DNA of 39,731 nt. It comes from an uncultured Alistipes sp. GTDB lineage: Bacteria > Bacteroidota > Bacteroidia > Bacteroidales > Rikenellaceae. Of the stretch, positions 1 to 39,731 are shown piece after piece. Below the pieces are notes generated by a model. That model searched no databases and was not told the origin of the DNA. It saw nothing but the letters and a program-made list of their open reading frames with translations. The position numbers were made by a program, and so were the translations under genes. How positions within the stretch are numbered: position 1 is the first letter of the stretch; every line of letters starts with the position of its first letter. The DNA is taken from the NCBI GenBank assembly GCA_944321965.1, contig CALUNH010000020.1, positions 1 through 39,731 on the forward strand, in the 5' to 3' direction.

Positions 1-31
1 TTCTTCAACAACCTAACACTTTATCTATCAA

Positions 32-59
32 AAACTTATAAAATAACGCTTATAAGTTT
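32..59 (-). terminator. Candidate terminator after the surface lipoprotein gene
   Basis: A perfect 10-base inverted repeat (AAACTTATAA / TTATAAGTTT) encloses 8 bases. On the minus strand the second arm runs on into further T residues. It lies about 55 bases beyond the stop of the leftward gene ending at 115. The stem is AT-rich, so the call is tentative. A second, imperfect A-rich/T-rich hairpin lies at about 62-96. Confidence 0.4.
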
Positions 60-114
60 CAAAAAAGCCCCCTTCCATCACGGCCGGGAGTTTTTTGTGC
101 GGTGAGCCGATCCT

Positions 115-1488
115 TTAAGGCTCCTCCATCAGGTCGTATTGCAGCACGACGGCGCGCCGCACGTTGTCCGTCGAGCGCGAAGCGAATCCGCAGTAGAGCA
201 CTCCGTCGTGGAGTTTGATTCCTTCGGGCTCCATGTATCCCGTTGAGGTGAGCCCCTGGGAGGCGAGGGCTCCCATGTCCTGAATGGCTGCTATCTCGTG
301 ACGGCGGACGAGATTGCCCTGGAAGTCGAAGATCGAGACGGTGGCCGTCGAGAGCGAGGTGCCGTCGTTGTTGTTGCCGGCCCCTTCATAGTAGTAGATC
401 TTGCCGTTTTTCACGTCGTGGCCCTGGTTGCCGCTGCTTCCGACCGTGAGCGGGCTGTTCTGCGGCAGGGTGATCGTGGCCAACGGTTCGAGTTGCGAGA
501 GATTCTTGACGACGACGGTCGGCTTTTCGGTCACGGAGGCCGGGCCTCCGCTCTCTCCGCCCCAGGTGATCGAGAAGGAGAGTTGTTCGGAACTCTCGGG
601 CAGGGCCTTGACCTCGCTCAGCCGGTAGAGGTAGATATAGCGGGTCGAGTAGTTGCTGTTCGTGCACCAGAAGAGGATAATGTCGTTGCTTGGGTCGATG
701 GAGGCCTGGAGGTTGCGGCGCTGCGGGATCCAGTATTGTTCGTAGCACTCCGACGGTTTGAGCGTCATGCCCGGGACGTATTTGATGCGGGCCATGGTTT
801 GCGAGAGGGTGTAGTCTCCTTCGGAGCTGCGGGTGCCGTAGCTTCCGACCCAGACGTACATGTCGGCTCCGTCCTGTTCCAGGGCGATGTTGTTTCCGTG
901 GCCGGCATAGGGGAGTAGCATACGGCTTTCGTAGTTGGCGGCATTGGCCTGTTTTCGGATGATGATTACGTTGTAGTTGTTGTCGCCGCGCCCCACCTGC
1001 GAGCAGTACAGGTATCCGTCGGCTCCGAGGTCGAAACTCTGCATGACCGAATTGTCGCTGAGCATGTGGCCGCTGGTATAGATCATGTCGCGGGTGAGGG
1101 GTCGGTCGAGCTGTTCCGATTGCAGCACGTTGACCGAGAGTGATGCCTGTTTCATGTTATCCGGGGTTCGGGCCGAGATTCGGGAGGTGCCGACGGTCTC
1201 TCCCCGGATGATGCCGTTGTCCGACACGGAAACGATGGCCGGGGTTGAGGAGTGCCAGTTCAGTCCGTATTTGTTCTCTACGGTATAGAGTTCTGTTCCC
1301 GATCCGGTACGGATGTTGAGTTCCGGGAGGGTCTCCTCTTCGGTGAACAGGTCGTACATGCGGCTGGAGAAAACCATGCTTTCGACGGTTTGATCGGCGG
1401 GTGAGACCTCGTCGGAGTCCGTACTGCACGATGTCGTGCAACAGATGGCCGATGACAGCAAAATGCAGAATAGTAGTTTGTTTTTCAT
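115..1488 (-). CDS. Surface lipoprotein with Ig-like (BIG2) domain and helveticin-J-like propeller
   Basis: The start was set at the ATG at 1488, giving 457 residues, because it opens a lipoprotein signal peptide (MKNKLLFCILL) ending in TTSC with Cys21 as the lipidated residue. The acidic stretch just after it (STDSDE) resembles the Bacteroidota lipoprotein surface-export signal. Residues about 35-120 read as a bacterial Ig-like BIG2 domain, with a typical IVSVSDNGIIRG core. The remainder looks like a beta-propeller with segments such as GHGNNIALEQ and MEPEGIKLHDG, which recall the helveticin J family. In Bacteroidota this fold occurs in surface proteins without shown bacteriocin activity, so I do not infer killing. 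It is monocistronic, with its own consensus promoter. The lipoprotein call is strong; the family assignment is tentative. Confidence 0.75.
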   Translation of the reverse strand: MKNKLLFCILLSSAICCTTSCSTDSDEVSPADQTVESMVFSSRMYDLFTEEETLPELNIRTGSGTELYTVENKYGLNWHSSTPAIVSVSDNGIIRGETVGTSRISARTPDNMKQASLSVNVLQSEQLDRPLTRDMIYTSGHMLSDNSVMQSFDLGADGYLYCSQVGRGDNNYNVIIIRKQANAANYESRMLLPYAGHGNNIALEQDGADMYVWVGSYGTRSSEGDYTLSQTMARIKYVPGMTLKPSECYEQYWIPQRRNLQASIDPSNDIILFWCTNSNYSTRYIYLYRLSEVKALPESSEQLSFSITWGGESGGPASVTEKPTVVVKNLSQLEPLATITLPQNSPLTVGSSGNQGHDVKNGKIYYYEGAGNNNDGTSLSTATVSIFDFQGNLVRRHEIAAIQDMGALASQGLTSTGYMEPEGIKLHDGVLYCGFASRSTDNVRRAVVLQYDLMEEP

Positions 1489-1519
1489 TTTGTTTTTGTT
1501 TTCGGGTTGTATCCGACAA

Positions 1520-1551
1520 CAAATGTAACAAAATAAAAATAATATCACAAA
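1520..1551 (-). promoter_or_regulatory. Bacteroidota-type promoter for the lipoprotein gene
   Basis: Read on the minus strand, TTTG (1551-1548) is followed by 20 bases and TACATTTG (1527-1520). This matches the Bacteroidota TTTG / TAnnTTTG consensus, 32 bases ahead of the ATG at 1488. Confidence 0.75.
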
Positions 1552-1640
1552 ACGAAAATAATGAAACTCCGTCTGCGTCGAATTTTGTTCACCCAGAGGG
1601 ATTCGAAGGTGGGATGTGCGGAATCTTACCTGGGAAATGG

Positions 1641-1684
1641 GAAACGACGAGAGCCGCGGGATATCCTGCGGCTCTCGTCGTTTT
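1641..1684 (-). terminator. Strong hairpin terminator after the DeoR-type regulator gene
   Basis: A 14-base perfect stem (1644-1657 with 1668-1681) extends on both sides by A-T pairs and by GG/CC inside, leaving an ATAT loop. A T-tract follows on the plus strand and a shorter one on the minus strand. The only gene transcribed into it is the regulator ending at 1902, so it most likely ends that message. Confidence 0.7.
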
Positions 1685-1708
1685 GTCTTTGTCGGGGCTA
1701 TCCTTGTT

Positions 1709-1864
1709 TTTTCCGGCCCCTTTGCCCGCTGCGGCCTTCTGTTCGCTACGGCCCTCTGCCTTTTCCGGCCCCTTTGCCTGCTGCGGCCTTCTGTTCGCTG
1801 CGGCCCTCTGCCTTTTCCGGCCCCTTTGCCTGCTGCGGCCTTCTGTTCGCTGCGACCCTCTCCC
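1709..1864. repeat. Three tandem copies of a 52-base unit
   Basis: TTTTCCGGCCCCTTTGCC begins at 1709, 1761 and 1813, an exact 52-base period. The copies differ by only a few bases, such as CCCGCT versus CCTGCT and GCTACG versus GCTGCG. The array lies between the regulator gene and its terminator and has no convincing coding potential. Confidence 0.9.
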
Positions 1865-1901
1865 CCCCTCTCTGCCTCTTGCGGCCGTTTCCAGCGTCGG
1901 G

Positions 1902-2666
1902 TCAGACCGTGATCACGTCGACACCGACCGCCTCAAGTGTGGTTTTGATCTGGGCCGGGAGCTGGTTGTCCGTGATCAGGATGTCGATGTCTTCGATCGA
2001 GCAGATGCGCCCGAATCCCCTTCGTCCGATTTTCGACGAATCGGTTAGTACGATGCTTTGGGACGCCGCTTTCATCATCTTCTGAGTCAGGGTAGCCTCC
2101 TCGACCGTGGCGCACGTGATTCCGAATTCGGGGTCTATGCCGTCGACTCCGAAAAATAGTTTTGAACAGATCAGGTTTTGGAATCCCTGAGCCGCATATT
2201 CGCCGCGGACGGAGAGCGAGTTGCCGTGGAGGACGCCACCGAGTTGCAGGACCGTGATGTCAGGCTCTTCGCTCAGGAGCATCGAAACGCGCAGCGAGGG
2301 TGTGACGATGTTCAGGTGTCCGATGGGGCGGATGACCTCGGCAAAGGCGTAGAGCGTGGATCCCGATGCGACGATGATCGAGTCGTTTTCGTGGATGAGT
2401 TTAACGGCGCGGGCTCCGATTTTTCGTTTGATTTCGCTGTTGATGCGGCTTTTTACCTGTACGTTGATGTCAGCGACGTGCGGATTGACGGGACTGGCGC
2501 TGCCATGGGCCCGGTAGAGCAACTGTTTGCTTTCGAGGAATCTCATGTCCTTGCGGATGGTGGCACGAGTGACATTGAGTTCGTTGGCAATGTCCGCAAT
2601 GCGGACGAATCCATGTTTGTTGAGCGAGTCGAGGATGTATTTCCGTCGTTCGGCGATGCTTAACAT
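1902..2666 (-). CDS. DeoR-family sugar-sensing transcriptional regulator
   Basis: The 254-residue protein starts at the ATG at 2666 (MLSIAERRKYILDSL); upstream in-frame codons would run into the promoter. The N-terminus is a DeoR winged helix-turn-helix (IADIANELNVTRATIRKD, about residues 20-40). The rest is the DeoR sensor fold related to sugar-phosphate isomerases, with ASGSTLYAFAEVI, GVDGIDPEFGI and DSSKIGRRGFGRI, the usual effector-pocket segments. Family members usually bind a phosphorylated sugar and repress a neighbouring catabolic operon. It is divergent from araD across 224 bases, so control of araD is the obvious hypothesis, with a pentose phosphate as possible ligand. The family is certain; the target and ligand are inferred. 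Confidence 0.92.
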   Translation of the reverse strand: MLSIAERRKYILDSLNKHGFVRIADIANELNVTRATIRKDMRFLESKQLLYRAHGSASPVNPHVADINVQVKSRINSEIKRKIGARAVKLIHENDSIIVASGSTLYAFAEVIRPIGHLNIVTPSLRVSMLLSEEPDITVLQLGGVLHGNSLSVRGEYAAQGFQNLICSKLFFGVDGIDPEFGITCATVEEATLTQKMMKAASQSIVLTDSSKIGRRGFGRICSIEDIDILITDNQLPAQIKTTLEAVGVDVITV

Positions 2667-2695
2667 AACGCTTGTTTTTGTTTTTCTTTTGTTTA

Positions 2696-2727
2696 CAAAA
2701 GTAGAAATTATTTGCATGAAAGCCAAA
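2696..2727 (-). promoter_or_regulatory. Promoter of the DeoR-type regulator
   Basis: On the minus strand, TTTG (2727-2724), 20 bases, then TACTTTTG (2703-2696): a full match to the Bacteroidota consensus, 30 bases before the ATG at 2666. Confidence 0.75.
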
Positions 2728-2735
2728 TGAACGTG

Positions 2736-2797
2736 TCGTTTTGCGTTTGTTTTTCGTTTTTAGTGCATATATAGGGCTTATTACGATCGTTTTGCGT
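2736..2797. promoter_or_regulatory. Candidate operator: two direct copies of TCGTTTTGCGT
   Basis: The 11-base word TCGTTTTGCGT occurs at 2736-2746 and 2787-2797, 51 bases apart, between the divergent deoR-type and araD promoters. Spaced direct repeats are typical of DeoR-family operators. Binding is an inference. Confidence 0.4.
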
Positions 2798-2837
2798 CAT
2801 AAAATTCGTTATGCAGCACATTTTCCCGGTAAAATTT

Positions 2838-2867
2838 TTTGTTTTGTGATTATTATTCGTATCTTTG
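2838..2867 (+). promoter_or_regulatory. Promoter of araD
   Basis: TATCTTTG at 2860-2867 fits the -7 consensus, and TTTG at 2838-2841 lies 18 bases upstream, one short of the usual 19-21. The ATG follows 24 bases after the -7 box. Confidence 0.6.
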
Positions 2868-2890
2868 TTTCGTACTCAAATCAATTAGCC

Positions 2891-3607
2891 ATGGATCTGG
2901 ACACATTGAAAGAGCGAGTTTTTCGCGCAAATCTTGAACTTGTCAACCATCAGCTGGTTATTTTCACCTGGGGAAACGTGAGCGGCATCGATCGTGAACG
3001 GGGGCTTGTGGTGATCAAGCCGAGCGGTGTGCCGTACGATCGGATGTCGGCGTCTCAGATGGTCGTGTTGGATCTTGAGGGTCATGTCCTGCAGGGGAGT
3101 CTCAATCCTTCGTCCGACACTCCGACCCATCTCGAAATATACAAGGCTTTTCCCGAGGTCGGGGGTATTGTCCATACGCATTCCACATACGCTACGGCCT
3201 GGGCGCAGGCGGAGTGTCCGATTCCGGTTTCCGGCACCACTCATGCCGATTATTTTTACGGAGCGATACCGTGTACGCGCAAGATGACCCGAGAGGAGGT
3301 GTCGGGCGAGTACGAACGGCAGACCGGGAGACTGATCGTCGAAACGTTCCGGGATCGGAATCCGATGCATACGTCGGCCGTGCTGGTCGCCAACCATGGA
3401 CCGTTCACCTGGGGCAGCACACCCGAAGAGGCCGTGCACAACAGTGTGGTTCTTGAGCAGGTTGCCAAGATGGCCTATGTGAGCCGGTCGCTGAATCCCG
3501 AGATGCCGATGAATGATCTGCTTACGGAGAAACATTTCAACCGCAAGCACGGAGCCGATGCCTATTACGGGCAGAAGCATCCGATTCCCGATCCGGAGTG
3601 TCGATAA
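2891..3607 (+). CDS. araD: L-ribulose-5-phosphate 4-epimerase
   Basis: This 238-residue class II aldolase-fold enzyme interconverts L-ribulose 5-phosphate and D-xylulose 5-phosphate, linking L-arabinose use to the pentose phosphate pathway in the cytosol. It follows E. coli AraD (231 residues) almost block for block: [27 protein letters not shown], the zinc-binding [31 protein letters not shown] with the catalytic Asp, NHGPFTWG with the third zinc His, and YYGQ near the C-terminus with the catalytic Tyr. That pattern favours AraD over fuculose-phosphate aldolase. The ATG at 2891 was chosen because it matches the family N-terminus ([10 protein letters not shown]); upstream in-frame sequence covers the promoter. 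No araA or araB is nearby. Confidence 0.96.
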
Positions 3608-3626
3608 CTTTTTTCATGAACTGACG

Positions 3627-4496
3627 ATGAATCGTTTCACCCGTTACCGCTCGATTTGGGAGCGTGAAGAGCTGTTGCGGCGCCTGTCGCAGATCCGCCA
3701 TGTTGCGCTCGACATGGACGGCACGATCTATATGGGTTCGGACCTGTTTCCCTGGACCCGGCCTTTCCTGGCCGGGCTTCGGGAGGCGGGGATCGGCTAC
3801 TCCTTTCTGACGAACAACCCCTCGAAATCGATTGCCGACTACCTGTCGAAGCTCGCCGGTCTGGGAATTCAGGCCACGCGCGAGGAGATGTACACGACGA
3901 CGCTGGCGACGATCGACTACCTGCGGAGCCGTTATCCGGAGGCCCGGCGGCTGTTTCTGCTCGGAACCCCCTCGATGATTTCGGAATTCGAGGCGGCGGG
4001 GTACGTTTCGACGGCGGATTCGGCCGATGATGTTCCGGATGCCGTGGTCGTTGCTTTCGACATGACGCTTGCATACAGCCGTCTGTGCCGGGCGGCCTGG
4101 TGGGTCCGGCAGGGGCTTCCCTACCTGGCGACCAATCCCGACCGGGTTTGCCCGACGAATCAGCCGACGGTGCTGGTTGATTGCGGCTCGATCTGCTCCG
4201 CGATCGAGCACGCCACGGGGCGGAGGCCCGACATTACGTTGGGGAAACCCGATCCGAACATGCTTTCGGGGATTCTCCGGCGCCACGGGCTGCGGGCCGA
4301 AGAGATTGCGATGGTTGGCGACCGCATCTATACGGACATCGAGATGGCGCACAATGCGGGGGCGTTGGGGGTGTTGGTGCTGTCGGGCGAGACGACGCTC
4401 GACGTGGCGGATGAGGCTCCTCGGCAGCCGGAGCTGATTGCCGAACACATCGGCATCCTGGGCGAACTGCTGCGGGAAGCCCGGCGAACCGATTGA
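3627..4496 (+). CDS. NagD-like HAD-IIA family sugar phosphatase
   Basis: The 289-residue protein carries all four HAD motifs: DMDGTIY with nucleophile Asp29 and Asp31, the motif II segment LTNNPSKS, the lysine-containing GKPDPNM, and GDRIYTDI with the acidic metal ligands. The cap placement is that of subfamily IIA (NagD, phosphoglycolate or 4-nitrophenyl phosphatase-like). It begins 19 bases after araD and is probably co-transcribed, so a role in clearing a sugar phosphate of the pentose route is plausible. The substrate cannot be told from sequence. The start at 3627 follows the araD stop and avoids a long overlap. Confidence 0.88.
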   Translation: MNRFTRYRSIWEREELLRRLSQIRHVALDMDGTIYMGSDLFPWTRPFLAGLREAGIGYSFLTNNPSKSIADYLSKLAGLGIQATREEMYTTTLATIDYLRSRYPEARRLFLLGTPSMISEFEAAGYVSTADSADDVPDAVVVAFDMTLAYSRLCRAAWWVRQGLPYLATNPDRVCPTNQPTVLVDCGSICSAIEHATGRRPDITLGKPDPNMLSGILRRHGLRAEEIAMVGDRIYTDIEMAHNAGALGVLVLSGETTLDVADEAPRQPELIAEHIGILGELLREARRTD

Positions 4497-4554
4497 AAAA
4501 GAGTGGTTTGAGGACACTCCCTTACTGAAATCATGCCGGTTTCAACCTTTCCAC

Positions 4555-4594
4555 GAAACCTCCTTTTGCCGATGGCGAAAGGAGGTTTCATTTT
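4555..4594. terminator. Terminator between convergent operons
   Basis: A 16-base stem (4555-4570 with 4574-4589, one mismatch) has a three-base loop and is followed by ATTTTG on the plus strand. It lies between the rightward phosphatase gene and the leftward gene ending at 4687, and may serve both. Confidence 0.8.
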
Positions 4595-4686
4595 GAGGTC
4601 GGGTGTCGGTGCGAACGGGCTTGGGGGGCCGTTCGGAGCGTTCGTGTGATGCAGGCCGGAGGGCGGCGGTTTGCGGCCCGGGGTTG

Positions 4687-5421
4687 TCAGATCCTTGTGA
4701 AGAGGTTGAACTGGTGCAGCAGCGTGAAGGCGAAGAATCCGCCGATGATTGCGCAGAGAAGCCCCAGCAATCCGTTGAGGACGCGCGGGGAGGGCTTTGC
4801 GGGTCGGTTTTCGAGGCTTCGGATGTATTCGCGGAAGAAGAGATAGAGCGCCGGGACGACGCTGCAGGCCAGCAGGTAATCCTCGGGGATGCCGAAGAAA
4901 TAGACTTTCGAGAGTCCGATCAGGGCCCAGTGGCAAAGGAACATGGCCAGGACGATGTTGATGCGTTCCGAGAAGGCGAGCATCAGCCCTACGGTGAAGA
5001 CCGCCACGGAACAGGGCATGACGGGTGAGGTGATCATCGGGAACGAGCGCCCCAGGGCCAGCGAACAGAGCGGGTAGACGAGCGGCATGACGAAGAGCAG
5101 CCGGGCGAAAATCGTATGGTGTTTGGTTCGTTCGAGCGAGGCGTGTTTCACGGCGAGGTCGTAGAGCCAGATGCAGCCCATGATGGCCCAGAACAGGGCC
5201 AGCAGGTCGTGATATTCCCGCGGCCGACACCAGACGAGGTAGTAGACTCCGGCAATCCAGAAGTTGAGAGTGGCCATGTAGATCTTCATGGCCGAGCGCA
5301 CGGCGGACGAGGGGCGTTTGTAGAGCAGCAGGGTCAGCACGGCGCCGATTCCGACCAGCAGCAGTTGGGCGGGCCAGGTGGCGGCGTTGTAGTCGGCTAT
5401 TGTATTCCAGAAGGTCTCCAT
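4687..5421 (-). CDS. Multi-pass membrane protein, DUF6064-like
   Basis: The 244-residue protein is almost entirely hydrophobic, with about seven or eight likely transmembrane helices. The N-terminal pattern FWNTIADYNAATWPAQ and the mid-protein WIAGVYYLVW and GRSFPMITSPVMPC resemble the DUF6064 family of uncharacterised inner-membrane proteins. It is the last gene of a leftward operon, starting 9 bases after the stop of the split exporter gene. No function is assigned. Confidence 0.7.
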   Translation of the reverse strand: METFWNTIADYNAATWPAQLLLVGIGAVLTLLLYKRPSSAVRSAMKIYMATLNFWIAGVYYLVWCRPREYHDLLALFWAIMGCIWLYDLAVKHASLERTKHHTIFARLLFVMPLVYPLCSLALGRSFPMITSPVMPCSVAVFTVGLMLAFSERINIVLAMFLCHWALIGLSKVYFFGIPEDYLLACSVVPALYLFFREYIRSLENRPAKPSPRVLNGLLGLLCAIIGGFFAFTLLHQFNLFTRI

Positions 5422-5430
5422 GAGGGGCGG

Positions 5431-6003
5431 CTATTCGCCGGAATTTCGGGGTTCGACGGACTGGTTCGGGACATTGTTGTCCTGTTTCGGGTTCCGGGAG
5501 GCCGGGCGGTCGTTTTTCCGGCGCCGGGTGAGGGAGAATGCCCTTCGGTTGAAGACGAAGATCGGCAGCGTGGCGCCCGCGGCGAGCAGGGCGATGACGC
5601 TCAGCGAGACCGTGGCGTTGAGGAAGAAGAGCTGCATGTACTGCATTCCCTGCCCGGGGTCGTTGAGCGACTGCAGGAACATGATCAGCGAGAAGACGCT
5701 CCGGTAGGCGTAGATGCCGGGGACCATGGGCAGCAGCGCCGGGATGTAGAGGACCGTCATCGGGCAGCGGATTCCGCGTCCGAGCCAGAGGCTTCCGAAT
5801 CCGATAAGCATGGCTGCGCAGAGCGATGCCGAGGCGATGTCTACATCGGCGTAGTTCATCATCGCGAAGCGCAGGGCGTGGCCTGCGGCGGCGAGCAGGG
5901 CGATGCGGGGGAATGCCCGCATCGGGGGGTCGGAGATGGCGCCGAATCCGATGGCGGCCACGGCCGCGAAAAAACCGTCGAGAAGGATATCCGCAGCGAT
6001 CAT
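5431..6003 (-). CDS. ThrE-type exporter, small subunit (YjjB-like)
   Basis: The 190-residue protein has about five transmembrane helices, with ISDPPMRAFPRIALLAAAGHALRF and ALLPMVPGIYAYRS as family signatures of the C-terminal half of the ThrE exporter. In E. coli the matching pair YjjP/YjjB forms a dicarboxylate exporter; in Corynebacterium the fused form exports threonine. The ATG at 6003 overlaps the stop of the upstream gene as ATGA, which suggests translational coupling and a fixed ratio of the two halves. The C-terminal 35 residues are polar and probably cytosolic. The exported substrate is unknown. Confidence 0.85.
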   Translation of the reverse strand: MIAADILLDGFFAAVAAIGFGAISDPPMRAFPRIALLAAAGHALRFAMMNYADVDIASASLCAAMLIGFGSLWLGRGIRCPMTVLYIPALLPMVPGIYAYRSVFSLIMFLQSLNDPGQGMQYMQLFFLNATVSLSVIALLAAGATLPIFVFNRRAFSLTRRRKNDRPASRNPKQDNNVPNQSVEPRNSGE

Positions 6004-6767
6004 AGCAGGCTGTCTTTGACCATGAGGAGCGTTGCCGCCAGACCGATGGCGATGCAGATGATGAGCAGCAGGGCGTTGATCAGGCGGCTGCATCCGATGA
6101 GGATGTGCCCTTCGACGATATCGATCACGCCGTTGATCAGGGGGACGCCGGGGACGAGGAACAGGACGCTTGTGGCGAGGGCCGTTTCGGCCGTGCAGTC
6201 GAATCGCAGGGCCGACGAGGCGCAGAGCGAGGCCATGAATGCCGCGATGATGAAGATCAGGAAGTGGTTGACGCCGTGGGCCTGCATCCGCTGTTTGGCG
6301 GCGAATCCCACGAGTGTCGAGGTGAAGACGATGGCCATGGCGGTCCAGTCTCCGCCGAAGAGGCGGCAGAAGGAGGCGTTGGCCAGCCCCACGGTAACCA
6401 GCACGAAGATCGGGTCGATGCGCGGTTTTTCGATAAGCAGGGCGTAACGGCGGCGGATCTCGGCGAGCGGGAGGCGTTCGTCGAGGGCGTCCCAGCTCAG
6501 GGCGCTGAGGTCGGAGTTGCGTTCGAAGCTGATCGGCAGCGAGGGGATCTTCACTACGCGGGTGATGGCTTCGCCGCTTTCGTCGTCGCGGACCGTGAGG
6601 ATCGTGCTGCGCTGGAAACTCGACAGCTGGATGTCGACCCCCAGTGCCTCGCCGATGCGCTGCGAGTTGCGGATGGCGCGTGAGGTGTGCACCCCCGATC
6701 CGAGCAGGTAGGTGGCGTACTCGGCGATGAAGTCGAGGATTTCCGTGAGTTCGTGCCTGGTTTTCAT
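6000..6767 (-). CDS. ThrE-type exporter, large subunit (YjjP-like)
   Basis: The 255-residue protein has a soluble N-terminal region of about 125 residues, including LLGSGVHTSRAIRNSQRIGEA, then about five membrane helices carrying FLVPGVPLINGVIDIVEGH, the hallmark of the DUF1212/ThrE N-terminal family. It works with the product of the next gene, with which it overlaps by four bases. The split into two genes is the YjjP/YjjB arrangement and not a frameshift, because each half has its own start and a clean end. It leads a three-gene leftward operon. The substrate, probably a small organic or amino acid, is unassigned. Confidence 0.87.
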   Translation of the reverse strand: MKTRHELTEILDFIAEYATYLLGSGVHTSRAIRNSQRIGEALGVDIQLSSFQRSTILTVRDDESGEAITRVVKIPSLPISFERNSDLSALSWDALDERLPLAEIRRRYALLIEKPRIDPIFVLVTVGLANASFCRLFGGDWTAMAIVFTSTLVGFAAKQRMQAHGVNHFLIFIIAAFMASLCASSALRFDCTAETALATSVLFLVPGVPLINGVIDIVEGHILIGCSRLINALLLIICIAIGLAATLLMVKDSLL

Positions 6768-6777
6768 GATTCGGGGG

Positions 6778-6785
6778 CAAAAATA
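6778..6785 (-). promoter_or_regulatory. -7 element for the ThrE-type operon
   Basis: TATTTTTG on the minus strand fits TAnnTTTG and lies 11 bases before the ATG at 6767. I see no convincing TTTG at the -33 position. Confidence 0.45.
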
Positions 6786-6818
6786 CGTTTTTTCGGAGAT
6801 TCCCCATGCGGCCGGGGC

Positions 6819-6869
6819 AAAAAAAAATGCCGCCGCGCGACCGGTGTTTGCCGGGAGGGGCGCGGCGGC
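6819..6869 (-). terminator. Terminator of the nrdDG operon
   Basis: GCCGCCGCGC (6829-6838) pairs perfectly with GCGCGGCGGC (6860-6869), with inner CCGG repeats in the loop. On the minus strand the stem is followed by one A and then nine T residues. It lies about 130 bases beyond the nrdG stop. Confidence 0.85.
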
Positions 6870-6918
6870 GGACCGAGGGTTCTCCGGGGATCGGAACCGG
6901 CGGCGTATCGAAAGTTCT

Positions 6919-6994
6919 CCGGGAGCCGGAAAGGGGGTCGTATGGCAGACGACGCGAAGGGTTTACTAATCTCTAAGGTCTTTCCGGCTCCCGG
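6919..6994. repeat. 15-base inverted repeat just after nrdG
   Basis: CCGGGAGCCGGAAAG at 6919-6933 is exactly inverted at 6980-6994, around 46 bases that contain a small GTCGT/ACGAC stem. A degenerate copy of the left part (GTTCTCCGGG...CGGAA) begins at 6879, 35 bases upstream of the one at 6914. The repeat ends six bases from the nrdG stop codon. It may stabilise the mRNA 3' end or be a small palindromic element. Confidence 0.75.
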
Positions 6995-6999
6995 GAACG

Positions 7000-7473
7000 T
7001 CAGATGGCTTTTCGGCGGAAGCGTTCGGTGATGTCGGTCATCGCGCCTTCGGGGCTTACGCGGTAGAGCCGCTGGTTGGTGGTGGGTGCGGTCAGCGGGC
7101 CGCGGGCCTCGATCCAGGGTCCGAGTTTCACGTAGTCGAACGCCTCGGGGATGAATCCTCCGGGCAGCTGCGGCCGCCCCGAGTACCAGCCCACATGGAG
7201 CCGGGGCCACTCCCGGCGGATGAATCCCGCCAGTCGTGCCACCCCTTCGGGGTCGGCATCCCCGCCCATGAAGCAGACGCAGGTGACCGCGCGCCCGTAG
7301 CGCCGGAGCAGGGCCGCGAGTTCCTCCTCGTCGAGCACGCGCCCCGAGTCGCTGCACAGATGGGGGCTGTGACACCCCGGACAGCGGTTCGGACAGCCGG
7401 TGAGGTTGATTGCCAGGGTCGTCTCGTCGGGAATCTCCGCGAAAACGACGTCGAAGTTGTGGTAGCGGATCAT
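7000..7473 (-). CDS. nrdG: Anaerobic ribonucleotide reductase activating enzyme (radical SAM)
   Basis: NrdG uses S-adenosylmethionine and a [4Fe-4S] cluster to place the glycyl radical on NrdD. The 157-residue protein is a small radical SAM enzyme with the cluster motif Cys27-X3-Cys31-X2-Cys34 (TGCPNRCPGCHSPH) and the GGDADP segment expected in the SAM-binding sheet. Its ATG overlaps the end of nrdD (7470-7473), so the two are translated together. Length and order match the standard nrdD-nrdG pair. The family is certain. Confidence 0.95.
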   Translation of the reverse strand: MIRYHNFDVVFAEIPDETTLAINLTGCPNRCPGCHSPHLCSDSGRVLDEEELAALLRRYGRAVTCVCFMGGDADPEGVARLAGFIRREWPRLHVGWYSGRPQLPGGFIPEAFDYVKLGPWIEARGPLTAPTTNQRLYRVSPEGAMTDITERFRRKAI

Positions 7474-9605
7474 GCGTTGGCGGGGTTTTCCGGATGGATG
7501 GTTGCGGGGCTCTTCTCCGCCGGGGCGTAGTAGCGGCGTGCGGCTTCCTGCTGACGTGCCGCGGAGAAGTTCGAGACGCGCTTCATGTATCCGATTACGC
7601 GCGTGAGGTAATCGACGTCGGTCGAGTGGCACTCGGGACACTCCTTCAGGTAGCGCTTGTCGATGTGCCCGCAGCGGTTGCAGACCGTGTTCGGGATGTT
7701 GAACGTGAAGTAGTTGCACCCTTCTTCGGCGGCCACGCGCAGCAGGTGGCGGTACTGCTCCTTCGAGAGATGCTCTTCGAGGTTCATGTGCAGGGCCGAA
7801 CCGCCGGTGAGGTGTTCGATGTAGCGGCGTCCGTGGAGGCGGAACTTGTCGATGACGTTCAGCGAGGGGTCCTCGACGGCGTAGAAATAGGAGTTGTAGC
7901 AGTCGCGCGGCACGACGTAGCCGTCCTCGCGGTCCCACTTGGCGTGTTTGACGCCGACGTTCTCCGCGGGGATCATCTCGCAGTTGAACATCAGCTCCTT
8001 CGTGCGGTATTTGCGGTTGCAGCGTTCGATGAGCCCCAGCACCTCCTGCACGAACGCGGCATAGCGGTCGTTGTCGCTGATCTCGATGCCGAGGAACTCG
8101 GCGGCCTCGACCAGCCCGTTGACGCCGATCGTGAGGTACTGCCGCGCGAGGTTGATGTACCCGGCGTCGAACAACGGCAGCATCCCCTTGGCCTGCAGTT
8201 CCTTGAGGTTTTCGTTGTAGGCGGTCTGGACCTTGTGCGTGAGGTCGACGACCTCCTCCAGGAAGGCGAGGTAGTGCATTCCGTTCCGGGCGGCGTACTG
8301 GATGCAACGGTTGAGGTTGACGGTCAGGACGCTTTTCGAACCGGTGGAGACGCCTCCGGCGCCGAGCGTGTAGCTGAAGCCGTTGTCCTGAATTTCGTTG
8401 CGCAGGCGGCAGCACGACGAGAGCGAGTCGGCGTTGTCGCTCAGGTAGGTGAAGAACGAGTGCCCGGCGGCATACATTTCGGCGGTGAAGTCTCCCCATT
8501 CGGCGTCGCGCACCTCTCCGTCCCGGGTGAGCAGGGCCATGGTCTCGACGGGGAAGGTCAGTACGGTCCGGGTCCGTTCGCGGTTGAACCACCGCATGAA
8601 TCGCTTCTGCAGCCACGAGAGCGACTCCCAGTGGGGGCGCGAGCCGTCCGGGAAGACGAACTCCCCGAAGAGCGATTCGAAGTAGTAGCGGTCGTAGTAG
8701 GCGACGTTCCAGAAGACGGCCTGGAAGTTGCGGGCGCCGGTGGGCTGGTTGATCGAGTAGACGATCTGCTCGAAGCAGTCGGTGATGACCTTGTCGAGGG
8801 TACGGTGCTTGCGCGAGAGGTCGACGACCTCGTCGGTGCGGGTGTAGTAGTCCTCGCCGTACTCCTGCTCGATGAAGTAGTTCATGTACATGAGGAATTC
8901 GGGGGTGGCGCAGGCTCCCGAGAGCATCGACGAGACGATGAAGACCATGTTGACGAAGCCGCCGCAGAACGACTTGAGGTTCGTGGGGCGGGTTGAGTTT
9001 CCGCCGATGGAGATCGTTCCGCCGAGCAGCCAGGGGTACATCGTGATCGAGGCGCAGTAGTTGGCCATCGAGGTTTCGTCGTTCTTGTAGATGAAGTGGT
9101 TTTTGAGCAGGTGGATGTACCTGTCCGCCAGCTCCTTGCCATACATCTCCCTGATGCGGTCGGTGAGCAGGCGGCGGTTCAGGCGGATGAAGTTCTGCTT
9201 GGGAAGTTCGCCGATCAGGGTGGCGATGTTCTTGTTCTCGACGTTGGCGTTTGCGTCGTATTTCGATCCCGAGGCGGGGTTCGCGGCGGCGCAGTAGTCG
9301 GTCAGGAATCGGAGTTTTTCACGCTCTTCGCGCTCTTCGGTGTGTTTCTGGCGGTAGAGCATGTAGCTCTTGGCCACGGCGAAGTAGTGTTCGGCCATCA
9401 GGGCGACCTCGACCTGGTTCTGAATCTCCTCGACGGACATTCCGTCGGCGATGCGCACGCGGCTGAGTACGGCCGTGAGGTCGTCGTTGGTGGCGTACCC
9501 GCCCACGGCGAGGAATGCCTTGCTGACGGCGCGTTTGATCTTTTCGACGGAGAAGGCTTCGCGTTTTCCGTCGCGCTTGACGATGTAGAGTTCCGAAATG
9601 CCCAT
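7470..9605 (-). CDS. nrdD: Anaerobic (class III) ribonucleoside-triphosphate reductase
   Basis: NrdD makes deoxyribonucleotides from NTPs without oxygen or B12. The 711-residue protein starts at the ATG at 9605 (MGISELYIVKRDGKREAF); longer in-frame starts would lie inside the riboswitch. Residues about 5-95 form an ATP cone (KRDGKREAFSVEKIKRAV). The C-terminus has the zinc-binding cysteines 642, 645, 656 and 659 and the glycyl-radical loop RVIGYM with Gly672. A CGGFVNMVF segment follows the substrate-cavity region. The gene is preceded by a cobalamin riboswitch, so expression should fall when B12 is plentiful. Confidence 0.96.
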   Translation of the reverse strand: MGISELYIVKRDGKREAFSVEKIKRAVSKAFLAVGGYATNDDLTAVLSRVRIADGMSVEEIQNQVEVALMAEHYFAVAKSYMLYRQKHTEEREEREKLRFLTDYCAAANPASGSKYDANANVENKNIATLIGELPKQNFIRLNRRLLTDRIREMYGKELADRYIHLLKNHFIYKNDETSMANYCASITMYPWLLGGTISIGGNSTRPTNLKSFCGGFVNMVFIVSSMLSGACATPEFLMYMNYFIEQEYGEDYYTRTDEVVDLSRKHRTLDKVITDCFEQIVYSINQPTGARNFQAVFWNVAYYDRYYFESLFGEFVFPDGSRPHWESLSWLQKRFMRWFNRERTRTVLTFPVETMALLTRDGEVRDAEWGDFTAEMYAAGHSFFTYLSDNADSLSSCCRLRNEIQDNGFSYTLGAGGVSTGSKSVLTVNLNRCIQYAARNGMHYLAFLEEVVDLTHKVQTAYNENLKELQAKGMLPLFDAGYINLARQYLTIGVNGLVEAAEFLGIEISDNDRYAAFVQEVLGLIERCNRKYRTKELMFNCEMIPAENVGVKHAKWDREDGYVVPRDCYNSYFYAVEDPSLNVIDKFRLHGRRYIEHLTGGSALHMNLEEHLSKEQYRHLLRVAAEEGCNYFTFNIPNTVCNRCGHIDKRYLKECPECHSTDVDYLTRVIGYMKRVSNFSAARQQEAARRYYAPAEKSPATIHPENPANA

Positions 9606-9771
9606 AATGGTCCCAGTGTTGAAGGTTTGCACAATCGTTCCGGTCGGGGACGGGTCTCTCCTGCAGGGTCGAAGCCATGCGGGGGCGGCACGCATCCGTG
9701 TCCGGTTCTTATGTAGTAAAAAGTAAAAAATGTTTCGGCGTTGCCCTGACATCCCGCGGGTTCCGGCCTGT

Positions 9772-9950
9772 TTGGCAAGGCAGGTCTTCTGACTCGCTCC
9801 CGCCGCACGCCTTCCCGTCCCCGAGGGGACAGTGGCAAAGAGTGTGCAGCCGTTTTCGGAGCTTACAGCTACGGGCATAGTCCCTGATTTGCACAGGAGT
9901 TCCCTTTTGATCCCGGGCCGGCAGCCGCCGGCTGGGAACCTTGCTCGGCA
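9772..9950 (-). promoter_or_regulatory. Cobalamin riboswitch controlling nrdDG
   Basis: Read on the minus strand this is a full cobalamin aptamer (RF00174 type): an opening GGTTCC, a variable P2 hairpin, AAAAGGGAA, GTGCAAATCAGGGACT, GCCCGTAGCTGTAA, the B12-box core GCCACTG, a GGGAAGG element, and the closing GAGTCAGAAGACCTGCC, whose CCTTGC pairs with the opening GCAAGG. About 165 bases separate it from the nrdD ATG. By family knowledge, adenosylcobalamin binding turns the downstream genes off. Confidence 0.95.
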
Positions 9951-9952
9951 AC

Positions 9953-9960
9953 AAAGATAG
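9953..9960 (-). promoter_or_regulatory. -7 element of the nrdDG riboswitch promoter
   Basis: TATCTTTG on the minus strand lies immediately upstream of the aptamer. A partial -33 (CTTG, 9982-9979) lies 18 bases further upstream. Confidence 0.65.
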
Positions 9961-10124
9961 GGATAGTTCCGGATCGTGCAAGGGCCGGGCCCGGAATTTT
10001 AATGAACAAGTTATGAACAACGTCCCGAATCCCCTCCCGGAACACCTGCGGGACGGTTGTCGGAATTCCACGCCCGAAACGGGACAAAAGCGGCGGATCC
10101 GTGGCGAATCCCGGGAAAAATTCC

Positions 10125-10132
10125 TACCTTTG
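10125..10132 (+). promoter_or_regulatory. -7 element ahead of the gtrA-like gene
   Basis: TACCTTTG fits TAnnTTTG. It lies nine bases before the ATG of a 66-codon ORF at 10142 and about 205 bases before the GtrA start. The -33 element is not clear. Confidence 0.5.
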
Positions 10133-10141
10133 CCGACGGTT

Positions 10142-10342
10142 ATGAAAACGTTGCTTGCAAGGCCGTGTGCGCTGTGGAGCTCCGGCGGTTCGATGTCGGG
10201 GCGGGGGAGTTTTACCACCCGGGTCATTGTGTCGGGCTGCGGACGACGGGGTGATGTCGCCCGGTGCGGTTTCGGCTTTGCGATCAGGTTTAACGGGAAA
10301 CCCGTGGCGATTGAGGTCGGCGGGGCGAATGAACAACGATGA
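10142..10342 (+). CDS. Possible small ORF coupled to the GtrA gene
   Basis: A 66-codon frame opens nine bases after a -7 box and closes with TGA overlapping the GtrA ATG (ATGA at 10339-10342). That placement is what a real upstream gene or leader would show. The translated product has no recognisable domain, no signal peptide, and an odd arginine-, glycine- and cysteine-rich composition that could come from GC-rich noncoding DNA. I do not recognise it; it may only be the 5' untranslated region. Confidence 0.25.
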   Translation: MKTLLARPCALWSSGGSMSGRGSFTTRVIVSGCGRRGDVARCGFGFAIRFNGKPVAIEVGGANEQR

Positions 10343-10707
10343 TCGAACAGTTTCTGAAATTCTGTGTGGTTGGCGGTTCCGGGGTGTTCGTCGATTTCGG
10401 CATCACCTACGCCTGCAAGGAGTGGCTGCGGCTGAACAAGTACGTGGCCAATTCGTTAGGGTTCCTCTGTGCCGCGACCACGAACTATATCCTGAACCGC
10501 ATCTGGACCTTTCACAACGAGAGTCCCGACATTGCGGGGCAGTACCTGCGTTTTCTGGGTATTTCGCTGGTGGGGCTGGCGATTAACAACGCCACGATCT
10601 ACGTGCTGCACGGGCGTTTCCACCTGAATTTCTACCTGGCGAAACTCTTTGCCATCGGGGTGGTGACCTTCTGGAACTTCTTCATGAACTACTTCTTCAC
10701 GTTCTGA
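10339..10707 (+). CDS. GtrA-family membrane protein
   Basis: The 122-residue protein has four predicted transmembrane helices and the GtrA signature: FCVVGGSGVFVDFGITYA at the N-terminus, then ANSLGFLCAATTNYILNRIWTF and the C-terminal FWNFFMNYFFTF. GtrA proteins are thought to help move undecaprenyl- or polyprenyl-linked sugars across the inner membrane for cell-surface glycan modification. The convergent operon next door encodes a polyprenyl-phosphate glycosyltransferase and a GT87-type transferase, which fits that pathway. Confidence 0.9.
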   Translation: MIEQFLKFCVVGGSGVFVDFGITYACKEWLRLNKYVANSLGFLCAATTNYILNRIWTFHNESPDIAGQYLRFLGISLVGLAINNATIYVLHGRFHLNFYLAKLFAIGVVTFWNFFMNYFFTF

Positions 10708-10737
10708 CACCGCTCTGTCCCGCCCTGTCCCGTAAAT

Positions 10738-10773
10738 AGAAAGACGCATCGGAAAGCCCGGTGCGTCTTTTTT
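10738..10773 (+). terminator. Terminator of the GtrA gene
   Basis: A 12-base stem (10741-10752 with 10758-10769, one T-G pair) with loop AAAGC is followed by TTTTTT on the plus strand. It lies 31 bases after the GtrA stop. Confidence 0.85.
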
Positions 10774-10797
10774 GGTGTTTGTACAACTCTCTCTGTC

Positions 10798-12027
10798 CTA
10801 TTGAACGCCGATAAGTGGCCGCTCTTCGGAGAGCGTCGGCGGGGTGCAGATGAAGGCCGTCCAGCAGATCCGCAGCCAGAGGTAGAGCAGCAGCCAGAGG
10901 TTGAGCTGCCAGGCGTAGAAGAACCGCATCACGGGCAGCGGGCAGAGCACGTCGACGGGCATGACGACCACTACGATGAACGTCGCCCAGTAGACGATGC
11001 GGTCGACGAGGTTCAGGGCTCCGCCGCGCTTCATGCTCCAGTACCAGAACTGGTAGGCGATGAGCGTGATGACGTATGTATGGGTTTCGCTGGAATTGCT
11101 GAACAGGATGACATAGCCCATAAGGACGGCCAGAGCCGCGAGCCTAAAGAAGGGTTGTTTCCATTTGCGGAAGTTGGCCACGAGTCCGGCGGCCAGCAGG
11201 GCGAGGACTCCGATCTGGACCCACATCCGGTAGGGCAGCAGCCCGAGGGGCCGCAGGTAGAAGACATTCATCCAGGTGCGGGTATCCTTGTGTTCGGTGA
11301 GTGCCGCGATCCACTGCCCGTAGTAGTCGGGGAGTTCGGCGAATGGCATGTTGACGGCCGGAGCGGCGAGGAGTGCGGCTCCGATCAGCAGGGCATAGGC
11401 TGCGTTCCGCCAGAAGTGGGGGTAGCAGAGCAGCAGTCCCAGCTGGAAGATGCCGTAGACCTTGGTGAATCCCGAGATCATCATGAGCAGCACGGCCCAG
11501 AATCCCTTGTCGCGTTCGAGCAGCGAGTAGGCGAACAGGAACATGTATCCCACGGCGACGTTGTACTGGAACGAGAGCTGCGTGCAGGCGAGGATCAGGA
11601 AGGTGTAGAGGAACGACTTGCACTTTTCCTCGCGGGAGAACTTGCCGGGGAGGGTGAAGATCGCCGCGAACCACATCGAGAAGTTGAAGAGGTTCCAGAC
11701 GAAGGGTCCGAGCCACGCGGGCAGATAGGCGAACGGTGCGAAGAGGATATTGAACAGGGGCCCGTAGAGGAAGTAGTCCAGATGGGGTGCGGCCTGGGTC
11801 CAGTTTTCGCCGTAGGGAGCGATGTGCTGCCAGAAGAGTTTCGTGGATTCGGCGAAGATCATGAAGTTTTTCTGGCGTCCGCGGGCGACCTCCGAGAAGG
11901 TGAGGGCCAGGACGAGCAGCATCCCGAGGATATAGAGGTTCCGCGGGTTGAGGAAGAAGGCGCCGATTCGTTTCCAGACGGAGTTTTCGCGTCCGGGTTC
12001 GGGTTTGATCGTAGCGTGGTGTGTCAT
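10798..12027 (-). CDS. GT87 (DUF2029)-type membrane glycosyltransferase
   Basis: The 409-residue protein has about ten membrane helices and resembles the GT87/DUF2029 family, polyprenol-phosphate-sugar-dependent GT-C mannosyltransferases. Supporting segments are FAESTKLFWQHIAPYGENW in the first periplasmic loop, DYFLYGPLFNILFAPFAYLP, and GFTKVYGIFQLGL mid-protein. It starts 18 bases after the upstream GT2 gene, which would make the polyprenyl-phosphate sugar donor that this enzyme could use on the periplasmic side. The donor and acceptor sugars are not shown by sequence. Confidence 0.82.
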   Translation of the reverse strand: MTHHATIKPEPGRENSVWKRIGAFFLNPRNLYILGMLLVLALTFSEVARGRQKNFMIFAESTKLFWQHIAPYGENWTQAAPHLDYFLYGPLFNILFAPFAYLPAWLGPFVWNLFNFSMWFAAIFTLPGKFSREEKCKSFLYTFLILACTQLSFQYNVAVGYMFLFAYSLLERDKGFWAVLLMMISGFTKVYGIFQLGLLLCYPHFWRNAAYALLIGAALLAAPAVNMPFAELPDYYGQWIAALTEHKDTRTWMNVFYLRPLGLLPYRMWVQIGVLALLAAGLVANFRKWKQPFFRLAALAVLMGYVILFSNSSETHTYVITLIAYQFWYWSMKRGGALNLVDRIVYWATFIVVVVMPVDVLCPLPVMRFFYAWQLNLWLLLYLWLRICWTAFICTPPTLSEERPLIGVQ

Positions 12028-12045
12028 GGCGGGCGGCGGGGGGGG

Positions 12046-12768
12046 TTACCGGTGTTTGCGGATTGTGCGGAACGGGAGCCCGAGCACCCCGAAGAAAGCC
12101 TCGCGGAAGATGCCTCCGGACATCTTCGAGACGCCTTCGCATCGCTCGACGAAGATGATCGAGACCTCGTGGAGCTTGAGTCCGAGCCTCCAGGCGGTGT
12201 ATTTCATTTCGATCTGGAATCCGTACCCTTTCATGCGGATGGCGTCGAGGTCGATGGTCTCCAGCGCGCGGCGGGAGTAGCAGACGAATCCTGCCGTGGC
12301 GTCGCGCAGCGGCATCCGGGTGACGGTGCGCACGTATACCGAGGCGAAATAGGACATCAGCAGGCGCGACATGGGCCAGTTGACGACGTTCACGCCCTTG
12401 ACGTATCGCGAGCCGACCACCACGTCGCAGTCGCCCTCGACGGCGGCCTGGTAGAGGCGGACCAGGTCGTCGGGGTTGTGCGAGAAGTCGCAGTCCATTT
12501 CGCAGATGTAGTCGAACCCGTTTTCGAGGCCCCAGCGGAATCCGGTGAGGTAGGCGGTGCCGAGACCCTGTTTTCCGGCCCGTTCGAGCAGGTGGAGCGT
12601 TCCGGGGAACTCCTTCTGGCGCTCCTTGACGATGGCGGCCGTACCGTCGGGCGAGCCGTCGTCGATGACGAGCATTTCGAACGGTTCGGGCAGGGAGAAG
12701 ACCTTGGAGATCATCTTCGAGATGTTCTCCTTCTCGTTGTAGGTCGGGATGATGACGAGTTTGCGCAT
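12046..12768 (-). CDS. Polyprenol-phosphate mannosyltransferase-like GT2 enzyme
   Basis: The 240-residue soluble GT-A enzyme matches the dolichol/polyprenol-phosphate mannose synthase family: IPTYNEKENI near the N-terminus, the nucleotide-binding DDGSPDGT, the metal-binding MDCDFSHNP, and SRYVKGVNVVNWP with the following family motifs. It lacks C-terminal membrane helices, like the single-domain DPM1 type. It should transfer a hexose from a nucleotide sugar to a polyprenyl phosphate at the inner face of the membrane. It leads the operon with the GT87-type gene. Mannose as the sugar is likely but not proven. Confidence 0.88.
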   Translation of the reverse strand: MRKLVIIPTYNEKENISKMISKVFSLPEPFEMLVIDDGSPDGTAAIVKERQKEFPGTLHLLERAGKQGLGTAYLTGFRWGLENGFDYICEMDCDFSHNPDDLVRLYQAAVEGDCDVVVGSRYVKGVNVVNWPMSRLLMSYFASVYVRTVTRMPLRDATAGFVCYSRRALETIDLDAIRMKGYGFQIEMKYTAWRLGLKLHEVSIIFVERCEGVSKMSGGIFREAFFGVLGLPFRTIRKHR

Positions 12769-12798
12769 GACGAGTCAGCCGTAAAAGTTTTGGAAGGA

Positions 12799-12806
12799 CA
12801 AATATA
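12799..12806 (-). promoter_or_regulatory. -7 element of the glycosyltransferase pair
   Basis: TATATTTG on the minus strand fits TAnnTTTG and lies 30 bases before the ATG at 12768. I see no matching -33. Confidence 0.5.
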
Positions 12807-12839
12807 CGATTATTTTCCGAAATCCGTTTTTTGTCGCTT

Positions 12840-13535
12840 CTATTTTGTGCTCCGGCGCAGTGAGCGGGCGAAATCCTTGTCGGCCGTGGAGACGCGGAGG
12901 GATTCGGTGATTTTCTGAATGGACTTGTTGAAGGTCCAGTTGTCGAGCGGGCAGGTCTCCGCGAGCCAGCGGCGCATCCGTTCGGGGAACTTCACGAAGC
13001 AGACCGAGACGGCCCATGCGACGCCCATGCGGGCGTAGTAGGCTTCGTGCCGGAATGCCTCGAAGTGGCGGAGCAGGGCTTCGAGGTGCTCCTCGTCGAT
13101 GAAATTCGCGGTGGCCATGACCACGGCGAAGCGGATGTCGTATTCGGCTTCGGAGCGGAAGTAGGGCTGGATGAAGAGCCACATCGGTTCGCGTTCCGCC
13201 GGGCGGAGCCGCCAGCAGAAGCAGTCGCAGAGGGCCCAGTTGTCGATCCGGGGGACGAACCGGGCAACGAGGGCGAGTTTTTCGTCGATCGGACAGCGGA
13301 CCTTGCCGATGACCATCCCCTGCAGCATCCGCTCCTCGAACCAGCGGCAGTCGCTGCGGGCCACGAACTCCCGCCAGTTGTCGTCGCGGGCGATCTGCCG
13401 GGCCAGTTCCCGCAGCTGCGGGATGCGGATGCCGAGCATCTCCCCGGCTCCGGGGATGATCCGGGCATTGAAGTCGCGGTAGGCCGGGTCGGCCATTTCG
13501 AGGAGGGTTTCGGGGAGTTTTTCGAGACAGTCCAT
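12840..13535 (-). CDS. AlkD-like DNA alkylation repair protein
   Basis: The 231-residue protein is an all-helical HEAT-like repeat protein of the DNA alkylation repair (AlkD) family: GIRIPQLRELARQIA, the WFEERMLQGMVIG helix pair, DNWALCDCFCWRL, and the C-terminal LDNWTFNKSIQKITESLRV. AlkD removes bulky cationic 3- and 7-alkylpurines without base flipping. The DNW and MGVAWAVSVCFVKFP segments match the DNA-facing helices. The upstream region is a run of simple repeats and I found no clear promoter. Genuine glycosylase activity is not certain, because many family members are untested. Confidence 0.9.
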   Translation of the reverse strand: MDCLEKLPETLLEMADPAYRDFNARIIPGAGEMLGIRIPQLRELARQIARDDNWREFVARSDCRWFEERMLQGMVIGKVRCPIDEKLALVARFVPRIDNWALCDCFCWRLRPAEREPMWLFIQPYFRSEAEYDIRFAVVMATANFIDEEHLEALLRHFEAFRHEAYYARMGVAWAVSVCFVKFPERMRRWLAETCPLDNWTFNKSIQKITESLRVSTADKDFARSLRRSTK

Positions 13536-13546
13536 ATTTTTCGTGA

Positions 13547-13630
13547 TTTTTTCGGGAATTTTTCCGGAAACTTTTCGGGAATTTTTCCGGGGTTTTTCCG
13601 GGGCTTTTTCGGGGCTTTTTCGGGAGCCGG
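13547..13630. repeat. Degenerate 10-13-base tandem repeat ahead of the AlkD-like gene
   Basis: About seven units of T4-6 followed by CGGG or CCGG and one to three further bases (for example TTTTTCGGGGC, TTTTTCCGGGG) run from 13547 to 13630, starting 12 bases upstream of the AlkD-like ATG. On the minus strand they would form an A-run/C-G ladder in the mRNA leader. Confidence 0.75.
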
Positions 13631-13710
13631 GTTCTCCGGGTTCTTCCGGCCCTTTCCGACCCCATTCGAAGATACGTTGGCGAGCGCCTTTTGGTTTCAG
13701 GAAAACCGTT

Positions 13711-13888
13711 TGTTTATCGACTTCCGAATTTGCGGTGCCTTCCGAAGCGATTCTTTGCCGCTTGCGGCACGAAGCCCCTCCCGAGGGAGGGGTTTGGGGA
13801 GGGGTAGGATTTGCAAACGCGGCCCGGGGCCGCGGCTGTACCGCCTTTGGATACGGAAATGCGGTTCTGTTTATCGACTTCCGAATTT
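13711..13888. repeat. 21-base direct repeats flanking a palindrome-rich insert at the btuB 3' end
   Basis: TGTTTATCGACTTCCGAATTT occurs at 13711-13731 and again at 13868-13888, where it encodes the last codons and stop of the receptor gene. The 136 bases between hold a GC hairpin (CCCCTCCC/GGGAGGGG, 13775-13792), a TGCCG/CGGCA stem and a GCGGCC/GGCCGC palindrome. It resembles a REP-like dispersed element inserted with duplication of its target. Confidence 0.8.
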
Positions 13889-15925
13889 AGGCGTAATCCC
13901 GATAAACACGGCGGCATTCAGCCTCGGCATGGGGCGCCCGAGCACCGACTGATACTCCTCGTTGAAGAGGTTGTAGATGCAGCCCTTGACCGAGAGCGAA
14001 AACGGTCGGAATTCGAGCCTTTTCTCCAGGGCGATGTCGTTCATCAGATAGGGGGCGACGCTTCCCAGCACGCCGAGGTTGTTGTCCGACATGGTGTACC
14101 GTCGGCTGTACCACTGCCATTTGTAGCTCAGTTCCCACCGCCGCCAGGTTACGCGGGCGGTGCAGGCCGCGGACCAGACCGGAATGTAGACCAGCTGCCT
14201 GCCGACCGACTCGTCTGCCGCGGAGAACTTGTCGCCGCGGTTGATCGAACGGGTCCAGGCGAGGTTCCCGTCGAAGGCCAGTCGCCAGCCCCCGGAGGTG
14301 AGGGTTTCGGCGGCGAGTTTTCCTTCGACCCCGTAGCTGTGTACGCGGCGGATGTTGATCGGGGTGTAGACGCCCTGCTTGGCGGTTGCGATCCAGAGGA
14401 TCCAGTCGTCGATGCGCGAGTCGAAGGCCGTGGCCGAGAGCCGCAGCGAACTGCGGCTGCTTTTGAGCGACGATTCGACGCCGGCATCCCAGGTCCAGCC
14501 GCGTTCGGGGTCGAGATCGGGGTTTCCGCCCGGCTGGAAGTAGAGGTCGTTGAGCGTGGGGTAGCGGTAGTTGCGGGCCCCGGAGGCTTTCAGAATGACG
14601 TTGCCGCGCCTGGAGAGCAGCCAGTCGACGAACAGCGCCGGGATGAGGGGTGTGGTGCGGTTGCCGTAGAGCTCCCAGCGGAGGTCTGCGGCGATTCCCA
14701 ACCGCGGTGTGGGTCGCCACTTGGCCGATGCGAAGGCCGAGAGTTCGAACCGCTCCTGACGGTATAGCGTGTCGGCGCGGCGCCCCGAGGTGGCGTCGAT
14801 GAGCGAGAGGTTGCCGCTGTGGACACGGTGCTGGTGGGCCGAGAGGTTGGCCGAGAACATCCACTTCTCGTTCGGGGCGTATTCGGCCTCGGCGCGGGCG
14901 AAAAAGGTGTGGATGCGGCTCCGGGCGTCGGTCACGGGGGTGAAGTTCCCCAACCCGTCGGGATCGGACTCCATCAGGTAGCGCAGGTCGTCGTAGGTGT
15001 ACCCGGCGCGCACGCCGGTCTTGACCTCTCCGAAGATCCGGTCCCAGGCTGCGACGGCGCGCAGCGTGCGTTCGGTCTGCGAGTTGCGCTTTTCGCGCGT
15101 GGAGTTGCGGTCCGAGGAGAGCAGGGCCAGTCCGCGGTCGGTGTCGAGATACCAGGCCGCGAGTGAGAAACGGTCGCCCTGCCGCGAGGTGTAGTAGAGC
15201 TCCTGCAGGAGGTGGAGGTCGCGGAATGCGCCGTTTCGGTTGCGCTGCAGGGGATAGTAGTCGTCGACGATCTGCCCGTTGGCATCGGTGACGAACTGCT
15301 TCGAGTCATAGTTGCGGTATCGGAAATCGTTCTCCGAGGTGCTGACCAGCACGCGGGTCGAGGAGCTCCAGCGTTCGCCGCGGCAGCTCAGGCGGAGGAA
15401 CTCGTCGAAGGTGGTGAACGATCCGATTCCCTGCACGTACCGCATCGAGAATCCGGGGGTTTCGGGCTCCCGGGTCCCCAGGGTGACGGCGCCGCCCAGC
15501 CCGCCTCCGGTGATCCCCACGGAGCTGGCGCCGTGGTAGATCGCGGCGTCGTCGACGAAGTAGGAGGGGATGAGCGAGAAGTCGACCTGCCCGAGCATCG
15601 GGGAGTTCATCTTCATGCCGTTCCAGGTGACCTGCGTGTGGGAGGGCGCCGTACCGCGGAACGAGGCGGTGGCGAGCGTTGCGCGGCCGTAGGACTTGAT
15701 GAAGATGGTCGATCCGGCGCTCAGGGCGTCGGCCAGCGACGAGGAGATGTTTTCGCGCAGGATGGCGCTGTCGAGCAGGGTGCGCTGCACGCCGATCTCC
15801 TTCATGGGTCGCATTCCGGCGATCTCGACCCGTTCGATATCGACGGTTCGGGCCGTGGAGTCGCGCTGTGCGAGGGCGGGCCCGGCACAGAGGAGTGTAA
15901 GGAGTATGGCGGCTGAGCGCAGCAC
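13871..15925 (-). CDS. btuB: TonB-dependent outer-membrane receptor, BtuB-type
   Basis: The start is a GTG at 15925, the only start in the frame that keeps the signal peptide (LRSAAILLTLLCAGPALAQ). The 684-residue protein has an N-terminal plug (about residues 30-150: SLADALSAGSTIFIKSYGRATLATASFRG, a typical plug with the TSFRGTAPSHTQVTWNG loop) and a barrel of about 530 residues. It has no CarboxypepD or STN domain, so it is not a SusC. It is third in a riboswitch-controlled B12 operon, seven bases after the lipoprotein gene, hence the cobalamin assignment. The C-terminus ends KFGSR instead of in an aromatic residue; the last codons lie in a duplicated 21-base repeat. Confidence 0.88.
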   Translation of the reverse strand: MLRSAAILLTLLCAGPALAQRDSTARTVDIERVEIAGMRPMKEIGVQRTLLDSAILRENISSSLADALSAGSTIFIKSYGRATLATASFRGTAPSHTQVTWNGMKMNSPMLGQVDFSLIPSYFVDDAAIYHGASSVGITGGGLGGAVTLGTREPETPGFSMRYVQGIGSFTTFDEFLRLSCRGERWSSSTRVLVSTSENDFRYRNYDSKQFVTDANGQIVDDYYPLQRNRNGAFRDLHLLQELYYTSRQGDRFSLAAWYLDTDRGLALLSSDRNSTREKRNSQTERTLRAVAAWDRIFGEVKTGVRAGYTYDDLRYLMESDPDGLGNFTPVTDARSRIHTFFARAEAEYAPNEKWMFSANLSAHQHRVHSGNLSLIDATSGRRADTLYRQERFELSAFASAKWRPTPRLGIAADLRWELYGNRTTPLIPALFVDWLLSRRGNVILKASGARNYRYPTLNDLYFQPGGNPDLDPERGWTWDAGVESSLKSSRSSLRLSATAFDSRIDDWILWIATAKQGVYTPINIRRVHSYGVEGKLAAETLTSGGWRLAFDGNLAWTRSINRGDKFSAADESVGRQLVYIPVWSAACTARVTWRRWELSYKWQWYSRRYTMSDNNLGVLGSVAPYLMNDIALEKRLEFRPFSLSVKGCIYNLFNEEYQSVLGRPMPRLNAAVFIGITPKFGSR

Positions 15926-15932
15926 GTCGGAC

Positions 15933-16841
15933 TTATTCGGTTCGGGTGACGGTGCGGTAGCAGCCGACGGCGCACACCTCGGTGGAGATTTCGCCCACGT
16001 TGCCGCCGGCCTTGCAGTTCACGCCGGTCTGGATCTTCACGAAGTCGATCTGGCGGAGGTTGGCGGGGTTTCCGTCGGCATCCACGGCATTCGCGATCTT
16101 GAAGCGGTTTTTCGTTCCCGCACCGTCGATCGACGAGGCGTTGTCGGCATATCCCCAGGCGAAGGCCGACATGACATACACGCCGTTTTCGGCGTTGACC
16201 GAGACGTTGTCCGGAAGCCGTGTTCCGGTGTAGGCGAGCGGCTGCACCCAGGCCGGGACATAGTTCTGCGTATGAATGGTGCGGTCGATCGAGCCGCTGC
16301 CGCCGCGGTTGTCGGTCCAGTCTGCGGTTCCGTCGGCCTGGGGGGTGTAGGTCGCCTCGTATCCGAAGACGGCGTTGTCGTACTCGCTGCCCTTGAGTTC
16401 GTACCAGGTTTCGCCGAGGTGCGATCCGTCGCCGTCGGCATCCTGCGCCACCCAGACGATTCCCGGTTCGGAGGAGCCGTTGAAGGAGTTTCCGGTGACG
16501 TAGAGGTCGTAGTCGCCCGTATTGGGGACGGGGGTGTCGAATCCGAGGACGATGTACCCGCCCCAGCCTCCGAGGGAGACGTAACCGTAGGAGACGGTTT
16601 CGGCTCCGGCGTCGGGTTCTCCGCCCAGTGCGAGCCGGGCCGAGGCATAGGCGACGGCCTCCGCGGGGGAGGTAATCGGCGGGTCGGCGGGGAATCCGGC
16701 CTGGGGGTTGTTGATGAACTGCCCGGGGGCGGGGGTGTATTCGAGGACGCGCGAGGCGGCCTCCTCGATGCGCGAGGTGGTGATCGTCTCGCTCGAATTG
16801 CAGGCCGAGGCCAGGAGCAGAATCAGGGCGTATTTTTTCAT
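15933..16841 (-). CDS. Surface lipoprotein of the B12-uptake operon
   Basis: The 302-residue protein has a short lipoprotein signal peptide (MKKYALILLLASAC, lipid on Cys14). The body is a beta-rich domain with SLGGWGGYIVLGFDTPVPN, DYDLYVTGNSFNGSSEPG and VWVAQDADGDG, a family often annotated only as cell surface protein and commonly found beside BtuG/BtuB genes in Bacteroidota. It lies between the BtuG-like and BtuB-like genes. I do not see the DUF4465 pattern of BtuH, so I do not use that name. A role as an accessory B12-binding or receptor-docking protein on the cell surface is inferred from context only. Confidence 0.85.
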   Translation of the reverse strand: MKKYALILLLASACNSSETITTSRIEEAASRVLEYTPAPGQFINNPQAGFPADPPITSPAEAVAYASARLALGGEPDAGAETVSYGYVSLGGWGGYIVLGFDTPVPNTGDYDLYVTGNSFNGSSEPGIVWVAQDADGDGSHLGETWYELKGSEYDNAVFGYEATYTPQADGTADWTDNRGGSGSIDRTIHTQNYVPAWVQPLAYTGTRLPDNVSVNAENGVYVMSAFAWGYADNASSIDGAGTKNRFKIANAVDADGNPANLRQIDFVKIQTGVNCKAGGNVGEISTEVCAVGCYRTVTRTE

Positions 16842-16853
16842 GGAGTCTGTTGT

Positions 16854-17891
16854 TTATTGACGTTTGAAGCAGAAGGAGCCGGGGATGATCCCCACGCGGA
16901 GCGTATCGACGGCCTGGCCGTCGGGCGAGAACCGGTAGACGGCGGCGTGCTGAACGTAGTCGATGGCATCGGCGACGTAGAGTTCCGCCGTGTCGGGGTC
17001 GACGCCCAGGCCGTAGTAGAGGGTCCCGGCGTAGGGGAGGAAGGGCGTTGCGGGGAGCGACTCCGCATCGGCCTCGATGCGCCAGACGTCGCGGGCGATA
17101 AAGTAGATGCGGTTGTTGCGCTCGTCGAGCGTGAGTTTCGACGGGGGCGTGTCGGCCGGGAGTTCGAAGCGCCGTTCGATTTCGCGTGTTGCGGGGTCGA
17201 TGCGCCACAGTGCCGGGGCTTCGCCGTCGCGGCCGTCGGTGGCGGTCCAGAGTTTTCCGTTGCCGTCGAGCAGCAGCGAGTTGGGCTGCCAGCCCACGGT
17301 GAGCGAATCGACCAGGCGTTCGGTTTGGGTATCGACGACGAGGATCTTGTTGTCGTAGGACCAGCAGTTGACGAAGAGGCGGTTTCCGACCTGCACCATC
17401 TGTTCGGTGGAGCGGTGTCCGTTCATGTCGATGCGCGAGCGAATTCGGTTGGTGCGTGTGTCGACGACGGAGATGCGCGGGTCGTAGAGGTCGGTGACGT
17501 AGGCGGTCTGTTCGTCGACGAAGTGGATGTAGCGGGGCGACACGACCTCCTCGATGAGCCCGGTGATGCGGAACGTGGCGGGGTCGATGACGTAGATCAC
17601 GCCCGAATTGTTGACCACGAGGTATCCCTTTCCGTCGTGGAGGGTCATCGACTGGGCGACATCTCCGAGTTTCATGCCGTTTGCACGGAGGAAAATGTCG
17701 TTTTCGACCTCGCGGGTTTCGGGGTCGTAGTAGGAGAGCGAGGCGTTGTCCCACATGAAATTCCCCTCGCAGGTGATGAAGACGCCGCGTCCGGAGCGGC
17801 TGAAGGCCTCTTCGGACTGGGGTCCGTACTCCATGCAGGCCCCGGCGAGGAGCGCGAGGCTCCAGAGTATGTATCGCATCGAGCGTTTCAT
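16854..17891 (-). CDS. btuG: BtuG-like surface cobalamin-binding lipoprotein
   Basis: The 345-residue lipoprotein (signal peptide to LAGAC, lipid on Cys19) is a seven-bladed YncE/DUF5074-type beta-propeller: repeated blades such as GKGYLVVNNSGVIYVIDPAT, QTAYVTDLYDPRISVVDT, LFVNCWSYDNKILVVDT and KLWTATDGRDG. In Bacteroides, BtuG sits on top of BtuB at the cell surface and hands it B12 taken with extreme affinity. This gene is first in the operon directly behind a cobalamin riboswitch and upstream of a BtuB-type receptor, which makes the orthology convincing. The lysine- and glutamine-rich C-terminus (FCFKRQ) is short. Confidence 0.88.
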   Translation of the reverse strand: MKRSMRYILWSLALLAGACMEYGPQSEEAFSRSGRGVFITCEGNFMWDNASLSYYDPETREVENDIFLRANGMKLGDVAQSMTLHDGKGYLVVNNSGVIYVIDPATFRITGLIEEVVSPRYIHFVDEQTAYVTDLYDPRISVVDTRTNRIRSRIDMNGHRSTEQMVQVGNRLFVNCWSYDNKILVVDTQTERLVDSLTVGWQPNSLLLDGNGKLWTATDGRDGEAPALWRIDPATREIERRFELPADTPPSKLTLDERNNRIYFIARDVWRIEADAESLPATPFLPYAGTLYYGLGVDPDTAELYVADAIDYVQHAAVYRFSPDGQAVDTLRVGIIPGSFCFKRQ

Positions 17892-18008
17892 CGGGTCATG
17901 ATCCGTTTTGGGTCACAGCCCGGATTCCGTGCGGGGGAGCAGCATGTCGAGAGGCGTTCGGACTCGCTTGGGACCCCATTCTCCGCAGGGTTTTCGGGCA
18001 GACAGGCG

Positions 18009-18183
18009 ACGGCAGGTCTTCTGACTCGTTACCGTTCCGGCGCCTTCCCGTCCCGAGGCGGGGGACAGTGGCCAAGAGTGCCGGAACGCGGCATGTAACT
18101 CACAGCAGCGGGAACTGTTGCCGATTCACACGGCATTCCCTTTTAATCCGGGGCATCCGTTCGGATGCCGTTCGGAACCGTTG
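18009..18183 (-). promoter_or_regulatory. Cobalamin riboswitch controlling the B12-uptake operon
   Basis: On the minus strand: GGTTCC, a perfect GGCATCC/GGATGCC P2 hairpin, ATTAAAAGGGAA, GTGTGAATCGGCAAC, GCTGCTGTGAGTTA, the core GCCACTG, GGGACGGGAAGGC and the closing GAGTCAGAAGACCTGCC. It is the same aptamer class as the one ahead of nrdD. About 115 bases separate it from the first gene, the BtuG-like one at 17891. Confidence 0.95.
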
Positions 18184-18188
18184 CGCGA

Positions 18189-18196
18189 CAAAAGTA
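18189..18196 (-). promoter_or_regulatory. -7 element of the B12-uptake operon
   Basis: TACTTTTG on the minus strand fits the consensus and lies directly upstream of the riboswitch aptamer. The -33 element is unclear. Confidence 0.6.
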
Positions 18197-18239
18197 CGCT
18201 TTTTTCCGCGTAACACCATAAGGTTTCGGGCAAAAAGGT

Positions 18240-18247
18240 TATCTTTG
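18240..18247 (+). promoter_or_regulatory. -7 element of the GNAT-AsmA-LysO operon
   Basis: TATCTTTG on the plus strand lies 15 bases before the ATG at 18263. I see no clear TTTG 19-21 bases upstream. Confidence 0.55.
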
Positions 18248-18262
18248 TAAAAAAATAGCCGG

Positions 18263-18706
18263 ATGATGCCACTTTCCGTATATCGGGTGACGGAGTATTC
18301 CGAGACGTTGCTGCGTTCGTTGGAGACGTTGCTGCCGCAGTTGTCGCCGCGGCTGGGGACTTTTGCGGAGGCGCGGCTGCGGGCGGTGCTCGCGCACCCC
18401 GCGACGGCGCTGTTCGTTGCCGAGGCGGAGGGACGGATCGTGGGGATGCTGACGCTGGCGTGGTACGACGCGCCGTCGGGCCGCAAGGCGTGGATCGAGG
18501 ATGTGGTGGTCGATGCGGCGGTGCGGGGTCTCGGCCTCGGGGAGGCTTTGGTTCGTGCGGCGCAGCGTGCGGCGGCGGCCAAGGGCGTGGAGCGGGTGCA
18601 GCTCACCTCGAACCCTTCGCGCAGGGCGGCCCGGGCCCTCTACCGGAAATGTGGATTCAACGAAGCGGAAACCACGGTTTTCGTCTGTAAAACGGATACG
18701 GAATGA
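18263..18706 (+). CDS. GNAT-family N-acetyltransferase
   Basis: The 147-residue protein has the GNAT fold: TALFVAEAEGRIVGMLTLAWYD (strands 2-4), the acetyl-CoA pyrophosphate loop VRGLGLGEALVRAAQ, and AARALYRKCGFNEAETTVF at the C-terminus. It should transfer an acetyl group from acetyl-CoA to an amine; the acceptor is unknown. It is the first gene of a rightward operon and overlaps the next gene by four bases (ATGA). Confidence 0.88.
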   Translation: MMPLSVYRVTEYSETLLRSLETLLPQLSPRLGTFAEARLRAVLAHPATALFVAEAEGRIVGMLTLAWYDAPSGRKAWIEDVVVDAAVRGLGLGEALVRAAQRAAAAKGVERVQLTSNPSRRAARALYRKCGFNEAETTVFVCKTDTE

Positions 18707-21414
18707 AAAAGTTCGTGAAGATTCTGGCCACGATTATCGTGGTGATTCTGGCGATCGCACTGATTGTGCCGATGGCCTTTCGGGGCAAGATTGCCGACAT
18801 TGTGAAGCGGGAAGCCAATGCGGTGCTCGCCGCGAAGCTGGATTTCGAAAAACTCGACATCAGCCTGTTGCGCCATTTTCCGAATGCCTCGGTCGACCTG
18901 AAGGGCCTGACGCTCGTGGGCGTGGACCGTTTCGAAGGCGATACGGTTGTTGCGGCTCGCCGCATTTCGGTGGTCGTGAACCTGATGTCGTTGTTCGGCG
19001 ACAGCGGCTTCGAGGTGACGAAGCTGATCCTTGCGGACCCGGCGCTCCATGCCCGCAAACTGGCCGACGGGGCCGTGAACTGGGATGTGATGAAACCTTC
19101 GGATGAGGCTCCGGAAGCGGACCCGGCGGAGGAGGGTGCCGAAGCGGCGGAGAGTGCCGAAGCGTCGGAGGGTTCCTCGTCGTTCCGGCTTTCGGTCCGG
19201 GATTTCCGGATTTCGGGTGCGGTGATTCGTTACGAAGATGACTCCACGAGGATGCGCTTCTCGACGGATCCGCTGACGCTGCGCCTGCGGGGCGACCTGT
19301 CGGCCGACCGCACGAACCTCGACCTGCGGCTGAAGGCCGAACGGACGAACTTCGTGTCGGGCGGTATTCCGCTGTTGAGCGATGCCGAGGCGGAGCTCGT
19401 GGCGACGATCGACGCCGATCTGGCGAACCGGCGCTTCACCTTCTCGGACAATACGCTGCGGCTGAACGCCATCCAGGTGGGGCTCGACGGCTGGGTCGAG
19501 ATGAAGGATGACGTTGTGGCGATGGATGTCAAGGCCGGCTGCGACGAGGTTCAGTTCAAGGATGTGCTGTCGCTCGTTCCGGCCTTCTATACGCGGGAGT
19601 TCAAGAACCTGACGGCGGGCGGCGAACTGGCGCTGTCGCTGTGGGCGCGCGGCAAGATGCGCGGTTCGGAGCTTCCGGCCTTCGAGGTGAAGTGCGAGGT
19701 CCGCAACGGCAGTTTCCAGTATTCGTCGCTTCCGAAGGCGGTGACGGACATCAACCTGGCGGCACGGATCGCCAATCCGGGCGGGGTGATGGACCGCACG
19801 GAGGTCGAGCTTTCGAAATTCGGGCTTCAGATGGCCGGGAACAAGGTTTCGGCGACCTTCTATGCCACGAATCTGGCCAGTGACCCCACCTTCCGGGCGG
19901 GGGTCGACGGACGGCTCGATCTGAGTTCCGTGAAGGAGGTTTATCCGCTGGAGAAGGGGGTCGAGCTGGCGGGCTGCATTACGGCGGACGTACAGTTCTC
20001 GGGGCGGATGTCCGACATCGAGAAGAGCCGCTACGAGCGGCTCGGCGCCAAGGGTACGTTCGTGCTCGAAGGTCTGGACCTGACGCTCGAAAACCTTCCG
20101 CCGGTCCACATCCGGCGTGCTGCGGCGACGATCACGCCGACGGCGATGACCCTCGGGGAGTTCGGTCTGACGGTCGGGAAAAGCGATCTTTCGGCCAACG
20201 GTCAGTTGAGTGGCTACCTGGGCTACCTGCTGCGGCAGGAGACGCTTTCGGGGCGCCTCTACGTGAAGTCCGAACTGCTGGATCTGAACGAGATCCTGTC
20301 GTCGCTTTCCGACGGCGGGGAGACAGCGGCCGAAGCGGAGGAGTCTGCGGAGGCCTCTTCCGACGCGGCGGCTGCGACGGCTCCGGAGATTCCGCGCAAC
20401 CTGAACCTCTCGCTCAGTACGGAGCTGCACAAGGTTCTCTTCGAGAAGATGACCTTCGACGATATCCGGGGGGAGATGCGCATGGCCGACGGTACGCTGT
20501 CGCTCAACGGTCTCTCGCTGGGGGCCTTCGGGGGCAAGGCTACGGCTTCGGGCAGCTATTCGACGGCCGCGGATCCCGCGCATCCGTCGCTGAAACTCGA
20601 TGCCGACTTTGCGAATGCCTCGTTCCAGCAGACCTTCGAGCAGTTGGAGATGGTGCAGCAGCTGGTTCCGATCTTCGCCAAGACGGGGGGCGACTACTCG
20701 CTGTCGCTGAATCTGCAGACGTTGCTCGACGCGGCGCTGTCGCCCGACCTCAAGACGCTCACCGCCTCGGGTGAGATCCGTTCGGAGAATATCGACATCC
20801 AGAATATTGCGGCGTTCGATGCCCTGGCCGATGCGCTGGGCAACGACAAGCTGCGCCGGATCGAGGCCCGGGACGTATCGATCCGCTTTGCGATCCGGGA
20901 TGGCCGGATCACGACCGAGCCGTTCGACCTGCAGATCGGCGACATCGGGGTCAACCTGTCGGGCTCGACGGGTCTCGACCAGACGATCGACTACCAGGCG
21001 AAGGTGGCCATTCCGGGCGGCGGTATCCTGCAGACGGTTGCAGTGAATATCGGCGGGACGTTCACCTCGCCGAAGATCACGCTCGGGGTGAAGGAGGCGG
21101 TCGAGGAGGCCGTGACCAATGTGGTCAACGAGCAGATCCAGAAACTCACGGGCAGCGAATCGCTCTCGGAGGAGATCGCCAAACAGGCCGAGAATCTGCG
21201 CGCCGAGGCCAAAAATGCGGGTCGGAAACTCGTTGAGGCGGCCGAGGCGCAGCGGGACAAACTGGTTGAGGAGGCTGCGAAGAAGGGTGCGCTGGCCAAA
21301 ATTGCGGCTCAGGCGGCCGGGGAGAAACTGGTCGAGGAGGCCGAGAAGCAGGCTGCGAACCTCGAAGCCGAGGCCGAGCGTCAGATCGAGAAACTCACCG
21401 CGCAAAAGGAATAG
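18703..21414 (+). CDS. AsmA-like envelope protein
   Basis: The 903-residue protein begins with one membrane helix (about residues 5-25, KILATIIVVILAIALIVPM) followed by an AsmA domain (KLDFEKLDISLLRHFPNAS...LKGLTL) and a long beta-rich body typical of AsmA/TamB-related bridge-like proteins, thought to move phospholipids between inner and outer membrane. Two acidic, Ala/Glu/Ser-rich linkers occur at about residues 128-160 and 538-562. The last 90 residues are a predicted Ala/Glu/Lys coiled coil (KLVEEAEKQAANLEAEAERQ), an unusual tail for the family. It overlaps the acetyltransferase gene by four bases. Confidence 0.88.
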   Translation: MKKFVKILATIIVVILAIALIVPMAFRGKIADIVKREANAVLAAKLDFEKLDISLLRHFPNASVDLKGLTLVGVDRFEGDTVVAARRISVVVNLMSLFGDSGFEVTKLILADPALHARKLADGAVNWDVMKPSDEAPEADPAEEGAEAAESAEASEGSSSFRLSVRDFRISGAVIRYEDDSTRMRFSTDPLTLRLRGDLSADRTNLDLRLKAERTNFVSGGIPLLSDAEAELVATIDADLANRRFTFSDNTLRLNAIQVGLDGWVEMKDDVVAMDVKAGCDEVQFKDVLSLVPAFYTREFKNLTAGGELALSLWARGKMRGSELPAFEVKCEVRNGSFQYSSLPKAVTDINLAARIANPGGVMDRTEVELSKFGLQMAGNKVSATFYATNLASDPTFRAGVDGRLDLSSVKEVYPLEKGVELAGCITADVQFSGRMSDIEKSRYERLGAKGTFVLEGLDLTLENLPPVHIRRAAATITPTAMTLGEFGLTVGKSDLSANGQLSGYLGYLLRQETLSGRLYVKSELLDLNEILSSLSDGGETAAEAEESAEASSDAAAATAPEIPRNLNLSLSTELHKVLFEKMTFDDIRGEMRMADGTLSLNGLSLGAFGGKATASGSYSTAADPAHPSLKLDADFANASFQQTFEQLEMVQQLVPIFAKTGGDYSLSLNLQTLLDAALSPDLKTLTASGEIRSENIDIQNIAAFDALADALGNDKLRRIEARDVSIRFAIRDGRITTEPFDLQIGDIGVNLSGSTGLDQTIDYQAKVAIPGGGILQTVAVNIGGTFTSPKITLGVKEAVEEAVTNVVNEQIQKLTGSESLSEEIAKQAENLRAEAKNAGRKLVEAAEAQRDKLVEEAAKKGALAKIAAQAAGEKLVEEAEKQAANLEAEAERQIEKLTAQKE

Positions 21415-21417
21415 ACG

Positions 21418-22365
21418 ATGCTGAAGATCTTTGCCGTCCTGGCGGGCGGTATTCTGACGGGGCGCCTGCTGTATGGCCGGCGCCTCTCGTTTGTCCAGCC
21501 GCTCATCACGGCGATCATCTGGATGCTGCTCTTCTTGTTGGGGGTGGAGGCCGGATCGGACCCGGCGGTGGTCGGGGGTTTGGCGACGCTCGGAGCGGCG
21601 GCTTTTGTTCTTTTTGCCTTTTCCGTGGCGGGGAGTATCCTTGCGGCGTGGGGGCTGTGGCGGTGGATCGGAGCGGGAGGCTCCCGGACCGGTTCTGCAG
21701 TGGGGCTTTCGCCCGCGGGCCGGGATGAAGAGGCCCGGATCCCGACCTGGAAAACCCTGCAGGGAAGTCTGGTGATCGTCCTGTTTTTCGTAGCGGGCTG
21801 TGCGGCGGGCGTTTGGGCCGAACCCGACCTGAAGGGTTCGCACGTCAGCACCTGGGTTCTCTACGCGCTGATGTTCTGCGTGGGGGTCTCGCTGGGCCAC
21901 GACCGCACGCTGGTGGAGCGGGTCCGGCATCTCGACCGGCGTCTGGCCCTGCTTCCCGTAGCGACGATGGTCGGGACTTTGGGCGGTGCAGCGCTTGCAA
22001 CCCCGCTTTTCGGCCCGGGCTCCGTGGTGACCTCTGCGGCCGATTCGCTGGCTGTCGGGGCGGGTTTCGGCTACTATTCGCTGTCGAGCATCTTCATCGC
22101 CGATCTGCGGGGCGCCGAACTGGCGACGGTGGCTTTGCTGTGCAACATCCTGCGTGAGCTCTTCACGCTGCTGGCGGCGCCGCTGGTTGCGCGGTGGTTC
22201 GGGCCGCTGGCGGCGGTTTCGATCGGCGGGGCGACGACCTTCGACACGACGCTTCCGATCATCACGCGGGCGGCGGGACGGCCCTATGCCGTGGTTTCGA
22301 TCTTCCACGGCTGTGTCATGGACTTCAGCGTGCCGTTTCTGGTGACCTTTTTCTGCTCGCTGTGA
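21418..22365 (+). CDS. LysO-family lysine exporter
   Basis: The 315-residue protein has about eight membrane helices and the LysO (DUF340) signatures: AGGILTGRLLYGR at the N-terminus, YALMFCVGVSLGHD, AVGAGFGYYSLSSIFIA near residue 216, CNILRELFTLL, and GATTFDTTLPIITRA near residue 271. E. coli LysO exports lysine and its toxic analogue thialysine. It starts three bases after the AsmA-like stop and ends the operon at a strong terminator. Lysine as the substrate is taken from the family, not from a residue I can point to. Confidence 0.88.
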   Translation: MLKIFAVLAGGILTGRLLYGRRLSFVQPLITAIIWMLLFLLGVEAGSDPAVVGGLATLGAAAFVLFAFSVAGSILAAWGLWRWIGAGGSRTGSAVGLSPAGRDEEARIPTWKTLQGSLVIVLFFVAGCAAGVWAEPDLKGSHVSTWVLYALMFCVGVSLGHDRTLVERVRHLDRRLALLPVATMVGTLGGAALATPLFGPGSVVTSAADSLAVGAGFGYYSLSSIFIADLRGAELATVALLCNILRELFTLLAAPLVARWFGPLAAVSIGGATTFDTTLPIITRAAGRPYAVVSIFHGCVMDFSVPFLVTFFCSL

Positions 22366-22390
22366 CCCGCTCCGGAGGATAAGAACCGGG

Positions 22391-22429
22391 AAGAGAGGCT
22401 CTCCGTTTTGCGGGAGCCTCTCTTTTTTC
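22391..22429 (+). terminator. Terminator of the GNAT-AsmA-LysO operon
   Basis: AGAGAGGCTCTCC pairs with GGGAGCCTCTCT (12 base pairs with one T-G pair) around a short loop and is followed by TTTTTC on the plus strand, 26 bases after the LysO stop. It also separates this operon from the convergent small regulator. Confidence 0.85.
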
Positions 22430-22451
22430 TTCCTCACCTTTTATGGTGAGT

Positions 22452-22736
22452 CTATCGCTTGATGTAGGTCTGCAGCGCCTCGACATATTCTTCGAAGGCG
22501 TCGCGTCCGGCGCCGGTGATTCGGCAGACGGTGCAGGGCATCCGGCCGCGGAAGGTCTTTTCGATGTCGATGTATCCGGCCTTGGCCAGTTTGTCGAGCT
22601 GCACGGAGAGATTCCCGGCCGTGGCGCCGGTCTGCTGGCGGAGGAAGACGAAGTCGGCGCTTTCGACCCCGATGAGGACCGACATGACGGCGAGCCTCAG
22701 TTCCGAGTGCAGCAGGGGATTCAGTTCCTTGAACAT
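22452..22736 (-). CDS. Small winged-helix transcriptional regulator (HTH_34-like)
   Basis: The 94-residue protein is a single winged helix of the MarR/ArsR-like HTH_34 type: LHSELRLAVMSVLIG, FVFLRQQTGATAGNLSVQLDKLAKAGYIDIEKTFRGR and a C-terminal dimer helix (DAFEEYVEALQTYIKR). In Bacteroidota such regulators are often paired with a small membrane protein, as here: its start lies 16 bases inside the upstream gene, so the two are translationally coupled. A role in controlling their own operon is the simplest guess. The ligand is unknown. Confidence 0.85.
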   Translation of the reverse strand: MFKELNPLLHSELRLAVMSVLIGVESADFVFLRQQTGATAGNLSVQLDKLAKAGYIDIEKTFRGRMPCTVCRITGAGRDAFEEYVEALQTYIKR

Positions 22737-23380
22737 GGCGTCTGTTTTTCGTGACGGGTCCGGTAGTTGATGATGTGTCCGGGGATGACCATCATCACGA
22801 CGAAGATGGCCGCGAAGATCAGGATCTCGTTGTTGAGCATGTAGCAGTCGATCCGCTGCGGGTCGGGCAGGTGTTTCAGGTAGAAGTCCCAGATTGCGAT
22901 GGCTGCCGTTCCGGCCATGCCCAGGAATCCGGCGGCGGTGTAGATCTTCGAGCGGACGATCAGTCCGGTAGCGGCGGTTCCGATCGACATGACGAGCGTA
23001 ATCAGCGCGAAGAGGCTCGGACGGTAGTTCCATCCGTGGAAGAGGCAGAGGCTGAAGATCGGGATGAGCGACAGCGAGCAGACGACCCACAGCGAGTTGA
23101 CGATGCGGTCGATTTCGGTGCGGGGTTCCGAGCTCTTCTTTTCGGGGAAGAGGCGCATGAGGAGGATGCCCAGCACGGGGATAAGGAACCACGAGAGGCT
23201 CCACGCCGGATCGGCCCCGGCGATGTTGAGGGCGTAGTTGAGCAGCGCGACGGCCACGGTGGTGTATCCCCAGATGAGGAACGGGCGGCCGGAGTGGCGT
23301 TCGAGCCGTTGGCGGGTGTTTCGGATCATGCGCGTGATGAGTTCGAGGCTCTCCTGCGCGTCGAGTTTTCTCTCTTCCAT
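22721..23380 (-). CDS. Membrane protein paired with the small regulator
   Basis: The 219-residue protein begins with a charged stretch (MEERKLDAQESLELITRMIRNTRQRLERHSG) followed by six predicted helices in three hairpins (PFLIWGYTTVAVALLNYALN, WFLIPVLGILLMRLF, SLWVVCSLSLIPIFSLCLF and others). I recognise no enzyme motif. The charged N-terminus and the overlap with an HTH_34-type regulator are common to a family of uncharacterised Bacteroidota membrane proteins. It leads a two-gene leftward operon with a consensus promoter. Confidence 0.8.
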   Translation of the reverse strand: MEERKLDAQESLELITRMIRNTRQRLERHSGRPFLIWGYTTVAVALLNYALNIAGADPAWSLSWFLIPVLGILLMRLFPEKKSSEPRTEIDRIVNSLWVVCSLSLIPIFSLCLFHGWNYRPSLFALITLVMSIGTAATGLIVRSKIYTAAGFLGMAGTAAIAIWDFYLKHLPDPQRIDCYMLNNEILIFAAIFVVMMVIPGHIINYRTRHEKQTPCSRN

Positions 23381-23439
23381 GACATTTTCGTTTTTAGGGT
23401 TTCGGTTCGGTTCCGTGGCCTCGGAATTTAGATCTGCTG

Positions 23440-23471
23440 CAAATATAAAGTAGTTTATTTTATAAACCAAA
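23440..23471 (-). promoter_or_regulatory. Promoter of the membrane protein-regulator pair
   Basis: On the minus strand, TTTG (23471-23468), 20 bases, then TATATTTG (23447-23440): a full consensus match, 60 bases before the ATG at 23380. Confidence 0.75.
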
Positions 23472-23649
23472 TTTTCGAACCGAATTTTTCGGATTTTTCC
23501 GGAAAATTTTGCCTCATCGGCCGGAAAAGGCGGCGGGCATTTCTCCGTTGGGTGAACGGGAGTGCGGGATGACACTTTGGCAGGCGTGCGATCGAAGAAC
23601 TCCGGGCGTTTCATACACCGGGGGCGTTCCGGTGCCGCTTCTTGGGATT

Positions 23650-23955
23650 CTAACCTTCGATTTTCGGGTCTTCGGGCAGCAGCGACTCCCACTCGGGGTG
23701 GCGCTGGATGTAGCGGATGATGAACGAACACTGCGGAATGATCCGCGCGCCGCGTTCCCGGAGGGCTTCGAGGGTCGCTTCGACCAGTTCGCGGCCGATC
23801 CCCTGCCCCTCGAACTGCGGGGGTACGATCGTGTGGGTCAGCCGGTAGAGGCCGTCGGCTGCGGGTTCGTATTCGACATAGGCGACCCCGCCGTCGAGCC
23901 GGAACTCGTAGCGATGGCGCTCTTCGTTGTGGATGAGAGAATGGCGTTTTTCCAT
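23650..23955 (-). CDS. Small YidJ/GATL-like acetyltransferase
   Basis: The 101-residue protein is a minimal GNAT-fold protein (GNAT_acetyltransf_2 type): RYEFRLDGGVAYVEY, LTHTIVPPQFEGQGIGRELVEATLEALRERG, and CSFIIRYIQRHPEWESL, the conserved C-terminal segment of this family. The QGIGREL loop is the acetyl-CoA-binding loop. Substrates of this family are unknown. It stands alone, divergent from mutY. The 269 bases between it and the upstream leftward operon hold only that operon's promoter. Confidence 0.88.
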   Translation of the reverse strand: MEKRHSLIHNEERHRYEFRLDGGVAYVEYEPAADGLYRLTHTIVPPQFEGQGIGRELVEATLEALRERGARIIPQCSFIIRYIQRHPEWESLLPEDPKIEG

Positions 23956-24007
23956 CTTTTTCGGTTTTGAATCGTTGCGGAACGTTTCAAATTCGGTTCC
24001 GAAATTC

Positions 24008-24015
24008 TATTTTTG
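24008..24015 (+). promoter_or_regulatory. -7 element of mutY
   Basis: TATTTTTG lies nine bases before the mutY ATG, so the message would be nearly leaderless. A GTTTC about 20 bases upstream may be a weak -33. Confidence 0.5.
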
Positions 24016-24023
24016 TCCTCCGT

Positions 24024-25079
24024 ATGCGACGTATTTCCGACATATTGCTCGACTGGTACGCACGCGAGGGGCGCGACCTTCCGTGGCGTCGCACGCGCGA
24101 TCCCTACCGCATCTGGCTCTCGGAGGTGATCCTCCAGCAGACCCGCGTGGCACAGGGCCTGGCCTACTACGAACGCTTCACGACGCGCTTTCCCGACGTT
24201 GCTGCGCTGGCCGCGGCCTCCGAGGACGAGGTGCTGCGCCTCTGGCAGGGCCTCGGTTACTACAGCCGTGCGCGGAACCTGCTGGCTGCGGCCCGGGAGG
24301 TGGTGGAGCGCTTTGGCGGCGTGTTCCCCCGCTCGCTGGAGGAGGTGCGCACGCTGCGCGGTGTGGGCGACTATACCGCGGCGGCGATCTGCTCGATCGC
24401 CTTCGATACGCCGTGCGCCGTTGTCGACGGCAACGTCTACCGGGTCCTGTCGCGTCTGTTCGACCTCGACCTTGCGATCGACTCCACGCCGGGGCGCCGC
24501 GCCTTCGCCGAACTGGCCCGTGCGGAGCTCGACCCCGGCCGCCCGGGACTTTACAACCAGGCGATCATGGATTTCGGGGCTCTGCAATGCACGCCCGTGT
24601 CGCCCCGCTGCGAGGCGTGTCCGCTTTCGGAGCACTGCCTGGCCCTGGCGGCCGGAACCGTTGCCGAACGCCCCGTCAAACAGGGCCGGACCCGTGTGCG
24701 CGACCGCTGGTTCCACTACCTGCACATCACCTCGGGTGACCGGACGCTGCTCCGCCGCCGCGAGGGACGCGACATCTGGCAGGGGCTCTACGAATTCCCT
24801 CTGATAGAGACCGCCGCGGCGGCCGATTTTGCGGAACTTGTCGGCGATCCGCGCTTTACCGAACTGCTGGGCCGGGCGCCGTGGCATCTGCTGCGGAGCA
24901 CGCCGCTGCCCGTGCACCAACTCACCCACCAGCGCCTCCATGCCTGCATCTACCGGATCGAAACCCCGACCCTGACACCTGCGGCCGCCGCAATCGCCGT
25001 CCGGACTCCGACGCTCGGCGACTACGCCGTGCCGCGGCTGCTCGAACGCTACCTCTCCTCGCCGGAGGCTATTTTATAA
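24024..25079 (+). CDS. mutY: Adenine DNA glycosylase
   Basis: MutY removes adenine mispaired with 8-oxoguanine. The 351-residue protein shows catalytic Glu34 (LSEVILQQT), the helix-hairpin-helix (LRGVGDYTAAAI) and catalytic Asp135 in VDGNVYRVLSR. The [4Fe-4S] cluster is Cys189-X6-Cys196-X2-Cys199-X5-Cys205, the exact MutY spacing. A C-terminal NUDIX-like domain from about residue 225 (FHYLHITSGDRTLL...WQGLYEFPL) recognises 8-oxoG. The ATG at 24024 was chosen because it sits right at the family N-terminus. Its last 11 bases overlap the end of the convergent exchanger gene. Confidence 0.95.
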   Translation: MRRISDILLDWYAREGRDLPWRRTRDPYRIWLSEVILQQTRVAQGLAYYERFTTRFPDVAALAAASEDEVLRLWQGLGYYSRARNLLAAAREVVERFGGVFPRSLEEVRTLRGVGDYTAAAICSIAFDTPCAVVDGNVYRVLSRLFDLDLAIDSTPGRRAFAELARAELDPGRPGLYNQAIMDFGALQCTPVSPRCEACPLSEHCLALAAGTVAERPVKQGRTRVRDRWFHYLHITSGDRTLLRRREGRDIWQGLYEFPLIETAAAADFAELVGDPRFTELLGRAPWHLLRSTPLPVHQLTHQRLHACIYRIETPTLTPAAAAIAVRTPTLGDYAVPRLLERYLSSPEAIL

Positions 25080-26061
25080 GGTAGGCGATGTAGGCGGCGT
25101 AGATCACCAGGAACAACGCCCCTTCCCAGCGGTCGACGGCCCGGCGGCGGAAGGTGAAGGCCGCCAGGAAGAGCAGCACCGAACTCAGCAGCACGACCAG
25201 CAGATCGACTACGGAGATTCCGCCCATGGTCAGCGGATGGATCGAGGCGCTCAGTCCGAGAATCAGGAGGATATTGGCGATGTTCGAACCGATGACGTTT
25301 CCGAGGGCCATGTCGCTCTTTCCCTTGACGAGCGAGACGACGGACGAGGCCAGTTCGGGGAGCGACGTGCCTCCGGCCACGAGCGTGATGGCGATGAGCG
25401 AATCGCTGACACCCATTCTTCGGGCGAGCGCCGTGGCGTTGTCGAGGAACAGCTCGCCGCCGAAGACCAGTCCGGCCAGTCCGCCGACGATCATCAGGGC
25501 CATGAGCCATCCTGCCATCGGTCGGCGGTCGGCGTCGCAATCCGCGGTTGCGGCTGTTGCGGCGGCCCCGGCGGCTGCGGGTTCCGGGATTGCCGTGCGT
25601 CCCGTCGAGCGGATGGTGTAGAGCATCAGCAGGACATAGATTACGAGCATCAGCACGCCGTCCAGGCGTCCGATGCGGTCGACGGCTCCCGCGCTGTACC
25701 AGCTGTCCATGGCCAGAAACAGCAGGAGCAGCGATGCGGCGACCCCGAAGGGGATGTCGCGGCGGATATTTCCGGCCGTAAGGGGCAGCGGCCGGATCAG
25801 TGCGCAGATGCCCAGAATCAGGAAGACGTTGAAGATGTTCGAACCGACGACGTTTCCGATGGCCACGTCGCTCTTCCCGGCCAGGGCCGAGAGGACGGAG
25901 ACGACCAGTTCGGGGGTGGAGGTCCCGACGGCGACGATGGTCAGACCGATGATGAATTCCGGGACGCGGAAGCGCTGGGCCAGGGCTGCGGAGCCGTCGG
26001 TGAGGAAGTTGGCACCGGCGAGGATCAGGGCCAGTCCGATCAGAAGCAGAAGGATGTCCAT
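25069..26061 (-). CDS. CaCA-family Na+/Ca2+ exchanger (YrbG-like)
   Basis: The 330-residue inner-membrane protein shows the duplicated CaCA architecture: the first alpha repeat has GTSTPELVVSVLSALAGKSD followed by GNVVGSNIFNVFLILG, the second GGTSLPELASSVVSLVKGKS and GNVIGSNIANILLILG. Between them lies an Ala-rich hydrophilic loop (about residues 165-190). Such proteins exchange Na+ (or H+) for Ca2+. It follows the ZIP transporter gene by 24 bases, so the pair probably forms a metal-ion operon. The ion specificity is from the family only. Confidence 0.92.
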   Translation of the reverse strand: MDILLLLIGLALILAGANFLTDGSAALAQRFRVPEFIIGLTIVAVGTSTPELVVSVLSALAGKSDVAIGNVVGSNIFNVFLILGICALIRPLPLTAGNIRRDIPFGVAASLLLLFLAMDSWYSAGAVDRIGRLDGVLMLVIYVLLMLYTIRSTGRTAIPEPAAAGAAATAATADCDADRRPMAGWLMALMIVGGLAGLVFGGELFLDNATALARRMGVSDSLIAITLVAGGTSLPELASSVVSLVKGKSDMALGNVIGSNIANILLILGLSASIHPLTMGGISVVDLLVVLLSSVLLFLAAFTFRRRAVDRWEGALFLVIYAAYIAYLIK

Positions 26062-26085
26062 TTTGCGATCAGTTTTTTTACGGTT

Positions 26086-26889
26086 TTATTCGAGCAGGAG
26101 GAGGCTGACGGCCATCAGGGCCATGCCTGCGACCACGCCGTAGATCGAGGTGTGGGCTTCGCCGTATTCGCGGGCGGCGGGGAGGAGCTCGTCGATGGAG
26201 ATGAAGACCATGATTCCGGCCACTCCGGCGAGGATGCAGCCCATGAGCGTTGCGGACATGAAGGGCATCAGCACGAGGTAGGCCAGCAGGGCGCCGACGG
26301 GTTCGGCCAGCCCCGAGAGGAGCGAGAGGCGGAACGCCTTGGCGCGGTCTCCCGTGGCGTAGTAGACGGGGATCGAGACGGCGATGCCTTCGGGGATGTT
26401 GTGGATGGCGATGGCCGCGGCGATGGCGACGCCGAGGGTGATGTTGTCGACGGCCGAGGTGAAGGTGGCGATGCCCTCGGGGAAGTTGTGGATGCCGATG
26501 GCGAGGGCCGTAAGCAGTCCCATGCGCATGAGTTTCGGATTGCGGGGGCGGTGGTCCATCTCCTCGACGCTGTGAGCCTCGTGGGGGTTTTCGACCGAGG
26601 GGACGAGGCGGTCGATGATGCCGATGAGGAGGATTCCGGCGAAGAAGCTCAGGACGGTGACCGAACCGCCGAGTCGCGATCCCCATTCCGCGGTGAGGGC
26701 GACGTGGGCCTGCTGGAAGAGCTCGACGAACGAGACGTAGATCATCACGCCGCCGGAGAGTCCGAGCGAGAAGGAGAGCAGGCGTTTGTTGGTTCGTTTG
26801 GCGAGGAAGGCGATGGCGCTTCCGATTCCGGTTGCGAGACCGGCGCCGAGGGTCAGCAGCAGGGGTGCGAGTATGTTGTATTTTTCCAT
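26086..26889 (-). CDS. zupT: ZIP-family divalent metal transporter (ZupT-like)
   Basis: The 267-residue protein has eight predicted helices. Helix IV holds the metal site [16 protein letters not shown] and helix [17 protein letters not shown], the two HNxPEG motifs that define bacterial ZupT. Between helices III and IV lies a hydrophilic loop with His and acidic residues ([13 protein letters not shown]), as in the family. ZupT imports zinc and also iron, manganese or cobalt. The start at 26889 gives the family length; the operon's -7 box lies 29 bases upstream. Confidence 0.93.
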
Positions 26890-26917
26890 AGGGTGTCGAG
26901 TTGCGGTTGTCTGCGGG

Positions 26918-26925
26918 CAAAGATA
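26918..26925 (-). promoter_or_regulatory. -7 element of the metal-transporter pair
   Basis: TATCTTTG on the minus strand, with a partial TTGG 19 bases upstream, lies 29 bases before the ZupT ATG. Confidence 0.55.
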
Positions 26926-27105
26926 GTGCACAAAACGGAAGAAGCCAACCGCGGGAAATCGGTATTTTTGTTTGTAAAGGGATTTTTGGGGGTGGGGACG
27001 GTCGGGAAACGGGGGCCGATGCTTTTCCGGAACGGGGCCCGGAGGGGCTTGGGCTCCTGTTCCGGCGGGGCGTTGACGGAATGTTGAAAAAAAATGGGTA
27101 AAAGT

Positions 27106-27137
27106 TTTGCAGGGGCGGCGAAAAACCCCTATATTTG
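27106..27137 (+). promoter_or_regulatory. Promoter of the pyrimidine operon
   Basis: TTTG (27106-27109), 20 bases, TATATTTG (27130-27137): a full Bacteroidota consensus. Transcription should begin near 27144, leaving about 165 bases of leader before pyrC. The 170 or so bases upstream of it (26935-27105) show only a stray -7-like TATTTTTG at 26963 and no gene. Confidence 0.85.
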
Positions 27138-27163
27138 CTGACAATTACAGCGGTCCGAATCCT

Positions 27164-27271
27164 ATGAATCGTAACCCCCACATCCCAATGGCACAGAAGT
27201 TCTGGCAGCAGGATTATTGGTCGGGGTCTCAATTTTCGACGGGGTTCGGCATTATTGTTTTATTAGGGTAA
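27164..27271 (+). CDS. Leader peptide of the pyrimidine operon (candidate)
   Basis: A 35-codon ORF begins about 20 bases after the predicted transcription start (MNRNPHIPMAQKFWQQ...) and ends ...GFGIIVLLG with TAA at 27269-27271. The stop codon lies inside the 5' arm of an intrinsic terminator. The last codons are very U-rich (ATT ATT GTT TTA TTA), and the peptide is rich in aromatic residues with U-containing codons (TTC, TGG, TAT, TTT). This matches the E. coli pyrL/pyrBI attenuator layout, in which slow transcription at low UTP lets the ribosome reach and block the terminator. Translation of this ORF is inferred, not shown. Confidence 0.6.
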   Translation: MNRNPHIPMAQKFWQQDYWSGSQFSTGFGIIVLLG

Positions 27272-27295
27272 CTGTTTCGGTTGCCCTATTTTTTT
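27264..27295 (+). terminator. Attenuator (intrinsic terminator) ahead of pyrC
   Basis: TAGGGTAAC (27264-27272) pairs with GTTGCCCTA (27280-27288), nine pairs with one T-G, around a seven-base loop. Seven T residues follow. It sits inside the operon leader, 15 bases before the pyrC ATG, so it must be conditional: reading through it is required for any expression from this promoter. Confidence 0.8.
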
Positions 27296-27309
27296 ATGCG
27301 ACGGAGCCG

Positions 27310-28587
27310 ATGAAGACATTTTACGAGAACGCCGAGATTTATCGCGGGGGCCGTTTCGAGCGGGGGCGGCTGGTCGTGGAGGCGGGCCGTGTGGTTGCGG
27401 ATGCGACGCCGGGGCCGGAGGACCGTGTCATCGACCTCGGGGGGCTGTACCTTGTTCCGGGGCTGGTGGACGTGCATGTCCACCTGCGCGAACCGGGCTT
27501 TCCGCAGAAGGAGACCATCGCCACGGGAACGGCCGCCGCGGCCCGCGGAGGCTGTACGACGGTCTGCTCGATGCCGAACCTGAACCCGGCACCCGATACG
27601 CCGGAACACCTCGAACGGCAGCTGGAGATCATCCGCCGCGACGCCGTGGTGCGGGTGAAGCCCTACGGGACGATCACCCTCGGGCAGCGCGGGTGCGGTG
27701 AACTGGCCGACTTTGCGGCGCTGGCTGCGGAGGTCGTGGGCTTCTCGGACGACGGCCGCGGGGTGCAGTCGGCCGAACTCATGGAGGCGGCGATGCGGCG
27801 TGCCGCGGCGGTCGGGAAGCCGATCGTGGCGCACTGCGAGGTCGACGAACTCCTCCGCGGAGGGTATATCCACGACGGCGACTACTGCCGCGCCCACGGC
27901 CATCGGGGCATCTCGTCGGAGAGCGAGTGGCATCAGGTCGAGCGCGATATCGAACTGGCCGCGAAGACCGGCTGCCAGTACCATGTCTGCCACGTCTCCA
28001 CGAAGGAGAGTGTCGAGCTGGTGCGCCGGGCGAAGGCGCGGGGCCTGCGCGTGAGCTGCGAGACGGCGCCGCACTACCTGCTGCTGTGCGACGAGGACCT
28101 GCAGGAGGAGGGGCGTTTCAAGATGAACCCGCCGCTCAGGAGCCGCGCCGACCGCGAGGCGCTGCTCGCAGGCCTCCAGGACGGCACGATCGAGGTGATC
28201 GCCACGGATCACGCCCCGCATACGGCCGAGGAGAAGTCGCGCGGGCTGGCCGGGAGCGCCATGGGTATCGTGGGCATCGAGACGGCCTTCCCGCTGCTCT
28301 ATACGGGGTTGGTGAAACCGGGACTCCTTTCGCTGGAGCGGCTCGTGGAGCTGATGTCGACGTCTCCGCGGCGGATCTTCCGCCTCGAAGGGGGCCTCGA
28401 AGCGGGTCAGGAGGCGGATTTCACGGTGCTGGACCTCGGGGCGCGCTGGACGATCGATCCGGAGGAGTTCCTTTCGAAGGGCCATGCCACGCCGTTTGCC
28501 GGCCGGGAGGTCGAGGGACGTGCGGTGCTCACGGTGGTGGGCGGCCGTGCGGTTTACGATACGCTGACAACGAATTCAATCAGATAA
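27310..28587 (+). CDS. pyrC: Dihydroorotase
   Basis: PyrC cyclises N-carbamoyl-aspartate to dihydroorotate. The 425-residue amidohydrolase is the class I type, with the metal site His56-X-His58 in VDVHVHLREPGFPQKE, SMPNLNPAPDTPE, a histidine in VAHCEVDELL, CHVSTKESVEL, and the catalytic ATDHAPH around Asp300. It is first in the operon although it catalyses the third step. The ATG at 27310 is the first in-frame start after the attenuator; a longer reading would pass through the terminator hairpin. Confidence 0.95.
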   Translation: MKTFYENAEIYRGGRFERGRLVVEAGRVVADATPGPEDRVIDLGGLYLVPGLVDVHVHLREPGFPQKETIATGTAAAARGGCTTVCSMPNLNPAPDTPEHLERQLEIIRRDAVVRVKPYGTITLGQRGCGELADFAALAAEVVGFSDDGRGVQSAELMEAAMRRAAAVGKPIVAHCEVDELLRGGYIHDGDYCRAHGHRGISSESEWHQVERDIELAAKTGCQYHVCHVSTKESVELVRRAKARGLRVSCETAPHYLLLCDEDLQEEGRFKMNPPLRSRADREALLAGLQDGTIEVIATDHAPHTAEEKSRGLAGSAMGIVGIETAFPLLYTGLVKPGLLSLERLVELMSTSPRRIFRLEGGLEAGQEADFTVLDLGARWTIDPEEFLSKGHATPFAGREVEGRAVLTVVGGRAVYDTLTTNSIR

Positions 28588-28611
28588 GGACACAGATAAG
28601 GACAGACAAGG

Positions 28612-29703
28612 ATGAAAGCTTTTACGAAAAAAATTGTCTTGGAGAATGGCCGCGAGTTCTACGGATACGGGTTCGGATCCGACCGCGAGGCCATCAACGA
28701 GATCGTCTTCAATACCTCGATGGTGGGGTACCAGGAGATCATGTCCGACCCGTCGTACACGGATCAGATGGTGGTGATGACCTACCCGCTGATCGGCAAC
28801 TACGGTATGACGGACGACGACTATGAGACGAAGACGCCGACCATCGGCGGGATGATCGTGCGGGAGTACAACGACCTTCCTTCGAACTTCCGCTACACGA
28901 AGACGCTGAACGAGGTTTTCGAGGAGTATGACATTCCGGCCATTTCGGGGGTCGATACGCGGGCGCTGACGCGGATCATCCGCGACGAGGGGAGCCAGAA
29001 AGTGATCATCACCGATGCCGCGACGCCCCGGGAGGAGGCTCTGGCCCGCATGAAGGCCTACGAGATGCCGCACGACATGGTTGCGCGGGTGAGCTGCAGG
29101 AAACGCTGGATGTCGCGCGTGGCCAACCACAAGTACGACGTGGTGGCCATCGACTGCGGCATCAAGTACAACATCGTGCGTCTGTTGAACCGCGTGGGCT
29201 GCAACGTGATCGTGATGCCGTACAACTCGACGCTGGAGGAGGTCCTGGCCTTCCGTCCGGACGGCATCGTGCTGTCGAACGGCCCCGGCAACCCGGCGGA
29301 CGTGACTCCGGTGATCGAGTTGGTGAAGCAACTGCGGGGCCGTCTTCCGATCTTCGGGATCTGCATGGGTCACCAGCTGATTTCGCTGGCCTACGGGGCG
29401 AAGACCTTCAAGATGAAGTTCGGACACCGGGGCGCGAACCATCCGGTGAAGAATCTGATGACGGGAAAGCTGGAGATCACGAGCCAGAACCACAGCTATG
29501 CGGTGGATATCGACTCGCTGAAGGGCACGGGACTGACGCTTACGCACGTCAACCTGCTGGACGGCACGGCCGAAGGTGTGGAGTGTGCCGCGGAGGGCGT
29601 CTTCTCGATGCAGTACCATCCGGAGAGCGCTTCGGGTCCTCAGGACAGCGCCTATCTGTTCAATAAGTTCACCAAAATCATGGAGGAGTACAAACATGCC
29701 TAA
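28612..29703 (+). CDS. carA: Carbamoyl-phosphate synthase, small (glutaminase) subunit
   Basis: CarA hydrolyses glutamine and passes ammonia to CarB for carbamoyl phosphate, shared by pyrimidine and arginine synthesis. The 363-residue protein has the CPSase N-domain ([28 protein letters not shown]) and a class I glutamine amidotransferase domain with Cys251 in FGICMGHQ and the His336/Glu338 pair in YHPES. It starts 25 bases after pyrC and overlaps carB by eight bases. Confidence 0.97.
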
Positions 29704-32700
29704 GAGAAAAGATATCAGGAAGGTGATGGTGATCGGGTCGGGCCCGATCGTGATCGGTCAGGCTGCGGAGTTCGACTATGCGGGCACGCAGGCGTGCCTG
29801 GCGCTCAAGGAGGAGGGTTACGAGGTGATCCTCGCCAATTCGAATCCGGCCACCATTATGACCGACACGCACATTGCGGACAAGGTCTACATGGAGCCGC
29901 TGACGCTGGAGTACGTGGCGAAGATCATCCGCTACGAGCGTCCGGACGCCATTGTCCCGGGCCTGGGCGGACAGACGGGTCTGAACCTGGCGGTGCAGCT
30001 GGCCAGGAAGGGCATTCTGAAGGAGTGCCAGGTGGAGATCCTGGGCACGTCGTTCGACTCGATCGAGCAGGCCGAGGACCGCGAGCTGTTCAAGGAACTG
30101 TGCGAGTCGCTGGGCGAGCCTGTTCTTCCTTCGGAGATTGCCACGTCGGTCGAGGAGGGCGTGGAGGTTGCCGCGCGGATCGGCTATCCGGTGGTGCTTC
30201 GTCCGGCCTTCACGCTGGGCGGCACGGGCGGCGGCTTTGCCGACGACGAGGCTCAGCTGCGCGAGATGATGCGCAACGGACTGTCGCTTTCGCCGGTGCA
30301 CCAGGTGCTCGTCGAGAAGAGCATCAAGGGCTACAAGGAGATCGAGTTCGAGGTGATGCGCGACCACAACGATACGGCGATCAGCATCTGCTGCATGGAG
30401 AACATCGACCCGGTGGGCATCCATACGGGCGACTCGATCGTCGTGGCCCCGAGCCAGACGCTGACCAACAAGGAGTTTCAGATGCTGCGCGACTCGGCGT
30501 TGAAGATCATCCGGGCATTGAAGATCGAGGGCGGCTGCAACGTGCAGTTCGCGCTGGACCCGCTCTCGTTCAAGTACTACCTGATCGAGGTGAACCCGCG
30601 CGTGTCTCGTTCGTCGGCGCTGGCGTCGAAGGCTTCGGGCTACCCGATTGCGCGCGTGAGTGCGAAGATCGCCGTGGGTCTGACCCTCGACGAGATCCGC
30701 ATCGCCAACACGCCGGCGTCGTTCGAGCCGACGCTGGACTACGTGGTGACGAAGGTGGCGCGCTTCCCGTTCGACAAGTTCTCGGACGCCTCGAACAAGC
30801 TGGGCACGCAGATGAAGGCCACGGGCGAGGTGATGTCGATCGGCCGCACGATGGAGGAGTCGCTGTTGAAGGCGGTTCGTTCGCTGGAGACGGGCGTCTG
30901 CCACATCTACCACAAGAAGTTCGACTCGTGGACGAACGACGACCTGCTGGACTACATCAAGATCGGCACGGACGACCGCCTCTACGCCATTGCGCAGCTG
31001 ATCCGCGGGGGCGTGGACCTGGCGCTGATCTACGACAAGACGAAGATCGACATGTTCTTCCTGGAAAAGTTCAAGAACATCGTGGAGTTCGAGAAGGTGG
31101 TCCGCGCGCATCCGATGGACGTCGAGACGCTGCGCGAGGCCAAGCGGATGGGCTTCAGCGACCAGTATATCGGCCAGTTGTGGGGGCTTTCGCAGCATGA
31201 GATGTACCGCCTGCGGGAGAAAAACGATATTTTCCCGGTCTACAAGATGATCGACACGTGTGCGAGCGAGTTTTCGTCCTACGTTCCCTACTTCTACTCG
31301 ACCTACGAGGAGGAGAACGAGTCGAAGGTGAGCGACAAGAAGAAGATCATCGTGCTGGGTTCGGGCCCGATCCGCATCGGCCAGGGCGTGGAATTCGACT
31401 ACTCGACGGTTCACGCGATCTGGTCGATCCGCGAGGCGGGCTACGAGGCGATCATCATCAACAACAACCCGGAGACCGTCTCGACGGACTACACGACGAG
31501 CGACAAGCTCTACTTCGAGCCGCTGACGGTCGAGGACGTGATGAACGTCATCCACCTGGAAAAGCCGCAGGCGATCGTGGTGTCGCTGGGCGGACAGACG
31601 GCGATCAACCTGGCGGAGCCGCTGGCAGAGCTGGGGGTTCCGATCATCGGTACGGACTGCGAGGCGATCAGGAATGCCGAGGACCGCGGGTGCTTCGAGC
31701 GGATCATGGAGGAGCTGGGGATCCCGCAGCCGGAGGCCGAGGCGGTGACGGACATCGAGGCGGGCGTGAAGGCCGCATCGCGGATCGGCTATCCGGTTCT
31801 GGTTCGTCCGAGCTACGTGCTGGGCGGGCGTGCGATGCAGATCGTCTCGAACGAGGAGCGTCTTCGCCACTACCTGCAGACGGCCGTGGAGGTGAACGTG
31901 GACCAGCCGGTGCTGGTGGACCGCTACATCATGGGCAAGGAGCTGGAGGTCGACGCGATCTGCGACGGGAAGGATGTCTTCATCCCGGGCATCATGGAGC
32001 ACGTCGAGCATACGGGTATCCACTCGGGCGACTCGATCAGCGTCTACCCGACGTTCAGCGTGAGCCGGGCGGCCAAGGAGAAGATCATCGACTATACGGT
32101 GCGTCTGGGTCTTCGGATCGGCATCGTGGGACTCTATAACATCCAGTTCATCGTGGCGGGCGACGACGACGTGTATGTCATCGAGGTGAATCCGCGGTCG
32201 TCGCGCACGGTTCCGTTCCTGTCGAAGTCGACGGGGGTTCCGATGGCGCACATCGCCACGCAGGTGATCCTGGGCAAGAAGCTCCGCGAGCTGGGTTACA
32301 CGCAGGTGTACGGTGCGGAGAAGGAGCGCTGGTACGTGAAGGCTCCGGCGTTCTCGTTTGCGAAGATCCGGGGCATGGATTCGTACCTTTCGCCGGAGAT
32401 GAAGTCGACGGGCGAGGCGATCGGTTACGACGACAAGCTGACGCGGGCCCTGTACAAGGCGCTGCAGGCGACGGGGATGCACGTTTCGAATTACGGGACG
32501 GTGTTCGTGACGATTGCCGATCAGGACAAGCCTCAGGCGCTTCCTCTGGTGAAGCGTTTCTACGACCTGGGCTTCAACGTCGAGGCGACGACGGGCACGG
32601 CGGAGTTCCTGCGCGAGCACGGGATCCGCACGCGGACGCGGCGCAAGCTGAACGAGGGTAGCAACGAGATCATCGACGCCCTTCGCCAGGGACATATCAG

Positions 32701-32878
32701 CTATGTAATCAATACGATCGACATCAACCAGCACAACACGCGCCTGGACGGTTACGAGATCCGGCGCACGGCCGTAGAGAACAACGTGACGGTCTTCACG
32801 GCGCTGGAGACGGTGAAGGTGCTGCTGGACGTGCTGGAGGAGATCACGCTGCGGGTCTCGACGATCGACGCGAAATAA
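29696..32878 (+). CDS. carB: Carbamoyl-phosphate synthase, large subunit
   Basis: The 1060-residue synthase phosphorylates bicarbonate and then carbamate. It consists of two homologous ATP-grasp halves: the first opens [23 protein letters not shown], the second [20 protein letters not shown] at about residue 550. Each has the GGQTxxNLA segment and the ATP-grasp core ([24 protein letters not shown]). The C-terminal 120 or so residues form an MGS-like regulatory domain ([24 protein letters not shown]...). The start at 29696 follows CarA by overlap, and [10 protein letters not shown] is the family N-terminus. The long opposite-strand ORFs here are codon-bias shadows. Confidence 0.97.
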
Positions 32879-32892
32879 ATTCCGCAAGAGCC

Positions 32893-33633
32893 ATGTACAA
32901 GAAGGGAATCTATCGGATCGAAGCGAACGAGCCTTTGACGGAGACGGTGTGGCGGATGCGGCTTGCGGGCGACACGCAGTGGATCACGGCTGCGGGACAG
33001 TTCGTGAACATCGCGCTGGAGGGGAAGTACCTGCGTCGTCCGATTTCGGTGTGCGACTGCGACGAGGGCACGCTCACGCTGATCTACAAGGTCGTGGGTG
33101 AGGGCACGGAGCAGATGAGCCGCCTGGAGGCGGGTGCGGAGCTCGACCTGCTGACAGGTCTCGGGAACGGTTTCTCGACGAACAACAATGCGCGCCGGCC
33201 GTTGCTGGTCGGCGGGGGCGTGGGAGTTCCTCCGCTCTACAACCTGGCTCGCCGGCTGCTTGCCGAAGGGAAGCCGGTGGAGGTGGTGCTGGGCTTCAAC
33301 ACGGCTTCGGAGGTCTTCTACGAGGAGGAGTTCCGGGCCCTGGGGTGCCACGTGACGGTGGCCACGGCCGACGGTTCGCGGGGCGTCGAGGGCTTCGTGA
33401 CGACGGCCATCGCCGCGGCGGGCCTGAATTTCGACTACTTCTACGCCTGTGGTCCGCTTCCGATGCTTCACGCGCTCTACAATGCCGTGGAACAGGACGG
33501 ACAGCTGTCGTTCGAGGAGCGCATGGGGTGCGGATTCGGGGCCTGCATGGGTTGCACGTGCAAAACGAAATACGGCAACAAACGCATCTGCCGGGAGGGT
33601 CCGGTGCTGCAGAAAGGAGAGATCATATGGTAG
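32893..33633 (+). CDS. pyrK: Dihydroorotate dehydrogenase electron-transfer subunit
   Basis: PyrK passes electrons from NAD(H) via FAD and a [2Fe-2S] cluster to PyrD, making a class 1B enzyme. The 246-residue protein has the ferredoxin-reductase fold (RRPISVCDCDEGTLTLIYKVVG, GLGNGFS, LLVGGGVGVPPLY) and the C-terminal cluster cysteines 213, 218, 221 and 233 (CGFGACMGCTC...ICREG). It overlaps pyrD by seven bases, consistent with an obligate complex. Confidence 0.95.
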   Translation: MYKKGIYRIEANEPLTETVWRMRLAGDTQWITAAGQFVNIALEGKYLRRPISVCDCDEGTLTLIYKVVGEGTEQMSRLEAGAELDLLTGLGNGFSTNNNARRPLLVGGGVGVPPLYNLARRLLAEGKPVEVVLGFNTASEVFYEEEFRALGCHVTVATADGSRGVEGFVTTAIAAAGLNFDYFYACGPLPMLHALYNAVEQDGQLSFEERMGCGFGACMGCTCKTKYGNKRICREGPVLQKGEIIW

Positions 33634-34574
33634 AGAATCAGACGATACGGGATGGCGCCGCACTGCAGGCCGACACCTCGGTCGAACTGTGCGGCCTGCG
33701 GCTGGACAATCCGGTGGTTCCGGCCAGCGGGACGTTCGGCTATGGCTATGAGTTCAAGGATTTCTACGACATCAACATCCTGGGTTCGTTCTCGTTCAAG
33801 GGGACGACGCGCGAGCCGCGCTTCGGGAACCCGACGCCGCGCATCGCCGAATGTACGGCGGGGATGATCAACTCCGTCGGGCTTCAGAATCCGGGCATCG
33901 ATGCCGTGATCCGGCATGAGTTGCCGCGCCTGCGGCACTTCTTCCGCAAGCCGGTGATCGCCAACATTTCGGGCTTTTCGGTCGAGGAGTACGCCTACTG
34001 CTGCGAGCGGATCGACAAGCAGGAGCAGGTCGGGATCATCGAGGTGAATGTCTCGTGCCCGAACGTGCGGCACGGGGGCATGTCGTTCGGCAACAGTCCG
34101 GAGACGGCCGCGGAGGTGACGCGGGCGGTGAAGGCCGTGACGACGAAACCGGTCTTCGTGAAGCTTTCGCCCAACGTGACGGACATCGTTTCGATCGCCC
34201 GGGCGTGCGAGGAGGCGGGGGCCGACGGCATCTCGCTGATCAATACGCTGCTGGGAATGCGCATCGACATCCGCCGTCGTCGTCCGGTGATAGCCAACAC
34301 GATGGGCGGTTTTTCGGGTCCTGCGGTCTTTCCGCTGGCCCTGCGGATGGTCTACCAGGTCTCGAAGGCGTGCCGGATCCCGGTCATGGGGTGCGGGGGC
34401 GTGCAGTCGGCGCGCGACGTGATCGAGATGATGATGGCGGGCGCCACGGCCGTGCAGGTGGGCGCCGCGAATCTGGTGAACCCCTACGCCTCGAAGGAGA
34501 TCGTCGAGGCGCTGCCCGGGGAGATGCGGCGGCTGGGCATCGAGCGCCTGACGGACATAATAGGTATAGCATAG
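33627..34574 (+). CDS. pyrD: Dihydroorotate dehydrogenase, class 1B catalytic subunit
   Basis: The 315-residue FMN enzyme oxidises dihydroorotate to orotate. The class 1 active-site base is Cys144 in NVSCPNVRHGG. Other markers are PASGTFGYG, the FMN-binding KLSPNVTD, NTLLGMRIDI and GCGGVQSARDVIEMMMAGA. The adjoining pyrK makes class 1B (NAD-linked) certain over the fumarate or quinone types. It uses the ATG at 33627 inside the pyrK 3' end. Confidence 0.96.
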   Translation: MVENQTIRDGAALQADTSVELCGLRLDNPVVPASGTFGYGYEFKDFYDINILGSFSFKGTTREPRFGNPTPRIAECTAGMINSVGLQNPGIDAVIRHELPRLRHFFRKPVIANISGFSVEEYAYCCERIDKQEQVGIIEVNVSCPNVRHGGMSFGNSPETAAEVTRAVKAVTTKPVFVKLSPNVTDIVSIARACEEAGADGISLINTLLGMRIDIRRRRPVIANTMGGFSGPAVFPLALRMVYQVSKACRIPVMGCGGVQSARDVIEMMMAGATAVQVGAANLVNPYASKEIVEALPGEMRRLGIERLTDIIGIA

Positions 34575-34585
34575 TATCGAAGAAT

Positions 34586-35290
34586 ATGGAACGAGACGTC
34601 ATTATTGCCTGCGATTTCAAATCCGCAGAGGACACCTTCCGCTTCCTCGACCTCTTCCGGGACGAGGCGCGCAAGCCCTTTCTGAAGATCGGCATGGAGC
34701 TTTACTATGCCGAGGGCCCGTCGATCGTGCGGGAGATCAAGCGCCGGGGGCACCGGATCTTCCTCGACCTGAAGCTGCACGACATTCCCAATACGGTGAA
34801 GAAGGCGATGGCGGTGCTGTCGCGTCTGGACGTAGACATGTGCAACGTCCATGCCGCGGGGACGATCGAGATGATGCGGGCGGCGCTGGAGGGGCTCACG
34901 CGCGAGGACGGCACGCGGCCGCTGCTGATTGCCGTGACGCAGCTGACCTCGACGAGCGAGGAGCGGATGCAGCGCGAACTGCTGATCGGGGCTTCGATCG
35001 ACGACACGATCGTCAAGTATGCGCAGAATACGCGCGAAGCCGGGCTGGACGGCGTGGTCTGCTCGCCGCTGGAGGCGGGGATGGTCCACGCGGCGTGCGG
35101 CGCGGATTTCCTGACCGTAACGCCGGGCGTTCGGTTCGCCGACGGCGACGTGGCGGATCAGGTTCGAGTGACGACTCCGGCGCGGGCGCGGGAGATCGGT
35201 TCGAATTTTATCGTCGTCGGTCGCCCGATCACGGCGGCGGCGGATCCCGTGGCGGCCTACCGGCGCTGCGTGGCGGAGTTCGTCGGATAG
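34586..35290 (+). CDS. pyrF: Orotidine 5'-phosphate decarboxylase
   Basis: PyrF decarboxylates OMP to UMP, the last step of the pathway. The 234-residue protein is the short type 1 enzyme with the catalytic Asp-X-Lys-X2-Asp array in FLDLKLHDIPNTV, the N-terminal IIACDFKSAED, and the phosphate-binding FIVVGRPITAAADP. Many Bacteroidota carry a longer type 2 PyrF, so the short E. coli-like form is worth noting. It begins 11 bases after pyrD. Confidence 0.95.
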   Translation: MERDVIIACDFKSAEDTFRFLDLFRDEARKPFLKIGMELYYAEGPSIVREIKRRGHRIFLDLKLHDIPNTVKKAMAVLSRLDVDMCNVHAAGTIEMMRAALEGLTREDGTRPLLIAVTQLTSTSEERMQRELLIGASIDDTIVKYAQNTREAGLDGVVCSPLEAGMVHAACGADFLTVTPGVRFADGDVADQVRVTTPARAREIGSNFIVVGRPITAAADPVAAYRRCVAEFVG

Positions 35291-35344
35291 CCGCCGGTCG
35301 ATTTTTTGCACCGGATGTCGGACAACCGAAAAATGTGAATCGTC

Positions 35345-35605
35345 ATGAAACCCGTAAAACTGTTTTATCTGAAGACGTGCCCCTTCTGCAAGAAGGCGCT
35401 GCGTTACATCGAGGAGGCGAAGGCGGCCCATCCGGAGCTGGAGGCGGTGGAGATCGAGATGATTGAGGAGTCGGAGGAGCCTGCGGTGGCCGACCAATAT
35501 GATTACTACTATGTGCCGACCTTCTATGTCGGCGGGGAGAAGGTCCACGAGGGTGGCATCTACCCCGACGAGGTGGAGGCGGTGCTGCGCCGGGCGCTGG
35601 AGTAG
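35345..35605 (+). CDS. Thioredoxin/glutaredoxin-like protein with CPFC motif
   Basis: The 86-residue protein is a single small thioredoxin-fold domain: KLFYLKTCPFCKKALRYIEE with redox Cys12 and Cys15, and the cis-proline segment YYVPTFYVGG. CPFC is intermediate between glutaredoxin (CPYC) and thioredoxin. It lies inside the pyrimidine operon, 54 bases after pyrF and 104 before pyrE. It could keep a cysteine of the pathway reduced (PyrD, PyrK or the PyrB zinc site are candidates) or only hitchhike. No partner is shown by sequence. Confidence 0.85.
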   Translation: MKPVKLFYLKTCPFCKKALRYIEEAKAAHPELEAVEIEMIEESEEPAVADQYDYYYVPTFYVGGEKVHEGGIYPDEVEAVLRRALE

Positions 35606-35620
35606 GGTCGGAAACTGCGG

Positions 35621-35671
35621 ACCCGGGGCCAGGGGCTTGATCCCGGGAAACGGGACCGTTTGGGGCCCGGG
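35621..35671 (+). other. GC-rich intercistronic hairpin between the CPFC gene and pyrE
   Basis: ACCCGGG (35621-35627) pairs with CCCGGGT (35665-35671), and inside it TCCCG pairs with CGGGA (35641-35655). There is only TTTG after it, not a proper T-run, so it looks more like an RNA processing or stability element than a terminator. Confidence 0.4.
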
Positions 35672-35709
35672 TTTGAAATAATGAAAAACACGAAAAGCAT
35701 ACGACAAAT

Positions 35710-36342
35710 ATGGAAAAAGCTATTGCCAGGGATTTGCTGTCGATCGGTGCGGTTTTTCTGCGCCCGGAACAGCCGTTTACATGGGCCAGCGGCATCAAGA
35801 GCCCGATCTATTGCGACAACCGTCTGACGCTGACGGCTCCGGAGGTCCGCAAACACGTTGAGGCGGGTCTTGCGGAGATCGTGCGCACGAAGTACCCCGA
35901 AGCGGAGGTGCTGATGGGGACCTCGACGGCCGGGATTGCCCATGCGGCCATCACGGCGACGATTCTCGACCTGCCGATGGGCTACGTGCGTTCGGGGTCG
36001 AAGGACCACGGGCGCGGCAACCAGATCGAGGGCCGGTTGGAAAAGGGCCAGAAGGTGGTGGTGATCGAGGATCTGATCTCGACGGCGGGGTCGTGCATCG
36101 AGGTGGTGAACGCCTTGCGCGAGGCGGGTGCCGAGGTGCTGGGCGTGGCATCGATCTTCACTTACGGGATGAAGAAGGGCCTCGACCGGCTGAAGGAGGC
36201 GAACGTCGTGAACTACAGCCTTTCGAATCTCGACGCGCTGGTGGAGGTTGCGGCCGAGGAGGGTTATATCAAGCCCGAGGACAAGGAGCGTCTGCTGCAG
36301 TTCCGCGACAATCCGTCGGACGAATCGTGGATGAACCGTTAA
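35710..36342 (+). CDS. pyrE: Orotate phosphoribosyltransferase
   Basis: PyrE joins orotate to PRPP to form OMP. The 210-residue type I PRTase has the PRPP loop [18 protein letters not shown] and the N-terminal [19 protein letters not shown] orotate-binding segment, plus the catalytic flexible loop [15 protein letters not shown]. It precedes pyrB by 10 bases. Confidence 0.96.
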
Positions 36343-36352
36343 AAACGAGGAT

Positions 36353-37441
36353 ATGATGCGACATTTGATAGACCCGACGGATCTGACGGTGCAGGAGACC
36401 GAGCAGATCGTGGCCCTGGCGGAGGATATCATCGCCAACCGGTCGAAATACAGCGAAGCGTGCAAGGGCAGGAAACTGGCGACGCTCTTCTATGAGCCTT
36501 CGACGCGCACGCGGCTGAGTTTCACGTCGGCGATGCTCGAACTGGGCGGACAGGTGATCGGCTTTTCGGACGCCAACTCGTCGTCGGTATCGAAGGGCGA
36601 GACGGTGGCCGACACGGTTCGTGTGATCCGCTGCTTTGCGGACATCATCGCCATGCGCCACTTCAAGGAGGGAGCGCCGCTCGTGGCGTCGCAGTATGCG
36701 GAGGTCCCGGTGATCAACGCCGGGGACGGGAGCCACTCGCACCCGACGCAGACGCTGACGGACCTCCTGACGATCAAGCGTGAGAAGGGGCGTTTCGACC
36801 ACATGACGATCGGTTTCTGCGGTGACTTGAAGTTCGGCCGTACGGTGCACTCGTTGATCAAGGCGCTGTCGCGCTACGAGGGGATCAAGGTGATCCTGAT
36901 TTCGCCCGAGGAGTTGCGTCTGCCGGACTACATGCTGCAGGAGATGCAGGCCAACTCGAAGCTCACGTTCCGCGAGGTGCGCACGATGGAGGAGGTGACG
37001 CCCGAGCTGGACATCCTCTACATGACGCGCGTACAGAAGGAGCGTTTCCTGGACGAGGAGGAGTTCGACCGCGTGAAGAACAGCTTCGTGCTGAATCCCG
37101 AGAAGCTGCGCACGGCGAAGGCGGACATGACGATCCTGCATCCGCTGCCGCGTGTGAACGAGATCACGCGGGCGGTGGACAACGACCCGCGTGCGGCCTA
37201 CTTCCGGCAGGTCGAGAACGGCAAGTTCGTGCGTATGGCGCTGATTCTGACGCTGCTTCGGTGGGCGGACGAGAACCGGCCGTTCGCGCACACGCCGGTT
37301 TTCAACGAGGAGTACATCGTCAACGAGCTGGTGTGCCCGAACCGGCGCTGCATTTCGGCGACGGAGGATGTGGACCAGCTGTTCCGCCGGATGCCCGACG
37401 GCACGTGCCGTTGCGCCTACTGCGAGGCGAAGGCGCGGTAG
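36353..37441 (+). CDS. pyrB: Aspartate carbamoyltransferase with fused PyrI-like zinc module
   Basis: PyrB condenses carbamoyl phosphate with aspartate, the committed step. The 362-residue protein has the whole catalytic chain: carbamoyl-phosphate loop [12 protein letters not shown], the lysine loop [27 protein letters not shown], and the [11 protein letters not shown] segment. At about residue 310 a catalytic chain would end; here about 50 more residues follow with Cys328-X4-Cys333-X20-Cys354-X2-Cys357 (VCPNRRCIS...CRCAYCE). This matches the C-terminal zinc domain of PyrI (Cys-X4-Cys-X23-Cys-X2-Cys), the part that grips PyrB in E. coli. The PyrI nucleotide-binding domain is absent, so CTP/ATP control is probably lost. 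Confidence 0.95.
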
Positions 37442-37581
37442 CGGGCTGTGGGGATGGGGTAGCGGAAAACTCCCGGCTGCTGCGGCGGATTTCACCCCGG
37501 GGCCCGTTCGGAACCCGGGTTGGGCCGTGGGATTCGGGTCGGATTGTGGATAAATTGTCGATATTAATTCGGCCCGGGGAT

Positions 37582-37612
37582 TTTGAAAGTCGGGTGAAAA
37601 TAGCTACTTTTG
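37582..37612 (+). promoter_or_regulatory. Promoter of the purine operon
   Basis: TTTG (37582-37585), 19 bases, TACTTTTG (37605-37612): a full consensus. Transcription should begin near 37619, about 250 bases before purE. The 140 bases from pyrB to this promoter show only GC-rich sequence. Confidence 0.8.
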
Positions 37613-37643
37613 TAACGATGTTTTAACAGTTAGGTTAATTTCG

Positions 37644-37787
37644 ATGACCCGTCTCTGCAATATCGACCAGCGCGAACGGAAGAAACAGCAGGTTCTGGCT
37701 GCTGCGTTCTATTCGTCGGCATGTCAGCAGATGCAGTGTGCGCAATCCCTGGGGCAGCAACTGTCCGCCTGCGGGGTCCTCGGATAG
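37644..37787 (+). CDS. Leader peptide of the purine operon (candidate)
   Basis: A 47-codon ORF starts about 25 bases after the predicted transcription start (MTRLCNIDQRERKKQQV...) and ends ...LSACGVLG, with TAG at 37785-37787. Nine of the 47 residues are glutamine, in clusters (KKQQ, QQMQCAQ, GQQ). Purine synthesis consumes glutamine at PurF, PurL and GuaA, so glutamine codons are a plausible sensor. The stop is seven bases before a terminator hairpin, so a ribosome resting there would cover its 5' arm. I found no matching known protein; translation is inferred. Confidence 0.55.
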   Translation: MTRLCNIDQRERKKQQVLAAAFYSSACQQMQCAQSLGQQLSACGVLG

Positions 37788-37794
37788 ATACCAG

Positions 37795-37831
37795 ACCGCC
37801 ATGACATGTGATGTCGTGGCGGTTTGCTTTT
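37795..37831 (+). terminator. Attenuator (intrinsic terminator) ahead of purE
   Basis: ACCGCCATGAC (37795-37805) pairs with GTCGTGGCGGT (37813-37823), eleven pairs with one T-G, around a seven-base loop, followed by TTGCTTTTG. It lies in the operon leader, 35 bases before purE. The T-tract is interrupted by GC, so termination may be partial. Confidence 0.7.
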
Positions 37832-37866
37832 GTGATTTTTGAACAATTTGTAATTTCGACAAGACG

Positions 37867-38337
37867 ATGAAAGTAGGCGTTATCATGGGTTCCGTGAGCG
37901 ATTACGAGGTGATGGCCGATGCCGTTTCGATGCTCGAATCGTTCGGTGTGGATTTCGAAAAACGGGTGGTCAGTGCCCATCGGACTCCGGATCTGCTGTG
38001 CGAATATGCCAAGACGGCCAAGGAGCGCGGTATCGGTGTTATTATAGCCGGAGCGGGGGGTGCGGCGCACCTTCCGGGCATGGTGGCCTCGATGACGACG
38101 CTGCCCGTGGTGGGCGTGCCGGTGAAGTCGCGGGCCCTGAACGGTCTGGATTCGCTGCTCTCGATCGTGCAGATGCCTGCGGGAGTTCCCGTAGCCACGA
38201 CCGCGATCAACGGTGCGAAGAATGCCGCCCTGATTGCCGTATCGATCCTGGCGCTGCAGGATGCGGCGCTGGCGGCGAAACTCGAAGCCTTCCGCGCCAA
38301 ACAGACCGCCGACGTCCTGAAAGCCGAACTGAACTGA
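37867..38337 (+). CDS. purE: N5-carboxyaminoimidazole ribonucleotide mutase
   Basis: The 156-residue class I PurE moves the carboxyl group of N5-CAIR to give CAIR. It has [14 protein letters not shown], the catalytic His in VSAHRTPD, and the substrate loop [13 protein letters not shown]. Its partner PurK is the next gene, which confirms the two-step bacterial route. Purine synthesis is cytosolic. Confidence 0.96.
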
Positions 38338-38406
38338 TCCGGGGGCGCCGGGATGGAGGAGAACAAGACTCGCGGGGAGATGGAAACGACGAAAAGTCCG
38401 GAAAAG

Positions 38407-39498
38407 ATGAAGACGATCGGAATTATCGGAGGCGGACAGCTGGGGCTGATGATCGCCGAGCAGGCCCATGTGCTGGGCGTGCGGGCCGTGGCGCTGGACC
38501 CGGCGCCGGATGCTCCGGCCTTCCGGGTTTGCGACGACCATATTGTGGCGGCCTACGATGATGTCGCGGCATTGGATCGCCTGTGCCGCATGAGCGACGT
38601 GGTGACCTACGAATTCGAGAACGTCCCGGGCGAGATCCTGATCCCGCTGTGCGGGAAATACAACATCCCGCAGGGCTATAAACCGCTCTACGACTCGCAG
38701 GACCGCCTGCGCGAAAAGACGAACGCCCGCAACCACGGATTGCAGACCCCGGGCTTCGCGGCCGTGGATGATGAAGCGTCGCTGCGGGCCGCGGTGCGTG
38801 AACTGGGCCTCCCGGCGGTGCTGAAGACCCGCACGCTGGGCTACGACGGACACGGACAAATGGTTCTGAAGAGCGAGACCGATATCGAACGGGCATTGCC
38901 GCTGCTGACGGTCCCCTGCATTCTGGAGGAGTTCATCCCGTTCGACTCGGAGGCGAGCATCGTGATGGTGGCCGACCGGGAGCGGGTGGTGAGCTTTCCC
39001 GTGGGACGGAATATCCACCGCGACGGCATTCTCGATCTGTCGATCGTCCCGGCGGCGGCCTCGCAGGAGGTGCTTGACCGGATGAAGGCGCAGAGCGAGC
39101 GTTTCATGCGCGAGTGCGGTTACGAAGGGATCCTGGCCATCGAATACTTCATCCGGGGCGGGGAGATCTACTTCAACGAGATGGCGCCGCGCCCCCACAA
39201 CTCGGGGCACTATACGATCGAGGGGTGCACGACGAACCAGTTCCGGGAGCTGGTGCGCTATTTGACGGGCGAGCCGTTGCAGGAACCGTGCCTGGTAGCC
39301 CCGACGGTGATGAAGAACATCCTGGGCCAGGACCTCGACGCGGCGCGGGCCGTGGAGCGGGAGGAACGTCCGGACACTTACGTCCATATCTACGGCAAGA
39401 CCGAGAGCCGTCCGAAGCGCAAGATGGGCCATATTACCTTCGTCGGCATAACGGGCGAGGAGTATGAGCGGCAGTGGGCCGACCGGTTCGTCCGTTAG
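38407..39498 (+). CDS. purK: N5-carboxyaminoimidazole ribonucleotide synthase
   Basis: PurK is an ATP-grasp enzyme making N5-CAIR from AIR, bicarbonate and ATP. I set the start at the ATG at 38407 (MKTIGIIGGGQLGLMIAEQ) because the family opens right at this Rossmann-like motif and an A-rich stretch precedes it; in-frame ATGs at 38353 and 38380 are alternatives that would add 18 or 9 charged residues. The ATP-grasp segments include VLKTRTLGYDGHGQ, LEEFIPFDSEASIVM and FNEMAPRPHNSGHYT with metal-binding Glu and Asn. The last 14 codons, including the stop, belong to a 52-base tandem triplication. Confidence 0.95.
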   Translation: MKTIGIIGGGQLGLMIAEQAHVLGVRAVALDPAPDAPAFRVCDDHIVAAYDDVAALDRLCRMSDVVTYEFENVPGEILIPLCGKYNIPQGYKPLYDSQDRLREKTNARNHGLQTPGFAAVDDEASLRAAVRELGLPAVLKTRTLGYDGHGQMVLKSETDIERALPLLTVPCILEEFIPFDSEASIVMVADRERVVSFPVGRNIHRDGILDLSIVPAAASQEVLDRMKAQSERFMRECGYEGILAIEYFIRGGEIYFNEMAPRPHNSGHYTIEGCTTNQFRELVRYLTGEPLQEPCLVAPTVMKNILGQDLDAARAVEREERPDTYVHIYGKTESRPKRKMGHITFVGITGEEYERQWADRFVR

Positions 39499-39602
39499 CG
39501 GGGCGGAGAAGGAGTACGAGCGGCAGTGGGCCGACCGGTTCGTCCGTTAGAGGGGGGGGCGAGGAGTATGAGCGGCAGTGGGCCGACCGTTTTGTCCGTT
39601 AG
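39457..39602 (+). repeat. Three tandem copies of the purK 3' end, period 52
   Basis: The 42 bases encoding EEYERQWADRFVR and the TAG occur at 39457-39498, 39509-39550 and 39561-39602, separated by 10-base G-rich spacers. Copy 2 differs by TAC for TAT and AAG for GAG; copy 3 by CGT for CGG and TTT for TTC. All but one of these differences are synonymous. Confidence 0.95.
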
Positions 39603-39661
39603 AGAGAGGGGGGGAGGCTGGACCGGGCCGCAAGGAAGAACAAGACAAACAACAACAATAA

Positions 39662-39731
39662 ATGAACACGACCAACTATCGTATTTTCGTCGAGAAACTG
39701 CCGCGCTTCCGGGTGGAGGCGGAGAGTCTTC
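39662..39731 (+). CDS. purL: Phosphoribosylformylglycinamidine synthase, partial (5' end)
   Basis: Only the first 23 codons are in the window (MNTTNYRIFVEKLPRFRVEA...). They match the N-terminus of the long, single-chain FGAM synthase (of the Clostridium-like type, beginning RIYVEKKPGFDVEA), which uses glutamine to form FGAM. Its place directly after purEK supports the call. The rest lies beyond the window end. Confidence 0.8.
   Translation, partial: MNTTNYRIFVEKLPRFRVEAESL

Follow-up and report, generated by a model that had tools for sequence, protein, structure and literature searches.

A candidate UTP-sensing attenuator with a dedicated leader peptide ahead of the pyrimidine operon of Alistipes

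UTP-sensitive attenuation that depends on the coupling of transcription and translation is known from enterobacteria. The rph-pyrE attenuator of E. coli, the subject of work by Bonekamp in 1984, is reportedly UTP-modulated and coupled. In Firmicutes, the PyrR attenuator controls the whole pyr operon by premature termination and needs no leader ORF. For Bacteroidota, we know of no direct test of transcription-translation coupling, and the papers listed by a literature search showed none. Coupling across the pyrBI leader of E. coli is described as necessary to prevent termination in an excerpt of PMC5021804. Within Bacteroidota, small ORFs in long 5′ untranslated regions are reported for B. thetaiotaomicron (PMC7366714, in excerpt) and leader-peptide attenuation ahead of amino-acid operons for F. 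psychrophilum (PMC9723704, in excerpt). A search of the open full-text literature, with most subscription papers outside its scope, yielded no description of a pyr attenuator in Bacteroidota among the titles and abstracts listed, in keeping with the earlier note on this DNA, which knew of none of such a form.

The window analysed here is a stretch of 39 731 nucleotides from an uncultured Alistipes species. The promoter, the 35-codon leader with U-rich last codons, the stop codon in a terminator stem and the pyrC gene that follows, on which the earlier note had built its proposal, are all present in the sequence at the following positions:

27106–27109 and 27130–27137, + strand: promoter of Bacteroidota type, TTTG and TATATTTG with a 20-nt spacer (sequence, promoter scan)
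27164–27271, + strand: leader ORF MNRNPHIPMAQKFWQQDYWSGSQFSTGFGIIVLLG, 35 codons plus TAA, with its ATG at 27164 (sequence, relatives, pN/pS)
27250–27263, + strand: U-rich tract CATTATTGTTTTAT in the final leader codons, adjoining the hairpin; putative UTP-sensitive pause zone
27264–27295, + strand: intrinsic terminator with an 11-bp stem, a 3-nt loop and seven T (scan, covariation), made up of 5′ arm 27264–27274, loop 27275–27277, 3′ arm 27278–27288 and T-tract 27289–27295
27269–27271, + strand: leader stop TAA, within the terminator 5′ arm
27310–28587, + strand: pyrC, dihydroorotase, first gene of the operon, with its ATG at 27310 (NCBIfam)
28612–35290, + strand: carA, carB, pyrK, pyrD and pyrF (NCBIfam)
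35345–35605, + strand: glutaredoxin/thioredoxin-like ORF of 86 amino acids between pyrF and pyrE (domain match)
35710–36342, + strand: pyrE (NCBIfam)
36353–37441, + strand: pyrB with a fused C-terminal PyrI_C zinc domain (Pfam PF02748)

The complete operon that had been proposed behind the leader stands as eight pathway genes, all on the + strand (pyrC, carA, carB, pyrK, pyrD, pyrF, pyrE and pyrB, by NCBIfam), to which the glutaredoxin-like ORF has to be added as a ninth. That ORF is also found in another Rikenellaceae locus (L104), where it is 62% identical. In three other genomes (G062, G081 and G310), the carA frame stays open for 1450 to 1471 amino acids, which suggests, from sequence length, a fusion of carA and carB.

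Promoter-like and terminator-like sites at the leader were found again by a scan, and a TAnnTTTG-like box is present in 77 of the 77 rows of the main set of relatives. Transcription is expected to start near 27142 if this box lies at −12 to −5, its position in an excerpt of a Flavobacterium study (PMC9723704). The gene upstream of the leader encodes a ZIP transporter on the − strand and is divergent, so the terminator belongs to the pyr transcript and is not the end of the upstream gene. A terminator scan of the window found one site against a mean of 1.4 in shuffled sequence, a count that is not above shuffles by itself; since a single terminator is no more than chance would give, its significance is taken from conservation in relatives. 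Pfam returned no match for the 35-codon leader, and Rfam returned no relevant family for it at the gathering score or at E up to 10, the best low match being a Burkholderia sRNA model (22.6 of 43 bits), which we took to be a match to the terminator and rejected. The only Rfam families above gathering score in the window are two cobalamin riboswitches on the − strand, both away from the leader (9762–9958 and 17994–18197; 108.8 and 107.9 bits).

Loci for comparison were gathered by PyrC searches and by a search with the leader peptide. With an E limit of 10, the latter gave matches in 46 of the 200 family genomes; chance must account for many of them, although several strong matches are located 41 nt ahead of pyrC. 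Seven of the loci L001–L141 were dropped (no PyrC match, or less than 150 nt upstream) and non-Bacteroidota loci were kept apart; filtering gave 88 distinct upstream sequences. The detector found no hairpin in four of these (L024, L093, L097 and L149), the last of which has the layout and was lost to the detector's distance filter alone. A further seven of the remaining 84 were set aside as coming from other taxa or having no such layout (L074, L096, L104, L114, L116, L127 and L138); two of them, L104 and L114, are Rikenellaceae by title, and the L104 leader does fit, being identical to that of L266.

Of the 77 distinct relatives that were left, all but two, or 75, have an ORF of 25 codons or more (start codon ATG in 70, GTG in 5) with a stop that begins between −11 and +12 nt relative to the first base of the terminator 5′ arm; the window's own stop is at +5. 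If all excluded rows are scored as misses, the count is 75 of 88. Many of the 77 rows are close relatives, so the 43 similarity clusters give a better count: 41 show the layout, where dinucleotide shuffling predicts 5.8. The exceptions among the 77 sequences are L158 and L161, both of the Alistipes genus, each with an ORF that passes through the terminator, as E. coli pyrL does. With the same detector, the layout was found in 18 of 20 later sequences from the same genus (g1) and 16 of 20 from the sister genus (g60), or 15 of 17 and 15 of 19 when four repeats of earlier rows are removed. Five of the later misses lacked a detected hairpin, four of them from the sister genus (by eye, longer-looped or bulged hairpins); in another, L285, the detector misplaced the promoter and the ORF fits by eye. 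Three additional loci of the sister genus (L249 to L251) all fit. On a simpler test common to all groups, Bacteroidota loci were positive in 26 of 35 cases and non-Bacteroidota loci in 4 of 45, and all 13 loci with an unrelated PyrC type were negative. Two loci (L024 and L279) carry this PyrC without such a leader. Across the sequences compared, the leader element is conserved and not a product of chance, and the stop at the stem, whose conservation the earlier note had proposed as a check, is kept throughout most of the group.

The hairpin itself covaries, another of the proposed checks: compensatory changes were seen at eight of nine consensus pairs in 49 sequences chosen from the 75. When 28 leaders of the stop-in-stem subgroup were folded whole, no pair showed a double change, the terminator being nearly invariant there, and no antiterminator with compensatory support was predicted. 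A second helix in subgroup A2 (columns 68–92) showed one-sided changes only and is not claimed. An RNA model of tail and hairpin, whose input included the sequence of the window itself, found one strong copy in the window's own genome (72.8 bits; next 22.3 bits, E 0.94; 150 of 441 candidates scored). No pyrimidine gene was recognised by eye in the DNA around three of the five weaker matches.

We then considered the leader ORF as a coding sequence, comparing pairwise pN/pS with shifted-frame controls in place of codon-position entropy, which for 14 ungapped leaders was 0.84, 0.77 and 0.98 and is a weak test where distant leaders are mixed. In frame, pN/pS was 0.47, against 1.00 and 1.09 in the shifted frames (17 non-overlapping pairs), the pattern of synonymous change that had been anticipated for a true leader frame. 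The body of the leader gave 0.46 in 57 ungapped pairs, with pS 0.40 and pN 0.19, while the last six codons had pS 0.08 and pN 0.11. On this evolutionary evidence the leader ORF is probably translated, and its last six codons are conserved for something other than the protein sequence. Conservation of the peptide body exceeds the needs of a ribosome guide, which allows for a role specific to the peptide.

Selection on the last codons acts instead on nucleotides. Across the 43 clusters, T makes up 54% of the 20 nt that immediately precede the hairpin, C 8%, A 22% and G 15%, compared with 30% T, 23% C, 22% A and 25% G in the stretch from −80 to −30; in 35 of the 40 later sequences the same 20 nt are 56% T and 8% C. 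T replaces C while A does not rise, so the tail is not a matter of general A+T richness. The window's tail spells Ile-Ile-Val-Leu-Leu as ATT ATT GTT TTA TTA. Across the operon's ORFs (with approximate starts for carB and pyrD), TTA serves for 0 of 265 leucines, ATT for 12% of isoleucines and GTT for 9.8% of valines. Of the 43 clusters, 40 have a YTGTYT or YTATTTT core, compared with 9 of 43 for a control stretch, and across relatives this core falls in each of the three reading frames (23, 8 and 7). A comparison of two loci illustrates the point: L006 and L007 differ by an indel that alters the reading frame, with the result that the peptide ends in ILFY instead of IIVLLG and the TAA is replaced as stop codon by a TAG at the stem base, so that the stop position and the U-run are kept and the amino acids are not. 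Taken together, the sequence patterns show that the U-rich tail is selected as RNA or DNA, at the nucleotide level.

These observations bear on two other explanations of the locus. The leader could be a small-protein gene with its own terminator, pyrC being unregulated and served by another promoter or by leaky read-through. Purifying selection on the peptide body would fit, as would two further + strand promoter-like sites that an E. coli-type scan placed within the operon (34012 and 34534). The same scan, which is blind to Bacteroidota promoters as such, found no + strand site between 27136 and 34012, however, and the frame shift at the C-terminus that separates L006 from L007 leaves the stop at the stem; we regard this explanation as highly improbable. 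An equally slim chance attaches to attenuation by a charged tRNA in the manner of trp or his, for which arginine is the candidate amino acid because carAB lies within the operon. Some leaders do have three or more Arg codons, but arginine makes up 7.2% of leader residues against 6.9% in the operon proteins and ranges from 0 to 6 per leader in 41 leaders. The end residues vary (IIVLLG, ILFY, VTTVYFC) while the nucleotides stay U-rich, and the features of trp- and his-type leaders are absent: there is no run of codons for a single amino acid and, in the 28 leaders folded whole, no alternative antiterminator with compensatory support.

The favoured reading is that the leader is a UTP-sensing attenuator of the whole pyrimidine operon, acting through coupling between RNA polymerase and ribosome, and we consider it probable on the sequence patterns described above. 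Transcripts would begin near 27142, and ribosomes would translate the 35-codon leader. When UTP is scarce, the polymerase would slow in the U-rich tract (27250–27263) and allow the ribosome to catch up; the polymerase would then move on with the ribosome at or near the stop codon (27269–27271), covering the 5′ arm (27264–27274). With this arm covered, the terminator could not fold and pyrC to pyrB would be transcribed. With ample UTP, the polymerase would pass the tract before the ribosome arrives, the hairpin would form and transcription would terminate at the T-tract. Pausing, UTP dependence, ribosome occupancy and the sign of the response are what we infer from the E. coli cases.

A different signal is conceivable. 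The polymerase and ribosome might be synchronised by a fixed sequence pause, for example a NusG-stimulated pause at a T-rich motif in the non-template strand, in which case the leader would sense translation capacity or growth state and not UTP. Within the 45 nt preceding the hairpin, YTGTTT occurs in 34 of 43 clusters, against 6.1 expected when these 45 nt are shuffled, and TTNTTT in 26 of 43, against 16.6 expected; the E. coli type is given as restricted primarily to gammaproteobacteria in an excerpt of PMC12288461, a point that also favours this explanation. TTNTTT was set aside as an exact pause motif, its enrichment being mild. On the other hand, the whole 20-nt tract is rich in T and poor in C, beyond the needs of one hexamer, and the later leaders have YTGTTT in just 15 of 35 and TTNTTT in 19 of 35. 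A UTP signal is also the economical reading, because the operon makes UTP. We judge a fixed pause unlikely, and retain UTP-sensing attenuation as the working interpretation. If this is correct, UTP-sensitive coupled attenuation extends to a major gut phylum, and one such switch governs the complete pyrimidine pathway. With the stop-at-stem geometry, a small reporter would also suffice for a direct test of coupling in Bacteroidota.

Control by PyrR, or by another protein- or ligand-bound RNA attenuator, is a further alternative, raised by the relation of the operon to those of Firmicutes. Homologous operons in loci titled Clostridia or Oscillospiraceae have a similar order (pyrC-carA-carB, pyrC-carB or pyrC-pyrK-pyrD-pyrF-pyrE) with PyrE 70 to 83% identical, and a PyrR-site-like RNA lies at the pyrC start in three of seven Clostridia loci, the seven having been picked by eye for a PyrR-like motif or a similar leader and the three scoring 38 to 44 bits where 54 bits is the gathering score. 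In 20 loci, some shared with the seven, no PyrR site RNA reaches the gathering score, and a home-made pattern for the site, which matched three of 45 loci from outside Bacteroidota and none of the 35 from within, is too rare to be relied on. Against PyrR control of the Alistipes operon, a profile search of 121 genus genomes, their assemblies partly incomplete, gave none over the cut-off, whereas 6 of 14 control genomes exceeded it; the profile is one we take to be that of PyrR (output name PRK05205.1-5). Sub-threshold matches were limited to one in G226 (37.5 bits) and two weak ones in the window's own assembly, which is 85% complete and has none over the cut-off. The PyrR binding site RNA (RF00515) had no match in 27090–27340 at E up to 10. 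The case against PyrR-type control made in the earlier note is thus borne out, and we think regulation of this kind very unlikely here.

We analysed the distribution of the operon's PyrC type in relation to feedback on aspartate transcarbamoylase (ATCase). At E up to 1e-90, 190 of the 268 family genomes have this PyrC, and just two of the 22 genera are represented: the window's genus (Alistipes, g1), in which 13 genomes lack it, and the sister genus (g60). Seven PyrC-bearing Bacteroidota loci are by title outside Rikenellaceae or have no family name (L074, L093, L096, L097, L116, L127 and L138). One of these, L074 from Porphyromonas canoris, has this PyrC together with carA and carB and a U-rich leader that runs through the terminator; used as a query at E up to 1e-100, its PyrC matched 4 of 393 order genomes, all Rikenellaceae. 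In a PyrC tree with midpoint root, Bacteroidota and other rows fall largely apart (2 changes) and L074 is nested among Alistipes with moderate support. As the root is a midpoint, the tree does not fix the direction of transfer.

The window's PyrB carries the PyrI_C zinc domain only (PF02748, 33.6 bits against a cut-off of 23.4), with no match to the nucleotide-binding PyrI domain, and no full PyrI was matched in its own genome (85% complete). Of 200 family genomes, 64 have a full or nearly full PyrI, counted as a match that begins at profile position 5 or lower, and 49 of them are over the cut-off; in this survey G180 and G131 are partial. The operon's PyrC type occurs in none of the 64. Sixty belong to other genera and four to Alistipes (G018, G199, G202 and G211), and these four are all among the 13 Alistipes genomes without this PyrC. 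Other listed PyrI matches in the two genera cover the C-terminal part of the profile only, including one in a genome without this PyrC (G220), and 16 Alistipes genomes have no PyrI match at E up to 0.001. It may be that attenuation makes up for the loss of ATCase allostery, and relatives with and without full-length PyrI offer a ready comparison of whether control of genes can replace feedback on an enzyme. A broader scenario, which we put forward tentatively and consider doubtful, is that a UTP-sensing leader took over a cross-phylum operon, replacing both PyrR control and ATCase allostery, and that the YTGTTT pause element may need NusG plus low UTP.

Elsewhere in the order, three of 29 carA loci have a terminator-like hairpin upstream, none with an ORF ending there. 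Separately, in nine of 28 other Bacteroidales pyrB loci (L184, L195, L197, L200, L203, L204, L205, L208 and L211), the tail of an upstream protein ends 6 to 14 nt before a terminator-like hairpin ahead of pyrB; the tails are similar, most with MGYG at or near the start. This arrangement resembles rph-pyrE and could be an attenuator or a plain gene end.

How, then, does the Alistipes leader compare with the described systems? It has what UTP-sensitive coupled attenuators have: a terminator between the promoter and the first pyr gene, a U-rich tract upstream of the hairpin and an ORF that reaches the terminator, its translation argued from evolutionary evidence. Like Firmicutes PyrR attenuators, it would control a whole pyr operon by premature termination, and some homologous Clostridia operons have site-like RNA; those attenuators need PyrR and its RNA site, neither of which was found here in the searches described. 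The likeness to pyrBI is closer, comprising a dedicated short leader peptide, a U-rich tract, an intrinsic terminator and pyrimidine genes. Contrary to what the earlier note had held, however, the layout is not the same as that of pyrBI: in E. coli MG1655 the pyrL ORF continues past the terminator to a stop 25 nt beyond the 3′ arm, whereas the Alistipes stop sits in the stem, inside the 5′ arm, and the U-rich tract of pyrL is farther upstream, whereas that of Alistipes abuts the stem. U-rich leaders that run through the terminator are found in L074, L116 and L138, which means that both geometries occur in Bacteroidota. In rph-pyrE, as here, the stop is near the 5′ arm of the hairpin (within approx. 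10 nt; in E. coli BL21 the rph stop precedes this arm of the pyrE attenuator by 8 nt), the terminator has a T-tract and the next gene follows 39 nt on. The differences are that the coupled ORF there is a full enzyme gene, for RNase PH, while here it is a dedicated leader of 35 codons, and that one pyr gene is controlled there and, as proposed, the whole pathway here. The comparative tests support the attenuator interpretation and refine its geometry towards rph-pyrE: judged by its sequence, the Alistipes leader matches the rph-pyrE geometry, with a dedicated peptide like that of pyrBI.
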